64,000 nt of DNA from assembly GCA_963965975.1 (NCBI GenBank), contig OZ014418.1, forward strand, positions 4,104,775-4,168,774. Reading direction: 5' to 3'. Each line of letters begins with the position of its first letter. Within the stretch, counting starts at the first letter, position 1. The stretch comes from Xestospongia bergquistia. Its lineage: Eukaryota > Porifera > Demospongiae > Haplosclerida > Petrosiidae. Both the position numbers and the translations under genes were made by a program. Shown here piece by piece: positions 1 to 64,000 of this stretch. Below the pieces are notes generated by a model. It did no database searches and was not told the origin of the DNA. It saw only the letters and a program-made list of their open reading frames with translations.

Positions 1-779
1 GTCCAGACCTCTCTCAGAATGTTCGAGCATGAACCATCCAACTAGAACATTTTCTCCTCCATAGTCCGAGCGTACATGAGATGGTAATCCATAACACTCA
101 TGATCGACAGCTTGCAGAAATGCATTTAAAAAAGTCACAGCTTATTAAGCAGGTAAGCATGTTACAATCTCCTTAACTAGATCATCTAAATCTTCATTGG
201 TTATGTCACTGAATCAATTATGTTCTATCCAGAACTCCTTTAATCTTCTTTATTTTAATCGTACGTGTAGAGCAAATGATCAGTGCTGCAATCTCAGTTT
301 CTTTAAATCCAATTTTCAACTGAGAATTTAACTTGATCCTCATATATGTCTAAAGGTGGTCAACCACGACACCCAAAGTAATCACCTCCATTTCATAGTC
401 CTGTGTCACAATATATTTGGGGTTGCAACATTATATTGTTGAAAATGAAGAGTTCTATATAGCCTAGTTTCAGCCATGACCTCTTTCACCCAAAGTAATC
501 ACCTTCATTTCATAGTCAGTAGTTAATTGCACAATCAATTGGCAGACTATACCAGTCACAGGAGTGAAGTCCCAGTGATTAGGAACCAGCATTTCTAGGT
601 GTACACATCCTTTCAAATAAATAATCACATCCTTCTTAGCACCTATAGAACTCAAGGGATAGATTCTCTTCATCATCTCTATTCCTTCTTTGAGTATGTC
701 TATGCTCTCAATCCAACCCTCCATCTTCATCAAGTACACACAAACAACACACCTGGAGTTTAAATTGATTATATTCATT
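1..779 (-). pseudogene. Integrase-core transposase, copy 1 (left arm), broken
   Basis: On the minus strand this reads as the N-terminal part of an rve-type (DDE) integrase also found at 24640-26330 and 41401-42560. The start is a short helical segment beginning MEGWIESIDILKEG near 720. After a rearranged stretch comes the helix-turn-helix part (complement of about 180-340), then part of the catalytic core around the second Asp and GGEN (complement of about 20-110). The core between the HTH and GGEN is deleted, and stops and frameshifts are present, so it cannot encode a working protein. The window begins inside it. Family membership rests on similarity to the other copies and on GGEN and HNQRIERLW motifs seen there; the transposon superfamily is not identified. 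Confidence 0.75.
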
Positions 780-839
780 GTGGTATTGTGTAGGTAGAGT
801 GAGTGAAAAGGTACATGTACAGGCTGTTGGATAGAAGGT

Positions 840-1160
840 TGTTGGATTATTAAACTACTTATCTTTGCAATCCTCTAAATAGTCTCCAAAAAGTATGTAT
901 GTTGCCATTTTTTCTATGGCTTGAATTATCAGAATAGCAAACTCAGTTTTGAAACAGAGACTTAATACTCACTATTAGGAATAGAAGAACAAACACATTA
1001 TCACAGACTACATGTACTATTGAATTTTCTATTCAATCAATACCTGGAGACAATTCAGTATGGTTTGATGAAGTAGTTAACAGCTTTCCAGACTATTCAA
1101 GTGAGACTTCATGGCATCTACCATATACTAAGAGTTTGAAGTCCATTCAATAGTTGATCA
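840..1160 (-). pseudogene. HECT E3-ligase fragment, left arm
   Basis: This segment resembles 42860-43190, where the minus strand encodes a piece that looks like the region around a G2E3-type HECT domain (VVDAMKSHPSSLKSL). Here the frame is broken and only short matching stretches remain, for example the complement of 1040-1150. It lies upstream, in minus-strand sense, of the integrase copy, which repeats the HECT-next-to-integrase arrangement seen elsewhere in the window. Assignment is by similarity to the better copy and is only moderately secure. Confidence 0.45.
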
Positions 1161-1194
1161 AGTTCAGCTTTTGATCAAAGTATGTATAGTTTGA

Positions 1195-3770
1195 GTTAAG
1201 GACTGCCATTTTCAATCATAGAGATTTGGTTTTAAGATCTGTCATAGAGATGTTAAAACTTTATGTTATGTGAATAGTACTTAAGACCATGGTAATCATG
1301 TTCATTAAGGTGATGTCATTCTTGTCATATGAATTACTTACTAACATCACTTTCCATAGACATCTTCTGCCTAAACTTCAGTATCCACTCAAGTTAGTAC
1401 AAAATTTATATGTATGACTTCAAAAGTGACTTTGTAAGCCAATAGTCATGAACAGAATGATTTCAACTGCCATAACGTCTTTGACAGTGCTGTACTCACT
1501 GCTTATATAGGAAAGCAATGACAAGTACATGTATGCATGTGAAGTATGCTGTGAGGCACACACTTACTCATAACATGGACATGTTAGTCAGTTTCACTTT
1601 ATGCTCTTTGTCATGACCAACTCTCTGTCTACTAACACATCAGTTGTCCTTTCAAATAAGATCACAACGTCATCTTATTTGAGGCAAAAATTTAGGGTTG
1701 TAAATATGCAACACTTGACCTTTCCTTTCAATACTAAATCCTGACTGGAGTTTTAGCTTTCTTTATATAATTCATGCTGTATATTTATTCACTTAACTGA
1801 TTGTCAGCAATAGTCCTTCAATAATGATTCTCATGATCACAATTTCCTTTTTTACTTTTTGATAGTTTATTTCAGAGCAAAGAATGAGTGCAATAACACA
1901 AACTAGTACAAACACACATCTTGAAATATAAGAAATACCCTATATATAAGTTGGTTATGTAAAAAAGATTTGAAGTGGGGTAATGGGGATGATAAATTAA
2001 AAGCAAAAAAGACCTGAATGTTTGGGTCATGAAATAAAATTATTCACCAAATGTTTCAACAGTTAATACAACTGTTATCATCAGTGGCTACGTACTAAAA
2101 TACAACAATAAATAGGACTGTTTTCATTGTTGTATTTTACTATGTAGCCACTGATGATAACAGTTGTACTTACTGTTGAAACATTTGGCTAATAAATTTT
2201 AGTTGGTCAATAGTAAAAACATAAATCCTACTACTATAAATTAATATCATTAACAAATCTACAGGTAGAGAGTAGCAATGAGGATTAGAGGTAATAAATG
2301 GAATAAAAAGGAATGTGTTATGGATACTACAAAGTGATTCAAGGGGAGAATTACAATATCTTGTGACATAACTTCAGTATCTATTCCATTTGCCATTTTC
2401 ACTCATAGAAAATATGGTTTAAGGACTGCCACAGATATATTAAGGATTTATCCTTTGCAGTATTAGTGTTTAATGCTGTTGCAATTATACTGATTATTAT
2501 GATATATATGATGTCATTTTTGTCACGTAAATTGGTTACTAATGTCACTTTATTCCAAAAGTATCTTGTGCCAAAACTACAGTTCCTATTTTTTGGTCAT
2601 TTTTACTAATAGAGATTTGGTTTAAAGATCTGTCATAGAGATGTTAAAAATTTATGTTATGTGAATGGTGCTTAAGGCCGTGGTAATCATGTTCATTAAG
2701 GTGATGTCATTCTTGTCATATGGATTACTTACTAACATCACTTTCCAAAGATATCATGCGTCTGAACTTCAGTATCTACCCCATTGGCAATTTTTACTCA
2801 AAATAATTAAGTTATAAGGGATGTCATAATTGTACCAACTGGGATGATGTCATTTTTCTCATGTAAATTGGTTACTAATGTCACTTTCAATTAATAGTTT
2901 CTGCCAAAACTTCACTATGTATTCCATCAGTCACTTTGACTCATAGAAATTAGACTTTAAAGACTACCATAGAGATCTTAAGGCTTTTTGTTTGCTGATT
3001 AGGGTTTAACATCATTGCAATCATACCAATTAAGATCATGGTATTTTTCTCAAGTGAATTTGTTACTAACATCACCTTCAAAAGATATCTTGTCTTAAAA
3101 CTTTGGTATGTACTTCATTGGCCATTTTCACTCATATAAATTAGGGCTTAAGGACTGTGATAGAGATTGTAAGACGTTATGTTTGGCAAATAGGGTTTAA
3201 GGTCCTTGTAATCTTGTTTATTAAGATGTTGTTTTTCTAAGGTGAATTGGTTATTAAATTGGCTTTCCAAAGAAATCCTGTGTGAATGCTTCAGTATCTA
3301 CTCCATTGGCCATTTGGCTCATAGAAATTAGACTTTAAGGACTACCGTAGAGATCTTAAGGCTTTCTGCTTGGCGATTAGGATTTAAGGCCACTGTAATG
3401 CAGATTATGATGATGTCATTTCTCTTAAATGAATTGGTTGCTAATGTCACTATATGAAGATATCTTGTGCCAAAACTTCATTGATGACTTGGACTAATAG
3501 AAATTAATTGTTTAAGATCTGCTATAGATATCTTAAGGCTTTATGTTTGGCCATTAGGTTTTACCACATTTCTAATCATAACGATTAGGTGAAGTAATTT
3601 TTGTCATGTTAATTGGTTACTAATGTACTGATCAAACATATCTTATGTCAAAACCTCATCATCTACTACATTGGCTATTTACACTCATAGAAATTTGATT
3701 TTAAAGACTGCTGCACAGATGTTAAGACTTTTGACACACATTATCTATGGAAATAATAGGCAGAGTTTGT
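1195..3770. repeat. Tandem repeat array, unit about 190 bp, left arm
   Basis: The same phrase set recurs about every 150-200 bases: a block like gatgtcatttttctcatg, then aattggttactaatgtcac, then cttcagtatctactccattgg, then ctcatagaaatt, then a block like agagatcttaaggcttta. Clear units occupy 1200-1440 and 2340-3770, with unrelated sequence (about 1440-2335) between. Units are diverged from each other. The array has a mirror-image partner at 22226-24345. No open reading frame of note lies in it. Confidence 0.85.
2050..2190. repeat. Long hairpin (palindromic MITE-like insert)
   Basis: About 60 bases from 2050 (starting aaatgtttcaacagttaata) are followed, after a loop of roughly 20 bases, by their near-perfect reverse complement ending at about 2190 (ctgttgaaacattt). 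The insert sits in the stretch that interrupts the 190-bp tandem array in the left arm and has no counterpart in the right arm. It could be a fold-back MITE or a chance-fixed inverted duplication; I could not define a target duplication. Confidence 0.8.
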
Positions 3771-3812
3771 AAAATATAACAACTTTTGAAGAACAACTTT
3801 TTATTAATAATA

Positions 3813-4214
3813 ATGGAGGAAAGATGCTGCAGCTGCAATGGAAAAAAAGCCAGATGCTCTCGATGTAAGTGCGCTCTTGTCGACTACTTGAGTCTCACTC
3901 TTGTCGTAATCCCTCTAATTTACCTCAAAGTATCCCTGCAGTGCAGCAACCCTGCTGTGGTCCTGCTCACGTTGACTCTACTCCCACCGCCTCACCAACA
4001 TCATCTACCCCTCGGTCTCCTGGGTCCTCCTCCCAATCGCTCCGTTTTCCCTCTCAAGAAAGTTCCCACATAGGTGACGGTGGCAGTCAGGCAGCTGTGG
4101 TTGTAAGCCTACCTCCACTCTCCACCATTTTCCGCACATGTGCTTTCACACTTCCCAAGGGTGCCCGTGATGCGTGGGCGGGATTACTCACTTCTGAAAT
4201 CAACGCTATTTTAG
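3813..4214 (+). pseudogene. LINE copy A, N-terminal Cys-rich region
   Basis: The ATG at 3813 opens a frame with CCSCNGKKARCSRCKC, matching the start of LINE copy C at 27509 (CCSCNSEGARCVRCVC). It soon shifts to another frame (from 3869), which runs through a Pro/Ser-rich linker to LPKGARDAWAGLL, equivalent to VPKGARDSWASLL in copy C. At 4214 it is cut by the hAT element, and the same frame resumes at 7305. The cysteine cluster is probably a zinc-binding nucleic-acid-binding module; this is inferred from spacing only. Confidence 0.75.
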
Positions 4215-7200
4215 CAGTGGCTGATCCAGAAATTCCCAAGGGGGGGTGGAATTAAAGTAAAACTCTGAAACTCCATGAGAAAAATTACATGTAGCACTAC
4301 ACTTGATCATGCACTGCAGCAGTCAAGTTTATATTACTGTTAGCTTCAAACATGATCATCCATTTACACTTGAGTTGACAATGACTTGTGAAAATTTAAC
4401 TGCATGCATGACTGCTTGATTGTTGGAGCCTAGGACTTCAGTATACTTCAGGTTACTACATGTGTTTGTGCAGCTGTGACTAAGTGTCCTCAGTTCATGT
4501 CATTGTGTCATGGGAAAGTGGAAAAAGAAAAGCAGCAATGGTACTAAAGACATCAGGTCTTTATTTACCAGTCAAGCTCAACATCAGTACAAGGTGTAAT
4601 ATAATAGTTATGAATTGATTATTATAGTCAATGATCTTCACAGGCCCATGATTCAGAGTTGCACTCATCTCAGTCTACTATTAATAATGACTTATCTAGT
4701 ACCAGTAACTCACTTTCACAAGAGTTTCCACATGACAGTTTACAAGATGAAGATATCAGTATTGGTACCAGTATACGTCAGAGTCCCCAGCAACATAGAA
4801 ATACAGGAGACAATACATCCCAAATTCCCCAACAAGATACCAGTGAGGATGATCTTGGTACACCTATGATCACGGGTGATAATGATGTCATTACTGCATC
4901 AGGATCAGGAATGGCACAATGTTCCAACTCATGTGAGGAAAATTCGAGCAGTGTAATGGTTCCACCTTGCCACAATCATTCTTTAAATCTAATAGAGATA
5001 GCAATTCAAAAAACCAGAGTGCTAACAGAGTCTGAAAAGTACAAACTTCTTACTACATCACCGAATGAAAAAATTCCACACAATCAAACCTCAAGCTTGG
5101 ATTACAGATATTTTCCTTATAAAAGGGGTAGTCAACAGTGAAAGATATACTTTCAAAGGAAATGGTTGGAACAGCACACATGGCTTTTCTATGGTGGATG
5201 TGTGGAGAAAGGAGGTTGGTGCTTACCGTGCATAATTTTCTTAACAGATAGTGAGAAGGTACAGCTCAAGAGTTTTGTTAACACCACTTTTGTCAATTAC
5301 AACAAATCCACCGAGATTCTTGCTAGAATGTTTATCACTTGCGTGCAGTTCAGAGATCGTACACCTTCAAAGCTAGCTATTCCAATCCAGAAATCAGAAT
5401 TGACAGTCGACTCACAGATACTAATCAGAAAAATTTTTTGTTCAATTCTGAAATTTTACCTGTCTTAGTAGAAGCAGTTTTAACTTGTGCCAGGCAGAAA
5501 GTGACCCTGCAAGGACATAAACAAGACAGTTAGACTTCTCCAAGCCTCCATATTTCAATGAAGGTAATTTCATAGCTATTTTAAGACTGCTTGCCAAAAC
5601 AAACAGCACTTTGCAGTCGCATCTAGTTTCTGGTCCAAAAAATGCAAAGTATATTAGCAAAACAATCCAAAATGAGATCCTAGAAATAGCTACCACACAA
5701 ATTGGTCAATTTTATCGAGATTGCTCGATGATTTGTCCTCATTTTTCACTGATAGCAGATGAAGTAACTTCTCATGGTAAAGAGATCTTATCAGTTTGCT
5801 TACGCTTTCTGGAAGTTAGGACTAACACTGAATTTGTTGCCAAGAAACGAGGTCCTCTTGGATTTTCACTTCTTAGAAAGAATCACAGAGGAAAAGATAG
5901 CTGAGGGTATCCTAAAGGTACTTGAATGTCATGAAATCGATGTAACTAAATGTCGTGGGCAAGCATATGACACTACAGCCTCTATGAGTTCTTCAAGATC
6001 AGGTGTACAAGCCCATATTCAGAAATTTGCTCCTGATGCGATTTACCAAGGATGCGTATTACATAGCTTAAACCTTGTAATATGCAACTCCTCGAAAATT
6101 TCATCTATTAGAAATATGATACACAGCTGCCATCAAGCATTTTTGTTCTTTGATAACTCCCCAAAGCGCCAACGATTTCTTGAAATGGTAATCAAATGTT
6201 TTTGTCCTAATCATGCATTGTATCCATATCTTGTTCAAACTTGGAATGAAATAAGCCATCCAAGTGATGAGGAACAGTTATATCCAGAAGGTAATCATTG
6301 GAACTAGGATTCTGAGTCTTGCAGTTATGCAAATGGACTTCGACACACTTTCTGTAAATTTGAGCACATAGTCGTCTTCTTGATTGCAAAAGAACTTTTG
6401 GAACCAATTCGTCTAATTGCTGAATGCCTTCAAGGAAGACTACAGGAAGTTTACTTTGGCTTTAAAAAGGTTGATGAAGTAAAAGAGGCCTACAAGAGAA
6501 TGAGGGAACATGTATCTACTCAGCACAATTCTGTTTACTCTAAAGCTCTCAAGCTGGCAGATGACATAGGGAGTAATGAGGACATGCCACGCATACTGAA
6601 GGGAAGACAAACAATGAGATCAAATCCTGATGTTACATCTCCAAAGGATTACTGGAAAGTAACAGTTACAATTCCCTTCCTTGACTCAATTGTTTCTGAG
6701 TTCGAGTGTAGATTTGCACCAGAAAAACGGGCACATTATGAGCTTTGCTCCTTAATTCCTGAAATCATCACTAAAAAGGATGAAAGTGATATTAGTGACA
6801 CAGCTGATCTCCTAGCTTCAAAATGGACCCATCTGATGCCATCATCAAATAACTTTGAAATTGAACTTAGACGATGGAAAGTACACTGTGAAAGTATCAA
6901 AGAACCAAGATCAGTAACGAGTCTACTTAAATTAGATGCCGATTCCATTTTTTATCCAAATGTCAGGGAGCTTTTATGTATCCTGGCAGTTCTTCCAATA
7001 GGTAGTACAGAAGCAGAAAGATCATTTTCATGTTTAAGACAGATTCACACGTGGTTGCGAACAACAATGACTTCTGACAGACTTGGCAATTTAGGTGTAA
7101 TAGGGATGCAAGGATTTAATTATGAAATAAGTATAGAAAAATGTTGTGAACAATTTAAATTAAGAAACCCTAGAAAAATGACTTGTGATTTAGTTCTTTT

Positions 7201-7304
7201 CAATTGATTAATTATTGGCTTTATTAAAATTATTTATATTAAGTAATTCATGGGAAAAGAGGGGTGGAAATCCACCCTTACCACCCCCCCTGGATCAGCC
7301 CTTG
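4215..7304 (+). mobile_element. hAT transposon (DUF4371/ZMYM1-like) inside LINE A
   Basis: The ends form imperfect terminal inverted repeats: left cagtggctgatccag at 4215, right end reading caagggctgatccag on the complement, finishing at 7304. Both are followed inward by a G-run (ggggggg). The short sequence tttag flanks both sides (4210-4214, 7305-7309). hAT elements normally make an 8-bp duplication, and the remaining 3 positions do not match, so the duplication has decayed or the ends are off by a few bases. Deleting the insert restores the LINE frame (GARDAWAGLL to ASPYDVSRW), which fixes the boundaries well. Confidence 0.85.
4659..7207 (+). pseudogene. hAT transposase, DUF4371/TTF-zinc-finger type, broken
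   Basis: Pieces in several frames give the domain order of ZMYM1-like hAT transposases. They are a Ser/Asn-rich N terminus (4659-5141), a TTF-type zinc finger (5140-5330, with WLFYGGC and GGWCLPCIIF), and a DUF4371-like part of the RNase H fold (5560-6200, containing LIADEVTSHGKEILSVC and CRGQAYDTTASM). The last piece, 6380-7207, ends in the hAT C-terminal dimerisation motif (LPIGSTEAERSFSCLRQIHT). At least three frameshifts and stops separate the pieces, so it is inactive. The final stop is at about 7205, 100 bases from the right terminal repeat. Confidence 0.85.
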
Positions 7305-9912
7305 TTTAGCCTCTCCTTATGATGTATCCCGTTGGCAAAAGCTCTTTATGATGCCGAAATGCATTCTCTCAAACCCTTTTGATAAACCTTACACCCCCTG
7401 GCGTGTCATCTTATCAACTATAAAAGATAGGATTAAACAATGGCAGCAGGTTAAAATGGTGGATTTGTGGATCAATCTTATTTGTAATAGTAGAGACTCC
7501 AATCGCAAGAATCGTATGAACTCTAACCAATCACCTGGTGCTCTACGTGCTACCAATGCTAGACGTGCACTACAGGAAGGCCACTACCACAAGGCTATTC
7601 AATCTCTTTCATCTCTCAGCCTCGCTGACACATCTGATGACACTTTTCATGTTTTACTCGCTAAACATCCTCAATCACCTCCCCCACATCTACCCCCTGA
7701 TCCTGTCCCTGCCCCCATAACCGTACCTGAGTCTTTAGTGCTGCACTCTATTAAGAGTTTTCCCCCAGGCCCTGCCCCTGGCCCATCTGGTTTACGTGCT
7801 GAACATCTGAAAGAGGCAGTTCTCTGCCCTTCCCCAATTCGCGCTTCTTCTATGCTTAAAGCCCTTCACAAACTTGTTAATCTCGGCTCTGCCCCTTCAT
7901 GCATTATGACTCACCTGTGCGGAGCTTCCCTGCTAGCATCTATCAAGAAGGATGGTGGCCTTAGACCCATCGCGGTAGGGGAGGTTCTGCGTTGTCTCAC
8001 TGCTAAGTGCTTAGCACGCGCATCAAACAGAGAAGCTAATTGCATTTTAGCACCACTACAAGTCGGAGTGGGTGTTCCCGGAGGGACAGAAGCAGCAATT
8101 CATGCTTTAAGAAACACCCAAAAGAATGTTTCTACCCAAGATTCAGACAAATGGGTATTATTGCTTGATTTTGCTAATGCATTTAACTCTATAGATCGGG
8201 AGATAATGCAGTCTGAAGTACAGTCTCGCTTGCCTGGCCTCTCTGCCTGGTTCCAGTTCTGCTATAGTAACCCCTCTTCCCTTCTGTTTGGCACTCATAC
8301 TTTGGATAGTTGCTGTGGGTTACATCAGGGAGATCCCCTGGGCCCACTTGGTTTCGCATTAACACTCCACCCTATCATAGAGAGGATTGCTATGGAAGTC
8401 CCCCATCTCTTAGCCAATGTCTGGTATATGGATGATGGCATCCTCTGCGGGTCAGGGGATGATTTGTTGTAGGCCTTGGATATTGTTGAGGAGATGGGTC
8501 CTTCTAGAGGGCTCCAAATTAATAGACACAAGTCACTGATAGATCCACCACCAACCCCCTTCCCTCTGACATCCCTGTTGCACATGACTGTTTTGTTCTT
8601 CTTGGCTCCCCTATAAGATCACCTTCTTTCTGTGACTTGCATGTCCAGAAACAAGTTGAAAAACTCAGCCACACTCTATCATTCCTGTCAGACCTAAGAG
8701 ATTCCCAGATGGAGACCACACTCCTGTGATCTTGTCTTGGTTTCCCTAAAATATCATTTCTGTTTCACACTTGCCCCCCCCCACTCTTATTAAAAATGCT
8801 GTGTCATCGTTTGACTCTCTTATCCGCCAACACTTGGATGACATTGTGGGGGGCCCCCTCAATTCTTGGTCCTACACTAAGGCCTCTCTCCCTATCTCGT
8901 TAGGTGGCTTGGGACTCTGCAGGGCATCTCTCCATGCACCAGCAGCTTACATCAGCTCGATATCTTCGACTGAATGGCTCGTTTCAGATATCCTTGATGG
9001 AACCTGCTCACCTCCTCCTCTACTTTCCTCTGCTTTTTTGGATTTTTCACTAGGCACAAACAACTCAGATTGGTCTTCAGCAGCTGGCATAGAGTTTCCA
9101 TTATCTCAAAAGAATCTTTCCCGCGCTTTGGATGAAGCATCCTATACCTCTCTCCTTCATGAGGCTCCTAATCAACGTTTTAAAGCTCTCACTCTCTCTT
9201 CCTCAATGCCCCACGCTGGGGACTGGCTTAACGTGATACCTTCACCAGCCCTTGGCTTGTCCGTTGAGGACTTGGATTTCCACCATTGCCTACAATATTG
9301 GCTAGGAACCCCTATGTTTCCCTCAGAATATCAATGCCCCTTTTGTAGTGGTATGTGTGATGTCTATGGAGATCATCATGTTGAGTGTGGAGGTAATAAT
9401 GACAGAATTCATCGACATGACATGATTAGGGATGTTGTTTTCTCCACTACACAAGCTGCCACCCTCTGCCCTAGAAAAGAAGTACCTTCATTAATACCCT
9501 CATCTATGAGCAGGCCTGCAGACGTGTATCTTCCCTCTTCGACCAATGGCAAACCAGCAACACTTGATGTGTCCGTGATTTCACCCATGCAGCAGCTAAC
9601 ACTCTCTGGAGCCTCCACATCACAATTGGAGTTGGAGAAGACAGGAAGCAACGGGCCTATGGTCAAAGATGCCACGAGGCTGGGATCTCCTTTGTCCCTC
9701 TCTTAACAGAGACTTTAGGAGGTTAGAGCACCACTGCTACTAAGACCATCTCCTCGATTGGTAGACTGCTTGGCCTATGTTCTGGAACCGAGCCAAGGGA
9801 AACTACTTCTCATTTGTTCCAACGGTTATCAGTTACTCTGTGGAGAGGAAATGCCATAATGTGGTCTGCCAGGACACTGACCACCCCACCTTCCCTTGAT
9901 GGTCAACTTTGA
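7305..9912 (+). pseudogene. LINE copy A, reverse transcriptase and REL endonuclease
   Basis: It resumes the LINE frame after the hAT. Visible reverse transcriptase blocks are GLRPIAVGEVLRCL, LLLDFANAFNSIDR (motif A), HQGDPLGPLGFAL (motif B) and WYMDDGILCGS (motif C, active-site Asp pair). The C-terminal part has a CCHC-like zinc motif (CPFC with HHVEC, about 9336-9390) and RPADVYLP with LDVSVISP, matching the PD-(D/E)XK restriction-like endonuclease of R2/R4-type LINEs. An in-frame TAG at 8470, a frameshift near 8545, a TGA near 8727, another frameshift near 9625 and a TAG near 9726 break it. The original stop is probably the TGA at 9910. Confidence 0.88.
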
Positions 9913-9965
9913 CTGTCACTGTAAACTATAATATTAATTATAATAATAACAATAATAATAATATT

Positions 9966-11140
9966 TGTTGCAGACTTGGCTCTATTGACATGTTGTGGCA
10001 CACAAAGGAGATATTAATGTTGCATATTTCATTGTGTCTTATAGAGGGAAACCCCTAATGGACAAGATAGCAATTGATCAGTTATAAAGAATTGGCCACA
10101 ATTACAACCTGAAGAAGAATTCTTAATGGATCAGCCATAGCAAAGATACAATGCTGTCTTATGCAGTGTGAATTCATGAAATTAGATTGGTAAAACAGAG
10201 AGGCAGATGGACACACCTTTTGCACTAAAAAGATCCATAGTCTTCTGAAGGATAGGGCCTAGTTTGTTATAAAGGGGAGCTGCATTATTTCTGTTATACT
10301 TCCTCTTTCTCCTTGAATGGAGGTTTTTAACCGGAGTTGTTCCCAGCTACAGTCATTGAGTTTGTAGATGTTAATTGGTTGTTAACGAGTTTAATGAGGG
10401 AGCCACAAACTGAATTTAGAAAGAAAATTGTGCTGATGCAAAAGTAGCTCGTTTCTGTAATCCCAGACTTCACAGGTGAGTTGGTAAGGCCAAATGGTCC
10501 CGTTCCAGTTCCACAGGTGGGTTTCTGTCAGATAGAGAGGGAATAAATTTTAATTGTAGTGTTTCTTCCGAAGGTTGAAGGTTTTCTGACAGAAACGTTG
10601 CAAACAATCTGTAATCTGAAAGAAGTATGTCCAATGTGACGATAGTCTGTCAATAAAGGATGCATAAGCAGCATGAAAGTGGGACTTAGCGATGGAGCTC
10701 TTCACACCAAAGAGTGATCTTATTTTCAGCAACTTGTCTTATGAAGTTGTGAGATCCAATAGCACCTCTAAGATATTCAAACCCAACTGAACTTATCTGT
10801 ATCCCAGAACCAGTAAAGACCCTCTTTGCCTCAGAATAGAAGTCAGGTTTTACAAGTAAGTCAGTCTTCTGATTATTTGGAAGTAACCACAGTGTGGGCA
10901 TAGTGTATTTGGCTGATCCCACCACAAATTCAAATTCTGAAGACTACCAGCAGCAGCTAAACCATCAACATACCAGACCTGGTCAACTGATGTGTTTTTC
11001 CTAAGGTGATCAATCAATGGCAATCTGCCTATCCCATTCATGTTCATAGCCAGGGTGTCCCCTCTTGAGATCTAGATGGTATATTGCAACCATTGCCATA
11101 GAACGTGGAGGGGAGATAAAGATAATAATAATAATAATAA
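9966..11140 (-). pseudogene. YADD-type LINE fragment, left arm
   Basis: Minus-strand pieces (10550-11047 is the best part) match the plus-strand copy at 20565-21780. Readable motifs are PLIDHLRKNTSVDQVWY for the catalytic region, GIQISSVGFEYLRGAIGSHN and the thumb region SHFHAAYASF. A Cys pair near the C terminus is followed by a (TAA)n tail at the 9966 side. The first Asp of YADD reads YVDG here, so the active site is mutated. Only the reverse transcriptase palm and thumb and part of the C-terminal region remain; the 5' end is truncated at a TAA tract (about 11112-11140). It is distinct from LINE copies A-C. Confidence 0.8.
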
Positions 11141-11270
11141 TTCATTGTATTTTTGCTTAGTTTGATTTTATTTGCTTATATAAGTCTTTGCTTTTTTGCT
11201 ACTCTTTGGTGTATTAGAGTTGTTTAATTTTGTAAAAACTTGAAGTTTTTTTTACTTATGTAAGTCAAGT

Positions 11271-11321
<51 letters not shown>

Positions 11322-11400
11322 CTGATCATTTAAACATATCACAAATGAGAACAACAAAAGTAAATAGTATATTGTGAACATCACCTTAGCAAGCACCTTC
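11141..11400. repeat. AT-rich stretch with (TAA)n microsatellite
   Basis: About 53 bases at 11270-11322 are uninterrupted taa repeats. The flanking 11323-11400 is the mirror partner of about 20480-20565 in the right arm. The segment 11141-11265 has no partner there, so it is a left-arm insertion or a right-arm loss. No gene is seen. Confidence 0.8.
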
Positions 11401-11499
11401 ATTATAGTAAGAAATTCTGTTCATCGCCACGCCCCATTGTGACGCCCTACTTCATCCCCACCTTAATACTGAAATGGAAGGAATTTCCAGTATTATCGA

Positions 11500-11720
11500 G
11501 TAGCGATGTTTACAATGATTGCTAATTGTACCTGTAAAATTGTGAGCTCGCGAATTACAATAATTGTGAATTCGTCAAATTGTGAATTTTGAAATGTGAA
11601 AATCAGGAATTTCCGGTAAATCGTGAATTTTGAATATGCAATAATCGTGAATTTCTGGTAAAATCGCGAATTTTGAGTGTGCAATAATCGTGAATTTGGC
11701 GCCAATTTTTGTCATAGATC
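11500..11720. repeat. Minisatellite, unit about 45 bp, left arm
   Basis: Short units built around aaatcgtgaattttg and gcaataatcgtgaatt repeat about four to five times. The mirror-image array is at 20165-20415 with the same flanks, for example cctacttcatccccacctta at 11443 against taaggtggggatgaagtagg at 20475. No coding potential is apparent. Confidence 0.8.
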
Positions 11721-11729
11721 GTATTCCAT

Positions 11730-14647
11730 AGAGCTGATGTTCTTAACAAATGTCAACGCTACTTTGACTAAATAGTCTTATTAGACCAGCTTTTCATCTA
11801 TTTCCAATCTCTTTACATCTCTATACTAAATTGTACATAGAGTACTCTTTATGTACCAAATTCATGATGGATGGATGAAACATACCAATGTATGATGTAT
11901 ATTGTCTATATGTTAAATTTAGTTAGGTGTACATTAAATTAATCTCTCTCACTCTCTCATAAAAAAAACACAATATTAACTAGATTATTTCCTCTTTATT
12001 TGTTTTGTTGCTATTCTCTTATTAAAAGTAAGAGAAGTGGATATAAGTATTGTTGTTATTGTTGTCAATGGAAATCAATGCATATGTAGAGCTGATTTTT
12101 AGACATTAGTCTATTGTACTTCATTCACTATTTTGGGTTAAGAAATGATATAGCTTTTATTTTTTATAAATATTACTATTGTGGTGATTACAAAGTAGTA
12201 CAAATCAGTAAGTCTATATATTAACAAACACATTGTACATCCTATTGTATATGCATATATACTTATTTAAAATTAGTTACATCACAAAAGGTACTCTTGT
12301 ATTCACAGATAATTCAGTATCTAAAGGTATCTTATGATAACTGTCATCTACATCTCTATGATCTAACATTGTTACAAGCAAAAAAAGCTACTGCAATCAA
12401 CATATTTTACCAGTGATATCATAATACAGAGCAAAAAACATCTATAAACATTGATTAAAAATGAAGAATGGACCAATAACAGTGGTCATATCATGCAACA
12501 ATGAAGGAAATTCCTTGTAGTAAGGTGGCTTCCCTAATAGCTGGTGTCAAACAAGTATGACACTAGTATAACCTGCTTTGATTGCTTTACCAGCAATAAA
12601 AGGAATCTCATGTGGTGAGGTGTCTTCCCTGATAAGTGATATGACACAACTCATCTTGTTTTGAAATTGATAGACCGAATCTCATAGATAAGCAATGTGA
12701 ACTGATTGAATTATGAAACAATGCTAGGACTGCTGAATGTGGCTTCCTCAGTTATTATAAGTGTCTAATTTGTTCAATTCTACTACAATTATTATAGCTT
12801 AGTCATTATAATATTATATTACAGTAACAATACACTCATAATAGTGCACAAATATTTATAGGTCAGAATAAACAAGAATGCTGTAAAAAGTATTGAAGAT
12901 GAAACATGTCAACAGATTAAACATAGAAAAAGCAGTATGAATTCTAATAAGTTTTTAAACAGTTCTTTATTGTTAAATAAATTTGTTAAAAAGCATTACT
13001 CATTCTCTTTTGTTTAAATAATAACAAGAAATTATATTATTATATATTTAATAAAACTTGCTTGTTTTTCATCCACTAATTTGAAACATTAGCACTGCAA
13101 TATAAATTTTGATGACCAAATATTGATCTGCTTTCCTCTAAATTTATTTTAAATTCAAGTCTTATTTAACACAGTTTGAGTTCCTCAATTATATACAACA
13201 AGGAATATATTCCAACTTCTCAGATATATATGAACTAAAAAAATGAATTACCTACATGTACATGTATCATTTAATTTCAATTTTATAAACAAGTTGTGAA
13301 GAGGATTATTTGGCACTCACTTTCAATCTGTGTTGTATTAACATCTACTTTAAGACTACAAACAGACAGTGTCAAACTATAGATGAATCTCGTGACTATG
13401 TCAGTTAGGATGTATTAGTAATAAATTCAAGAAAAGGCTAATAAGAGAAGCAACAGGACATAATTACACAGAATGACATAGCCCAGAAATATGAAGACTT
13501 TCCAAGACAATAATTAATTGACATTACTTATTCGCTTATAAACAGGTTGGATTTAGATAGATATTGATTTTTTCAAATGACTTATCTGTTAATGAATTCA
13601 TTATATAATTATGTTGAGAAGTTTTGAAGGTGTACTAGAAAGAAACTAGTCCTAATAAATAATTTTTTTATATTATAGAACTACTGTGTCACATTCTTTA
13701 GATTAACACTGACCACATTCGTATTGAAATTACCATGTGTGGTCTACAAGTAGTACATATCTGCATCAATCTGCTGTCATATTTTGTTACCAAATGCAAT
13801 AACACCAAATGTTTCTCTTCTAGTCATATAATGATAATGCAAACAATTTTAGTTGAATCATGCATGTATTACTGTGTATATACAACATGGTTTTCTTAAT
13901 ATGGAAAATAGTCTCAAGATAAGGATGGTCATATATGTACATCCAAAACTCTAATCAATTATATACAATATGATACAAAGCTTTTGCATTACACTTATTT
14001 CATAATTAAAGTTCTTAAAACCATGTATGCACAATTGAATTATAATATTAAGACATTAGTGTTTGTCAGAGATTTTTTCATTTATCCTTTCAAGAGATGT
14101 TGTCAATTGAAATATAATCTGTAATGAAAGATATACATAGTACATTTTAAAAAGCTTTATATCATATTAACTGAGGATTAGTTCAGTTGAAATAGTATCT
14201 GCTCATGGCTTTACTTATTGGGCAATGAACTACAAAAGTAACACTTGGCATATATTTGGCTTATACAATAAGTTAGACTAAGTTGGCTTTGTGGTTATAG
14301 GCTTACATCATAATTTTGAATATAATGGTAACCAAAGCTTTGGTCAAAATAACTTAATTGTTTAAAACTACTATTTTATAGCCTTCTCCTTCTCATGACT
14401 CTGTGGGTTAATTGTAATTATCATTGTTGTCATTTAGTTATATCAGTAAATGTATTAATAAGGAAGTAAACTAATGAAAATAAATACTTTACATATTTAC
14501 CTTATTTGTGAATTACTGACTCTGGAATGTATTGGTACGATATACTGTTACAAAGTAACAAATTATATAATGAGTAATTCACATGAATGGTAGATTCAGA
14601 TAATTATCCATCATGTGAGGTACAATTAGTTGTTGAAATAACATACA
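11730..14647. other. Gene-free AT-rich spacer, left of the DIRS element
   Basis: About 2.9 kb of AT-rich sequence with no frame longer than chance, no recognisable domain and no obvious repeat partner elsewhere in the window. The first 100 bases may be the decayed inner edge of the inverted duplication. I see nothing else in it. Confidence 0.6.
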
Positions 14648-14683
14648 AATTATACTTCAGAGAATGAGGTCTCACATCTCAAC

Positions 14684-14925
14684 TTTGCAATGGCTTTTAT
14701 TTTAACTCAAAACAGCTACTTATCAGCACTTACAAAAATAAAAATTAATTTATAAAAGTATTTTGAAAATGTAACACATAAGTGTAAAATTCACACCACA
14801 AAATGTCTGAACAATGATCAAGCAATGTCCAAAACTCATCTCAAACAGATATAAGAGCCTGCCTAGACCTTCCAATATAAGGCTAACACTTTCTCTTTCT
14901 ACTTCGGCTTTTATTTTAGCCGCGA
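14684..14925. repeat. DIRS left inverted terminal repeat
   Basis: This block is the reverse complement, with scattered mismatches, of 18985-19217. Matching stretches include aactcaaaacagctacttat against ataagtagctgttttgagtt, and ttcacaccacaaaatgtctg against its partner near 19100. Confidence 0.88.
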
Positions 14926-14962
14926 GATCAACAGTGTCAAGCACTTACATCAGACATTCCAG

Positions 14963-15842
14963 ATGAGCAACAAAGAGAATTCTTCAATTACTAGTGTCCA
15001 GTTGGAGATGAAGCAGATGTTTCATCACATCATGTCTCAGTTGGGATCTTTATTGTCGGTGTTCGTAATGTCCAATGAGAAGTCGTCTACTGCCTCCGGC
15101 AAATAAACTGGGCATATTGAGGCTGACAACGTCTCAGATGGAGACATGGATGACACAGGTAAGAAACCCATTTTGAAGTGTTTGAACCAACGCAGGCATT
15201 TTGTAATCGGCCTTCTGCAGAGTTAGGCTTGCTGACGGATGTAGATAGAACAATTTAGTGTACTGGAGGAAGATGAGACCCGATGCCCAAAATTGGATGG
15301 CATTTGAAATGATAGCTGATGCAGTAGAATTTGACAGGAAATTGTCTTGCCTCCAGAACTTCATCCTAGACATGCTGAGCCCTTTGTGGCAGTGATGGAA
15401 GAGATGATGGTGCTAGAGAAACCGGACCCAGATGTAGTACTGTCACCAATACAGCAGGCCTTGATGTTCCTAGGGAATGTATTGGCACATTTCAACCTTG
15501 GTCGAAGGTCCTTAGTTGACTGAACCCAGACTTGAAGTCACTAAGAGAGGATGAAGACTTTCTCAAGATGCACCATACCTTTTCGGGCCAGGTTTTGAGA
15601 GAAAGGTCAAAGAGAGATTGGAAGCAGTTGAGTGTTTGTGGAAGGTGTCCTCGTCTCGGGGTTCGAGGCCATTTTTTCATGGTAGCCAGAGCAGAAGTGG
15701 CAGCGGCCTTCAACTCTGCCACTTCTCTATCAGAGAAGAGGACAGCACCAGGCTACATGGAGTCAGAAGCCCCAAAAAGGTTTTGGAAAGAGTTTTCCCA
15801 AGCAACACAAGAAGGACTGATCTGGGCATCCAAGAAGGACTG
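14963..15842 (+). pseudogene. DIRS gag-like region
   Basis: An ATG at 14963 begins a short frame rich in Ser, Met and Glu (MSNKENSSITSV). The reading continues in several broken frames to about 15842, where 15532-15843 carries a longer piece with RSKRDWKQL and FWKEFSQAT. Position between the left repeat and the reverse transcriptase fits DIRS ORF1. There is no diagnostic domain, so the call rests on position. The frame is interrupted by stops at about 15107, 15230 and 15520. Confidence 0.6.
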
Positions 15843-15844
15843 AC

Positions 15845-15900
15845 CTGTGGTGTCCAAGAAGGACTGACCTATGGTGTCAAAGGAAGGACAGATAATAAGT
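15845..15900. repeat. Short direct repeats ending the DIRS gag region
   Basis: A phrase like gtccaagaaggactgacct recurs three times in close succession (about 15828-15890), giving QEGLTCGVQEGLTYGV in one frame. It looks like a local tandem duplication of about 26 bases. Confidence 0.7.
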
Positions 15901-15992
15901 ACTCTAGTACTTAATCCATATTTTCCATCAAAGAAAAATTTAAAGAGTATTTTGTCAATAATAAACGTAAGCAATTGGGTTACAAAGGAAAT

Positions 15993-17380
15993 GTATTTTT
16001 CTCTCAAAGAGTTATTAACCAATGCTCCCAAGGCAGGTTGGTTTGCAATAGCAAAACAGAACTGGGAAAAAGTAACTAGTCCTTTGGGTGTTACAAACAG
16101 TACAGGGCTACAGTCTAGAATTAATTACTGTCCCCTCCCAATCATTTCCTCCAGGCCAAGTGCATTAAAACATTTCTTACAAAAAGGGGCCATAGAGAGA
16201 GAGTGTGAGTGTGCCATCCTCAATGGATTTCACAGATGTTCCTTGTCCAAAAAAAGGACGGTTCAATGAAGCCAGTGTTCAATCTGAAGGAACTGAATCA
16301 GTTCCTACATTGAGAACATTTCAAAATGAAGATAATTTAGATGATTGGAGATCTCATCCAGGAAGGAGACTGGATAATAAAAATGTATCTGAAGAATGCC
16401 TTTGTCCTGCGAATCATGCAGGGGGACTGAAAATGGCTGAGGTTCCGATGGAAAGAGGAGACCTACGAGTTTAGATTCTCCCTTTTGGCCTATCAGCTGC
16501 TCCCAGTTTGTTCACTAAAATAGTCAAACCAGTTGTGGCCCAGATGAGACAGCTTGGGTGTTGGATCATAACATACATTGACAACAATTTGCTACAAGCT
16601 CCATCAAAAGAAGAAGCCCAGGTACAGGCCAAGTTGATGGTGGTATTATTTGAGGCCCTAGGCTTCTCTGTGAATTACATGAAGTCCGTGTTGGATTCCC
16701 ACCAGTCGATGGAGTTTCAGAGGTTTCAGATTGATTCCAGGTCGATAACCATTGCTCTCCCAGCAGAGAAATTGGGCAAGCTTCACATTCAGGCAAGGAG
16801 CCTGCTGGCCAAGACAACCATAACAGGAAGAGAGCTAGCTTAGTTCATCGGGAGAGCCAATTCGGCAGCATTAGCCATCCCACCAGCTCCTCAGTTCTAT
16901 CGGGCTCTGCAAGGAGCAAAGCATGTCACTCTTTCACATAAAGGGTGGCATAGATTCAGCCATTTCTGTAACTAGTCAAGAGAGGGAAGAGCTGTTGTGG
17001 TGGGTGGAGTAGGCAAGACTTTTGAACAGATCAGTCTGAAACCTCCATCTGGGTTCCTAAAGATTGAATTGGATGCTTCAAAATTAGGTTTGGGAGCAGT
17101 TTGTCAAGGGATTCGGACAGGTGGCCCATGGACTTATGAGGAAAGTCAAGTTCACATCAACTACATGGAGTTGTTGGCAGCATTTCTGGTAATTCAATCG
17201 TTTGTGAACAGCGAAAAACATCTGACAATTTACCTCTACATGGACAATGTCTCTGCATTGACTAACATCAACAAGAGATTGGGTGTCCAATCCCAATCTC
17301 TCACAACTCTAGCAAAAGAATGCTGGGAGTGGTGCATGGAGAGAGTTATTGTACTATCAGTTGAGCATCTTCCAGGTTGA
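15993..17380 (+). pseudogene. DIRS reverse transcriptase and RNase H
   Basis: DIRS-type reverse transcriptase blocks appear in order: GAIERECECAILNGFH and a KKDGS-like stretch (near 16255), SAAPSLFTK in a frame starting about 16490, then YIDNNLLQAPSKEEA (16574). YIDN stands where YIDD is expected, so the second catalytic Asp is Asn. RNase H follows (16997-17380) with LDASKLGLGAVCQG, YMELLAAFLVIQSF and YMDNVSALTNINK, carrying the expected acidic residues. Several frameshifts and stops separate the parts. Confidence 0.85.
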
Positions 17381-17959
17381 CAAAGAGTCCAGACATATGA
17401 GGGATCGTTGGGATTGGAAACTTCACCCAGGCCTATTTCAGAGGATAGTTAAAACATTGGGTCCAATAGACATGGGTCTACTTGCATAAGGCTGACATAC
17501 CAGGTTCCATGATTCTTCAGCTTGAAACCAGACCCACAGGCAGAAGCAACCGATGCCTTCCTACAAAGATGGTATCTATTTCTGGGATATGCAAACCCAC
17601 CATGGGGGTTAATTGCCCAAGCACTGTTAGAGGTTTAGCACCAGATAGCCAATATGGTCTTCATAGCTCCAGTATGGAAGACTCAGGTATGTTATCCAAC
17701 ATTGTTGTCACTTTGGTGGGTATCCATACCTTCTACCAGTACACAGGGATATAGTATGTCAAGTACACCCAGTTTCTCCTCCTTTTCAAGGGGACACAGT
17801 GCAGTTGGCCGCATGGCCTATATGAGGGAAGGCTACTGAAAGGAAGACATTTCTGAGCAAGCTTCAAGCCTCACTTTTGCATCCTGGAGATCTAAGTCAA
17901 ACTCAAACTACAACTCACTCTTTCACAAGTGGGAGTGCTGGCATCATTCAAGGGATAGA

Positions 17960-18806
17960 AATCCCAGTTGTGGTCCTATAGGAGATGTCTTGAATTTCTT
18001 AGTTGAGCTATATGAACAAGGTTTTAAGTATCATTCAATAAATCGTTACTGTTCAGCCAAATCTTTGGTCCATGGCAAGGTGGATGGCCATCTGATAGGA
18101 CAACATCACGTAGTAACTAGGATGCTATGAGGTGTATTTAATTCTAGACCACCTCAACCATGTTATAAAAATACCTGGAAGATCTCTACTGTTCTGGATT
18201 GGATTATAGTGAGAAGACATCCAATAAGATGCTATTTTTTTATCAATGAAGTTAACCATATTGTTAGCTTTTTCCAGGCCTTGTCATGTAGCAGACTTGG
18301 CAGGGCTCCAATTATCACCTCTCAAAATTACACCAGAGGAAGATACCTTCATGGTGAATCACGTGGCTAAACAGAGCAGACCATGTTGGCCATTAAAAGA
18401 GTTTTTCTTCCCATCACTGCCTAATAATCCTGCTCTTTGTCCTGTGAGTACTCTTCAGGAGTATATAGATTGGACAAAACAGTTCAGAGAGTGTAAGGAT
18501 GGGGTTGACAAGGATAGCATGTTCATCACTGCCACTGGGGGACATAACCCAGCTACAAGTGCTACCATCACCAGATGGATTAAGGCTACCTTGACAAAGG
18601 TGGGCATTGACACCTCAATTCTTAAAGCTCATTTGGTGAGAGGAGCAACAACCATGGCAGCAGCAATGGCTGGTATATCAATCCCAGAAATCCTAGAAGC
18701 AGGTGATTGGTCAACATAGTCAGTTTTTTAAAGATCTATTATAGGCCTCACAAGGCTTCGTTTGGTCAGGTGCTGTTATCTAGTGCTTCTACGCTGCAAA
18801 CTTGAG
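17960..18806 (+). pseudogene. DIRS tyrosine recombinase
   Basis: The clearest part, 18246-18719, has LLAFSRPCHVADLAGLQLS (box I region), a central linker, and KAHLVRGATTMAAAMAGISI, whose HxxR fits box II. The tyrosine block YYRPHKASFGQ is present just downstream (about 18737-18770), but only after a stop (TAG 18718), a second stop and a 1-base deletion. In box I the usual Arg before ADL appears replaced (CHVADL), which would also inactivate the enzyme. Upstream, 17990-18230 holds the broken N-terminal core-binding part. Confidence 0.85.
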
Positions 18807-18915
18807 ATGTGAGACCTCATTCTCTGAAGTATAATTGGAGAATGGCTTAGTCTGTATACCTCCAAGCTATTTGTAATTATATGAGGAGGATGAGGTTGAG
18901 CATATCAACCTTTCC
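18800..18915. repeat. DIRS internal complementary region
   Basis: Its first half (about 18803-18834, gagatgtgagacctcattct) is the complement of the left extremity 14648-14683. Its second half (18834-18912, starting aattggagaatggct) is the complement of the right extremity 19218-19297. The two halves meet at aatt (18833-18836). Confidence 0.92.
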
Positions 18916-18984
18916 ACCCACACCACCCTTGGTAATATGTCTAATGCATACACACATATTTCCTTTAGATCACTTGTCAAGTAG

Positions 18985-19217
18985 CAAGAAAATAAAAGCT
19001 GAATTAGGAAGAGAAAATGTGAGGCTTATATAGGAAGGTCTAGGTGGGCTATTACATCTGTTTGAGACGTGTTCTGGACGTTGCTTGATCGTTGTTTAGA
19101 CGTTTTGTGGTGTGAATTTCACACTTATATGTTACATTCTTAAAACACTTTAATAAATTATTTAATTTTTGTAAGTGCTGATAAGTAGCTGTTTTGAGTT
19201 AAAATAAATGCCAATAC
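18985..19217. repeat. DIRS right inverted terminal repeat
   Basis: Reverse complement of 14684-14925. The outermost 80 bases to 19297 are not shared with the left repeat and instead pair with the second half of the internal complementary region. Confidence 0.88.
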
Positions 19218-19297
19218 AAAGTTGATATGTTCAACCTCGTCCTCCTCATATAATTATGGATAGCTTGCACCTATACAGGCTTAGCCATTCTCCAATT

Positions 19298-20050
19298 CTT
19301 ATAGTATATGTTCTTAAAATTAGTAATAATTACATTTTGTATACATGTATTTGTTGCATCAGTATAGTTATGAATAACTGAATACTACTGAGAAGACTAG
19401 ATCCAACGACTACATTTTATATAAGTCAAACGTAGACTAAATAACTAGATCTTAATTTTAATACTACTGAAACTTCTTTTTATCTGCAACTATTCCATTC
19501 CACATTCATAATAATATATATATAAACTGCTTAGTAATCTTTTCATTAGTCTTACTCTCACCATGTGATATATAGCAAATGAATCAAGGTGTCAATCCCA
19601 AGCTATCTTTAGCTGCTCTTTAACTTGTACTAACAATTTTATTTTAACCTTAACTATAAAAATCAATGACATAAATCCACAAGACTTTACCATCACTATG
19701 CAACCTACCTTTTAGAAAGTTTTGAATACTAAATATGTTAAGTCTTTACTATAGAACTTATAAGAGATGGAGAGTAAAACCTAATTAGCATTCCATTTAT
19801 TTTTCTAAATTTCCATATAAAAACTTCACATTGTCTATTGGCCTAGATTAATTGAATAGAAAGATAAAAGTACTTTTTAGAAGTTTTATAATTCCTTGAA
19901 CCTCATCTATTTTATTTATTTATATTAATAAATTATATAGTTCTTTGTCCCTGTCTTTGACTTATTTTGGAACTACATATCCTTTGCTTATTTACTTTAC
20001 CATTTTTTGTACATTTTCCCATGAAAGTTTGTCACTTGTTCTACATTTTG
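19298..20050. other. Gene-free AT-rich spacer, right of the DIRS element
   Basis: No domain or convincing frame is visible. The end near 20050-20160 shows weak, decayed mirror similarity to about 11730-11830. Confidence 0.55.
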
Positions 20051-20164
20051 TTTTGATGAAATCATTACATTCATTTGTAAATCTTTGTCTCTTCTAATAA
20101 ATATTGGTCTTTGCCTTAAACCAACTATGAATATTATCAAGTTTTGTCACAAGTTTTTTGTTAT

Positions 20165-20415
20165 GGAATACAAACTCAACAAAAAATAGGCACCAAATTC
20201 ACAATTATTATACATTCAAAATACAAGATTTTACTGGTAATTCATGGTTATTAGATATTTAAAATTAACAATTTCACTGGTAATTAATGATTACTGCATA
20301 TTCCAAATTCACAATTTTGCTGGTAATTCCTGATTTTAATATTTTCAAAATTCACACTTTTACTGTGAATTCATGATTATTGCAATTCGCGATTTCACAA
20401 TCCTACAGGTACAAT
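20165..20415. repeat. Minisatellite, unit about 45 bp, right arm
   Basis: Units around aattcacaattttgctggta and ttcatgattattgcaa repeat about five times. It is the mirror partner of 11500-11720. Confidence 0.8.
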
Positions 20416-20564
20416 TAGCAATCTTTGTAAGTATTGATACTCGATAATACTGGAAATTCATTCTATTTCAGTATTAAGGTGGGGATGAAGTAGGCATCAC
20501 AATTGATATTCTCAAGATACTATTTATTTTTTGTTCTCATTTGTGCTCTGTTTAACTCATCAGA

Positions 20565-20604
<40 letters not shown>

Positions 20605-21780
20605 TGTTATCTCCTCTCCGCATTCTTTGGCAATGGCTGCGATTTACTATCTCAAGAGGGAACCCCATGGCTGTGGCCATGTATGGGATATGCACATTGC
20701 CATTGATTGATCACTATAGGAAAAACATATTAGTTGACCAGGTTTGGTATGCTGATGATTCAGCCGCCGGTAACAGACTTCAGAATTTGCATTTGTGGTG
20801 GGATCAGCCAAATACACTAGGCCCACACTGTGGTTACTTCCCAATAATCAGAAGACTCACATACTTGTAAAGCCTGACTTCTACTCTGAGGTAAAGAGAG
20901 TCTTTGCTGGTTCTGGAATACAGATCAGCTCAGTTGGGTTTGAATATCTTGGAGGTGGTATTGGATCTCACAACTTCATAAGACAAATTGCTGAAAATAA
21001 GATCAGTCCTTGGTGTGAAGAGCTTAACTCGCTGAGCTCCATCATTAAGTCCCATCCTCATGCTGCTTATGCAGCCTTCACCCACAGAGTAATGTCACAT
21101 TGAACATACTTCTTTCAGATTACAGATTTGTTGGCAACTTTTGTGTCAGAAAACCTCCAACCTTTGGAAGAGATACTACAATTAAAATTTATTCCCTCCC
21201 TACCTGACAGAAACCCACCTGGGGAACTGGAATGGGACCTTTTGGGCTTACCAACTCATCTGTGAAGTTCGGGATTACAGAAACAGCTAATTTTGCATCA
21301 GCATAATTTTCTTCTAAAATTCAATTTGTGGACTCTTCATTAATTTCATTAACAACCAATCAACATTTGCAAACATAATGGACTGCAGCTGGGAACAACT
21401 CCAGATCAAAACCTTCATCGAAGGAGAAAAGAGGAAGTATAACAGTGATAATGCAGCTGCCCTTTATAACAAACTAGGCCCTAACCTTCATAAGGCTATG
21501 GATTTTCTTTAGTGAAAAAGGCGCGCCCATCTGCCTCTCTGTTGTACCAATTGAATTTCATGAATTCACACTACATAAGACACCATTATGTCTTCACTAT
21601 GGCTGGTTCTTTAAGAATTCTTAATTTAAGAATTCGTAATTATGGCCAACTCTTTACAACTGATCATTGCTATCTTGTCCAATGGGGGGTTTCCCTCTAT
21701 AAGACACAATGAAATGTGCAACATTACTGCCCCTTACTTTTGAAGTGTGCCACAACACATCAATAGAGCCAAGTCTGAAA
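20565..21780 (+). pseudogene. YADD-type LINE fragment, right arm
   Basis: It begins at a (TTA)n tract (20567-20602) and reads RGNPMAVAMYGICTLPLI (motif B region), VDQVWYADDSAAGN (motif C, intact Asp pair), then GIQISSVGFEYLGGGIGSHN and SHPHAAYAAFTH. The thumb region and a Cys-containing C-terminal part follow in broken frames (SLPDRNPPGELEWDLLGLP near 21200). It ends in a long (TTA)n tail. It is 5' truncated and frameshifted at about 20845. The family is a LINE type widespread in marine invertebrates, recalled from general knowledge; the endonuclease domain is not retained here. Confidence 0.82.
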
Positions 21781-21783
21781 AAG

Positions 21784-21945
21784 ATATTATTATTATTATT
21801 ATAATTATTATTATTATTGTTGTTGTTACTGTTGTTGTTGTTGTTATTGTTAGTATCATTATTACTTTAATGGCTATTGCTATTATTATTATTATTTTTA
21901 TTACCATTATTATTATTACCATTATTATTATTGTTATAAGTCATT
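21784..21945. repeat. (TTA)n/(TTG)n microsatellite
   Basis: About 160 bases of att, gtt and related triplets form the tail of the YADD LINE. In the left arm the equivalent tract was the landing site of LINE copy A. The Ile/Val-rich frames across it are artefacts. Confidence 0.9.
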
Positions 21946-21949
21946 TCTA

Positions 21950-22225
21950 AATTTTATAATAATTTGAAGTTCACTATTGGTTTCTATATTGTCCACAGAA
22001 TGTCCAATTAGTTGTTTTCACTGATTCTTATTGGTTATGTATGAAAAAAATTTTGTTATTAATTGATAATCATATATATTATCACTACTAATTAATGGTG
22101 TTTGACCTACCAGTCATTTCAGAAGTACTTAAAGAGTCAGTACTAGGCACACCAGTCATAGTTATAATATGTTATGTTCCTTAAATTATCAACTATTGAA
22201 AGTAAAGAAGTTATTTTTCAAAATT
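21950..22225. other. Unassigned stretch between LINE tail and tandem array
   Basis: No coding signal is seen. Only its last 30 bases or so have a partner in the left arm (about 3770-3800). The rest was lost from the left arm when, or after, LINE A inserted. Confidence 0.5.
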
Positions 22226-24345
22226 ATTATATTTTACAAACTCTGCCAATTATTTCCATAGATAGTTTGTGTCAAAAGTCTTAACATCTGTGCAATAGTC
22301 TTTAAAATCAAAGTATGTCTGTAAATAGCTAATGCAGTAGATGATGAGGTTTTGACACAAGATATGTTTGATAAGTACATTAGTAACCAATTAACATGCC
22401 AAAAATTACATCACCTAATCGATATGATTAGAAATGTGATAAAACCTAATGGCCAAACATAAAGCCTTAATATATATATATAGCAGATCTTAAACAATTA
22501 ATTCCTATTAGTCAAAGTCATCAATGAAGTAGATATTGAAGTTCTGGCACAAGATATTTTCATATAGTGACGTTAGTAACCAATTCATTTGAGAGAAATC
22601 GCATTATCATAATCCGCATGATTACAGTGGCCTTAAATCCTAATCTTTAAAGATAAAGCTTTGAGATGGCTACCGTACCCCTTAAGTCATAATTTCTATG
22701 AGCAAAAATGGCCAATAGAGTAAATACTGAAGCTTTGGCACAGGATTAGTTTGAAAGGTCAATTTAATAACCAATTCACTTTAGAGAAACAACACCTCAA
22801 TAGTCATGATTACAAGGACCTTTAACCTTATTCACAAAACATAAAGTCTTACAATCTCTATCGCAGTCCTTAAACCCTAATTTATATGAGTAAAAATGGT
22901 CCAATGGATTAGATACTGAAGTTTTGGAACAAAATATCTTTAAAAGTGACATTATTCACAAATTGATATGAGAAGAATGACATGACCTTAAATGTATCAT
23001 TGCAACGGCCTTATCCCCTAATCACCAAGCAGAAAGCCTTAACATCTCAATGGCAGTCCTTAAAGTCTAATTTCTATGAGTCAAATGGCCAATGGAGTAT
23101 AGCTACTGAAGCTTTGGCACAAGATTTCTTTGGAAAGTCAATTTAATAACCAATTCTCTTTAGAAAAACAACATCTTAATAGACATGAATACAAAAGCCT
23201 TAAGCCCTAACACCAAACCAAAACTCTTAAGATCTGCATTGCAGTCCTTAAGCCCTAACTCATATGAGTGAAAATGGCCAATGAGGTAGATACTGAAGTT
23301 TTAAGACAAGATATCTTTTGAAAGTGACATTAGTAACAAATTCACTTGAGAAAAATGACATGATCTTAACTGGTGTGATTGCAATGGTGTTAAACGCTAA
23401 TCACCAAACAAAAAGCCTTAAGATCTCTATGGCAGTCCTTAAAGTCAAATTTTTATGAGTCAAAATGACTGATGGGGTTATCATACAGAAACAGAAACTA
23501 TTAATTTAAAGTAACATTAGTAACCAAGAAAAATGACATCATCCCAGTTACAGCAGCCTCAAACCATAATGCATTAGGATGCCTATGACATCCTTTAAAC
23601 AGTAGAAGTTTTAGCATAAGATATCTTTGTAAAGAGATGTTAGTAACCAATTCACATGACAAAAATGACTTCATGCTAATTGATATTATTATAATAGCAG
23701 TAAACTCTACTTTGCCAACATCAATCCTTAATATTTCCATTGCAAACCTTAATTGATCCCTCATTTATATGAGTAAAATATTGAATGCAGTATATACTGA
23801 AGTTTTTGTTCAATATATCTATGTTAAAAATGATATTGTCCTAATTAGTATGATTACAGCAAATTTAAATTCTAATTGCCAAAGATAAAGCCTTAATATA
23901 GATATGGCATCCCTTATACCTTAATCATTTTGAGTAAAAATTCCCAATGGGGTAGATACTGAAGTTCAGACACATGATATCTTTGGAACGTTGTTAGTTA
24001 GTAACCGATTCACTTGAGAAAAATGATATATTCCTAACTGGCATGATTACAATGGACTTACAGCCTAATCATGAAACATAAAGCCTTTAACAACTCTATA
24101 GCATTCCTTAACTCAAATTTCCTTAAGTGAAATTGGCCAATGAGTGGATACTGAAGTATCGGCAGAAGATATCTATTGAAAGTGATGTTAGTAAGTAACC
24201 CATATGACAAGAGTGACATCACCTTAATAAACATGATTACCATCGCCTTAAGCACTATTCATGTAACATAAAGTTTTAACATCTCTATGACAGATCTTAA
24301 AACCAAATCTTTATGAGTGAAAATGGCAGTGCTTAACTTAAACTA
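22226..24345. repeat. Tandem repeat array, unit about 190 bp, right arm
   Basis: Roughly twelve diverged units carry the complement of the left-arm phrases (ggccaatggagtagatactg, aagttttggcacaagatatc, gtgacattagtaaccaattc, cagtccttaaa). Marker spacing is about 150-200 bases. The array lies directly upstream of the HECT scrap and integrase copy 2. Confidence 0.87.
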
Positions 24346-24349
24346 TACA

Positions 24350-24470
24350 ATACTTTGATCAAAGCTGAACATGATCAAACTGACAACTTCTCCATCACAC
24401 CCTACTGAATTGACTCCAGGTATTGATTGAATAGAAATGTCAATAGTACATGTAATCTGTGGTAATATGT
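24350..24470 (+). pseudogene. HECT E3-ligase fragment, right arm
   Basis: A short stretch with ctactgaattgactccaggt (24402) matches the HECT-region fragment near 43080-43140 and the left-arm scrap at 1040-1150. It is too decayed to read as protein and is called only from nucleotide similarity. Confidence 0.4.
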
Positions 24471-24639
24471 TTGTTCTTCTATTCCTAGTAGTGAGTATTA
24501 AGTCTCTGTTTCAAGTTTGTTATTTTGAGAATTCAAGTCATAGAAAGGAGAAAGAAATGGCAAAGTACATACTTTTTGGTGACTATTAATTTTAGAGGAT
24601 TGCAAAGATAAGTAGTTCAATAATCCAACAACCTTCTAT

Positions 24640-26460
24640 CCAACAGCCTCTACATGAACCTTTTCACTTACTCTACCTACACAATACTACAATGACTATA
24701 ATCAATTTAAGCTTCAGGTGTGTTGTTTGTGTGTACTTGATAAAAATGAAGGGTTGGATATTTACAATGATTTAATCCTACTTCCTCTATTGATAGACAT
24801 AATGAAAAGAATCTATCACTTGAGTTCTATATGTACTAAGATGTGATTATTTATTTGAAAGTATGTGTACACCTAGAAATGCTGGTTCCTAATTGTTGGG
24901 ACTTCACTCCTGTGACTGGTGTACTCCACCAATTGATTGTGCAATTAACTAGTGACTATGAAATGAAGGTGATTACTTTGGGTCCAAGAGGTCATGGCTG
25001 AAAGTAGGATACATAGAACTCTTCATTTTCAGCAATAAAAAGTTGCAACCCAAATGTATTGTGGCACATGACTTAAATAGAGGTGATTACTTCAGGTATG
25101 AGAGGTCATGGTCAACCACCTTTAGACATATGTTAGGATCAAGTTAGATTTCAGTTGAAAATTGGATTTTAAGAAACTGACATTGCAGCACTGATCATTT
25201 GCTCAACACATACAATAGAAAAAGAAGATTAAAGGAGTTTTGGATAGAACGTAATTGATTCAATGACATAACTAATGAAGATTTAGATGACCTATTTAAG
25301 CAGAGAGTAACTTGTTTACCTCCTTGTGGTTTATGATCAGTACAGACACTGCTTAAAGTTAATGGTGTGATATTGGAAAGACAAAAAGTAAAGGAGTCTA
25401 TTCATTGTGTTCACCCCTTGAGACTTGAAACTAGGCTATGTAGAACTCTTCATCATTGGCAATGTAGTGTTGGCATATTGATGGATATCATAAACTTATA
25501 AGGTGGCGATTAGTAACACATGAAGGTATAGATGGATATAGCCAAGTTCCAGTTTACTTAAAAGTAGCCAGTAATAACAAAACTGTGACTGTTTTTAATG
25601 CATTTCAGCAAGCTGTCGAGTGTTATGGATTACCATCTTGTGTGCATTTGGACTGTGGAGGAGAAAATGTTCTAGTTGGACACTTCATGCTTGAGCATTC
25701 CAAAAGTTTTATTGTGGTAGAAGTGTCCACAACCACAGAATAGAACATTTATGGAGAGATCTTTTTCAAGGCTGCATTAGTTTCTATTACTTCCTATTCT
25801 ATTCACTGCAAGAAATGGGTCCAGCTAGTGAAGCTAATATATGTGCCCACCTCCCTCCCTTACAACAAAAATCTATAATAAACCCTGCATAATATTAACT
25901 ACTAGTCATTATTACTATAAATTCTATAACAAACCTTCTTTGTATATTAGTTTGTATGTAGAGTACCAAATGTGCCATTAGTACACAATTTGTTATTGTT
26001 TCTCCAATTCACTACACCCATCAAAGAATTTTAAATGTATAACATAGTATACTATGTGTAAAGTTAGATTAGTCTATTGTTGTGAGGACTATTTAGAAAG
26101 AAATTAAAATATTAGTTATCAGGTCCTTTTATTTGCAAGACTGTGATTATGGGATTGACTGGAGTGGACCAGTGAGTAATGATGATGATAGTAATACTCT
26201 AATTGTGCCTGACCTTCTATCTAATTTCTTAACTGAACATCAAAGAATCTTGTTAACAGAAGAAATTCAACAGTACCCAGACACAACATTTGGTGTAAAA
26301 CACTACATTTTAGCAAGAGCCTTCATATTATAAGTTGTTGTGTTAAGATTGATGGTTCACCACTGTAATAAGAACTTGACAAAGTTGTAAAAGAGTAACA
26401 ATGTTATCAACCGTCAGGTTGATACAAAAGTGATGATATTGATCCCAATTAAGATATCAT
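24640..26460 (+). pseudogene. Integrase-core transposase, copy 2 (right arm)
   Basis: Plus-strand equivalent of copy 1. It shows the N-terminal helix region (from about 24745), the same duplicated segment as copy 1 (25000-25110), the HTH (25140-25240), and the linker to the first catalytic Asp (GYHKL near 25490). The second Asp with GGEN follows near 25650-25680, then HNHRIEHLWRD (25725-25760) with the catalytic Glu. A C-terminal tail, DYGIDWSGPVSNDDDSNTLI, lies at 26133-26333. The segment between about 25830 and 26130 lacks the expected core end. Stops and frameshifts are throughout. The 3' flank 26335-26460 recurs at 44080-44215. Confidence 0.78.
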
Positions 26461-26464
26461 TGAT

Positions 26465-27430
26465 GCTCCAAAACTATTGAGAAACAACCAGTTTCTAACA
26501 AGTATTAGTGCACTTTTTGTGGTTTGAACATGGCTTAGTGGAATACAATTAATATAATAAATTAAACAGTGGATTTCATCTTCATAGTGGAGATTACTCA
26601 CAGGATAAAAATTAGAGGAAGTAGGATTAAATCATTGTAAATATGAAAGTTGATCATTGAAACATGATGTAAAGATGTCACTTATTAATGCATTAATTTT
26701 ATTAAATTAAGTCAGGTATTAAATTTTTTACAGATAATGTTGGGAACACTTTGTATATCTATTATTAAATGTTTACCATATCCATAACTTCTTGTATTTA
26801 GAATAAGATTAGAAATGCATTCTTTTATTGCACATGTAATTGAGGATACAACATGATTCTTAAAATATTTATAGTATGTTGCTGTAGTACTTGAGGTAGA
26901 ATATTTGTTATTTTAATAAAGAAGATTTTTCATTTTTAAATAGCCCATCAAATCTCCCTGTTGATCCTGGTATGTCTAGGTGTTTTTGATATACACTTAT
27001 GATACTCCTAAATGTTCTTTCAAACTCCTATCATTATAATTAAAGTATAAGAGGTTTTTCCAATTTATTTTAGAAAGAAGAAATGAATTTTGAACAAGCC
27101 AGCATGAGAGTAATTCCAAAGAATATGTCACTGACTACACTGTTGGTTTTAAGAATGCATATGGCCAATAACAAGAGAGAGTCCATCATGATCAGAGGTG
27201 GATAAAATAGACGCAGCAGAACATCTTCATATATGATTTAGTGAAGTGGTAAGAACTGAATCAAAATTAAAAATGTAATAAAATAAAAAGGTTGATAGGT
27301 TTCAAAATTTACATTGAATTCACCAATTAATAACAGAGTAAATGGCAAACAATCAAAAGAACTAATATGGACATTTTGTACATCATATAAGAGACAATAA
27401 TGAACTTCAAATTATTATTTAAAAATAAAA
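26465..27430. other. Gene-free AT-rich stretch
   Basis: No domain, long frame or repeat partner was found between the integrase 3' flank and the (TAA)n tract before LINE C. Confidence 0.55.
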
Positions 27431-27433
27431 AAA

Positions 27434-27476
27434 ATACGAATTAATAATAATAATGATGATAATAATAATAATAATG

Positions 27477-27507
<31 letters not shown>
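27434..27507. repeat. (TAA)n microsatellite, 5' flank of LINE C
   Basis: Imperfect taataatgataata repeats run straight into the ATG of LINE C at 27509. Confidence 0.9.
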
Positions 27508-27508
<1 letters not shown>

Positions 27509-27509
<1 letters not shown>

Positions 27510-30500
27510 TGGCGTGGTGTTGTTCCTGTAACAGTGAAGGAGCTCGTTGTGTTCGTTGTGTTTGTGTGAAGAAGAATTGCTCATGTTCTTCCTGTTGTCC
27601 TAAGAAAATAGATACATGTAGAAATTTAAAACCTACTCTGAACCAGGCTACCTCAGGGCAGTCTTCGTCATCTTTATGCCTGTCCACATGTTTGTCTCTG
27701 AAATCGATTCCGTTTGATTCTCCTTCTGCCTTGACTGATGTTTTTGTAATGCTGCTCCTTCATCTGGGACTTCTTCCGCCGCTGCCTGGATGCCTATCTC
27801 TACAAGTACTGATTCAATGTCTTGTCTACCTTCTCTGTCTGAGATTGCTGATTTTTCAACTGTGCCTACCTTACGCCACGTTCCCAAAGGCGCTCGAGAT
27901 TCTTGGGCTAGTCTGCTGTCAGATGTCCTTGCGTTGGTTGTGGACAATCCTTCTGATGTTGATGGCTGGAGTAAGTTGTTAATGCTGCCAAAATGTATCT
28001 TGTTTAGTCCTCGTAAGTCTTCTATCTATTGGCGTGAAATTATGCACATTGTTAGGCAGAGGATAAGGCGGTGGGTCTCTGGTGATTATTGTGGTTTATG
28101 GTCAGAAGTGTGCAAGGTCGCTGAGTGTTTCAGGCCTAGTCAAAGGAAGGGTGGTGGAAAAGAGACATCTTCATTACATCTCAATAATGCCAATCGGGCA
28201 CGTCGTGCTGTTGAGGATGGTCAGTATAGAAAAGCTATTCAGTTTCTGACTTCTGATGGTTTTGCTTCAGTGAGTGATAACGTATATTCTGAGATGGTAT
28301 AAAAACATCTACAAGCATCCCAACCTGTTCCCATCTCCACCCCTGCTCCCTGCCTGGTTGAGATTCATGAGCAATGTGTGGTTAAAGCGTTGAAGTCTTT
28401 TTTAGCAGGCACTGCCCCTGGACCCTCAGGGTTGAGGGCCAGCCACTTGAAGGAGGCTTCCTCTTGCCTTTCCCCCAGAATCAGTAACAACTTTCTGAAG
28501 TCTATATCAAAGTTCATGAATCTTCTGTGTTCAGGTGATGTTCCTGCCATTATCGTTCCTCATTTGTGTGGTGCCTCTCTTACTGCATTGAAGAAAAAGT
28601 CTGGTGGTTTGCGTCCAATTGCAGTTGGTGAGGTGCTTTGCAGGCTTACCTCTAAGTGTATCCTTCTGTCAGTATCTCTTGAAGCAGTGCGGGTTCTTTC
28701 TCCCTTACAAGTTGGTGTTGGAGTTCTAGTTGGTTGTGAAGCTATTGTTCATTCAGTTAACACTACTTTAGGTGATGATACCATTCCCTTAAGGTTTAAA
28801 TGGGTCTTGCAAATTGATTTTTGTAATGCCTTCAATTCAATTGATCGTCATTGTATGTTTGAAGAAGTACGAGCTCGTATTCCTTCTATGGCTGCATGGA
28901 CAGAGTGCTGTTATGGCTCTCAACCCATTCTTCACCTCGGTAAGCGTACCATAAAGAGTTGTTGTGGTGTACAGCAAGGTGACCCTTTGGGTCCCCTCTG
29001 CTTTGCTCTGGCCCTTCACCCCATTGTTGAGAAAATAGCGGAGGAGGTGCCTGGCCTACAGATGAATGCCTGGTATCTAGATGATGGAACTCTTTGTGGC
29101 TCTAGTGAGGATCTGTTAAAAGCCTTACGCATCATTGAAGAAGACGGTCCTGCGAGAGGTCTCCAACTCAACCGAGTTAAATCTTTGTTGTTTGTTCCTG
29201 CAGATGCTGATTTGTCTGAGAACCTTCTCCCCTCTGATATTCCAATTGCTAGAGATGGTTTTGTGCTTTTGGGTGCCCCAGTTGGTTCAACTACATTCTG
29301 TTCCTCACAGGCCTGCAAGAGAGTAGGAAAGATTCAAAGTGCGCTAGACCTACTGCCTGAGTTGGATGATTCACAGATGGAATATGTCTTCTTACGCTCC
29401 TGTTTGTCTCTCCCCAAGTTTGTTGTTATCTTGCGCACATGTCCCCCCTCCTTCATTGAGGATGCTATTCAGAATCTTGACAGAGCTTTGTATGATTCTG
29501 TCTCTGAGATTGTTGGTGCTCCGCTGCCAGATTGGGCTTGGAAAAAAGCAACTCTTCCAGTCCCATTTGGTGGACTGGGTTTTCGTTTGGCAACCTCTCA
29601 TGCCTCATTCATCAGTTCTGTATCGAAATCTGCCCATCTTGTTGCCGAGATCTTGGATCAAAGTCCACCCCCTCCTCCTCACACCAATGATGCACTGCTC
29701 CTTCTGATATCAGCTGTATATCGTTCTCATTGGTCTTCCATTGAGGATATAGATGTTCCAGTTCGTCAGCGCCATCTCAGTAGAATAATTGACCAAGTGA
29801 GATTTGAATCTTTTTTTCAGGAGGCCCCAGATATTCGCTCCAGGGCTCTTGCTCTGTCTTCCTCTATCCACCACGCAGGTGACTGGTTGAATGTTGTGCC
29901 TTGTTCTGCTCTTGGCTTACATCTGGTAGATTGGGAGTTTCATTCCTGCCTAAGGTATTGGCTTGGCTTGCAGATGGTCGAGGAAGGTTCCTCTTGTCCA
30001 GTTTGTGACACAGAGGCTGACAGTATGGTTGATCACCTTGTTACCTGTAGAGGTAATGGGGACATGATTTGTCGGCATGAAAGCCTGCGTGATGTCCTTT
30101 TTTCTGCTGCACAGTCTGCGGCCTTGGCTCCTAAGAAAGAAGTCCCCTCCCTTGCTCCTGGTTCCAGTAGTCGCCCTGCTGATGTTTTTCTCCCTTGTTG
30201 GAAACGTGGTCGCTCTGCTGCTCTTGATGTTACTGTAGTCTCGCCTGTCCAGCAACTCACCATCAATAATGCTGCTGTCACTCAAGGTTATACTATTGCT
30301 GTGGCAGAGGAGCGTAAACGTCGCTTGCATGATAACAATTGCCACCAATCTGGAATCTCCTTCATCCCATTGGTGTTTGAGTCATTTGGGGGCTGGAGCA
30401 GGGAGGCTGCTTAAGTAATTAAAAAAGTTGGAAAGCTTCGAGCCTATCATCTCGGTTTGCCCCCGTCTCACTCCATCTCCCATTTGTTCCAACGGCTGTC

Positions 30501-30582
30501 CATCACTTTATGGCGAGGCAATGTCTGTATGTGGGCCTCAAGAGTACCCATTCAGTTACCATCGGAGGATGGTATCATATGA
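27509..30582 (+). pseudogene. LINE copy C polyprotein: Cys-rich N terminus, RT, REL endonuclease
   Basis: The ATG at 27509 opens with MAWCCSCNSEGARCVRC and further Cys pairs to about residue 32, a probable zinc-binding module. The frame slips near 27750 (T-run) and continues to a TAA at 28300, then 28303-30414 without a break. RT blocks: GLRPIAVGEVLCRL, LQIDFCNAFNSIDR (A), QQGDPLGPLCFAL (B), WYLDDGTLCGS (C), GFVLLGAPVGS (E). The C-terminal part has CPVC with HLVTC (CCHC-like) and RPADVFLP with AALDVTVVSP, the restriction-like endonuclease core. After the TAA at 30412 the same frame runs 55 more codons to TGA 30580, the likely original stop. Expected activity: nicking target DNA and priming reverse transcription there. 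Confidence 0.9.
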
Positions 30583-30600
30583 GAACCAATGAACTTATAT
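27509..30600 (+). mobile_element. LINE copy C (REL-type), essentially full length
   Basis: A 3.1-kb non-LTR retrotransposon bounded on both sides by TAA repeats. It is related to copies A and B but clearly diverged at protein level, so it is a second subfamily. It is the best-preserved LINE here, with only one frameshift and two internal stops. Its 3' tail merges with the tail of LINE copy B, which points the other way. Confidence 0.9.
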
Positions 30601-30629
30601 AAATAATAATAACAATAATAATAGTGATG

Positions 30630-30661
<32 letters not shown>

Positions 30662-30711
30662 GTTAAATAAAATGTATTAATTATTATTACTATTATTATT
30701 ATTATTATTAT
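30600..30711. repeat. (TAA)n / (TTA)n tract shared by two LINE tails
   Basis: Triplet repeats join the 3' end of LINE C (plus) to the 3' end of LINE B (minus). Confidence 0.9.
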
Positions 30712-30712
30712 C

Positions 30713-32072
30713 ATGGTGACAGTCAAAGTTGACCATCAAGGGAAGGTGGGGTGGCCGGTGTCCTGGCAGACCACATTATGGCATTTCCTCTCCACAGAGT
30801 AACTGATAACCGTTGGAACAAATGAGAAGTAGTTTCCCTTGGCTCGGTTCCAGAACGTATGCCAAGCAGTCTACCAATCGAGGAGATGGTCTTAGTAGCA
30901 GTGGTGCTCCAACCTCCTAAAGTCTCTGTTAAGAGAGGGACAAAGGAGATCCCAGCCTCGTGGCATCTTTGACCATGGGCCGTTGCTTCCTGTCTTCTCC
31001 AACTCCAGTTGTGTAACCTTGTGATGTGGAGGCTCCAGGGAGTGTTAGCTGCTGCATGGGTGAAATCACGGACACATCAAGTGCTGCTGGTTTGCCATTG
31101 GTCCAAGAGGGAAGATACACATCTGCAGGCCTGCTCATAGATGAGGGTATTAATGAAGGTACTTCTTTTCTAGGGCAGAGGGCAGCAGGTTGTGTAGAGG
31201 AGAAAACAACATCCCTAATCATGTCGTGTCGATGGATTCTGTCCTTATTACCTCCACACTCAACATGATGATCTCCGTAGACATCACACATACCACTACA
31301 AAAGGGGCATATTTTGAGGGAAACATAGGGGTTCCTAGCCAATATTGTAGGCAATGGCGGAAATCCAAGTCCTCAACGGACAAGCCAAGGGCTGGTGAAG
31401 GTATCACGTTAAGCCAGTCCCCAGCGTGGGGCATTAAGGTAGAGAGAGTGAGAGCATTAAAACGTTGATTAGGAGCCTCATGAAGGAGAGAGGTATAGGA
31501 TGCTTCATCCAAAGCACAGGAGAGATTCTTTTGAGATAATGGAAACTCTATGCCAGCTGCTGAAGACCAATATGAGTTGTTTGTGCCTAGTGAAAAATCC
31601 AAAAAAGCAGAGGAAAGTAGAGGAGGAGGTGAGCAGGTTCCATCAAGGATATCTGAAACGAGCCATTCAGTCGAAGATATCGAGCTGATGTAAGCTGCTG
31701 GTGCATGGAGAGATGCCCTGTGGAGTCCCAAGCCACCTAAAGAGATAGGGAGAGAGGTCTTAGTGTAGGACCAAGAATTGAGGGGGCCCCCTACAATGTC
31801 ATCCAAGTGTTGGCGGATAAGAGAGTCAAACGATGACACAGCATTTTTAATAAGAGCGGGGGGGGGGGGGCAAGTGCGAATCAGAAATGATATTTTAGGG
31901 AAACCAAGACAAGAACGCAGGAGTGTGGTCTCCATCTGGGAGTCTCTTAGGTCTGACAGGAATGACAGAGTGTGGCTGAGTTTTTCTACTTGTTTCTGGA
32001 CATGCAAGTCACAGAAAGAAGGTGATCCTATAGGGGAGCCAAGAAGAACAAAACCGTCATGTGCAACAGGGA
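30713..32072 (-). pseudogene. LINE copy B, 5'-truncated, REL-type
   Basis: On the minus strand it reads from about 32072, starting in the RT motif E region (FVLLGSPIGSPSFCDL), to the 3' end at 30713. The main frame 31219-32082 covers the RT thumb and connection. After a frameshift, 30929-31354 covers CPFCSGMCDVYGDHHVEC (zinc motif) and RPADVYLPSWTNGKPAALDV (endonuclease). It is closely similar to LINE A over the same region, with few substitutions. The 5' truncation and (TAA)n tail are typical of target-primed reverse transcription. The frame breaks near 31320 and 31000. Confidence 0.88.
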
Positions 32073-32139
32073 TTATATACATTTTATTTAACTATTCTAA
32101 CTAAACAAGTAATTCTATAGGTATGTAAAACATGAAACA

Positions 32140-32196
32140 GAATATATAATAATAATAATAATAATAATAAATAATAATAATAATAATAATAATAAC
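32140..32196. repeat. (TAA)n microsatellite, 5' side of LINE B
   Basis: taataataa repeats with one interruption, about 70 bases beyond the truncated 5' end of LINE B. Confidence 0.85.
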
Positions 32197-32199
32197 ATC

Positions 32200-33052
32200 T
32201 ATATCATAAAGCCTATTCACTTCTCATGGGACAAAGGTAACTTATAAAGACAGTTGTATCTCTTATCAATCTTGTCTGAACCATTTTGAGATGTTAATTT
32301 CTTTAATTCAATGACATAACATTAAAAGAAAATGACTAGTTAATTGTTTTCTTGTTAGCTAATACTTATTGAAACAATACATAAAAATTAATATAAATCA
32401 AAAAATAACATATCTACTTACTTGTCTAGCTATATGATCCATATGTTTTTGTCATACTGATGTTATGTTACAGCCACTAAACTAAAAAATTCACAATACA
32501 AAATATACAAACTCCTTATAAACAATTATTTAAAATTTTACAAATTGACAGTTCAATGTATTTGAATCAGTCATTAAGTGACATATTAATGTTTGCCATA
32601 GGGGCATCACACCGACTCAATATTAGCCTGGAAAAAATACCTAGTGTATGCACTAACTTTTTTTGGAAAATAGTATAATTTTACAATCTTCTGTCTAATG
32701 AGTATATAACAACCTTTGACTACACAGTTAATAGCAAAACAACTGCCAAATTTATTGGTCAACTAAATATAAGGCATCTGTTATTCAATATATAACAATT
32801 TTAGCAGGCAGTCAATATCTTCATTGGTGAAAGAGCATAGATCTCTTGGTTGAAAACCCTGATTATATCATCACCAACAAAATCAGCTAGTAATTATGTT
32901 GTAATTGTTTTGATATAGAAAGAAAAATAAAACATGCAAATACAGACGTTGTCTTAAAACAGATTGGCCAAACTATAAAGAAAAGATTACTACATCTAAC
33001 TGTACACTTCTCTTTCAGCTGGACATTCTAAAGATAAAATATAAAAACAAGA
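32200..33052. other. Gene-free AT-rich stretch
   Basis: No coding signal is seen. It ends in caaga (33048-33052), the target-site duplication of the Gypsy element. Confidence 0.6.
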
Positions 33053-33370
33053 TGTTAGGCGTAGACATAACAATAATTTATACCCAGTTTGGGTTAAAAG
33101 TACTATTTTAATAGCAAATAATAATAAATAGGGAGGGAAACCAAAAACCTACTAACTGAATAATAATTATAATGAATATAATCGAGTTATTTATAGTTTC
33201 TCATGTGGATCACTTCTGGAGGATCTCTTCCAGTTGATCAATCAAGTTCTGTAGGATCACGCTTGAATTGACCAATCAGATCTTCCCAAAATTCCTTCTC
33301 ATTTGATCTGCTAGCTCCAGTTTTCTGTGATTGCTTTGAGATGTCAGATGTAGACAGTTCACCCGTCACA
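33053..33370 (-). repeat. Gypsy 3' LTR (318 bp)
   Basis: In coding sense it starts tgtgacgggtgaactg and ends gcctaaca. The same sequence, more diverged and interrupted, is at 40412-41296. The RNase H reading frame runs directly into it. Confidence 0.88.
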
Positions 33371-33388
33371 TTTCCTTCTTCGTTCTTC
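33371..33388 (-). promoter_or_regulatory. Gypsy polypurine tract
   Basis: On the coding strand this is 18 bases, nearly all purine (gaagaacgaagaaggaaa), immediately before the TG of the 3' LTR. That is the expected place for the plus-strand primer. Confidence 0.85.
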
Positions 33389-33950
33389 AGTGCGAAGCAT
33401 GGGTTATTCATGGGTAGTCGTGACAGAGCATCAGCATTGGCATTCTGACTGTTTTTGCGGTGTTGTACTGTGAAATTGTATGGTTGTAGCATCAAGCTCC
33501 ATTGCATGAGTCTTGCATTCTTATTTCGACATCCCTGTATCAATTGTAAAGCTCTGTGATCTATCTGCAAAACAAAATGTTTTATTAAAAGGTAGACTTC
33601 GAATGCTTTGATGCCGAGCACTATACCTAAACATTCTTGTTCAATTTCTCTCTGTCTAATAGTATGCTATTGGGTAATCGTCTTCTCCTTTACTCAACAC
33701 TGCTCCTACACAAACTTGAGAGGTGTCAGTTTGTAGGACAAAGGTCTTTGAATAGTCTGGACTTTTCAGTATGGTTGCAGTAGTAAGCTTGTTCTTTAAG
33801 GTTTGGAAGACATGTTCAATGGTTGCCGTCCAATTCACTGTGTCGGGCTCTTCTTTTCTTGTTAAGTTGGTAAGAAGCTCTGCTATGGTAGCGTACTCCC
33901 GGATGAAACGCTGGTAATATTCAGTCATTCCAGTGCTGAAGTGAAGTTGG
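33389..33950 (-). pseudogene. Gypsy reverse transcriptase end and RNase H
   Basis: From about 33945 downward the minus strand reads the RT-RNase H connection (TEYYQRFIREYATIAELLT, then SPDYSKTFVLQTDTSQVCVG with the RNase H Asp). After a frameshift near 33650 it continues FEVYLLIKHFVLQIDHRALQ and HRKNSQNANADALSR (33238-33621). The catalytic half of RT (fingers and the YxDD palm) is absent. The C-terminal residues extend across the polypurine tract into the LTR, so no integrase follows RNase H in this element. Confidence 0.85.
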
Positions 33951-34540
33951 TACCCTGGTCTGTCAAAATTTCTTGTTGGTGTCCCATGTAGTGAAAACAA
34001 GTCCAGGAACATTTTAACCACCTTTGGTGCTGTAAAGTTTCATAAGGGATAGGCTGCAGGGTAACAAGGAGCATAGTCACAAATGACTAGTATACTGATT
34101 TCCACTAGCTGTGTCGTTGGTAGTGGACCTACTACATCCTTAGCTATACGTTGAAATGGTCAGCCATTACTGGTATTGGTATTAACTGATGCTTTGACAT
34201 GTCTCTTAGCCACCTTATGGCATTCCAGGCAGGATTGCACATATTTCCGAATGTCTTCAGCAACTCCTGGCCACCAGAATCGCTTCCTGATTCACTGCAA
34301 GGTTCTCTGACAACCCATATGTCCTGCCATCAGTTCATCATGGGCAAGGTTAAGTATGTTGGTCTGTAGTGACCAGGGTAGCACCACCTGATCACACAAC
34401 TCAGGGGGTTGATTGTGAGGAATCCACCTCCAACACAATGCTCCAGCAATTTTTCTCTGGGAACTAGGCTTCTCTTTAGTTTTCCAATGTTGCATCTCTG
34501 TGTCATTGTTCGGTGCTTCAATAAGTTGACTTCGTATCAT
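33930..34540 (-). pseudogene. Gypsy integrase, placed upstream of RT
   Basis: It reads a zinc-binding H2C2 region (ILNLAHDELMAGHMGCQRTL near 34300, then VQSCLECHKVAKRHVK near 34200) followed by core pieces. These are RIAKDVVGPLPTT near 34150 (first Asp) and TDQGTNFTSAL near 33930 in a shifted frame (second Asp). It then switches abruptly to RT-connection sequence, so the catalytic Glu region is lost. Frames change at least twice. Confidence 0.82.
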
Positions 34541-34990
34541 TAACTTCTTTTGGTTGAGTTCTTCTCGATTTTGTTGTCTTCTGGCTTCGTGGGTTAATTG
34601 TTGTCGTGATCGTCCTGGCTCTTTGATTATTCCCTTCTCAAAAGGAAATAGCTGAGCTAGCTCTGCATTCTCTGTTGGAATGCTTTGTTCGTCTGTATGG
34701 AAATGAAGTTGTCATATTGGTCGATTGTTGAGTGGAGGTTCTTGTTCATCTGGCTTGGAAGAATTGTCCTCTGTTGGGGTAACTTCATTCATGTTGTAGA
34801 TTGGTTGTCTCTCGTCTCAACTTGCTTTCTGGCTTGAGATCGTGTCACTACTGCTAATGACTTTATCTCTTGTTGCTGTTGTGATTGCAATACTTCTAGT
34901 AACTCCTGTTGTTCACTCTTCCTCAAGTGTCTCATGATGTGTTTCATCAGAGGCAAGTAATGCCTCTTCAGGTAGGTCAACTGCCACCAC
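34541..34990 (-). pseudogene. Gypsy linker between protease and integrase
   Basis: A Gln-rich segment reads SQQQQEIKSLAVVTRSQARK in the 34789-35085 frame. A VVTRSQA-like stretch after the protease is common in Gypsy-class polyproteins, from general knowledge. The remainder to 34541 is broken frames rich in Arg and Gln. Confidence 0.55.
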
Positions 34991-34996
34991 CACTTC

Positions 34997-35476
34997 TCAT
35001 TCATAAAATTCTCCATCCAATTCGATGGTGACTTTAGCAAATGGATAAGATGACCTCTGTACGTTGACTCTCCACAATATTGCACTTTTTCCCATTTTCA
35101 TGCCTTCAGCTACAAATCTAGGGTTAACCAAAGTTTTGGAACTCCCAGTATCCAATAATATTCTTTTACTAAGTATTCCATTGATCTTACCCTGGCACAT
35201 ACATGCATCGGTCCACTTCCTGACCTTTAGCAAAGTTATTCTCTGGACACTCTTTAGCATAATGGTCTTGTTTCCCACATTTGAAACAGGTCACCAGCTC
35301 TTTCTTTACTGCTGTCCCTGGTGAGTTCTAGTTAGGTTGTCTTGCTTGTGTTTGGTCTTGAGAAATGTTGGAGGTCCGTTCACTTCCTGCCTTGGATGTT
35401 TCTCGTCGTCCATGGTAGCTTACTGTTGGTACATTTTTCGTTGGCCTTCTTCCTTGATTAAGCATTTGTAGCTGAT
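34997..35476 (-). pseudogene. Gypsy gag C-terminus with zinc knuckle, and protease
   Basis: Downstream of the Copia insertion the gag frame resumes (near 35476) and reaches a CCHC knuckle, CFKCGKQDHYAKEC, at about 35240-35285. The protease follows with LLDTGSSKTLVNPRFV, whose DTG is the aspartic-protease active site (about 35120-35165). One stop near 35327 and small frame changes are present. Confidence 0.82.
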
Positions 35477-35481
35477 AATCA

Positions 35482-35802
35482 CGTTGAAAGAAGTAATTGT
35501 TTAGGTTGTTTAACTATATTCATTTGTGTGTAAATTAGTGTATCTGTAAGCCTATTTTCTTTGAATCATTTAAGTGTTAATTAAGTGTGTGTAAACCTTC
35601 TCATTCATGATTTCTGTAATACTCCTTATCTTTGTTCATTGTCCTGATCTATGTTCTTTGTTTGATTTCTGTTATAAATACCTGATTTTTTGGTAGTTCT
35701 TAACTGTATCAATTTCATTTAAATACAAGTTCTACTTAAACTTAGTTGTGATGAGAACAGAGCTGCGTACTCAGCTGCAGTCTTACCATAAAACTTTCAA
35801 CA
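35482..35802 (+). repeat. Copia 5' LTR
   Basis: It begins cgttgaaagaagtaatt (the usual T is C) and ends actttcaaca. It matches 38743-39070 with modest differences, including an insertion in the right copy near 38905-38930. Confidence 0.92.
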
Positions 35803-35817
35803 GGTTATGAGCCCAGT
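35803..35817 (+). promoter_or_regulatory. Copia primer-binding site
   Basis: ggttatgagcccag directly follows the 5' LTR. It differs by one base from ggttatgggcccag, the complement of the initiator-Met tRNA anticodon arm used by Copia elements (known for the family). Confidence 0.8.
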
Positions 35818-35909
35818 CTTCAACTGAATTTGTCACACTATGACCCAGGTTTGTAGTTGTGCTGATCTGTATATAATTTTTTTTGGACCACGAATTAGCA
35901 AGAGTCATA

Positions 35910-36873
35910 ATGACGGCTGTAGAGGATAAATGGTCGATTGACAAGTTAGATAGCACGAACTGGACTACATGGAAGTTCCAGATGCGACATATGCTGTTGG
36001 CTAAGGGACTATAGGGTTTTGTAGATGGTACAGAAGAACTCGATGAGGAAGCAAACGCTCAAGCTCAAGCTGATTTTCGACAGAGGTCACAAAAGACATT
36101 TTCTACAATAATAATAACTATCAGTACTCCTCAGCTATATCTAGTGACTTCATAAGAGCATCCTGGAGAATATATCTAGTGACTTCATGTGAGTGTCCTG
36201 GAGAAGTGTGGGAAGCACTATGAAGCATTTCGAGAGAGACACGGTAGCAAATAAACTTTTCTTGAAGAAGCACTACTTTCATACAGAAAAGAAGGAAGGA
36301 ACTTCAGTTGAAGCACACCTGAAGCATATGAAAGGGATTGCCGATAAGTCGGCAGCAATTGGAGCTCCCTTCTCTGAAGAAGATCAAATAGTGACACTGT
36401 TGGATAGTTTACCTAGGAGTTACTCCACTTTGGTGACAGCTTTAGAAGCTCGTGGTGATGACATTACCTTAAAGTTTGTGCAGCAATCGCTGATCCACAA
36501 AGAGCAGAAGATAAGTGGAGATCCATCAGATGATATATTGCCTGGAGGTCAAAAAGCTACTGCCCTAGTTGGAGTACGATGGAAAACAAAATCACAAAAA
36601 CCAGCTGGTAGTCACTTGTCTCAAATTGGAAGATGGCTGGTAGATTCAGGTGCATCCGGTCACATGACATACGAGAAGGAACTGTTGACTGACTACAAGA
36701 AGTTTGAAAAGCTAGAGAAAGTTGGTTTAGGTGATGGTCGAACTGTAGATGCAGTTGGTATTGGAAACGTTGAAATAATGTTGTTTAGATTGAGTGATCC
36801 AAGGAAATGTGTAATACATGATGTACTATTTGTACTAAATCTCACCTGCAATTTGTTTCAGTTAGTTCAGTAG
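35910..36873 (+). pseudogene. Copia gag and protease
   Basis: The ATG at 35910 gives MTAVEDKWSIDKLDSTNW, typical of the Copia gag start. A stop at about 36012 and a short tandem duplication near 36150-36200 break the frame. 36193-36873 then continues gag (FSEEDQIVTLLDSLPRSY) and the protease with WLVDSGASGHMT (DSG active site). The CCHC knuckle expected between them is deleted. Confidence 0.88.
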
Positions 36874-36951
36874 TAAGTAGCCCATGGAAATTACATAAAG
36901 TTTGGAGAATCTAGATGCTGGATATGAAATAAAAATGGCAAACCCTGTGGT

Positions 36952-37614
36952 ATGGGCTCTCTAGTGGACAAAATGTATCAGCTAGACTGTGAACGTGTTC
37001 CAGTAGAAGGTGCAATGATGGCGCATGAACAAAGTGATATCAACCTGTGGCACCAACGTCTAGGACACCTGAGTGGACAGCGGATTGAGAAAATTGCTCA
37101 AAAGAAGATTGTGACCGGTGTGAAGTTTCCAAAAGGTGCCGAGCTCTCATTCTGTGAAGGTTGTGTTGAGGGCAAAATGCACAGAAAGCAGTTCAAGCCA
37201 GTGGGAGAAATTCGCTCTACAAGAAAACTGCAATTAGTACACAGTGATGTGTGTGGCCTAATGTCAAATGATTCCATTGGTGGTAGTAAGTACTTTGTCA
37301 CATTCATTGATGATTATTGAAGGTGTTGCTCTGTTTATTTTATCAAACACAAGTCTGAGGTGCTGGACAAGTTTAAAGAATTTGAAGATGTAACAACAAA
37401 TGACTGCAGAAAAGGAATTGGAGCTTTGCATTCTGACAATGGAGGAGAATACCTATCAGATGTATTTAAGGAATATTTGAAGTTAAAAGGAATCCGCCAC
37501 AAGTTCACGGTACTGTACTCACCACAACAAAATGGAGTGGCTACGAGAATAAATAGAACATTGATGGAATCAGCAAGGTCTATGATGTCACACGCTAAAT
37601 TACCTGACAAGTAA
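36952..37614 (+). pseudogene. Copia pre-integrase and integrase, truncated
   Basis: LWHQRLGHLSGQRIEKIAQ with FCEGCVEGKMHRKQF is the zinc-binding pre-integrase domain. Next comes the first catalytic Asp (LVHSDVCGLM), a stop at 37318, then LHSDNGGEYLS (second Asp) and SPQQNGVATRINRTLMESAR (the conserved Glu of the family N-G-V-A-E position reads T here). The rest of integrase is deleted at about 37614-37620, where the RT-side linker begins. Confidence 0.88.
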
Positions 37615-37619
37615 TACAG

Positions 37620-38742
37620 ACTAATTAATGAAGAAACTTCAAAGGTAATAATTCGTAGAGATGTTGTGTTTAATGAAAAAGTTTTTGGCTATGAAGACAA
37701 AGCCAACAAGACAATAGTAGATATTGTAATGAATGATCACGGAGAAGACAAGTCAGAAATAGAAGAAATTGAGTCGAGAAATAATGAAGAACTGGAACAT
37801 CAACAACCACAAAGACACAGACGTCCTCCTATTAGGTATGGAATAGAAGAATATGTAGATACCGCTAAGGATCATGTTAATCATGTTGCATATTGTCATA
37901 TCATTGAAACAAAAACAATGGAAGAAGCTCTAAACAGTGAACACAGAAAGGAGTGGAAAGAAGCAGCTGACAGTGAGTATTCATCTCTCATAGAAAATAA
38001 AACATGGGAACTTGTGAAATTACCAAAAGGTCAAAAGGCAATTGGTTGTAAATGGGTGTTTAAAGTAAAGTACAGTAATGATGGGAAAATTGACCAGTTC
38101 AAAGGACGCCTAGTAGCCAAAGGATATGCCCAGAAATATGGTGTAGACTATGATGAGACATTCTCACCAGTGGTTTGTTTCTCATCTATATGAGTGCTAC
38201 TAGCATTTGCTGTGCAGAATAACATGTTAATCCACCAAATGGATGTGGTAACAGCATTTCTGAATAGTCAATTGGAGAAAGAAATTTACATGGAACAACC
38301 AGATGGCTACATCGAATCAGGAATAGAAAATTTGGTCTGTAATTTCAACAAATCATTATATGGCTTGAAACAATCTCCGAGGTGTTGGAACACAGTATTC
38401 AAAGAATATATGGAAACTATTCATTTCAAGCCCAGTACCACTGTCCCTTGTGTAAGTTGTGTGTATGTACAAGGTGGTGAAGACATGACCATTGTAGCAG
38501 TATATGTGGACAACTTAATTATTATTACCAAGAGACCTGAAGAAATGAGGAAAGTTGAAGAAAGTTTGGCAGCACGTTTCAAAATGAAAGACATGGGAAA
38601 GTTACATTATTGTCTGGGGATAAACATACAGCATGACGAAGAAACAAATTGTTTACGGATCCATCAGAAACAGTACATTATGGATATGATACAAAAATAC
38701 GGATTAGCTGATTCAAACATCAACATAACAATTAAGTCGGAG
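37620..38742 (+). pseudogene. Copia reverse transcriptase, RNase H missing
   Basis: 37666-38193 has EWKEAADSEYSSLIENKTWE and KWVFKVKYSNDGKIDQFKGR. After an in-frame TGA at 38191 the frame continues with QMDVVTAFLNSQLEKEIYM (motif A), YGLKQSPRCWN (motif B) and VAVYVDNLIII (motif C, YVDN where YVDD is usual). It stops at 38748 a few residues after the RT, directly against the 3' LTR. Absence of RNase H means it cannot replicate on its own. Confidence 0.88.
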
Positions 38743-39070
38743 TGTTGAAAGAAGTAATTCTTTAGGTTGTTTAACTATATTTATTTATGTTTAAATTAGT
38801 CTATCTGTAAGTCTATTTTCTTTGAATCATTTAAGTGTTAATTAAGTGTGTGTAAACCTTCTCATTCATGATTTCTGTAATTGTTCTTACCTTTGTTCAT
38901 TGTCTTTATGTTTGTCCATTTAGTTTGATCTTTATTCTTTGTTTGATTTCTGTTATAAATACCTGATTTTTGTTAGTTCTTAACTGTATCGATTTCGTTT
39001 AAATTCAAGTTCTACTTAAACTTAGTTGTGACGAGAACAAAGCTGCAGTCTTACTATAAAACTTTCAACA
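38743..39070 (+). repeat. Copia 3' LTR
   Basis: Starts tgttgaaagaagtaatt and ends actttcaaca, followed by the aatca duplication. Confidence 0.92.
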
Positions 39071-39127
39071 AATCATGGATACACTGTCACATTTGAGCCA
39101 CAGTAGTGGGGCCACATGCGTCCGAGT

Positions 39128-39675
39128 TAGTGTTGTTCCAGTTCTCATGTCAAATTATAGTTCCAGTTCCAACCTTAAGTTTATCATTTATAGTTCCAGT
39201 TCTAGTACTAGAACCCAACTTTTTTTATAATCCTACTTCCAGTTCTGGAACTTTTTGTTTCACTATTTTAGTTCTGGAAATTTTCTGCTTAATTGATAGT
39301 TCCATGCCGTGCAGTTTCAAAAGTTTATCGTATATTAATTTATAACCAATCACAATTTCTATGAAACAAGTTATAAGTACTTTTTATTTTTTCTTACCAG
39401 TGTTTCATGTTCCAAATTGTAGTTAACACTATTTCTTTCAAGTACTTTGCTATACGACAAAGACAAATACTTGTGAAAGTATCCTTATAATCACACAAAT
39501 AATTGTGAAGAAACTCAAATTTTACTTCCAGTTTTAGTTCCAGTAATACCTAAAAAATATTTTTAGTTCCAGTTCTAATTCCAGTACCGAGATAAAAATG
39601 ATTTTTGTTCTAGAATTAAAATGATGGTACTAAAATTACTTGTAGTTCCAGTACCTAAGAACTAGAACAACACTA
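39128..39675. mobile_element. hAT-type MITE, 548 bp
   Basis: Terminal inverted repeats are tagtgttgttccagttct (39128) and agaactagaacaacacta (ending 39675). They are flanked by an 8-bp duplication with one mismatch: gtccgagt (39120-39127) and gtccaagt (39676-39683). The interior is full of ttccagttc/gaactggaa-like motifs and has no transposase. It sits in the Gypsy gag region. Confidence 0.88.
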
Positions 39676-39683
39676 GTCCAAGT

Positions 39684-40199
39684 AATGTAGCAGATCCTGG
39701 TATAATCCTGCTCTCATCTGTTCCATTATGAGCTCCTGAATCACATGTCGTTCCACTTCTTCCAATCGTTCTCAATTACTCATGTCAGGTGTTGGCAGAG
39801 GGATCAGCCATGATTTGGCTAAAGTCTTTAGTTGACCCATGTGTTCACCAACATTGTTTTTGGATGAAACTTCATCTGTCTAAATGTCACTTTGCTAGCT
39901 TGAGGAGTAACTTCAAATTTCTCCAGTATGGCTTCTTTCAGTGGATAATAATCAGCTTGAGCATCCACTTGGTTGCAAGTGGCTCTAGCTTTGCCGGTGA
40001 ACAAGGGTATAAGCCGATTAACCCACTCTTGTTAGCTTATATCATTTCGAGCCATAGTTCATTCAAAAGTGGTTAGAAAGTCTTGAATATCCTCACCCTC
40101 TTGATAATTGGCTACTGTTATTCTAGGGTTTTGTTGCTGGTGAAGGATTGTGCTCATCTGTTGTTGTAACTGAACCATCATCTCCATTGTTTTTTCCAT
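39684..40199 (-). pseudogene. Gypsy gag, N-terminal part
   Basis: From a start at about 40199 the minus strand reads a Met/Gln-rich segment (MVQLQQQMSTILHQQQNP). It continues as a retrotransposon gag-like region with DIQDFLTTFE, LIPLFTGKARATCNQ and ILEKFEVTPQASKVTFRQMK. Stops and frameshifts occur. The Copia and MITE insertions separate this from the gag C-terminus. Confidence 0.78.
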
Positions 40200-40389
40200 T
40201 TTAAGATCACACCTTTTTCTTACTTTCAGAATTACAGTTCAAAGAAGGTAACTGTCATATCCTTTTGCTTCGTCTTCGCTCTGATTCCAAGGTGAAATCT
40301 GCGTTTGGTTGAATCCAACAAGGCGCAGCCAACTCCTTGATTAGTTTCAGTTGTTAAGGTGAGTTCTTCGTATAACTTCTTTCTGAAGT

Positions 40390-40407
40390 ATCCCACCCCA
40401 GCCACCA
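40390..40407 (-). promoter_or_regulatory. Gypsy primer-binding site (candidate)
   Basis: Four bases inside the 5' LTR end, the coding strand reads tggtggctggggtgggat. Starting with TGG, it could pair with the 3' CCA end of a tRNA. I cannot name the tRNA. Confidence 0.55.
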
Positions 40408-40411
40408 AATT

Positions 40412-41296
40412 TGTTATGCGTAGATGTAATGATAACTTATACCCAGTCTTGGTTAAAAACTACTCTTAATAATAAATGATAACAAATACTGAGGGACAAC
40501 CAAACCTACTAAATGAATACTAGACATACGTATACGCAGTGTAGAGCCTCGCGCAGTAAATTGCATACATTTTTGTATGCAGACATTTTTATCTTTCTGT
40601 TAAAATAGCTGGGCCAGGGAAGATAGCACACATGATTCCACGCATAGCTGGAGAATAATAGCAACAGTGCCATTTCAGGATCGTCCGTGAAAGTGCATAG
40701 GTTGTAGGTTGTGTGCAGATTTGTAGCCGTGAAGACGTCCACAACGCGTGCAATGCAAGCTATTGGAGGTCTTCAGTTCTACCCGGGGAGAAGAACGGGA
40801 AAAAATAATGCAAGGAAGCGAAAGCGAAAACGCATAGATTGCGCAAGCGATTGGGCCGTGGACAAAGAGCCACAAGAGTTCCGAGTTACGAGTTCAGATT
40901 GCAGCAAATGGTCGTGGAGCTAGTGCAGTAGCATTCCTAAGCGTTACACTAAAGCACGTGAGGATACGTTTGCGCGTTGCGCTGAAATAATTGCATTCTC
41001 AAGCGTGACACATACATACATACGTACATACATACATACAAACTATCTGCAAGATGCAACACACGATTATTTGCCTCTGCTAAAGCGCTCAGCAATAATG
41101 AATATAATTGAGTTATTTATAGTTTCTCATCTGGATCACTTCTGGAGGATCTCTTCCATTTGACCAATCAAATTCTGGAGGATCACGCTTGAATTGACCA
41201 ATCAGATCTTCCCAAAATTCGTTCTCATTTGATCCACTAGCTCCAGTATTCTATGAATGGCTATGATGATAGAGCTAGACAGTTGACCTGTCACAC
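40412..41296 (-). repeat. Gypsy 5' LTR, interrupted
   Basis: It matches the 3' LTR in two parts, 40412-40519 and 41094-41296, separated by an insert of about 574 bp. It is more diverged than LTR pairs of young elements. Confidence 0.85.
40520..41093. other. CpG-rich insert of unknown type in the Gypsy LTR
   Basis: The insert interrupts the LTR exactly between gaata (to 40519) and aataatgaata (from 41094). Unlike everything around it, it is rich in CG dinucleotides (cgcgcgttgcgctg-like stretches near 40970). It contains a small plus-strand frame at 40711-40923 with a basic run (RKRKRKR), and a (cata)n tract at 41008-41041. I see no terminal inverted repeats and no RNA polymerase III box B. 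Its nature is unknown. Confidence 0.65.
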
Positions 41297-41400
41297 AAGA
41301 GCTTTTCAAATTCATTATATTATATATGCGACAATAATCACATCCTTAATTATAACAAAATCTAATGTTAACAGAGAATTAAGAATTCATATCCGTAAAA

Positions 41401-42560
41401 ATGGATGGTTGGATTGAGAGCATAGACAAACTTGAAGAAAGAATAAAGATGATTAAGAGAATCTATCCCTCGAGTTCTATAGAAACTGAAGAGCCTCTTT
41501 TTGAGGGAGCTGACCATTTATTGGGAGCATGTGTACAGCTGCAACTGCTGGTTTGTAATCACCAGGACTTCATTCCTATGACTAGAACAGTCCAACAACT
41601 GATTGTGCAATTAAATAATGACTATGAAATGGATGTGATTACTTCGGGTGTGAGAAGACCTTTAGACATATGCAAGGATCAAGTTAGATTCTTGGTTGAA
41701 AATGGTTTTAAAGAAACTGAGATCACAGCACTGATTGGTTCCTCTACACATACAATTCAAATAAAATTAAAGGAGTTTGGAATTGAATTCAATCGATTCA
41801 GTGACATAACTAATCAAAATTTAGATGACCTAGTTAAGGACATCGTAACACGCTTACCTGCTTGTGGTATACAATCAATACAGACCCTGCTTAAAGTTAA
41901 TGGTGTGATATTGCAAAGAGAAAGAGAGTGAATTCATCATGTAGACAACTTAGGACTTGAAACTAGGCAACATGGAACACTTCAACGTTGACAATATAAC
42001 ATTACAAGCCCAAATACCTTGTGGTACAGTGATGGATATCATAAACTTATAAGGTGGTGATTAGTAATACATGGAGGTATAGATGGATATAGCTGAGTTC
42101 CAGTAGCCTCTAATAACAAAGCTGAGACTGTTTTTAATGCATGTCTTCAAGCTGTCGAGTGTTATGGATTACCATCTCATGTACATTTGGACTACGGAGG
42201 AGAAAATGTTTTAGTTGGATGCTTCATGCTTGAGCATTCTGAGAGAGGAAGTTTTATCTGTGGTAGAAGTGTCCACAATCAAAGAATAGAACGTTTATGG
42301 CGAAATCTTTTTCAAGGCTGCATTAGTTTCTATTACTTTGTATTCTATTCCCTGGAAGTAGTTGGTCTAATAGATCTAGCTAGTGAAGTTGAAGTATGTG
42401 CCCTTCACTTTGTTTATCTACTTATTATACAATGTTGAGTGTACATGTTTTGTGAGGCATGGTGCAATCATCCTCTCTGTACAGCACACAACCGAACACC
42501 ACATCAGCTATGGATTCTTGGAATGGCTCGACCTAAGATAGAAACACCAAATAGCACAGC
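41401..42560 (+). pseudogene. Integrase-core transposase, copy 3 (best preserved)
   Basis: The frame 41401-41931 (176 residues) has an N-terminal helix region (MDGWIESIDKLEERIKM) and an HTH (CKDQVRFLVENGFKETEITA to about 120). It ends at a TGA where the core begins. The core continues in other frames: DGYHKL near 42030 (first Asp), [10 protein letters not shown] in 42187-42438 (second Asp), [15 protein letters not shown] (catalytic Glu), then CNHPLCTAHNRTPHQLWILG at 42470-42530. It lacks the duplicated segment found in copies 1, 2 and 4. It ends near 42560, abutting HECT sequence in the opposite orientation. Confidence 0.83.
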
Positions 42561-42574
42561 AGTACCAGGAGTTA

Positions 42575-43374
42575 CTGGAATTACAGTAAAAAAACTCAGA
42601 ATGTCCTTGAAGGAAACTTTCACATTACTCCCATCTGTAAGTAACGTGAAAGTATATAAACAGTGTATACAAATTCTATAACTAATCATAGTGAATGTAT
42701 ATATAAAGCAACTAATGAATGATATCAAACAAAGCACTAAGACAATGAAGGCTAAAAACTAACTCAATTATGTACTTACTTATAGTGACATCTAAACCAC
42801 AAGGACAACCCCATCATGAGCAAGCATTGACATTATTGGTAATTGAATACAATACAAGATTGTCCTTATTTAGGATTACTGAACTACTTACTTTTGCAAT
42901 CCTCTAAATAGTCACCAAAAAGTATGTAGATTGCCATTTCTTTTTCCTTTCTATAACTTGAATTCTCATAGTAGCAAACTCAGTTTTGATAAAGATACTT
43001 AATAATCACTATTAGGAATAGAAGAACAAACGTATTACCACAGATTACATGTACTATTGACTTTTCTATCCAACCAATTCCTGGAGTCAATTCAGTAGAG
43101 TGTGAAAATGCAGCGAAGAGAGATTTTAGACTACTTGGGTGAGACTTCATGGCATCAACCACACCAAGAGTTTGAAGTTGATTCAATAGTTGATCAAGCT
43201 TGGCTTTTGATTGAAGTATTGTATATAGTACATTGTGACACTATGGACTAAAGTAAAACGATCTTCAAGTGTCAATGTTGTGGGACTCTTGTTGAACCCA
43301 CAGTAGGACAGTGTTTCTATCGCATCCATTGATACGACTTGAATCTGCTCATTGCTGACAGCATCCACCATCTA
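42575..43374 (-). pseudogene. HECT E3-ligase fragment (G2E3-like)
   Basis: On the minus strand an exon begins after an ag at 43375 and reads MVDAVSNEQIQVVSMDAIET, then SKAKLDQLLNQLQTLGVVDAM and KSHPSSLKSLFAAFSHSTEL. These resemble the stretch before and within the HECT N-lobe of G2E3-like ligases (recognised from general knowledge). A further piece near 42580-42650 reads TDGSNVKVSFKDILSFF, the start of the C-lobe as in 51146-51457. The middle of the HECT domain is missing, and intron-like sequence separates the pieces. Confidence 0.65.
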
Positions 43375-43975
43375 AGACAACAATTAACAATCTATTGACA
43401 ACAGAAAAAGTTGTCCCTAACTGCTTATACCTAGGAAATAATAAACCAATTTCAAAGCCACTATTTTAAGTGTTATTGTTATAAACAACACTGAAAGACT
43501 TAACTAAAAAGAACAATTGAAATGCCATTAAAAATAAATCTTGCAGTATATGCTAATTTTGAATGTTTATTTATCACATAGGTCAACTAAAGTTATTAGT
43601 TGTGTGTTTTTTAGGATTGCTAGCTTGTAAATTTAGTAATTTTAATCACCAGAGACTCTTAACTAGATTAAACTACAGCAACAAGATACAAGCATATGGC
43701 TAGTCCTAAGAAGTAAGTGATTAATTTTAAATACATTTGTATATAATAGCTCACCTTAATCTGGGCACAAGAAATTTGTTATAACTCTGGTAGTGTAGAA
43801 GACCAAAGGAGAACATGCATTTTAGCTTCAATACTTAACTCTTACATGAGAGCTCTGACAAAGTACGAGTGAAAACACCACGAATCATCGAGTGTCTAAC
43901 TCTAACATGAGAGTTCAGAAGTAATTTGAGGTCTCAAAAAGCGAGCTAACACAACAAAGATAGAAATATTCTGTG
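43375..43975 (-). repeat. Intron-like repeat, copy 1 of 3
   Basis: About 550 bases matching 51545-52125 and, over about 430 bases, 53280-53712. Markers are aatcaccagagactcttaac and gggcacaagaaatttgttat. It lies just upstream, in minus sense, of the HECT exon and starts at a plausible acceptor, so it is probably an intron of the HECT-bearing gene. Confidence 0.75.
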
Positions 43976-43979
43976 CTAC

Positions 43980-44215
43980 CAAAAAATGCTTAGTACTTTT
44001 TTGTCCCTGCCAAAGTGACGGCTTGTTAGAAACAGGTTGTTTCTTGTTAGTTTTGAAGCATCAATGCTATTTGTCTTGGGATCAAATATCATCACTTTTG
44101 TATCAACTTGACATTGACTACGGTTGATAACATTGTGACTCTTTTACAACCTCTTCAAGTTCTTATTACAGTGGTCTACCGTCAATCTTAACACCACAGC
44201 TTTGTTATTAGAGGC
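43980..44215 (-). pseudogene. Integrase 3' flank, displaced
   Basis: Reverse complement of 26335-26460 (agttgtaaaagagtaaca-like stretches). Its upstream edge (about 44195-44215) still carries a core fragment reading ASNNKA, as at 42108. So the integrase core was deleted between that point and the 3' flank. Confidence 0.7.
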
Positions 44216-44607
44216 TATTTCCGCACCACGCCCAATTACGTAATTTTGTTGTCAAAGCCACGCGATTTTTGACCTTTAAGAAATGGTGGCCATTATGTGC
44301 TTTTCTAAGTGAGAATAGTCATCTCTACGGTTAGAGATAAGTTTGTGTGGCACCTTTACAACTGCAAAAATGTTCATTTTCCATTTGAGAAGTAATGTGA
44401 AACCAACTTTCAAGGTTAGTCATAACGCATACACTATTGATTGTAAAATGACTTACCTCGATCTATGTTCGCCCTGGATAAGTATCTTTGGTAGCTAGAA
44501 GAACTGTTTAAGAATGTCATATATATGTAGTAACTTAGTTCTACCCTACACGAAACACATGTTGAACCTGGGATATAGTCTATGCTTCAGTTAGCATGAA
44601 TAATAGC
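44216..44607. other. Unassigned, probably piggyBac 3' region
   Basis: No gene. It lies between the piggyBac stop and the integrase scrap. No TTAA duplication is visible at its edge. Confidence 0.4.
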
Positions 44608-46194
44608 TTAGTTATGATCACAGTAGTCGCAATGTGAATAATTATACATGACACAACATAACACTATTTTATAACTTGTAATTGATGTGGTCATGGTACC
44701 ACACAAAGTACACATCAACATGTAAAGGTGGATGACACGAGCATGTCTTTCTCCCTTTTTAGGGTCATTACATACTATACACCGTTGACGTGATGACCCT
44801 TGTTCCAAATAGTGTTGTCCTCCAAATCTCTCTTTCTCTCTGGATGGACACATTACCTGCTGTCAAACATCTATTGGTAAGTCTCACAAGGAGCAATGAT
44901 CAGCTTAGTTGGCATGTTATACAGGCTTGTCAACTGTGGTTATGTAGAGGATAAATGAATTTATCAATGCCACCTCCATTAGCCAGAATATGAACTTTCT
45001 CCACCATTTTATGCTCCTCCTACCAAATGAGTAATACACACTGTCTTGATCAGCCTTGTCTACTCCACTCATGTTGTGGTTGTACCTGTCAACAACTGAA
45101 GGTTTTAACTTTGGAGACCCATGTCGATCTCGTGCAGTTGTTGTACCAGCGGGGTGAACAGATGAGATCACAACTGTTGGCTTCCTTTATCTCTCCATGC
45201 CATCACCATCTTCTTCCCATCTCTCCATTTCTCCTTTCTCTAGCTTGAATTTCTTTCCTCTTGCTCCTTTTGGTAATAACTTCCTGGTCCTAACAAGAAT
45301 TCCAGTGTATCCTGTTTTCTTTTATCAAGCTCATCTACCAAATTAACACTGCCATAGTATTGGTCAGGATATACATGGTGACCTTTGTCAAGGTATTTAT
45401 CAAAAAGGGCAACAACCACCTGGGTGTGTAAAGGAAGTTCATAATTACAATGTGACAAATTTGTGTCTCTTGTTTCGCCTCCAGTATAGGGTAATTTTTT
45501 GAGGATATACCCTGTCTCACTATCAGCTAGAACATACGCGTTCAGGCCCCACTAGGTTGGTTTCTTGGGACAATACTGTTAGAAGCTACCTCTGCCCTTG
45601 AAACCGATCAGTCTCATCTATTGAAACTTCACATGCAGGATAGAAAACACTCTGAAATGTGCTTACGAGGGTATGAAGGAGTCGTTTTACTTTGTCAATA
45701 TGGTGTGTGGGTGTGGTTACTTCTGGAAGATGCAACATCCGAAACATCTCCTCAAACATGTTCCTTGACAGGACATCATGAAAAGGGAATATAACTTTCC
45801 AGGATGTCTTCCTTTGTGCTCTGGGCAGTGGATTACTCCCATATTGATAATGACAGCCAAAACTGCTTTTATCTCACCCATTGTCACAGTTCTCCAGTTT
45901 TTCCATCTTGACTTTGGTGTTAGCTTTCCATTTCTCTCCTTCTCTGCAATAACATCACTAGCATAACTGTTAATACCATCAATCAGCATTTTCAATATAG
46001 CATCATCAAAGAACAGTGAGAAGAAATCTAATGGACTAGCATTATGTGTCAATGCTATCTGTGGACCAAATTTCTCATTGAAGGATGTGGTAGTTGGTGT
46101 GTAGTCAGAGACCAAGTCAGTTATTGTTGTCCAAGTATCAGTGTCAGCATTTTCTTGACAACCATTTCCATGAACACGTCCTCTTCCATGACCT
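44608..46194 (-). pseudogene. piggyBac-type transposase, copy 1
   Basis: Minus-strand pieces give the piggyBac order. GHGRGRVHGNG leads into FNEKFGPQIALTHNASPLDFF and VTMGEIKAVLAVIINMGVIH (45717-46194). Next are QYYGSVNLVDELDKRKQ (45240-45458), corresponding to the second catalytic region, and VVDRYNHNMSGVDKADQD with RRSIKWWRKFIFWLMEVAL (44917-45171), the third Asp region. A C-terminal Cys/His finger, QRCIVCNDPKKGERH with CTLC, is at 44608-44853. Several frameshifts break it. Upstream the frame is fused without a stop to 13 integrase HTH residues. Confidence 0.87.
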
Positions 46195-46350
46195 GCTGTG
46201 ATCTCAGTTTCTTTAAATCCATTTTCAACCAAGAATCTAACTTGATCCTCACATATGTCTAAAGGTGGTCGACCATGACCTCATATACCTGAAGTAATCA
46301 CCTCCATTTTATAGTCATTTGCCACAATATTGTTGGCCTTGCAACATCAT
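46195..46350 (-). pseudogene. Integrase copy 4, part b (HTH region)
   Basis: It reads RPPLDICEDQVRFLVENG and FKETEITA in minus sense, then joins piggyBac sequence at 46194. Part a is at 50842-51150, separated by the 46351-50833 transposon. It carries the same duplicated segment junction as copies 1 and 2. Confidence 0.78.
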
Positions 46351-47330
46351 GGTAGGACACAGTCCGGTGGGTCAGGTTTTGGCCGGACCAACTTTGTTGA
46401 TGCTAATTATTATTATTTCGTAATTGGATGTTGGGTATGGCTTTATGTAAAACACATGTGTACAATTGATGGGTTCAAGTTTTCAATCTGTTTTGATAGT
46501 TAATGAAAATGTGGTTATACCATCAAAACAACATCAACTAATAACTTTTCATTTTCCACGGAGGTCATTTCGAAAGTCTAAGGTTGTAGAAAGAAGCTTT
46601 TTCAGCCAGGTTGGTTTAATAAGTGGCCATTTTTACACTATGATGAGTCCATTGATTCTGTCTTTTGTCATGTGTGTTTAATGAGCTTTAAACTAAAAAG
46701 GATGAAGAAAGGCAGCAGAGACAATGGTAGCAATTACATCTATAGTTTCTGATGTTGGTGAGATGTTGTCACAGCAACATGCATCTGAAAAGCTGAAACG
46801 TCGACATGCATTGTATGAAATAATGAATTGTGTGAAATTCCTCAGCTGACAAGCACTTCCATTGAGAGTTGACAAAAGTAAGTGTGACAGCTTTATTATT
46901 CAACTGCTAAAAATGAAAGCTGAAAAAGATCAGATATTGGCAGAGTGGTTGAAATGAAAAAAAAATGTTTATGTCAGTGCTACTATCCAAAATGAAATGA
47001 TTAAAATAATGGGTGTTTCAATCCTGCGTAATATTCTTTCTACACTCCAATCAAAATATGTGACCCAATATGAGAAAACCAGTCATTTTGCGAATTTCAT
47101 ACATTTCCAGTATACACAAAAACATACAGAAAAAAAAATTTAATGGAAATTTTTTTCCTATAATATTATTAAACGAAGGTTTACCATTCGTTTAAGATCA
47201 AATTTGAACTAGTTTTCTTCATGTAAACGAGACAAAAGTTTTCACTCATAGATAGTGTACGGGACCCGCCCACATTGCGACTATTAAGTAGATGTTGCAA
47301 TGGCAACCATTACGTGTAAACAAATTTAAA

Positions 47331-49919
47331 ATGGCCAGTTCTGATGAAGAAGCGATCACTCCGCTGCTTAACAGTGGGAGAATCCCACTAGCTCTTGACG
47401 AAGGCCTTCGTAGCCTTATTGAAGACTATTATTTTGAAGAGGATGATAAGTTACCACGTGGTAAGTATTTCACACAAGTTAATCATTCACTTCTACTTCC
47501 ATTCCAATGTCTTCATTCACTGTCAATGAAGACTTGACATATGGCTCCAAGATCATTTTGACAATCAATCTGAAGATGCTATTACTTCAAAAACTACAAA
47601 AATTGAATTTTAATTGCAGAACCAGCCATCATTCCAGCTGTTGTAGTTTCTAGATTTGAAACAGAAGTAGAGGTTAGTCAGAGACTTCAGGGTTTCATTT
47701 AGAAAAATGGACAAGGGGTGGCAAAATAATACTTCGAGAAAATTTAGGGGGGCAAAGGAACTGCATGTGACAGTGTGCCCTCTAGGGGAGTCTGGAGGCA
47801 TGTGCCCCAGAAAATTTTTGAATTTTAGACCCTCTGAGATTGCTTCTGGCATATTTTCAGACCATTTGTGGTTTTCAAATGACATGGAAAAGAAAGAAAC
47901 ACACTACAGGGCCATAAAGAAATGATATGATATGGCTGAATTAACCAAACAAGAAATGGGTCTTTTAATAATGGGTCAGCTTCTAGCTACCACACTGGTA
48001 GGAAACTTCACTTCAGGCTTGAGACACCATCCAAATGAAAGGGACCATTCATACACACAGTTTATGCACAATGGACTCAAGGTATAAGTAAACATAATAA
48101 TAATAATACGTAACAATACTCTACAGATTTTAAAAAGACCTTCCTGTTTTTACATGGCATTGGTAGACACAGATTACAGGCTATAAAGCAATCATACCTA
48201 AAGGATGGAATTAGATCAAGGTAAACTATTCAATAAAGAAATACCATTGTCATTATTATTGTTAGAAAACATGGTAACACTGGAAGAGAACCACATCACG
48301 CATCCACTCCTGAGGAAGTCACACGAATAATAACATTTATACAAAATTTTTCAGAAGGCAACTCAATCTTATTACTTGGTCGAATACCAGGTTATAAGAA
48401 ATACAATATACAACTCTTACCATCAAGCACATCAAAAAGGGCAGTGTATATTGAATACGTTAAAGCCAATGATACATCAACCTGACTTGCGTCTGAAACA
48501 ACTTTTTATAGTATGTGGCAACGATACCTTCCTCACATTGTCATAACTAAACCTATGACAGACCTGTGTTGGCAATGCCAAAAAAATAGCTCTACTATTG
48601 TAAGAAGCCTAAATACACCACTAGCCAATCAGATAGAATTAAGGAGTATAATAATGTTAACTTACATGCTTCCTTAAGGTCTTAGAAAAGGCCAAAGTAA
48701 ATGTAGACCTTGTTAGAAAAGAAAGACATTATTACCAGACAATCCTGAAACAAACTAGATTATTATTACAAGACAATTCTGAAAGAAACTAGCTCTGTAT
48801 TAAAAGATTTATTTACTGTAGATGGCACATTTAGTCCACCAATCTCACGACCTCTAATAGAGTTAAATATTAATGATCACTACAATTTTGACTATGCTCA
48901 ACAGGTATACAAACGTGACTATGATTATTAATCAGCAAACATTATTGCTTGTAGATTCATTATCTAGCAATCCCTTAACACCAGGGCCGTCTTAAAGTGT
49001 GCTATATTTGGCGCATGTTGCGAGGCCATTCCTCGTCAAATAAATGTTTTGATCGATGAGGCCTTTGAGATACAGGGAAAGGAGCAAACAGTGTCAAAGT
49101 ATGCTTCATTTTTATTTACAGAATCATGGCTTTCAAGGCTACACCTAAATGGAGACAATTGTTGTGGCCAAAATAAAAACAATGCAATGATTCAGGTATA
49201 TCGTGTCATAACATTATTGCTGAGTTAGCATATTATCCCTACTTCAGTACCTTATTTGCAGAGTGAGAGTTGGTTTAAACCAGTGCATCACCTTGTCCTT
49301 TTTGCCAGCAGGACACACAAAATTCTCTCCTGATTGGTATTTTGGGCTCATAAAGCAACATTTTCAAAGAACAGAAGTTGGTTGTTTCCAAGATATTGTA
49401 AATGTCATTGAACAATTAGCTACTGTTAACTCTGCCCAATTGATCGGTCGTGACAATGAAGATATCATTGTTCCAGCTCAAGATTGGACAGGTTTTCTAG
49501 CTCCTTCATATAAACACACTACATCCATAAAGAAGTTTCATCACTTCATCATCTCAAGTACAAACCCTGATGTGTTGCTAGTAAAAGAAGCCGAAGATGA
49601 ACCTCTAATGAAACGTTATTCATAACTCCTCTGAACTTCCATACTCAGGCCGTATGCTGTCACTAGTAACATCACATGGTCTCACACCAGAGAGACAATG
49701 GTATCTCTTTGAAAAGATATGAGAGTATTGTCCAGATGCCAGTAAAGATATGACATGTCCTCTCCCACTGATTCCTCAGCCATCAACACCCCGCCCATCT
49801 CCAAAACCAGTACTACATCAAGAGAAAGATGGACTGAAGAACTAATTCCACGTAGACGTATTTGTGACATGTGTGGACAGTCTGGACACAATAGACGTTC
49901 CTGCCAAAATGTAAAATAA
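47331..49919 (+). pseudogene. DUF7869-like protein with C-terminal zinc knuckle, multi-exon
   Basis: Exon 1 starts at 47331 (MASSDEEAITPLLNSGRIPL) and ends at a gtaagt donor (47461). Later coding blocks are MAELTKQEMGLLIMGQLLAT (47933-48084), FKKTFLFLHGIGRHRL, EEVTRIITFIQNF with LGRIPGYKKYNIQLLPSSTS, and ITKPMTDLCWQCQKNS. Then come DHYNFDYAQQ with a donor at 48905, LNGDNCCGQNKNNAMIQ (49149-49197), LSFLPAGHTKFSPDWYFGLI and AQDWTGFLAPS. The last, ICDMCGQSGHNRRSC (49868-49912), is a CCHC knuckle. The DNxxGQNKNN and GHTKF blocks match a protein family frequent in marine invertebrate genomes that I take to be DUF7869. A nuclease fold is plausible but not shown. Stops at about 48484 and 49004 indicate decay. 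Confidence 0.7.
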
Positions 49920-50833
49920 CAGAAATAGTACTCAAAATAAACAAACAACTTCTACTCGTACCACTACTTCACTTTACATCTACGGTTTCTTTTACATACA
50001 CTAGAAGTAATCGTCCCTAGCTACATAATCTTTTAGGCCAAGACATCTATCATAATTTATTTACTTAATAGCTCATAACACCTCTCTCTCTCTCTCTCTC
50101 TCTACTGCGATTCATGCATACACTAATAATAATCACTTTTCTTTACATTGACTTCAACATTTTTCTACCTTGCTATATCAACATCATTAGCATGACACAA
50201 AAACTTCCTCTCTCGTATATACATACTACCAGTAAATATCTCACCTTCCTAGTGACATTAAGTGCTTTAACTTCTGTATTATACATTGTTTTTTTCTTAA
50301 TATTACACCTATGTTTATGTTCACACAATAGTAAAAAATAAATTTCTCTAACCTTTCAGTAAACATAACTTCTTTAAGATTTCTTTAGCAAAGTTGCTGA
50401 CATTGTGATATCAATAAGATGATTAAAAATAATCTTGAAAGAATCTAAAAAGCTCACAAACATTTCGCAGCAAAAAAAGTGTGCTCGATCACGTGAGCTA
50501 CGTTAATGGAAGTACACGGAAAATTAAAAGACAATGTTTTTTATAATGATTTTCTAATCCCTGAGGTAATGTGGTTGTAATGTGTGCAACTCAGCAACCA
50601 AGAGTCTGATTTCGATGCGACAAATGCCAAAATACGGAGGAAGGACTACTCTATTCCATAAGTGTAATAACTTGAAATCGTTCATTTGCGCAAAATGACT
50701 GTTTTTTTTTCATATTGAGTCACATATTGAGAAAAGGTAAACAAAATAAAAAATGGGCTTGTCAATAGAGTGTGTTTAATTAGTTACACCCTCTTCCTGT
50801 CTGACCAACTAAAAATAGCTTGCTACGGGCCTG
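49920..50833. other. 3' region of the DUF7869-like transposon
   Basis: Non-coding, with a short (ct)n tract at 50088-50102. Most of it (49936-50740) recurs at 53712-54535. Near its end, tttttttcatattgagtcac is shared by both copies. Confidence 0.7.
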
Positions 50834-50841
50834 AACATTAT

Positions 50842-51150
50842 AGTGCTGACAATAAAGAGTTCTATGTAGCCTAGTTTGAGCATGATCTCTTGGACCTAAA
50901 GTAATCACCATTTCATAGTCAGTAGTTAATTAGACAATCAGTTGGCAACTACAACAGTCACATGAGTGAAGTCCCAGCAATTAGGAACCAGTAGATCTAG
51001 GTGTACACATGCTTTCAAATAAATGGTTAGCTCTCTTATAAGAGCCCCCTCATTGTCCCTATAGAACTCGAGGGTTAGATTCTCTTAATAATCTCTCTTC
51101 CTTCTTCAAGTTTGTCTAGGGTCTCAATCCAACCATCCATCTTTATCAAG
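50842..51150 (-). pseudogene. Integrase copy 4, part a (N terminus)
   Basis: Minus sense from about 51146 gives the MDGWIE-type N-terminal helix region with KLEEG and the RxIYPSSSI stretch, continuing to the duplicated segment where the DUF7869 transposon is inserted. It follows the HECT C-lobe with essentially no gap on the same strand. Confidence 0.72.
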
Positions 51151-51457
51151 AACACAGATAATCCATCTTGAGTTTCAATTGATTAATGTCATTGTAGTAT
51201 TGTGTAGGTAAAGTGAGTGAGAAAGTACATGTAGAGGCTGTTGGATAGACTGCATTATGGTTGAATGACCAAGTTGGATCTATATTAAACCAGAGCGGAG
51301 GAACAGCTGATGAACCAGTAAAAAAACTCAGAATGTCTTTTAAGGAAACTTCATTACTCCCATCTGTAAAGAATGTGTAAAAGTGTATACAAATTTTATA
51401 ATTAATCTTAGTGAATGTATACATAAAGCAACTAATAAATGATATCAAAGAAACCAC
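51146..51457 (-). pseudogene. HECT C-lobe with catalytic cysteine
   Basis: The frame reads TDGSNEVSLKDILSFFTGSS, AVPPLWFNIDPTWSF, then YPTASTCTFSLTLPTQYYND. The motif AVPPLxF followed by PTASTC is the HECT C-lobe pattern, with Cys of STC as the ubiquitin-thioester residue (family knowledge). The end KLKMDYLCS meets the start of integrase copy 4. The preceding N-lobe is absent here; the segment up to 51545 looks intronic. Confidence 0.72.
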
Positions 51458-51544
51458 TAAGACAATGAAGGCTAAAAACTAAATTATGTAATTACTCAGT
51501 GAGATATAAACCACAAGGACAACCCCATCATGAGAAAGGATTGA

Positions 51545-52125
51545 CATCAAGCCAACAATTAACAAGTCTACAAATAGCAGACAGGAAAGCATCCATACTG
51601 TTTATAGGTAAGAAATTATAAACCACTTATAAAGCGACTATTTTGAATGTTATTGTTATAAACATTGACAGACTAAGCTTTGAGAGAAAAAATGAAATGC
51701 CATTAAAACAAAATCTTGTAGTATATGGTAATTCTGCAACTAGTTATGTGTGTTTTTTAGGCTTGATAGCTTGTAAATTTAGTAATTTTAATCACCAGAG
51801 ACTTTTAACTAGATTAAACTACAGGAACAAGATACAAGCATATGGCTAGTCCTAAGATGTAAGTGTATAATTTTAAATACATTTGTATGTAATAGTTTAC
51901 CTTAATCTGGGCACAAGAAATTTGTTATAACTCTGGTACTCTAGAAGACTAAAGGTGAACAGGTATTTCAGCTTCAAACCTTAACACTTACATGAGTGTT
52001 CTGAAAACGTATGAGTGACACGAATGATTGAGTGGCTAACTCTAACACAAGAGTTCAGAAGTATTTTGACGTCTCGATAATAGAGCTAAAACAAAAAATT
52101 GACAGACATATTCTGTTCAGCCAAT
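51545..52125 (-). repeat. Intron-like repeat, copy 2 of 3
   Basis: Matches 43375-43975 along most of its length. It lies between the PARP-like pieces and the HECT C-lobe on the minus strand, as an intron would. Confidence 0.75.
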
Positions 52126-52894
52126 GAAAACAAAAACATAACAAAATTTGATGTCTGTCTGCAGAATAAGTGATAACATATGCCATTAAATTGTTAGAAG
52201 CCATGTAAATGATATAATCTCCACTAAATCCAGTTTTGGAATCGAGGCAAACCTGTTTAAAATTAATATCTGGTAACGACTCCATTGTGGCATTCTTAGT
52301 TAACTATTAGGCACATGCACGCATGTTGAGCCAGTCAGTACATTCGTTATAAACATTTGCCCATGCCCACTTGGTTACCAATTGGCGGAGTATTTTGTCT
52401 CAACTGCAAATTAATTTGCATAACCCCACCAAACACAATGTCAGAATCACATATCAAAACTTTCTTCAGAGTCATAAATTAGTTCCAGAAAAATGTCACT
52501 AATTCCATGGAATAACACTATTTCATTTGCCTCTCCGCCATTTTTCAGTTCAATCATACTTTTATGGTGTATAAATTTCTTCCAATTGGTAGCATTCGTC
52601 ATGGTTAATTTAAATTTATTAATAATATGGGTGTATTCAACCGAGCCATGTACAACCACAAAACGTTCAGTGGTGTTTTTTTGATTTTCCCCAACTGATG
52701 GTTTCTTTGATATGAGTTTTTTCAATATTTTTTCTAGCATTAGTGACATCTTTTTGGGCCCCAAATATTGTTACTGTTGTATCATAATCACATTGATGGT
52801 GCTTTATGACAAAATTGTGACTCTCCTCTAATTTCTTCACACGATCCCACTTCTGTTCTCTCACACCAGCAAAGAACTGAGGACAAGTAATCAC
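52110..52894 (-). pseudogene. PARP (ADP-ribosyltransferase)-like fragment
   Basis: An exon-like block after an acceptor (cctcag at about 52880) reads VREQKWDRVKKLEESHNFVI with a KH-like tail (TVTIFGAQKDVTNARKNIE). After a frame change come RFVVVHGSVEYTHIINKF, KLTMTNA, NWKKF and NEIVLFHGISDI (52447-52700). FHG is the His of the PARP H-Y-E site. A last block after an acceptor (tttaaacag, 52255) reads SGDYIIYMASNNLMAYVITY, like the final strand of the fold. The central part with the catalytic Tyr is missing. It resembles PARP14-type enzymes; a gene remnant is more likely than a working gene. Confidence 0.6.
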
Positions 52895-52899
52895 AAATA

Positions 52900-53279
52900 C
52901 TTATAATTAAAAAATATCAAAATTGTTTTCTATGTCATTACAAACAGACTCTATATCAGAAGATTTACTTTCACAAGAATAAAACAATGTGGTGGCATTG
53001 AAACTTTTTCGCATCTCTTTCAATATTCTTCACTTTTACTCAACCATTTTGTCTAAAGATAAAGTGCCTTATAACGAGCAATGCTGACATTCTTTACAAT
53101 AAAGGTACTCCTCTACTGTTTGGCGACACATTGTTACATTATTTTGATGTCCATGAATTGAAACTCATGACTCATATTTGTTAACAAATATTCTGGCCGA
53201 GTGGCGTGTTTCTAGATCTTTTTTGGTCTTCAACGTATGACCAACTGCTTTGGGTGGTATGCAAATTGTTTTTGCTGTG
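52900..53279. other. No feature recognised
   Basis: AT-rich, with no convincing frame, between the PARP-like fragment and the third intron-like repeat. Confidence 0.5.
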
Positions 53280-53712
53280 AATGAAAATATGAAGGTGTTA
53301 ATGACAAATTATTTTAAATGTTATTAACAACATTGACTGGCATAACTAATTGAGAAAAAATGAAATGCCATTGAAACTGTAATTCTGCATGTTTATTTAT
53401 TACATACCTCAACAACAAAAGCTATTAGCTATGTTTGTTTAGGCTTGATAATGCATAAATTCAGTAATTTTAGTCACTAGAGACTTTACCTAGATGAACT
53501 ATAGCAAAAAATACAAGCATATCTCTGCTCAGACTAAGTAAGTGATTAATTTTAAGTATATTTGCATATAATAGCTCACCTTAATCTGGGCACAAGAAAT
53601 TTGTTATAACTTTGGTAGAAGACCAAAGGAGAACATGCATGTCAGCTTCAAACCTTAACCCTTACATGAGAGTTCTGAAAACATATGAGTGAAAAACACC
53701 ACGAATCATCGA
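53280..53712 (-). repeat. Intron-like repeat, copy 3 of 3
   Basis: Matches copy 1 up to cacgaatcatcg (53700-53711), where DUF7869-transposon 3' sequence takes over. Confidence 0.72.
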
Positions 53713-54535
53713 AATAAACAAACAACTTCTCGTATGTCTATTTCACTTTACATCTACCGTTTCTTTTACATACACTAGAAGAAATTGTCCCTAGCTACAT
53801 GGTCTTTTAGGCCAAGACATCTATCATACTTTATTTACTTAATAGCTATATCAACATCATTGGCAAAACACAAAAAATTCAACATTCTCTATATCTTTCT
53901 CTACTGTGATTTCATGCATACACTAATGGTAATCACTTTTTTTCTTGCTACATTGACTTAAACTTTTTTCTACCTTGCTATATCAACATCATTGGCATAA
54001 CACAAAAAATTCAACATCTCTCTCTCTCTCTCTCTCTCTCTAGTATATACATACTACCAGTAAACATGTCACCTTCCTAGTGACATTAAGTGCTTTAACT
54101 TCTGTATTACACATTGTTTTTTTCTCTTCTTATTACATCTATGTTTATGTTCAAACTGTATAGTAAACATAATAACATCTTTAGGATTTCTTTAGCAAAG
54201 TTACTGACATTGTCATATCAATAAGATGATTAAAATGATCTTGAAAGACACTAAAAAGCTCACAATCATTTCACAGCAACAAAGTGTGTTTGATCACGTG
54301 AGCTACTTTAAAGGAAGTACATGGAAAATTAATAGGAAATGTTTTTGTGGATTTTCTAATCCCTGAGGTGATGCAGTCGTAATGTGCGTAATTCAGCAAC
54401 CAACAGTCTCATTACAATGCGACAAATGCCAAAATACAGAGAAAGGACTATTCTATTCCACAAGTGTAATAACTTGAAATTGTTCATTTGCACAAAAATG
54501 ACCGGTTTTTTATATTGGGTCACATTTCATAATTA
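53712..54535 (+). repeat. Solo 3' fragment of a DUF7869-type transposon
   Basis: Similar to 49936-50740 along its length: aataaacaaacaacttct, the taggccaagacatctatcat stretch, a (ct)n tract (54019-54041), and gatcacgtgagctac. One internal segment around 53850-54005 is duplicated locally. No coding part is present. Confidence 0.78.
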
Positions 54536-54665
54536 ATATATGTCAATACTCTATAAGATACAACATAAATTTAAAATCTTATAATATAAACATCAATCTA
54601 CTATATAGCAAGATCAACATGGAAAAAAGACCAAGAATTTTGACAAAAGATGATGTACTTTGAGA

Positions 54666-56824
54666 CAGACAGCATTTAATGAAGTGCTTGAAGCACAACT
54701 TCAAGCATTTATAAAAGGGCTTATGCACAAGCATTTATTCTTCCAAAAAGTAAATGCTTGATGCACAAATTCAAGCACTCAAAAATGCTTGAAGCATAAG
54801 CACAAGCACTTTTGACCAAAAATTTCCTTCAAATAAACATTAAACAATTTATAAGTCAATTTTTAAAATACTTATTGTTAGATCCTATAAACATTAGTTT
54901 ATAGAATGTAGCATCTATCAGTCATCATCTCTCTGGCCTAAAGATCTTGCCTGCCACATTAAACAGCTGCTCTACTGCAGCAGAAGATGCAGGAACTCCC
55001 AACACGGTTGCAGCAGTTTTTACAGTATTTAAGTGGGCAGGTATTTTCATTAATTTGAACCTGGGATCTAGTATGGCTGCCATGATATAGTCATTCTTGG
55101 TCTCGTATATGGCCTTAGGGCTGGTTAATGAGCGATTAAGTGCAAGGACAAAAGAATAGTGATACTTAGTCACCATCATGCTTAACTGATGCTCTAAACC
55201 CCTAACACAAGGAAGGACATACCCTGCTGGGTAATCTTCCACTTGTGCAAAGTCAATAGCTTCAACAAATGGTGTTAATATCTCTATAATTTCCTTTATG
55301 ATATTTCCTTCGTATGCAGTTAACTTTGGAGCATCAAGAGAATCAAGCTTAGTAGATGTGATGGCAAGGATGAATTTTATCATCTTTAACTGAGAATTCC
55401 AGTGTGTTGCATTAGCTAACTTAAGTGTTTTTTCACCTTCTAGAGTTGCTGTTGCTATGGTTGATCTATGCACATGTGCCACAATTTTAGAACATTTGTT
55501 AATAATCCTGTCAATCTGGGAAGCTTGCTTGAATCCATCTTTCACTACATGGGAAAAACATCCATGATGTTCTGTAGGAAGCCCATCACAATGAGTCTCA
55601 GAAGCACCATTTGAATTACTTTCTTCATCAGCAATATCATCTTCCTCTAAGTCAACTTCATCATCTTCTTTCTCATCTTCATAACCTGGCAGTTTAAAAG
55701 CTTTCACCATATTGCTCGCTGTGTCAGTAACTATGTGTCTGACCTTATCAACTACGTCAATTGTAATACTGCATCTTCATACTCTTGGTTGATCTACTTT
55801 GCAGTATGGCGGCCTTTGAACCTGTTACAAGCTAAAATTATTTCCAGTTCAAAATGTAGTGTCCTGTTATTCCAGTAAAAGATCTCATTTGTTGATTTGT
55901 CCACATGAACATAGTTATATTTAAGTGGGTAACATCCTTTAGGCTATCTTTGACGTTGGTTAGTAGTCTTTCATAGTGTTCTTGAAGTAGAACAGACGAA
56001 AATTGCTTCCGACTAGGTACTTTATACCTGGGATCTAAAAACTTTACAAAAGCTACTGCTTTCAACTACAGACAAAGTCATCAAGTCTTCTGTGACAAAT
56101 GAGAGCAATGCTGCTGTTGTGTGCATTTGATGATGGTCTTTAGTACCATACTTTTTGTCAGAAAATTGAACCAGTGTGCTTTGTTCACTGGAAATACTTT
56201 TGCTACAGCTTCCTGGCTTTTTCCAAAGGAAGAGAAGGATGACAGTTTCTCTATGAAAATATAAGAAACGCAATGGCCTAGCTAATTGTTTAATTTTACA
56301 ATTGCTACTACTAGGCAGTACTAGCCAACCTTAGTCTACTATACCACTACTAAAGTTTACATCAAACTCACCATGTGTTTTAGCCAATTAGTGGAAACTT
56401 TAGTCGATCCAGAGAGAGTCTTGTGACAGTGCTTACATTTAACCTTAAAAATTCCAATCAAATTATCAGGAAGAACGTAGTTGCTTAGCACAGCAGGTAC
56501 TTTTATCTCTGATGCCGTCTTCTCTTTCTTAACATGTGATGATTTGAAAAGAGCAGCTGTATTATATATCCGAGTCCTCTTTGTACAATTTACACAAGAT
56601 GATAGCAAAAGATTATTAATTGATGTGCTAAGCGAACATAGTACTTGCGGCCTTTGTGCTTAAAAGTGCTTATAAAGTGCTTTAAAACACTAATACCATA
56701 AAGTGCTTAAGCACAAGTATAATTGCTTATATATAATAAATGCTTGAAAGCACCTCCAAGCACTCCAAAAAATGTGCTTAAAGTGCTTTCAAGCACAAGC
56801 ACTCAAGTACTTGCCCCATGCCTG
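54666..56824 (-). mobile_element. hAT transposon with perfect 8-bp duplication
   Basis: Left end cagacagcattt (54666), right end on the complement caggcatggggcaag (ending 56824), flanked by ctttgaga at 54658-54665 and 56825-56832. Both subterminal regions are dense in gtgcttgaagcac-type palindromic motifs, which are probable transposase binding sites. It lies in piggyBac copy 2. Length 2159 bp. Confidence 0.93.
54925..56608 (-). pseudogene. hAT transposase, BED-finger type
   Basis: Minus sense. A BED-like zinc finger reads FKVKCKHCHKTLSGSTKVST then NWLKHM (56357-56480). Core pieces follow: STLVQFSDKKYG (56022-56273), KVPSRKQFSSVLLQEHYERL (55838-56030), and the long frame 54925-55710. That frame has an acidic stretch, CFSHVVKDGFKQ, LANATHWNSQLKMIKF (hAT core), AAILDPRFKLMKIP and the dimerisation motif VPASSAAVEQLFNVAGKIFR. 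It is frameshifted between pieces and closed by a stop at about 54922. It resembles ZBED-type hATs. Confidence 0.87.
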
Positions 56825-59089
56825 CTTTGAGAGCTTGATGGAAATGACTACTTTCTCGTCCCTGATGATCCACAAGACCCTGTCATCCTGGGAAATGATG
56901 ATGAATTTAGTGATTTGTCAGATATTGATGTGGATGATGAAGAAGGTAACTATTTATTCACACATGAAAGTGATATATGGATCTAGTATATACCAGTATA
57001 GCAACATCTCTTTCTTATTTTTTAGCAAATGCATATCTTACTTCTATCTGACATCCATCTACCTCAGTTTACAACCATACATCACCACAACCAAATAATT
57101 ATCCATCGTATGTGTCATCTACTGATACGTTACCATCTACTATCCAAACATCCTGAGTCATTACTACCCCTTACATTCAATCAACTATAGTCCAAACATC
57201 AACTCCTAACCAAACATCTTTATCATCAATTTTATCCACAGTCCAACAGTTTTTATCATTCACATTATCACTGCCACCTACCATTTAATCAACTACAATC
57301 TAAACAGCATTTCCATCTTTATCATCTATTGATTCTTTGAATCAACCATCTACTAGTCTTACTCTTCCATTGTCTAACAATTCTACATCAACATCTACTT
57401 GGTCCTCTAACTTACAACCAGTAAGCATAAAACCATTTGTGTCTTCTGTTGGTCCTAGAGTCACCATCCCAAACTCTCCATTAGAGGTTTTCAAGTTGTA
57501 TTTTACTACTGCTTTTATAGACACATAGTGCAACAAAGCAATCTATAATGCTAAACAGCTAATGGGAGACATCAAGTATGAATCATGCCAAAAATTACGG
57601 TAGAAGAAATAAAGGCTTATTTTGGTTTCATGCTTTCGACGGGAATGGTTCCTTTACCATCATTGGAGGACTATTGGAAGAGAGATCCTGTCTTCCACTA
57701 CTTACCAATAGCAGATCACATCTCCCGCAACCGTTTTCAAGGTATTTCCATTTAGTTAACAACAATACACTTGTACCTCGAGGACAAACCAGGACATGAT
57801 CGTTTGGGTAAAGTTCAGCCAGTAATTAATCACTTTTTTCAGAGATTTTCTGATTTATATGATCCACATTGTGAGCTTGCTGTTGATGAGGCAATGATCA
57901 AATTTCAGGGTAGGTCATCTCTGAAAAAATATATGCCAACGAAGCCGATTAAAAGAGGCATAAAGGAATGGGTACTTGGAGATAGCCACAATGGCTATTT
58001 CCATAAGTTTCAGATTTATTCTGGAAAAAAAGGTACTCAAGAGGTTAACCCTGGAGCAAGAGTAGTGAAGACACTCACAAAACATTTGAGAGGCAAGTTT
58101 CATACCCATTTTCTTCGACAATCAAGTCTGAAATTGCATGAAGATCTTGAAGCAGATAGATTGTATGGATGTGGAATAGCTCATAAGCATCGCATAGGAT
58201 TTCCACCTACATTGAAGACATTGAAACTCACAAACAGGTATAATACATTCAAATAAATAGCTCAAGTAGTCTTTCAGGTTTGTTTCAAACGACAGTACAG
58301 TTATGTCCACCTCAAACAATAATCACTTACACTTGAAAGCACAGTAAAGTACACTACAGTATTAGAATATATGACTTTGCCTATTGTACCTAACTACCAA
58401 ATACAATTATATTGGTAAGTATTGAATACATTTCTTACCTTATTCATAGGGGAGAATCAGTGACTCTACAGAAAAACAACATCTCTGCTACAGTTTGGCT
58501 CGATAGAAAGGCCGTGAGCATGATGTCATCAAATACACAACCATCTGCTGTAGGTACTGTACTTCGACGACAAGTTGATATAACTCGTTCCGCAATCACT
58601 TGTCCACAAAATATTATATTGTACAACAAGTACATGGGTGGAATGGACAGGGGGATCAGCTCCATGGCTATTACAGCTACAAAGTAAAGTCACACGAGCT
58701 GTATTAATATATATATAGTCTTCTGACTATTTCTTTTTAATATTACCATCACTAATACATACATTTTACGTAAAAACTATCACTCGGTAGCAACTTTTAA
58801 AAACATAATGGAGTTCCATGTTCAGCTAGCAAAAGTGTTGATTAGGTAACTACTGTAGTCGACTAAGATGTTGTCACAATGGAGGACCTATTCGTCAACT
58901 ATCTCTTCGTCATTTTTCCTGTGAAAAGATGACAACAACAAGTTGAGAAGAGGTCAATGCTCTTATCACCACATAGTTCACCACGCTCATCCTGGTATTG
59001 TAGAGAGTGCGATACTCAGCTTTGTCACACTGGTGATACTGAAGACTACTTCCTAATGTGGCACACAAAACAACACCAGTAACATGTAC

Positions 59090-59830
59090 GCAAATATAAA
59101 TCTACCTTTCATTTATAAAGTATCCATACAATATCTCATAGTTATATAAACCTGCAGTCCTCTGTTTACTAATTATCATGGATAGTTTGCTATAATCACA
59201 TTGTAACATTTACTAACACCTATAATAAAATAAAATAAAATAAAAATTGACAATGGCTACAACAGAAAAAATGTTAATGTATACATTCTACTTAGTAGTA
59301 CTCTATATTTTGAAGAACTATGTTATGCCTTCAGTAGTCTGTGGAGCTTCAGATTTACCAATCCACTTGCTTCAGCTTGGTACATGGTAAGTGTTTACTC
59401 GCGCTATTATATCTTCGTCGTAGTAATGTGTACAGCCAATTTTCAAGATATACACAAGTAGACAACAGACATTTCCTCTTGAGGAATTGATGATGGATTT
59501 GTATAGTGGAGGTGATGTACCCTTAGGTGTCCTTCAGTAGCATGACAGGTGAAGTTTTATATAGCGTGTCTACTATAGGATAGGGCTAAATGTCTGATAG
59601 AGGATAGGGTAGTGAACATCACCTATCCAACAGCTATCTCTGACTGGTTGACATATCATCATACAAGTGTCCCAATTGTTTTTAATTCCCTTACAATGAT
59701 AATAATTATAAGTCATTATTTTATAATTATGTTGAATGAGTATTAAATAATAGTGATCATATACAAATTAGAATATCATAATCTTGATGAATAAATGATG
59801 TAGTATAATCAGAGAAATAAATGTTAAAGA
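59090..59830. other. No gene recognised
   Basis: AT-rich, with a short (aaaat)n tract near 59225-59245. The left terminus of the CACTA-like element should lie here or just right of it, but I could not identify a terminal repeat. Confidence 0.5.
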
Positions 59831-59886
59831 TTGACTGCCCATGACGGTTGGTTAGGAGGCATTGGCCGCATTGACAGTTTTCCAAT

Positions 59887-61971
59887 TCAAACTCTACGCT
59901 TAGTCTGGCGAGGAGCTTGCTCTGATTTTAGGCTGTCATACATTTCATTTATTTTGTTGAAAACAGACGTAACTTTCTCACTTCTCCAAAGAAGTTCCTT
60001 CACAATAAACACTGATTTACTGTCTTCTGTGCCACTCTCATCACTAGAGATCATTTCACATTTAAGAATTTTCTTCCATTTAATTTGATCCGATTCAGAA
60101 TATGACAATTCAGAATATGACAATTTTTTAAATTGTGACTCCTTTTTGTTGAGTTTCTACTTTATGGAGAAAAGAAATAATAAATTCAGTGAACAGAGAA
60201 AATTATCAAAGATAATGACAACTTGTCTGATCATTATGAAAACACCACCCAATAACAGCATCACTGGTGTTTAAGAAGTAACAATATTAAGGTGGGAGGT
60301 TAGGAAAACAATTTGGTGCATAGTATGAACATTGCAATTTATAACAACCACAATGATTATGTCAATGGTCAAGAACAGTGGGTATTGGTGCTTGCCCTAC
60401 AACATTTGAGCTACTCGTGCATATCGTAAATTAACAGCAGTAACCCATAATGTAGAAAAATGAGTACTAATGCTTAACTAGTTAGATAGCAACCCTATAT
60501 AGGATTGTGAAAGTGTTAGCTCAAGCAGGGTTCTCCCCAGGCTCTTAAAACACAGGAGAGCACTATGCTTTCTGTTCTACCCACTACTGTTACCCCCTTA
60601 CCACTATGACTTCTTTAACCACTATGCTTTTAATTCATTAGTTATATAGATTATCTACAAATGGGTAAAAAAAATTGTAAAGCCACATTTGAGTTATTTT
60701 GTCCTAAAATTTGATCGACACTACCTATTATTTAAAGGCTTATGTTTATATGCTGTAATAATTTTTGAGACTATAATCATAATCATTATTAGCCCCAAAC
60801 ATGCTATGCAAGGATCATCAATTGTAGTAACATCTATACAAATTAGTGTTACTAACTTCTTACCTGGACAACCCTTTCTCGGCGTCGCCTCTGTATCTTT
60901 AGCTGTCCATATTTTCCAGACTGTTTAAGAGCCTCTTCTTGACAAAGACTTCTGTAGTAGGTATACGCAGCAGCTAATAAAGATTCAAGAACATTAACTA
61001 AGAATTTAACTTGTCTTAGTACTTACCACGTATATCGGTAGCTAAAAATGTTGGATTTTTTCCTTGAACTTCTTTAAGCAACAAATTAGTAATAGCTCTA
61101 TTACAGAGATCATGATAATTTGTTTTATGGTAAACAACAATGAAGATCTAATGAGAGCATGAACTTACTTACTCAGGTGAAGTATCAAAACCAGCAAAAT
61201 CCCAATCAGAATCAAGAAGAGGTCTTTCTTGTCTCAACCTAATGGAAAATTATACAACAATGACAAGATAAACAAAATACTGACAAATAATGATAACTAC
61301 CATGAGAACAGAAAAAAACAAAAATGCATACCCTGACAACAGGTGGCACAATTTTTTTTCTGCTCACTGAATCAGAGCATGATCCCGAGGAATAGGTTGT
61401 CTCTAATTTCTGCTCCATTAATTCAAGCTTAGATTCAGTCTTTTCAAGTCGTTTAACAAGTGTACCCAGCTGATTGGAAATATTTTGCAAAACATTCACA
61501 ACAGGTTGATTATTATTATATTCATCTGTTGTTTCACTGAGCTGTATGTAGCTTTCGAGCGCAATTATCCTTCTTCGTTCGTAACAGAATAGGTATGTCA
61601 GGTTTTTTTGAATTTGGGAAATTGCGTGTTTTAGTGTGACTATGTATTGGCTCACTATGGAATAGTAACCTTGGTTGGCTCTTGGCCTCACTAGGCGTTG
61701 TAGAAAGACTGACGCATTTTCTTAACTTCGTGGGTTTCTTAATAACAGACAATTTACATTTGTTTGAACGTATGGGTGGCTCATCATCAATTACTCTCGA
61801 CAAGACCTCATCACAAGTGATACAATCGGGAATAGTGTCACTTTCATAACTGTCTTCACTCTCGTCAGAAATGTTTTCCCTTTCTTCCACATTGTTTCTT
61901 TCATCTTCATCGCTCCACTCCAAAAACCTGGACAACTTTATACGTCTAGCCATCACAGACGAGCCTTTCAA
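59887..61971 (-). CDS. Accessory gene of a CACTA-like transposon, about 5 exons
   Basis: It is read divergently from the transposase gene. Exon 1 (from ATG 61953, or 61971) gives MARRIKLSRFLEWSDEDERN, a long acidic Ser/Glu region, and later a leucine-zipper-like stretch (ISNQLGTLVKRLEKTESKLE) to a donor at about 61331. Smaller exons read LRQERPLLDSDWDFAGF (61175-61241), LLLKEVQGKNPTFLATDIRG (to 61027) and YYRSLCQEEALKQSG with QRRRRER (to about 60870). The last holds CEMISSDESGTED, FIVKELLWRSEKV and VFNKINEMYDSLK (59887-60088). I recognise no enzyme. The acidic, coiled-coil and basic parts fit a DNA-binding or transposition accessory protein (inference). One frame change in exon 1 near 61600 may be an error or decay. 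Confidence 0.55.
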
Positions 61972-62121
61972 GCTGTTTCTTCTCTACAAGAGATCTCGAA
62001 AGCATGTGCTCAACTCAGGCCGCGGAGTGCATTGACCTTCAATAGACCGGCTGCATAGGGGTGGAGTTTAACTGAATTAATTTATTTGGCTCAGCCCCGC
62101 CTCAGATTGAGTCTTTGAAAA
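61972..62121. promoter_or_regulatory. Shared bidirectional promoter region (candidate)
   Basis: Only about 150 bases separate the two divergent start codons. The region is less AT-rich than its surroundings (ggccgcggagtgc near 62019). No TATA box stands out. The call rests on the head-to-head geometry. Confidence 0.5.
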
Positions 62122-64000
62122 ATGGAAGTTCCAAGTCCTAAACGTCTTCGTCCAAATCAAAGGAATTGTCCTCATTGCTGTGAAATTGTTTCATACAAAA
62201 CATACAGAGCTCATAAAAGGTTACATTATAACATTGATACCGATACATGGTTTAAAAACGATTCACTGCACAATGGACTGATAATGGACCAAATCAAGAT
62301 GATGATAATCATCATAAGGGAATAGAAAGTCCTCCGTGTTTCAGTCCTCCCAGGTATGTTGAAGGTGATGATGAAAATGATGCAACGAGTCCTCCACACT
62401 CTGAACCTGCTCTGTGTAGTGATCATTCTTGCAGTGATGACTCGGATGGTCAGTTTAGTCATGCATCTATATACATCATGTGTTATTATATATTTTTGCC
62501 ATCTGACAGTTTTCGTTTTAAATATCATTCAACTACTTTATTTTACTACCTAAAAAATCTATTTTCTTATTATTAAGTGATGATGTGTATGAAGTATGGA
62601 ATGAGTATGAATGTGATAATGATCATAACGAGCTTGATGAGGAATTACCACCAAATTAAGAAAATGAGGCCCATCCAACATCTCACATAAATGCATCGTG
62701 TACATCTTTGATGAGGTGGATGTTAGGTTTTTTCTTTTGCTCCAAATTCAGTTTCATTTTTCAGAGAGTCCTTAATATGCTATTCAAGTTTTTAAGGACT
62801 TTTTTGTTTTACTTGGGTGACTGCATCCTTCCTGTGCTGTGATTGGAGCTCAGCTCCCATCAACTCTATACATGGCACTGAAGTTATACACTAATGCACA
62901 AAGAAGATTTGAAAGCTACCTGTATGTAGGCGATGTGGTACTGTTTATAAACTTAGTGATTGTATTGATGGCCATGGTATATACCAACGAGCTAAACTAT
63001 GCACCTGCATTTCTTTTTATAGAGGAATTCACAGACAAATATGTAATGGTCTTTTGGTCAAGACTGTTGAACTTGCTACAGGCAAAAAGATTTTTTATCC
63101 ATTAATGACATACTGTTATATTGACCTTCAGACATCATTGCAACACCTTGTACATAATGAAAATTTTATGAAACACTGTACTCACTGGAAGTCCAGGAAC
63201 ATATCTGATGATACTATAACTGATGTATATGATGGTTGGATATGGAAATGCTTTTCACAGTATGATCAACATTTTTCCTTAGAGGAAGACAATTCATTTG
63301 CTTTCGTGATCAACATTGATTGGTTTCAACCACACAAACATTTAACATACTCTGTTGGTGCAATTTATTTGAGTGTTTTCAATCTACCCTGGTCACTTCG
63401 CTACAACTGCAGAACATATGTCTTATTGGAATTATTCCAGGTCCACATAAACCTGAACTAAGTGTCAATTCATATATTGCACCCTTAGTAAATGATTTAC
63501 TCCAGTTTTGGCAAGGAGTTGAACTAAATGTTGCGATAGGCTCCTATATTGAAAAAGGTAGTTCACGCTGCTATCATATGTTGTTCTTGTGACCTTCCAG
63601 CAGGTAGAAAGTTGTGTGGTTTCTTGGGACATAGTGCACACCTCGGATGTTCGAAGTGTAAAAAGTATTTTCCATCAAGGAATGACTTACTCAATTATTC
63701 TGGGTTCGATAGAACGAATTGGATTCCTTGTACAAATGACTCACATCGAAATGATGTTTCTAAGCTTTCTCAATGTAAGTCAAAGTCTGAAGTTCATCAA
63801 AAAGAAAGAGAACTTGGCTGCCGTTATTCATCTTTACTTGATCTTCCATACTTTGATGCACCAACAATATTAGTTATTGACCCAATGCATAACTTATTTT
63901 TAGGTCTTGCTGAACACTATTTCAAAAGGTTATTCATTGAAAAAGGAATCCTTTCTCAAGTAGATATTACAACGATCCAACAACAGGTTGATAAAGTGTT
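62122..64000 (+). CDS. CACTA/EnSpm-like transposase (tnp2-type), partial, runs off the window
   Basis: The ATG at 62122 opens MEVPSPKRLRPNQRNCPHCC with a C2H2-like finger (CPHC ... HKRLH). An acidic region and an intron (about 62450-62577) follow. The body continues with a DDVYEVWNEYE exon and hydrophobic FFSLL-type sequence, then in shifting frames VELATGKKIFYPLMTYCYID, LNISDDTITDVYDG-like text, FAFVINIDWFQPHKHLTYSV and GIIPGPHKPELSVNSYIAPL. Near 63600-63700 come AGRKLCGFLGH and KCKKYFPSRND; at 63855-63905 PTILVIDPMHNLFLGLAEHY. This is the tnp2 (Transposase_21) pattern, with D(G/I)xF, PGPxxP and DPMHNLFLG blocks. Stops at about 62657 and frame changes suggest decay, although unspliced introns explain some. 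Confidence 0.8.

Follow-up and report, generated by a model that had tools for sequence, protein, structure and literature searches.

A dead PARP-HECT-integrase locus in the sponge Xestospongia bergquistia, probably a relic of a repeat family with convergent HECT ligase and integrase genes

The window analysed here is a stretch of 64,000 nucleotides, C8:4104775–4168774 of the 146-Mb, 21-contig genome of X. bergquistia, in which C1, C8 and so on denote contigs and L037 and similar names denote comparison loci from the same genome. Between 52.9 and 50.8 kb its minus strand carries, in series, first a PARP fragment, then a dispersed repeat, then a HECT C-lobe and lastly the 5' end of an integrase gene, which is the order given in the original prediction made from this DNA. 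That the pieces are broken had also been recognised; every one of them is truncated, and the locus is dead. The strength of the matches and a paralogous segment of 90% identity place the series beyond chance. The features of the window are as follows.

427–1190, minus strand: outer-arm relic with a piece of the HECT N-lobe region, a HECT tail and an integrase start in series (DNA alignments)
24386–25848, plus strand: second relic with a HECT piece, a HECT tail and integrase in series (DNA alignments and Pfam scan)
41299–42584, plus strand: decayed integrase copy with five stops, facing the HECT remains at 42584–43457; PF24764 match of 116.6 bits at 42097–42438
42584–43457, minus strand: remains of a HECT C-lobe and N-lobe, facing the integrase at 41299–42584; 90.7% identical to L037 2885–2010
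48393–53270, minus strand: segment duplicated at C11:4155000–4160000, its two main pieces being 88.9 and 90.4% identical
49932–50725, unstranded: left copy of a direct repeat of about 800 bases, 80% identical to 53709–54525
50899–51160, minus strand: 5' fragment of an rva_4 integrase gene, with 78.7–82.9% DNA identity to eight integrase loci
51146–51478, minus strand: HECT C-lobe open reading frame with the Cys motif, lacking the last 12 or so residues; PF00632 match of 29.9 bits
51160–51161, minus strand: same-strand HECT/integrase junction (DNA alignments), which recurs in related form at no fewer than 40 genomic places
51554–51634, minus strand: part of the HECT gene immediately preceding its N-lobe exon, matching L037 2010–2095
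51639–52018, minus strand: dispersed repeat of about 400 bases, with a partner copy at 53310–53692 and another at 43462–43891 (77–78% identity)
51982–52064, minus strand: minisatellite stretch resembling the L064 array of 59-base spacing
52055–52303, minus strand: likely PARP C-terminal piece, from position and DNA homology; no Pfam match
52447–52770, minus strand: PARP catalytic-domain fragment, a pseudogene piece, from likeness to same-genome open reading frames and PDB sequences; no Pfam match
53709–54525, unstranded: right copy of the direct repeat of about 800 bases, paired with 49932–50725

The PARP-HECT-integrase block is bracketed by the two copies of the direct repeat. The sequence predicted to be an intron-like repeat is indeed repetitive, and can be identified as the dispersed repeat of about 400 bases together with the 59-base minisatellite.

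The predicted HECT C-lobe is an open frame of 110 aa on the minus strand. Its PF00632 score is above the cut-off of 23.9 bits and the match covers positions 199–294 of the 306 in the profile; the HECT of L037 scores 40.2 bits against the same cut-off. The window C-lobe carries PTASTCTFSLTLPT, and the same stretch in L037 aligns with PTAHTCFNQLCLPT of 'Apoptosis-resistant E3 ubiquitin protein ligase 1' from the PDB. The Cys of this stretch is presumably the catalytic Cys. At the DNA level, 51547–51162 is 89.7% identical to the L037 HECT exon. The N-lobe exon is missing here, the DNA jumping from the equivalent of L037 position 2095 to that of 2641. The exon upstream of the C-lobe, read as the N-lobe, is conserved among copies, and in the Pfam scan of the upstream HECT exons there was no match at the cut-off. 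Judging from its separate open frames, the HECT gene of the element would have several exons. There are 28 matches to the exon-3 domain in the genome, 24 of which are at least 69% identical, and each of these 24 has a further HECT or integrase match of the repeat family no more than about 2.3 kb away. Away from the family the upstream HECT domain has only weak matches (30–33%), at C10:4229411 and C8:4194944.

The integrase fragment of the block (260 bases) is the start of the gene, ahead of the rva_4 core, and the PF24764 match in the window lies elsewhere, at 42097–42438. An open integrase copy on C11 matches PF24764 with 256.7 bits (cut-off 26 bits), and an HTH-like stretch of the integrase is sub-threshold at 17.2 bits, the cut-off being 24.6. 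The HECT match stops at 51161/51162 and the integrase match starts at 51160 or just below, and the two therefore abut as predicted. Likewise, the three other places in the window at which HECT sequence had been proposed to adjoin the integrase (844–1190, 24386–24626 and 42584–43457) match the HECT region of L037.

The same-strand junction is not particular to the window. Its position and a short, recognisable linker are common to nine aligned copies, with the L064 copy cut by the end of its stretch, and the linker has diverged in the versions in the window and at C11:4155k. All of the 40 places scored, out of 106 candidates, span the junction. Thirteen same-strand copies were read, these being the left-arm or single copies in L026, L028, L033, L039, L041, L043, L045, L047, L049, L052 and L053 and two in the window, and in all 13 the integrase that follows the junction is interrupted by stops. 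There are 0–7 stops in the first aligned integrase stretch, and those copies with none or one in that stretch (L047, L043 and L045) have 3–7 in the next. The only same-strand place among the 39 strongest integrase matches, C10:3761874, has an open frame of 243 aa and one stop in the match. The order in series had been proposed as the form of the element. The better-kept copies are convergent and the same-strand copies read all bear stops; HECT followed by integrase was dropped as the working arrangement. The junction is most likely one old rearrangement that has spread with the repeat.

Profile searches of the genome gave 146 matches to PF24764 and 106 to PF00632, and the HECT piece of the window gave 111. 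Pairing was counted between the 39 best of these 146 matches to the integrase and 47 HECT C-lobe places, which are made up of 45 of the 111 window-HECT matches and two PF00632 matches that had earlier been spotted beside integrases; the 66 matches that cover only the tail or another short stretch were left out. At 24 of the 39 integrases there is a convergent HECT C-lobe on the opposite strand, no more than 3 kb downstream. One has a same-strand HECT upstream and 14 have no listed HECT within 3 kb. Without the two added HECT places the convergent count is 22 of 39. If the places were independent, 0.079 of the 39 would be expected to have any HECT within 3 kb, as against 24 observed to be convergent, with the reservation that the 39 are not independent, many being duplicates.

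A secondary adjacency would leave intact integrases standing without HECT, which is not the pattern seen. Eleven integrases have open frames of at least 340 aa, and nine of these are convergent with HECT, the C-lobe match being 1.04–1.11 kb from the match to the integrase core. A tenth, C10:3621458, is faced by an N-lobe exon of HECT (C10:3620317–3620640), and for the remaining one, C9:7320542, no HECT is listed nearby. Two of the eleven, C10:3854790 and C9:7320542, have one stop each inside the match. Measured between the ends of the reading frames, HECT and integrase are 0.96 kb apart in L037 and 0.91 kb apart in L041. Divergent copies on C12, C3 and C5, whose HECT identity to the piece in the window is 37, 44 and 44%, are also convergent and have the same spacing of 1.11 kb; of these, the C3 and C5 copies may be related by duplication.

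Many adjacent HECT and integrase sequences would also be found if an integrase element that favours host HECT genes had inserted into them repeatedly. Independent insertions would hardly produce one orientation and one spacing, however, and none of the 146 integrase matches lies near the three strongest HECT matches in the genome (C6:194060, C15:4884914 and C3:4747382). The upstream HECT domain is, in addition, found beside the repeat family, bar the weak 30–33% matches. Repeated targeting of HECT genes is therefore highly improbable.

The integrase is clearly under coding constraint, judging from substitution patterns. The dN/dS values are 0.31, 0.41 and 0.34, with upper limits of 0.47, 0.63 and 0.66, so that all three comparisons are below 1. 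The HECT ligase is likely to be constrained as well. For six pairs of HECT exons, dN/dS is 0.38, 0.56, 0.23, 0.71, 0.22 and 0.24; the intervals of four are below 1 and those of the remaining pairs extend to 1.00 and 1.63. L033, an array copy bearing stops, takes part in three of the four significant comparisons. Among 16 stop-bearing integrase controls dN/dS is 0.53–0.99, with the upper limit below 1 in four, as is expected where one of the compared sequences is kept.

The copies at C11:5446–5459k, C4:1411–1424k, C4:3648–3662k and C9:6709–6724k are copies of one unit, about 97% identical, with inverted arms. The main arm segments of these four palindromes are 2.1–4.9 kb long and 98.1–99.9% identical within a copy, and C4:1411k has further outer arm segments at 96.4–97.2%. 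For a 1.7-kb arm block, identity is 99.59–99.94% between the arms of a copy and 98.1–99.0% between copies. This higher identity within copies indicates that the arms have been homogenised or newly copied at each locus. HECT 5' exons are present on both arms, with exon 3 at C11:5449228 on the plus strand and C11:5455023 on the minus strand, and likewise in the other three palindromes. In the copy at C8:4087k the arms are from two families, 89.3% identical to each other and 96.2–96.8% identical to their nearest others. In a palindrome at C10:3768–3784k the arms measure 3.9 kb (99.8% identity) and 1.7 kb (97.6%). One of the four palindromes, C4:3648k, has its inner segment flipped relative to the shared flank, which is consistent with an inversion arising from recombination between the arms.

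These structures could be those of a transposon whose inverted arms each bear the first HECT exons, and presumably a promoter, with one arm reading into the ligase and the other facing the integrase. The arms would be kept identical by conversion, the centre would flip, and the ligase would regulate transposition or host defence. This more elaborate reading is considered rather unlikely.

The limits of the palindromes were considered as element ends (C4b, C10a and C8) and rejected, for these limits are not the same and the copies remain homologous beyond them. The outer limits of the long inverted arms vary among the copies examined. The outer flank was also rejected as an element end, as it is retroelement-like sequence behind a simple repeat. 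This sequence flanks four palindromic copies on one side and C10:3373k on both, its exact joining point being visible only in C9 and at C4:3662k. It is present in the window at 9924–11141 and 20585–21824, and has 14 full-length copies of at least 93% identity in the genome, among 40 matches listed. Comparison of the integrase 5' side with the HECT 5' side for short inverted repeats gave low-scoring matches only, and termini, target-site duplications and an empty site of the HECT/integrase repeat were not found in the DNA examined. The repeat is presumed to be mobile.

HECT/integrase relics of close similarity also recur every 115–200 kb or so in series on six contigs, at C5:4.62–5.12, C6:3.42–4.16, C7:4.67–5.24, C11:3.47–3.74, C14:2.74–3.20 and C15:2.55–3.16 Mb. 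It is as if these series were embedded in very large repeat arrays, perhaps linked to centromeres.

Copies of the HECT/integrase repeat share flanks, including the retroelement-like sequence, and segmental duplication therefore explains part of their spread. It might explain all of it, if the HECT/integrase pair were an old neighbourhood multiplied by duplication of repeat-rich regions, with no mobile element of its own. The 14 retroelement-like flanks speak for this, as do the duplicate of the window block on C11 (88.9–90.4% identity, extending to both ends of the C11 stretch compared) and the array-like series on C5, C6, C7, C11, C14 and C15. Passive duplication does not readily account for the persistence of convergence and spacing down to 37–44% HECT identity on C3, C5 and C12, nor for the constraint on the integrase in three of three pairs and on the HECT in four of six. 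It is therefore held to be the less likely explanation, if one of appreciable weight.

The PARP fragment at 52447–52770 has no PF00644 match in the Pfam scan. All of the 24 PDB sequences listed for it at E≤1 are PARPs or tankyrases, the best match being weak (E 0.024), and it is 52–60% identical to eight open reading frames of 370–1205 aa in the same genome. One such relative at C1:197k (56% identical; 693 aa scanned) has Macro, WWE (three stretches) and PARP domains. These macro-WWE-PARP proteins, which we take to be PARP14-like, differ from the fragment in the window, which is a broken catalytic piece only. PARP matches also lie in long uninterrupted open reading frames, the longest of about 1200 aa, at C7:5.39–6.58 Mb and at C1:197k. 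The Pfam scan of 52055–52303 gave no match; this stretch is likely to be the PARP C-terminal piece, judging from the DNA block that contains it (52852–51982), which is about 80% identical to PARP loci on C10.

There are five places where PARP lies upstream of HECT on the same strand: the window, C11:4155k, C10:3758k, C1:17172k and C10:3767790. The last is the final one of several tandem units and lies a short way ahead of the HECT exons in the palindrome at C10:3768k. Tandem PARP fragments separated by the 400-base repeat and the 59-base minisatellite are found at C10:3757–3768 kb (L063–L065). Five other copies of the 400-base repeat end at the equivalent of 51639–51641. The join between this repeat and HECT is spanned fully only in the window and at C11:4156507, and partly at C8:4148143, where there is no PARP, and at C10:3760205. 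C1:17171577 goes 14 bases beyond the join, with a HECT match overlapping that end; as only the first 176 of 321 query bases are matched, the join at C1 is shortened or different.

An element encoding PARP, HECT and integrase in series was what the original prediction proposed. The three are ordered on one strand not only in the window but also at C10:3758928–3762356 and C1:17172357–17170447, C11:4155k has PARP, HECT and a scrap of integrase, and at C10:3768k a PARP is found just upstream of a fuller HECT copy. These places probably reduce to one or two events. The window and C11:4155k are one duplicated segment, C10:3758k spans the same repeat/HECT join at 80–86% identity, and the join at C1 is the shortened or different one. 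Stops interrupt the PARP matches at C10:3758k, C1 and C11, and the one in the window is truncated. In addition, none of the PARP matches (lists of 43 and 26) falls inside the better-kept copies at C11:5446k, C4:1411k, C4:3648k and C9:6709k. PARP was judged unlikely to be part of the element, given its absence from these four copies and an adjacency that duplication explains, and a three-gene element is improbable. Of the proposed mobile element with ubiquitin-ligase and ADP-ribosylation modules, the unit of HECT and integrase is supported and the PARP is weakly supported at best. Most likely, the fragment is a decayed macro-WWE-PARP piece that came to lie beside HECT once or twice and was then duplicated. 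Decayed PARP pieces of at least 60% identity, except C7:5651497, share regions with HECT/integrase relics (C10:3.75, C8:2.93, C8:4.16–4.18, C11:4.15 and C1:17.17 Mb), so that a looser link between PARP and the repeat is at best weakly suggested.

The dead and rearranged locus is probably left over from a repeat family, most likely of DNA transposons, whose better-kept form has two convergent genes, one for a DDE integrase or transposase with an rva_4 core and one for the HECT ligase, with 3' ends about 0.9 kb apart. In such a transposon the integrase would cut and insert the element. The ligase, encoded on the opposite strand, would ubiquitinate either the integrase or host factors of chromatin or repair, and this would favour or limit transposition. 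The repeat could also be a source of stray multi-copy HECT genes.

Relatives were not confirmed in the viral contigs and prokaryote genomes searched, the reach of this search being short since the four rows of the query alignment are 87–99% alike. Literature searches, covering titles and the openings of abstracts among the papers listed, turned up no paper describing HECT with such an integrase, and none of the matches listed in a search for IS3EU or HECT had both words. Thus the convergent pairing of HECT and integrase in one repeat family was not turned up in these searches; published analogues do exist, and a DNA transposon with an accessory ligase is favoured in light of two of them, Ginger1 and the TET-carrying IS3EU elements.

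Two solved HECT ligases of the PDB, apoptosis-resistant E3 ligase 1 and E3C, have an alignable C-lobe with the same TC...LxLP stretch. The HECT described here differs from them in being multi-copy, in its position beside an integrase and in having upstream exons with no Pfam match. IS3EU and GingerRoot elements are, as the repeat family probably is too, DNA transposons of eukaryotes whose DDE transposase is related to integrases (PMC10045372, PMC12730594); the word HECT does not occur in these two papers. They have 6-base target duplications and TA..TA ends, neither of which was found in the DNA examined here. The TET-carrying IS3EU elements of fungi are described as having a second gene, for an alpha-kinase, opposite to the transposase (PMC12730594), an arrangement comparable to that of the HECT gene in this family. 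Ginger1 is similar in that an integrase-type transposase is associated with a ubiquitin-pathway enzyme. In the Ginger report, OTU or Ulp1 domains are described on Ginger1 transposases, and a role for the ubiquitin pathway in transposition was proposed (PMC2836005). If the ligase is truly a conserved partner, its activity would be opposite to that of the Ginger ubiquitin and SUMO proteases. This would make the idea of ubiquitin in transposition testable, and it raises the question of whether an element-borne E3 ligase controls its own integrase or a host factor. The two systems also differ in layout: the protease domain of Ginger1 is at the C-terminus of the transposase (PMC2836005), whereas the ligase of the sponge repeat family is on a separate, convergent gene.
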